A stretch of DNA of 7,121 nucleotides. Source: Cytophagales bacterium (GTDB lineage Bacteria; Bacteroidota; Bacteroidia; Cytophagales; Cyclobacteriaceae). Positions 1 through 7,121 of this stretch are shown here, one piece after another. Position 1 is the stretch's first letter; each line of letters starts with the position of its first letter. A model generated the notes under the pieces. The model saw only the letters and a program-made list of their open reading frames with translations, was not told the origin of the DNA and searched no databases. The position numbers and the translations under genes are program-made. Where the stretch lies: positions 1 through 7,121 of the forward strand of contig DPSB01000035.1 in assembly GCA_003537495.1 (NCBI GenBank). The letters are read 5' to 3'.

Positions 1-172
1 CATCGGTAGTAAATACACCCGAAGTATGAACAACCGGTTGAAGTTGTTCGGCTTTTAGTTCAATTGTGCTTACAGGCACAACATCTTTGGGCGTTTCGGT
101 ACTTGAGTTTTCGGGTGAGCTGCAGGCCGCTAGTAATATGCCTGCTAACATCCATGTAAGAATTGATTTCAT
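1..172 (-). CDS. RND efflux periplasmic adaptor (membrane fusion) lipoprotein, N-terminal fragment
   Basis: Only the first 57 codons are in the window; the gene continues past the left edge. It starts at the ATG whose first base is 172, 19 bp after the tolC-like stop codon, on the same strand. The N-terminus is a lipoprotein signal: Lys2, a hydrophobic stretch, then the lipobox LLAAC with Cys17, followed by a Ser/Pro/Glu/Thr-rich spacer. The next residues, VPVSTIELKAEQLQPVVHT, resemble the first strand of HlyD/AcrA-type adaptors just before the biotinyl-lipoyl-like domain. Adaptors of this family sit in the periplasm and link an inner-membrane RND pump to a TolC channel. Being directly downstream of a TolC-family gene and a TetR regulator supports this role. 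The hairpin and barrel domains lie outside the window, so an ABC-linked (MacA-like) adaptor cannot be excluded. Confidence 0.82.
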   Translation of the reverse strand, partial: MKSILTWMLAGILLAACSSPENSSTETPKDVVPVSTIELKAEQLQPVVHTSGVFTTD

Positions 173-191
173 AGTAAGTGGAATTTTTTTT

Positions 192-1535
192 TTACTTTAA
201 TGGAAATGAAGCTGTTTCGCGTTCAAGATTCGCCATAGCGATAAGTACGCGATACTGGTTTAGGGCAAGTTGAAGTTGCGCACCGGTTAGTTGCGTGCGC
301 GCATCAACCGATTCAATAAATGTATTGGCACCTTCTTTATAACCTTTTTCAATCAGGCGCTGATAGCTCTGCGCAGCCTCTACTTGTTTTTGTGCTGAGC
401 GATAATTTTGCTGCGCACTTAAGAAAGCATTGCGCGAAGTTTCCAACCCCAGATTCATTTGCCGGGTAGTATGTTGTAAGGTGAGATCAACAGACTTAAC
501 ATCTAATCGGGATTGTGCGATTTTATGCCGGTTGGTAAAGCCCGCAAACAAGGGCACTTCCAATTGCACGCCAAGCAAGTAGTAGTTTGCATTGCGATTG
601 TATTTCATTTGTTCGCCTTGAGCACCCAAATCTATAAAGCCACTAATACGGGGCATCCAGAAGAGACGCGTCATTTCCTGTACATCCTGTTGAATATGTG
701 TTGCCGTTTGGAGTTGTAAGAGTTCTTCGCGGTTTTGTGTGGTGTTGAGGTTTGATTCTTCAACGTTTAATACACTTTCCTGAGTAAGAATTTCAGCAGT
801 GGCATCTCGATTCAGTAAAAAGTTGAAATAGAGTTGTGCGTTCTCAACTTGTCTTTCGGCATCTGCAAGTTGTGCTTTGGTATTTTCCAGTTCGCTTTGC
901 GACCGAAGTATATAAGCCGGTAAACCCTTACCGTTTTCAAGCAGCGATTCATTCACCCGTTTTCCTTCTTCAGCCCTTGCAAGGGCACTTTTGTAAATAA
1001 GCACGCCTTGCTGCGCAGCCAGGTAGTTATAATACGACACTTTTATATTTCGAATCAGTTCGCGTTTGTAAATAGCCACTTCTGCTTCCTGCAAAAGAGT
1101 TTGTTGAGCTTTAATCTTTCGGTTGTAAATCAAATCGGTATTAAGGATGGGCATGGATGCACGCGCACGGACATCATAGAAATCGCGCGGAAAGAAATTC
1201 TGATTTACATTTTCAATAGTTGGAAAATTATCGGTGCCAGTTAACTGATTAAGTGTGGAGTAAACCGGGTTTAGTAAATCCCCAACAGGAAAGCTGATAC
1301 TACGACCACCATCGCCAGTGGTGTAATTTCCCAACAGGGTAAGGGAGGGGGAGAACATACCGTTGGCAACCTTTAGTGCCAGCAGAGCTTTGTCTAATCC
1401 AATATTCTTTTGCTGAAGCACGAGGTTGTTTTTCAAACCTGTTTCTATGTAGCCATCAAGTGGTTGCTGTGCAAACACAGGCACTATTGCCGTAATCAGG
1501 CAAAATATAAGGGCTTTAATTAATGGTGTTCTCAT
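192..1535 (-). CDS. TolC-family outer-membrane efflux channel protein
   Basis: A complete 447-residue protein, normal length for the TolC/OEP family. Residues 1-22 form a Sec signal peptide (Arg2, Lys7, hydrophobic core, cleavage probably after VFA). The mature part shows the two OEP repeats: long, Gln/Ala/Leu-rich helical segments at about residues 28-60, 140-245 and 350-440, separated by strand-like segments such as the one around FPVGDLLNPVYSTLNQ and the VQLEVPLFAGF strand near residue 330. The protein should trimerise into an outer-membrane barrel plus periplasmic tunnel that carries drugs or other small molecules out of the cell. It lies 33 bp after the tetR-family gene and 19 bp before the adaptor gene, consistent with co-transcription. 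The ATG at 1535 follows the signal-peptide reading and has no clear Shine-Dalgarno. A palindromic candidate operator directly abuts the start codon. The substrate cannot be told from sequence. Confidence 0.93.
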   Translation of the reverse strand: MRTPLIKALIFCLITAIVPVFAQQPLDGYIETGLKNNLVLQQKNIGLDKALLALKVANGMFSPSLTLLGNYTTGDGGRSISFPVGDLLNPVYSTLNQLTGTDNFPTIENVNQNFFPRDFYDVRARASMPILNTDLIYNRKIKAQQTLLQEAEVAIYKRELIRNIKVSYYNYLAAQQGVLIYKSALARAEEGKRVNESLLENGKGLPAYILRSQSELENTKAQLADAERQVENAQLYFNFLLNRDATAEILTQESVLNVEESNLNTTQNREELLQLQTATHIQQDVQEMTRLFWMPRISGFIDLGAQGEQMKYNRNANYYLLGVQLEVPLFAGFTNRHKIAQSRLDVKSVDLTLQHTTRQMNLGLETSRNAFLSAQQNYRSAQKQVEAAQSYQRLIEKGYKEGANTFIESVDARTQLTGAQLQLALNQYRVLIAMANLERETASFPLK

Positions 1536-1553
1536 ACTAAACAGTGTTAATTG
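1535..1553. promoter_or_regulatory. Candidate TetR operator upstream of the tolC-like gene
   Basis: The plus strand reads TACTAAACAGTGTTAATTG. The core AACAGTGTT (1540-1548) is a perfect 9-bp palindrome around G1544. Six of nine arm positions pair over the 19-bp site. The same core occurs upstream of tetR at 2234-2242, and the TGTTTAGTA arm is shared on opposite strands; the two sites match at 15 of 19 positions when one is inverted. Its place right at the tolC start would suit repression of an internal promoter or of elongation. Binding by the neighbouring TetR protein is inference. Confidence 0.4.
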
Positions 1554-1568
1554 AAGGGGTAAATTTTT

Positions 1569-2210
1569 TTAAGTCTTAAGTTTTTCCAAAATGATAACAA
1601 ACGTTTCGAAGATAGAACTCATGAGTTGATCGAGGTCTTGATCGCTGGCCTTGGCAGCCGCCACATGGCTGAGGTGGCCGGTAGTTCGCAGCGTACAAAG
1701 GCCATGCATGGTACTCCAGATTACAAACGAAACTTGCTCTGTAGCGAAGTCTTTGAAGTAGTCCAGCTTCTGGCATTCCCCCACAGTTTTCAGCAGAATA
1801 TCAAAAGCGCGGTCGCCCTCATCCCACTCTTCAAAACAGTTGGCCACGTGTTTCAGCGGCTCCTCCATATTGAATATAAGCTTATAAATATCAGGGTTTT
1901 GCAGAGCAAACTGGATGTAAGCCCGGCCCATTCCTTTAAGTCTTTCAAAAGGATGCGAGATATGGTTTAGTACTTCAAAATGGCTTACTAATAGCTTAAA
2001 CCCTTCGCTGTGCAGCGCATGCACAATCTCATTTTTGTCTTTGTAGTAGAGGTAAATGGTTGCGGGTGAGTATTCAATCTTTTCGGCAATGGCCCGAATG
2101 GAGGTTGCTTCAAGTCCCTTTTCTGCAAAAAGTAACTTTGCGGCATCCAGAATCTCTCTTTTAAGGTCTTCCTTGTGGCGTTCTTTTCTTTCGGCTACTC
2201 CCATATGCAT
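1569..2210 (-). CDS. TetR/AcrR-family transcriptional regulator with WHG-type C-terminal domain
   Basis: A complete 213-residue protein of typical TetR length. Residues 15-62 form the DNA-binding domain: helix 1 (ILDAAKLLFAEKG), then the helix-turn-helix around TSIRAIAEKIEYSPATIYLY, and the characteristic YYKDKNEIV at the start of helix 4. The ligand/dimerisation half carries a Trp-x3-His-Gly motif (W165, H169, G170), as in the WHG-type TetR C-terminal domain. Such proteins are usually dimeric repressors released by a small hydrophobic ligand. It is the first gene of the efflux cluster, 33 bp ahead of the tolC-like gene, so it most likely controls the pump and itself. The ATG at 2210 is followed by a second ATG at 2204; neither has a Shine-Dalgarno, so the true start could be either. 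Upstream, TTACTTTG (2213-2220, minus strand) is one mismatch from the Bacteroidota -7 element TAnnTTTG, which would favour the 2204 start with a very short leader, but no matching -33 element is seen. Confidence 0.92.
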   Translation of the reverse strand: MHMGVAERKERHKEDLKREILDAAKLLFAEKGLEATSIRAIAEKIEYSPATIYLYYKDKNEIVHALHSEGFKLLVSHFEVLNHISHPFERLKGMGRAYIQFALQNPDIYKLIFNMEEPLKHVANCFEEWDEGDRAFDILLKTVGECQKLDYFKDFATEQVSFVIWSTMHGLCTLRTTGHLSHVAAAKASDQDLDQLMSSIFETFVIILEKLKT

Positions 2211-2228
2211 GGCAAAGTAAACGAAAGA

Positions 2229-2247
2229 TTATGAACAGTGTTTAGTA
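2229..2247. promoter_or_regulatory. Candidate TetR operator upstream of tetR, in the divergent intergenic region
   Basis: The plus strand reads TTATGAACAGTGTTTAGTA, with the perfect palindromic core AACAGTGTT at 2234-2242 and 6 of 9 arm positions pairing. It lies 19 bp upstream of the tetR ATG and shares its core, plus the TGTTTAGTA arm, with the site upstream of tolC. An ideal symmetric site built from the shared arm would be TACTAAACAGTGTTTAGTA, a size usual for TetR operators. Autoregulation from here is inferred. The site is also 135 bp upstream of the divergent receptor gene. Confidence 0.42.
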
Positions 2248-2250
2248 AAG

Positions 2251-2268
2251 TCTGAAATTTTTCTGAAA
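2251..2268. repeat. Short direct repeat TCTGAAA, 11-bp period
   Basis: TCTGAAA occurs at 2251-2257 and again at 2262-2268, a spacing of 11 bp, about one helical turn. It lies in the 171-bp AT-rich region between the divergent tetR and receptor genes. The spacing would suit two protein subunits binding the same DNA face, but a match this short can arise by chance in AT-rich DNA. The rest of 2211-2381 shows no convincing promoter; TATTTTTT at 2342-2349 is a one-mismatch -7 element for the plus-strand gene without a clear -33 partner. Confidence 0.25.
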
Positions 2269-2381
2269 ATGTTTAAAAACGATTCCTAACCCAAGGTTTT
2301 AAGCTGTTTACCACTGGTTAAAAATTAAGCCTAAAGCGCGTTATTTTTTCCGACCTTTATCATTGAACAAATGTTGACTTA

Positions 2382-3764
2382 GTGGTGCGAGTTATTTTTA
2401 CGCTTTTACTTGTTGTGGGTATGTTTGGTGCGAGGGCACAAACGGCAGCTACAATCGATAGCCTTGATGAACGGGTCTTTCTACTCAATGAGCTCGAATT
2501 TTTTATCGACTCGACTAATACACTTTCGTTTGAGGAGATCTCTACCACCAGGTTCAGCAACCTGTTTGTGCGCAGGCCAACGTATCAAAATAAAGATTAC
2601 CGGTCGGGCGAATCATATTGGATTCGGTTTTCAATAAATCACATTCCCACCGAAAAAGTTTGGCTGATTGAATTCTATGATCAAACAATCGATCACATTG
2701 AAGCCTATGTGCCGCGGCCCGATGGTACATATGAAAAAGAGGTTATGGGCGATGCGCTTACGTTCCAGAACCGAAAATTTGCACACAAGAATTTTGAAGT
2801 ACAACTCTATCCGCACGAAAACTCGGTTCAATATTATTACTTCAGGGTTCAATCGCACGAGTTTGCCGATATTCGAATAGCTTTCCGCTCGGTCGATCGC
2901 TTTATCTCTTACTCGCTTAACGAATATTTTTTGTTCGGCACTTTCTACGGCATGATTGTAATCATCGCCCTCTATAACTTTCTGGTGTTTCTGGCCATAC
3001 GCGAAATCAAAAACGTGTATTACATCTTCTATATAATAAGTGTGGCCTTGTATGCCATGAGTCTCGATGGAGTTGGGTTTCAATACATCTGGTCTAACTA
3101 TCCGCAATGGAATAATTATGCTTCCGGTATTTGTTTGTATTCGGTAATTCTGTGGGCCCTTGTTTTTACTCGAAGATTCCTGAGTACGCGCACCAAAGCA
3201 CCTCGGCTCGATCTTGCGTTACGAATAATGATTGTGGTGCGCACGTTGGTGTTTGTATTTGAGTTGTTCTTCTATCCTGAATTTTTTGCCTTCCGGTTTA
3301 TAGAAATCTTGCCGCTTGCGCTGATTTATTATTCGGGTGTTTATGTGTTAATGCGCGGCTATCGTCCAGCGCGGTATTTTGTTATTGCGTTTGGATTATT
3401 GCTGATTGGTTTTTTTGTGCGCACGCTGGTGTTCTTTAATATTATTGCGCTTACTACATTATCTCATTATAGCTTACATTTCAGCTTTGTGGTAGAGATG
3501 CTGTTCCTCACATTTGCGTTGGGCGATAGAATTACCACGCTAAAAGATAATCGCGACCGGGCTTTACGCAGAATCATCCATCAGCATGAAGTAAACATGG
3601 CTTTGAAAGATAAGGTAACGCTGAAGTTGGAGCAGAAGGTAACGGAAAGAACAACCGAACTGAATCATAAAAATACCGAGTTGGAGGAAATCAATACGCG
3701 GTTGGTAAAACAAACCCATGAAATCAACCAGATTAATTCTGTGTTGGATTTGGACAATTGGTAA
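2382..3764 (+). CDS. 7TMR-DISM membrane receptor, probably cut short by an in-frame TAA
   Basis: A 460-residue protein as read. Residues 1-19 are a signal peptide (cleavage probably after ARA). About 30-170 match the 7TMR-DISM extracellular domain (DISMED2-like, beta-rich, with YWIRFSI and KVWLIEFYDQTIDHIEAYV). About 178-382 hold the seven-helix 7TMR-DISM membrane domain, opening with GTFYGMIVIIALYNFLVF and REIKNVYYIFY. About 383-457 form a cytoplasmic coiled coil (EQKVTERTTELNHKNTEL). Proteins of this class sense extracellular ligands and pass a signal to a cytoplasmic output domain. Here the frame stops at TAA 3762-3764, within the helix, with no output domain. The same frame continues after it into a zinc-ribbon module, so the intact gene was probably 2382-4289. 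An in-frame TGA at 2364-2366 limits the start; the first usable codon that keeps the signal peptide is GTG 2382, with GTG 2385 next. Codons 1-460 are otherwise intact, so any inactivation looks recent. Confidence 0.85.
   Translation: MVRVIFTLLLVVGMFGARAQTAATIDSLDERVFLLNELEFFIDSTNTLSFEEISTTRFSNLFVRRPTYQNKDYRSGESYWIRFSINHIPTEKVWLIEFYDQTIDHIEAYVPRPDGTYEKEVMGDALTFQNRKFAHKNFEVQLYPHENSVQYYYFRVQSHEFADIRIAFRSVDRFISYSLNEYFLFGTFYGMIVIIALYNFLVFLAIREIKNVYYIFYIISVALYAMSLDGVGFQYIWSNYPQWNNYASGICLYSVILWALVFTRRFLSTRTKAPRLDLALRIMIVVRTLVFVFELFFYPEFFAFRFIEILPLALIYYSGVYVLMRGYRPARYFVIAFGLLLIGFFVRTLVFFNIIALTTLSHYSLHFSFVVEMLFLTFALGDRITTLKDNRDRALRRIIHQHEVNMALKDKVTLKLEQKVTERTTELNHKNTELEEINTRLVKQTHEINQINSVLDLDNW
3762..3764 (+). 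other. In-frame TAA splitting the receptor and zinc-ribbon reading frames
   Basis: Context is TTGGACAATTGG TAA CTGAAG. The codons on both sides belong to one continuous amphipathic helix, and there is no frame change and no other stop until 4287-4289. UAA is normally decoded by both release factors and no recoding signal is recognised nearby, so efficient readthrough is unlikely. One substitution would restore a Lys, Gln or Glu codon. Confidence 0.7.
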
Positions 3765-3792
3765 CTGAAGAACAGTATTAAAGTAGTGTTAG

Positions 3793-3806
3793 AGGAGCGA
3801 TTAATG
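3793..3806 (+). promoter_or_regulatory. Internal Shine-Dalgarno and ATG that could start the zinc-ribbon protein separately
   Basis: AGGAG (3793-3797) lies 6 nt before ATG 3804-3806, an ideal Shine-Dalgarno spacing, and it is the clearest ribosome binding site in the window. It starts 28 nt after the TAA at 3762-3764, so re-initiation by ribosomes finishing the receptor is possible. However, the motif falls in adjacent Glu-Glu codons (GAGGAG) of the predicted helix, which would produce it by coincidence, and Bacteroidota rely little on Shine-Dalgarno pairing. Confidence 0.4.
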
Positions 3807-4289
3807 GAGAAGACCATGGATTACGAGGAGTTTACAACCTTGTATCCAGACTCGTTGGCGTGCTATCGTTTTTTGGAAGAGCTAAAGTGGAACAATGGCT
3901 TTACTTGCCGCAAGTGTGGCAACAACAAATACTTTGATGGTGCCCGGAAATTTGCACACAGGTGTACCCGATGTGGTTACAATGAGTCGATAACCGCTTA
4001 CACGGTTTTTCATGGTATTAAATTCCCGATCGAGAAGGCATTCTATATAGCCTATCTGGCTGTGGTGGGTAAAAAGCCCTCAACCTTAGAATCCTTGTCT
4101 ACCCAGTTAGATGTAGGGATAAACGCCATTTGGGGTTTCCGCAAAAAAGTAATGGAGCGGATTACCGAATTGAGCGAACACGGCAACGAAATTACAGCCG
4201 CCAAGTGGCAGGATGTAATTATCGATTCTTTTCACAAAACCCCAAAATCGAAAACCAGAACAACCAAAGCAGAAAACGTTTCCGAATAA
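3804..4289 (+). CDS. IS1595/ISXO2-transposase-type zinc ribbon plus HTH protein, no DDE domain
   Basis: 161 residues from ATG 3804; GTG 3786 would add six. Residues 5-30 (DYEEFTTLYPDSLACYRFLEELKW) match the lead-in of IS1595-type transposases. A zinc ribbon follows with C35, C38, C54 and C57 (TCRKCG and RCTRCGY), then the family-typical ITAYTVFHGIKFPIEKAFYI and a helix-turn-helix-like stretch around residues 90-115 (TLESLSTQLDVGINAIWGFRKK). The chain ends in a basic tail (KTPKSKTRTTK) where a real transposase would begin its DDE nuclease domain, so it cannot transpose. It probably binds DNA and, joined to the upstream receptor, would be a signal-controlled output domain. No terminal inverted repeats or target duplications flank it, so it does not look like an insertion sequence remnant dropped into the locus. 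Whether it is made as a separate protein here is uncertain. Confidence 0.68.
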   Translation: MEKTMDYEEFTTLYPDSLACYRFLEELKWNNGFTCRKCGNNKYFDGARKFAHRCTRCGYNESITAYTVFHGIKFPIEKAFYIAYLAVVGKKPSTLESLSTQLDVGINAIWGFRKKVMERITELSEHGNEITAAKWQDVIIDSFHKTPKSKTRTTKAENVSE

Positions 4290-4302
4290 GTTCTTAGTGC
4301 CA

Positions 4303-4324
4303 CGCTTTGCAGCGATTGTTTTTT
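4303..4324 (+). terminator. Weak terminator-like hairpin after the zinc-ribbon gene
   Basis: CGCT (4303-4306) pairs with AGCG (4311-4314) around a TTGC loop, followed by ATTG and a run of six T (4319-4324). It begins 14 bp after the stop codon at 4287-4289, the right place for an intrinsic terminator. A 4-bp stem set back from the T run is weak, so this is tentative. Confidence 0.28.
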
Positions 4325-4407
4325 AATAAAAAAATCATGTACCAAAGTCGTTTAAATATGCCAGTAAACGTTTGAAATCAATGTTTTTATTCAATGAAAA
4401 GGCATTT

Positions 4408-4430
4408 TTCGCAACTTCCAGTTTGCGGAA
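4408..4430. repeat. Imperfect inverted repeat upstream of the susC-like gene
   Basis: The arms are TTCGCAACT (4408-4416) and AGTTTGCGGAA (4420-4430) around a TCC loop; nine pairs form, with two single-base bulges in the right arm. It lies 83 bp upstream of the SusC start codon and has no T run after it on either strand, so it is not a terminator. It could be an operator or an RNA hairpin near the promoter. The remainder of the 4290-4513 gap is AT-rich and holds no gene that can be supported. Confidence 0.3.
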
Positions 4431-4458
4431 GATTAAAGGCACCTTTTATTAAAAATAT

Positions 4459-4466
4459 TAGCCTTG
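4459..4466 (+). promoter_or_regulatory. Possible Bacteroidota-type -7 element for the susC-like gene
   Basis: TAGCCTTG matches the Bacteroidota -7 consensus TAnnTTTG at five of six fixed positions. It would give a leader of about 40 nt before ATG 4514. No TTG is seen at the expected distance upstream (17-23 bp), so the call is weak. Confidence 0.22.
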
Positions 4467-4513
4467 TCAGTTGCTTTTATCAATATTCATACTGCGAAAT
4501 AATCAAATCGCAT

Positions 4514-7121
4514 ATGTCTATGATGAGAAAACTACTATTAACTGCTTTATTTTCAGTGTTTTTGCTGAATTTAGCAATGGCCCAAGACCGTGTTGTGTCT
4601 GGGAAAGTAACCTCTGCGGATGATGGAACCACCCTGCCAGGGGTTAGCGTGTTGGTGCAAGGTACTATGAAAGGTACAGCAACTGACGCGAACGGAGCCT
4701 TTTCAATTTCTCTCGCCCCAAGTGAGACCGCTCTGGTTTTCAGTTTTATTGGTTACAAAACTCAAGTAGTGAGTGTTGGTGCACAATCAACACTGGACGT
4801 TATACTTGAGACGGATGTTACTGCGCTTGAAGAAGTGGTGGTTATTGGCTACGGTGTGGCAAATAAGCGTGATTTAACTGGTTCTATTGTCAAGGTATCT
4901 GGTGAGTCGTTTCAAGACAAGCCAAATGCTAACGCACTTGCCTCCCTTCAAGGGAAAGTAGCTGGGTTATCAATTATAAACAATGCGGAGCCAGGTGCAA
5001 GACCCGATGTGAGAATTCGTGGAACAGGTTCAATTGGAACCACAAACCCGATCTACATTATAAATGGTATTTTCTCTGATAACATGGACTTTATTAATCC
5101 AAGTGATATCGAAAGTATGGAAGTGTTAAAAGATCCGTCCTCACTGGCGATTTTTGGAGTAAAAGGAGCTTCAGGTGCCATCATTGTAACGACTAAAAAG
5201 GCTGCCGATGGAAAAATGTCGGTCAACTTTAATACTACTTCAGGCTTAAAGCAAATGGTTAATAAAATAGAATTGGCCAATGGCGATCAGTTTAGACAAT
5301 TAGCTGCTTTTGAAGCCAACAACCGCGTAGCAGATGATCCATCTGCTGGTTCTTATCTTGATTTCGTTGACAATACGATGAGTTTGTTTCCTGGAAACAC
5401 AGATTGGATTGATGTTGTAACCAGAACTGCTAGATACAGCACAACTAACCTAAGCATTGACGCAAGTACCAACAAAAACCTGTTTCATATGGGTATTGGA
5501 TACAATGTAGACGAAGGTTTAGTGAAACATACACGCTATGATAGGATGAATATTAACCTTAATGATGAGTATAAATTTAATGAGCGCATTAAGATTGGGT
5601 TTAATATTATAGGTACATTTGAGAAGTTACCGTACAACAGCGGTGCTTTGGAGCAAGCAAGAAGAGCCCTTCCCATAATTCCTAGCAACACGATTTCAGT
5701 TCTCGCACCAGATCCTTACAGTGCTTCTCAAACGCTCTCTGAACGTAGTTTATATTACACAACTCCAATTATTCAAAATTCAGAATCAAATCCACTCGCA
5801 ACATTGGAGAATAACTGGGATAAAAAAATTGACAGACGGTATCGCTTTATAGGAAGTACCTATTTGGATGTTAATGTTCATAAGAACTTGAATTTAAGAG
5901 CAACCTGGTATGCCAATTTAAGTTTTAGAAATAATAGAGAGTATACACCTTTATATAATTTGTTTAACCCTGATCTATCCACAGGTGATCAAATAGTACC
6001 CAAAAGTACTTTGACAGCAGTTAGACAAGATTTGGAAAACACCAGAACGTTTCAACAAGATTATATTGGTACTTATAAAAAGCGTTTTGGAGATCACAAC
6101 ATAACCGTAACGGGAGGTATGACCTTTTACTATTATTTCCGCGAGCAGGTTAGTGGCACTGCGTCTCAATCAACTGTTGGCCTAAACATCATTCCTAATG
6201 ATGAACGCTTTTGGTATTTAAATAGTGGTTATGGTGATAAGAAAAGTCTTATACCTAATGATACCAGACAAAACGAGTATGCAAATGTTGCCACGTTGGG
6301 TCGTTTATTATATAGTTATAAAAACAAGTATTTTGTAAACGCTAGTTTTAGAAGAGATTATTCAAGTCAAATCAATACTGACTATGACAAACAGGGCCAA
6401 AATTTTTGGGCAGTTGGTGCAGCCTGGGATTTAACTAGCGAGGGTTTCATGCAAAACATTTCAGTATTGAATGTATTGAAGTTGAAGGGATCAGTAGGTG
6501 TTCTGGGAAATTTCACGGCCTTTGGTTATGATTATCCAGCTTACCCAACTATTTCGACTAACTCATCTGCAGTTTTTGGTAACAACTTCGTTCCTGTGTA
6601 TGTTCAAGATTATGTTGCTGATCCTAATTTGCGGTGGGAAACCATTCAATCCGCAGAGATAGGATTTGAATCGGATTGGTTTGAAGATAAATTCCATTTC
6701 GAAGCAAATTATTATCAACGTAATACACAAGATCTGATAGTGGTTCTGTCTTATCCCGGTCAATTAAGACAAATGACCAACAATGGAAAAATTGATAACT
6801 CAGGTTTTGAATTTGTAGCGTCATGGAATCAGAAATTATCAAATGACATTACACTTACGCTTGGAGGAAATCTGACAACCTTTAAAAATAAGGTAGCTTA
6901 TTTGCCACTTCCGTACAGAGCCAATATTTCTTCTAGCGAACAAACACCCAATCAGATTGAAACGGGTTACCCAATCGGTTATTTTTATGGTTTGAAAGTG
7001 ATTGGGTTATATCAATCGTATGCGGATATTTTAGCTTCTCCTCCAAGTTCGATTAACGGAGGTGGTGCAAAACCTGGAGACTTGAAATATGCAGATATTG
7101 ATGGCAATGGTGTTATAGACT
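4514..7121 (+). CDS. SusC/RagA-family TonB-linked outer-membrane transporter, C-terminus outside the window
   Basis: An open frame of 869 codons reaching the right edge; the family usually has about 1000-1100 residues, so most of the gene is here. Residues 1-23 are a signal peptide (MRKLLLTALFSVFLLNLAMA, then Gln). About 27-105 form the carboxypeptidase-D-regulatory-like domain (GKVTSADDGTTLPGVSVLVQGT, FSFIGYKTQ). LEEVVVIGYG near 105-114 is the TonB-box-like linker. About 118-228 form the plug, with RIRGTGSI, INPSDIESMEVLKDPSS and ASGAIIVTTKK, the SusC/RagA signature. The rest is beta-barrel, ending near the typical GDLKYADIDGNGVID. The protein imports a large substrate (often glycan oligomers or peptides) across the outer membrane with TonB energy, usually under a SusD lipoprotein lid encoded next. 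There is no N-terminal STN signalling domain, so it is not of the anti-sigma-coupled type. In-frame ATGs at 4520 and 4523 are alternative starts; none has a Shine-Dalgarno. The substrate is unknown. Confidence 0.94.
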   Translation, partial: MSMMRKLLLTALFSVFLLNLAMAQDRVVSGKVTSADDGTTLPGVSVLVQGTMKGTATDANGAFSISLAPSETALVFSFIGYKTQVVSVGAQSTLDVILETDVTALEEVVVIGYGVANKRDLTGSIVKVSGESFQDKPNANALASLQGKVAGLSIINNAEPGARPDVRIRGTGSIGTTNPIYIINGIFSDNMDFINPSDIESMEVLKDPSSLAIFGVKGASGAIIVTTKKAADGKMSVNFNTTSGLKQMVNKIELANGDQFRQLAAFEANNRVADDPSAGSYLDFVDNTMSLFPGNTDWIDVVTRTARYSTTNLSIDASTNKNLFHMGIGYNVDEGLVKHTRYDRMNINLNDEYKFNERIKIGFNIIGTFEKLPYNSGALEQARRALPIIPSNTISVLAPDPYSASQTLSERSLYYTTPIIQNSESNPLATLENNWDKKIDRRYRFIGSTYLDVNVHKNLNLRATWYANLSFRNNREYTPLYNLFNPDLSTGDQIVPKSTLTAVRQDLENTRTFQQDYIGTYKKRFGDHNITVTGGMTFYYYFREQVSGTASQSTVGLNIIPNDERFWYLNSGYGDKKSLIPNDTRQNEYANVATLGRLLYSYKNKYFVNASFRRDYSSQINTDYDKQGQNFWAVGAAWDLTSEGFMQNISVLNVLKLKGSVGVLGNFTAFGYDYPAYPTISTNSSAVFGNNFVPVYVQDYVADPNLRWETIQSAEIGFESDWFEDKFHFEANYYQRNTQDLIVVLSYPGQLRQMTNNGKIDNSGFEFVASWNQKLSNDITLTLGGNLTTFKNKVAYLPLPYRANISSSEQTPNQIETGYPIGYFYGLKVIGLYQSYADILASPPSSINGGGAKPGDLKYADIDGNGVID

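What the first reader, a model, noticed from the sequence alone, without database searches (positions are those of the whole stretch)
2382..4289. Seven-helix receptor joined to a transposase-derived zinc ribbon/HTH as output domain
Seen: in one frame, a DISMED2-like sensor, seven membrane helices, a coiled coil, a CxxC-x15-CxxC zinc ribbon and an HTH-like segment. Known: 7TMR-DISM receptors usually end in histidine kinase, GGDEF, PP2C or LytTR outputs, and this type of zinc ribbon normally starts IS1595/ISXO2 transposases, ahead of a DDE domain that is absent here. Inference: a transposon DNA-binding module has been recruited as the output of a membrane sensor, giving a membrane-anchored one-component DNA-binding regulator. 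The ordered linker argues against a chance insertion.
Basis: partly seen in the sequence, partly recalled or inferred. Interest (0 to 1): 0.7.

Follow-up and report, generated by a model that had tools for sequence, protein, structure and literature searches.

The report
Sugar-locus receptor with transposase DNA-binder
In many Cytophagales bacteria a seven-helix membrane receptor ends not in a signalling enzyme but in a predicted DNA-binding domain related to that of a jumping-gene family, and it often sits beside sugar-uptake genes that it would switch on by binding a conserved pair of DNA sites in front of them; in this window the receptor gene is cut by one stop codon that none of the 40 related genes read here carries.

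Summary
In detail: window 2382-4289 is one frame reading DISMED2 + 7TM + coiled coil + IS1595-type zinc ribbon + HTH, without a DDE domain, with one in-frame TAA (3762-3764). The architecture is real: 40 of 40 fetched relatives are uninterrupted and keep all four cysteines; both sides of the window's stop are under purifying selection. (1) The next gene is susC for 46/72 regulators against 6/423 other genes. (2) Before susC lies a direct repeat with copies 64-66 bp apart: full pairs in 22/27 loci of the window's regulator clade, 0/13 outside; it also precedes a glucanase operon elsewhere in three genomes. (3) A five-member paralog subclade has another repeat (GCGTATCA, 78-79 bp), beside the regulator in all five genomes and in none of 28 others. 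(4) The receptor-to-ribbon linker varies almost only in steps of seven residues. (5) The same output is also fused to HTCS-type sensors. It works like SusR (predicted operators 67/77 bp apart) but is not homologous in output to the SusR-like proteins tested. DNA binding and regulation are unmeasured. My paper searches found no prior description.

The parts
192..1535 (-). outer membrane efflux protein (OEP); neighbour, not part of the mechanism
   Evidence: PF02321; upstream in 5 of the 40 loci
1569..2210 (-). TetR-family regulator; neighbour
   Evidence: PF00440 and PF13305; upstream in 5 of the 40 loci
2382..3764 (+). receptor part of the regulator gene, ending at the in-frame TAA
2490..2879 (+). 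sensor domain 7TMR-DISMED2 (residues 37-166)
   Evidence: PF07696 83.3 bits
2922..3530 (+). seven-helix membrane domain 7TMR-DISM_7TM (residues 181-383)
   Evidence: PF07695 150.3 bits
3531..3854 (+). coiled-coil linker whose length in relatives changes almost only in steps of seven residues
   Evidence: 127 aa in 32, 134 in 5, 141 in 4, 120 in 1, 128 in 1 of 43 (D382 to first Cys)
3762..3764 (+). in-frame TAA stop, not found in the relatives read
   Evidence: 40 of 40 loci lack an internal stop
3855..3980 (+). zinc ribbon, four Cys codons at 3906, 3915, 3963, 3972
   Evidence: PF12760 38.5 bits; Cys invariant in 43 of 43 rows of A4
4029..4178 (+). predicted three-helix HTH unit
   Evidence: AlphaFold2 helices 89-101, 108-115, 119-138; homologous to the pre-DDE part of IS1595 transposases
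4314..4337 (+). first copy of the tandem promoter element
   Evidence: PWM pair scan; also direct repeat 4306-4323
4379..4402 (+). second copy of the tandem element, 65 bp downstream of the first
4410..4427 (+). CGCAACTTCCAGTTTGCG, short inverted repeat conserved in the closest relatives
   Evidence: 17-base core with 0-1 mismatch in the window and 8 close loci
4514..7120 (+). susC/ragA-type TonB-dependent transporter (runs off the window; the listed start at 4394 is probably too early)
   Evidence: TIGR04056 600.3 bits (cut-off 368.25); close relatives start at this MSMMRKLL or near it

Best explanation
The gene family encodes a 7TMR-DISM receptor with an IS1595-related zinc ribbon/HTH as its output, which likely acts as a membrane-anchored one-component transcription regulator of the susC/susD operon next to it. 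Predicted mechanism: the DISMED2 domain would sense a glycan outside the inner membrane (in the window's clade likely a beta-1,2-glucan fragment), the change would pass through the seven helices and a dimeric coiled coil whose register is kept, and the two output domains would then bind the two direct-repeat sites 64-66 bp apart in front of susC and activate it. Shown: domain order, homology to IS1595 up to the DDE domain, linker lengths in heptad steps, operon context, tandem element and its match to the regulator clade. Inferred: dimerisation, ligand, DNA binding, activation rather than repression. In the window copy the TAA separates receptor and output; this is either a sequence error or a recent loss.
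For: Architecture without internal stop in 40/40 loci. dN/dS against the closest relative 0.067 before and 0.055 after the stop. Output homologous to IS1595 over residues 14-135 only, no DDE, ribbon + three-helix model. Linker 120/127/134/141 aa in 42 of 43. Next same-strand ORF is susC for 46 of 72 regulators against 6 of 423 other ORFs; 9 of 9 regulators newly fetched from the phylum draw have susC within 4 kb downstream on the same strand. Tandem element: 30 pairs, spacing 65 (18), 66 (11), 64 (1); full pair in 22 of 27 clade loci, 0 of 13 others; it stays with susC when two genes separate susC from the regulator (L030); it precedes a glucanase-type operon elsewhere in G009, G012 and G025. 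Paralog subclade: own GCGTATCA tandem 78-79 bp apart in 5 of 5; in 33 genomes that pattern has 6 hits, 5 beside these paralogs and 1 in a repeat array of one of the same genomes. Same output on a Reg_prop/Y_Y_Y sensor, in L168 followed by susC. Locus enzymes: PF10091 (PDB 5gzh endo-beta-1,2-glucanase, E 4e-154) and GH3.
Confidence: 0.75

Rival explanations
1. The receptor signals through its zinc ribbon to another protein, and the tandem element in front of susC is the site of a different regulator (for example a LacI-type protein; the CGTTTG-like core is only recalled as reminiscent of such sites).
For: Co-occurrence does not show binding; most second copies carry a CGTTTG-like core; a zinc ribbon can be a protein-binding module.
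Against: Two regulator clades have two different tandem elements, each beside its own clade; the HTH is retained and its third-helix region differs between the clades; upstream neighbours vary between loci.
Confidence: 0.15
2. The element is an RNA leader or riboswitch of susC rather than a DNA operator.
For: The second copy starts about 115-170 bases before the called susC start in the loci with a pair, within reach of a leader.
Against: The window leader folds no better than shuffles (z -0.27); 1 of 20 predicted pairs shows a double change in nine sequences, window included; no Rfam match.
Confidence: 0.04
3. The output domain marks or steers DNA recombination at susC loci, in keeping with its transposase origin; the window's susC body has been replaced behind a conserved start.
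For: Window and L001 agree at 84-99% per 100 bases up to about 4700, then fall to about 45-70%, while the regulator stays 95% identical; in 5 of 14 other pairs too the susC body is less alike than the regulator.
Against: In 9 of 14 pairs the susC body is as alike as, or more alike than, the regulator; no catalytic domain in the protein; only one copy of the susC start in the L001 genome.
Confidence: 0.04
4. Chance insertion of a transposon fragment into a receptor gene.
For: The window alone, with its stop codon, would allow it.
Against: 40 of 40 loci keep the order; dN/dS about 0.06 in both parts; heptad-spaced linker.
Confidence: 0.01

Closest known systems
SusR-like regulators of Bacteroides (PMC3878776: section 7 read whole, other passages seen)
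   Same: Membrane protein with outer sensor and cytosolic DNA-binding domain, controlling susC/susD operons; predicted operators are direct repeats with centres 67 or 77 bp apart (here 64-66 and 78-79).
   Different: Two proteins that I took as SusR-like by place and domains (L182 6120-7724, L188 11638-13281, beside GH97 and susC) carry DUF6377 and a terminal HTH, no zinc ribbon, and no significant match to the output profile. SusR itself was not retrieved.
Hybrid two-component systems (HTCS)
   Same: Single-chain membrane sensor plus DNA-binding output controlling polysaccharide loci; two proteins here share the Reg_prop/Y_Y_Y sensor type; predicted operators are direct repeats.
   Different: No histidine kinase, receiver or AraC domain; repeat spacing 64-79 bp instead of an average of 21 bp (PMC3878776).
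7TMR-DISM receptors (LadS, RetS, SagS types)
   Same: DISMED2 sensor and 7TM domain above Pfam cut-offs.
ChiS-family DNA-binding domain proteins (PMC8092284, section 10 read)
   Different: Another HTH variant, proteobacterial; the words zinc and transposase do not occur in its main text. Not compared by sequence here.
IS1595/ISXO2 transposases
   Same: Zinc ribbon and HTH homologous over 122 columns; two transposases (L091, L093) fall in one group with the receptor outputs (99/97 support).
   Different: DDE domain absent, fused to a receptor, at conserved loci.

Membership tests
7TMR-DISM receptors | 7TM domain PF07695 | tested here: met
   150.3 bits against cut-off 29
7TMR-DISM receptors | DISMED1 or DISMED2 extracellular domain | tested here: met
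   PF07696 83.3 bits against cut-off 22
IS1595 transposases | N-terminal zinc ribbon PF12760 | tested here: met
   38.5 bits against cut-off 25.4; here it is C-terminal to a receptor
IS1595 transposases | DDE catalytic domain | tested here: not met
   no DDE family at E <= 1; NF033547 20.9 bits against 75, profile positions 3-53 only; alignment to IS1595 ends before the first conserved Asp
IS1595 transposases | mobile, multicopy element | tested here: not met
   one or two output-domain matches in 29 of 33 genomes and conserved neighbours; G026, G030, G032 and G033 have 4-30 matches, in G026 and G030 including transposases
SusR-like regulators | DUF6377 / SusR-type output | tested here: not met
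   no DUF6377 match for the window protein at E <= 1; output profile scores 4.5 and 2.9 bits on the two SusR-like proteins
SusR-like regulators | direct-repeat operator with very long spacing before polysaccharide operons | tested here: met
   64-66 bp and 78-79 bp against 67 or 77 bp in PMC3878776; that the protein binds it was not tested
Hybrid two-component systems | histidine kinase, receiver and AraC domains | tested here: not met
   none at E <= 1
ChiS-family DNA-binding domain | similarity to the ChiS DBD profile | not tested
   no ChiS profile was at hand
DNA-binding transcription regulator | specific DNA binding | not testable with these tools
   needs gel shift or footprint

The most novel reading that the evidence does not exclude
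A transposase zinc ribbon/HTH has become an interchangeable output module for Bacteroidota nutrient receptors, plugged onto both 7TMR-DISM and HTCS-type propeller sensors: a fourth class of polysaccharide-locus regulator beside SusR, HTCS and ECF-sigma/anti-sigma. Regulator clades have their own tandem operators, and the class has converged on the long operator spacing (64-66 and 78-79 bp) predicted for SusR, as if the distance were set by a membrane-tethered dimer.
Probability: 0.65. Interest if true: 0.82.

Novelty: new variant of a known kind. Interest (0 to 1): 0.74.

Why it matters
It would add a class of regulator to a well-studied problem, how Bacteroidota switch polysaccharide loci. 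It offers a clean case of a transposon DNA-binding module turned into a receptor output, with a candidate operator already in hand, so it can be tested directly. Database names for these proteins include 'transposase', 'sensor histidine kinase LadS' and 'hypothetical protein', so their likely role is hidden. The long spacing shared with SusR raises a general question on how membrane-bound dimers read DNA.

Tried and rejected

Controls and judgements: the order-wide element search hit 29 of 291 genomes; I judged only 3 (G010, G204, G308) real, by eye from flanking sequence; the reversed control pattern hit 16 genomes, and the hits of G069 form a CRISPR-like array. In one search two low-scoring minus-strand pairs overlap the L004 site. 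Rows dropped: in the tree L118 and L124 as copies of other loci, and transposase L132 by my length and motif filter; L118 repeats L037. G452 of the 11 receptor genomes was not fetched.

Full report
Observation. Window 2382-4289 is a single frame of 635 codons with one internal TAA at codon 461 (3762-3764). Before the stop lie 7TMR-DISMED2 and 7TMR-DISM_7TM, after it the IS1595-type zinc ribbon, each above its Pfam cut-off; no DDE family appears at E <= 1. The region after the ribbon has a weak match to the part of the NCBIfam IS1595 model that precedes the catalytic domain (20.9 bits, cut-off 75). The AlphaFold2 model of window 3765-4286 (mean pLDDT 82, ten-residue means 79-96 from residue 21 to 150) shows two ribbon strands and helices at 89-101, 108-115 and 119-138.

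The family is real. Reading the stop as one residue for the search, one search found 937 proteins at E <= 1e-3; the 120 listed are 546-678 aa and carry both receptor domains; the best is 97% identical over the full length. All 28 relatives aligned with the window keep the four cysteines, including 9 without a precomputed ribbon annotation. Forty loci fetched from named genomes (Cyclobacteriaceae, Fulvivirgaceae, Algoriphagus, Flammeovirga and others) have no internal stop and keep CxxC...CxxC. The window is 91.8% identical and colinear with the MAG UWPOB_CYTO2 (L001) over window 1-4857; dN/dS (own Nei-Gojobori script) is 0.067 before and 0.055 after the stop. I infer that the stop is recent or an error.

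Origin of the output. Profile comparison with seven IS1595 transposases gives 99.9% probability, E 8e-33, over residues 14-135, ending before the first conserved aspartate. In a tree of 61 receptor outputs, 5 transposases and 12 solo proteins, two transposases (L091 from Flammeovirga aprica, cut by a contig end, and L093) fall with the receptors and ten solo proteins, apart from the other three transposases and two solo proteins (99/97). Order inside that group is not resolved, so one or several recruitments are both possible. Few transposases were included, so the donor is not fixed.

Signalling linker. In 43 receptors (alignment A4) the distance from D382, after the last membrane helix, to the first cysteine is 127 residues in 32, 134 in 5, 141 in 4, 120 in 1 and 128 in 1. 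Steps of seven fit a coiled coil whose register must be kept; that is inference from length only.

Context. Of the 40 loci, 33 have a susC-type gene downstream on the same strand (32 as next ORF, L030 after two) and 31 a susD-type gene. Over the loci compared, the next same-strand ORF is susC for 46 of 72 regulators against 6 of 423 other ORFs of 150 aa or more, and 51 of 73 regulators have susC within 6 kb (L118 repeats L037). A phylum draw of 395 genomes had output-domain matches in 47, receptor-sized frames in 11; of these 11 I fetched 9 new ones, and 9 of 9 have susC within 4 kb downstream on the same strand. Against: 8 of 8 regulators read in G185, G234 and G048, genomes with several paralogs, have no susC in the stretch read. 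Enzymes in the loci are PF10091, of which one (L085) matches a solved endo-beta-1,2-glucanase (5gzh, E 4e-154), GH3 and LamG-type proteins; a paralog locus has GH30, and a Flammeovirga locus two sulfatases.

Tandem element. Between regulator and susC, relatives whose other intergenic sequence has diverged keep two direct copies of about AATGTTTTT-N8-AAAA. A pair scan of 962,687 bases, both strands, found pairs 64-66 apart in 22 of 40 loci and the window, and none in five block-shuffled copies. Over 30 pairs (22 loci, the window, three distant sites, four further loci) the spacing is 65 (18), 66 (11) or 64 (1). In L030, where two ORFs follow the regulator, the pair lies after them and directly before susC; in L010 it lies after three ORFs, near the contig end. 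By regulator clade (tree): full pair in 22 of 27 inside, 0 of 13 outside; but L025, L026 and L032, outside, have one strong copy each, and in L025 and L032 the best self-match of the promoter also lies 65 and 64 bp apart. In 33 whole genomes a strict pattern hit 21 places: 12 beside the regulator, 3 before a glucanase-type operon elsewhere (G009, G012, G025; PF10091 shown for G025, by BLAST likeness for the others), 6 that look like chance; the reversed pattern hit 5. In 291 genomes of the order the two new hits that I judged convincing, G204 and G308, lie beside a regulator. L160 and L161, reached by protein only and about 70% identical to clade members, also have the pair.

Second regulator, second element. 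Five paralogous loci (L111, L113-L116) carry GCGTATCA or CCGTATCA twice, 78-79 bp apart, between regulator and susC. Over 33 genomes this pattern has six hits: these five places and one repeat array in G028; the reversed control has none. Their sister L112 (G015) has neither the tandem nor a susC beside it. The third-helix region differs between the two clades (for example RVNTVW or GVNAIW against RQSTCW).

A module, not one fusion. Two long proteins (L167, L168) join Reg_prop and Y_Y_Y, the propeller sensor that I recall from hybrid two-component systems, to the same output; L168 is followed by a susC. A search with that output listed 86 long proteins: 82 with the 7TM receptor domains and 4 with the propeller sensor, one of them L168 itself.

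Comparison with the known. PMC3878776 (section 7 read, other passages seen) predicts that SusR-like regulators, membrane proteins with a cytosolic DNA-binding domain, use direct repeats with centres 67 or 77 bp apart, and HTCS repeats 21 bp apart on average. The spacings here resemble SusR's. I therefore fetched loci around SusE/SusF-type genes: two proteins beside GH97 and susC (L182, L188), taken as SusR-like, carry DUF6377 and no ribbon, and the output profile scores 4.5 and 2.9 bits. So the family works like SusR but does not belong to it by these tests. PMC8092284 (section 10) shows 7TMR-DISM proteins with a ChiS-type DNA-binding domain, so a DNA-binding output on this receptor type has a precedent. 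PMC10766802, PMC11253607 and PMC1592074 were seen in passages.

Limits. Binding, ligand, dimerisation and direction of control are inferred. The element model was trained on the promoters it describes, from related genomes. No full-length model was obtained, and structure matches are weak.

Noticed in passing
window ~4700-7120: The susC gene of the window agrees with L001 at 87-96% per 100 bases from its start to about 4700, then drops to about 45-70%: its body has been replaced in frame, or the contig is chimeric. The best protein match to the body in 13 related genomes is 34%.
   Followed up: partly
L012 against L016 and L022: Regulators 74-76% identical and susC starts 57-60%, but susC bodies only 38%: susC bodies may be exchanged behind this regulator in other lineages too.
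   Followed up: no
L091, L092 (G030, Flammeovirga aprica): 20 similar zinc-ribbon ORFs in one genome, many at contig ends; L091 reads into a DDE-type motif, so this is an IS1595 element whose ribbon/HTH is close to the receptor output.
   Followed up: partly
L147-L150 (G475): Transposase-like proteins of 304-332 aa, several copies, with ribbon/HTH up to 48% identical to a receptor output; by eye the catalytic Asp positions look replaced, so they may be domesticated.
   Followed up: no
P0187-P0226 except P0202; L155: Free-standing proteins (36 of 39 are 135-147 aa) made of the same ribbon/HTH alone, about 36-44% identical; function and context unknown.
   Followed up: no
window 4410-4427: Inverted repeat CGCAA..TTGCG between the tandem element and susC, conserved in the window and eight close loci.
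   Followed up: no
G069:C129 10237-11311: CRISPR-like array with a 66-bp period that matched the element pattern by accident.
   Followed up: no
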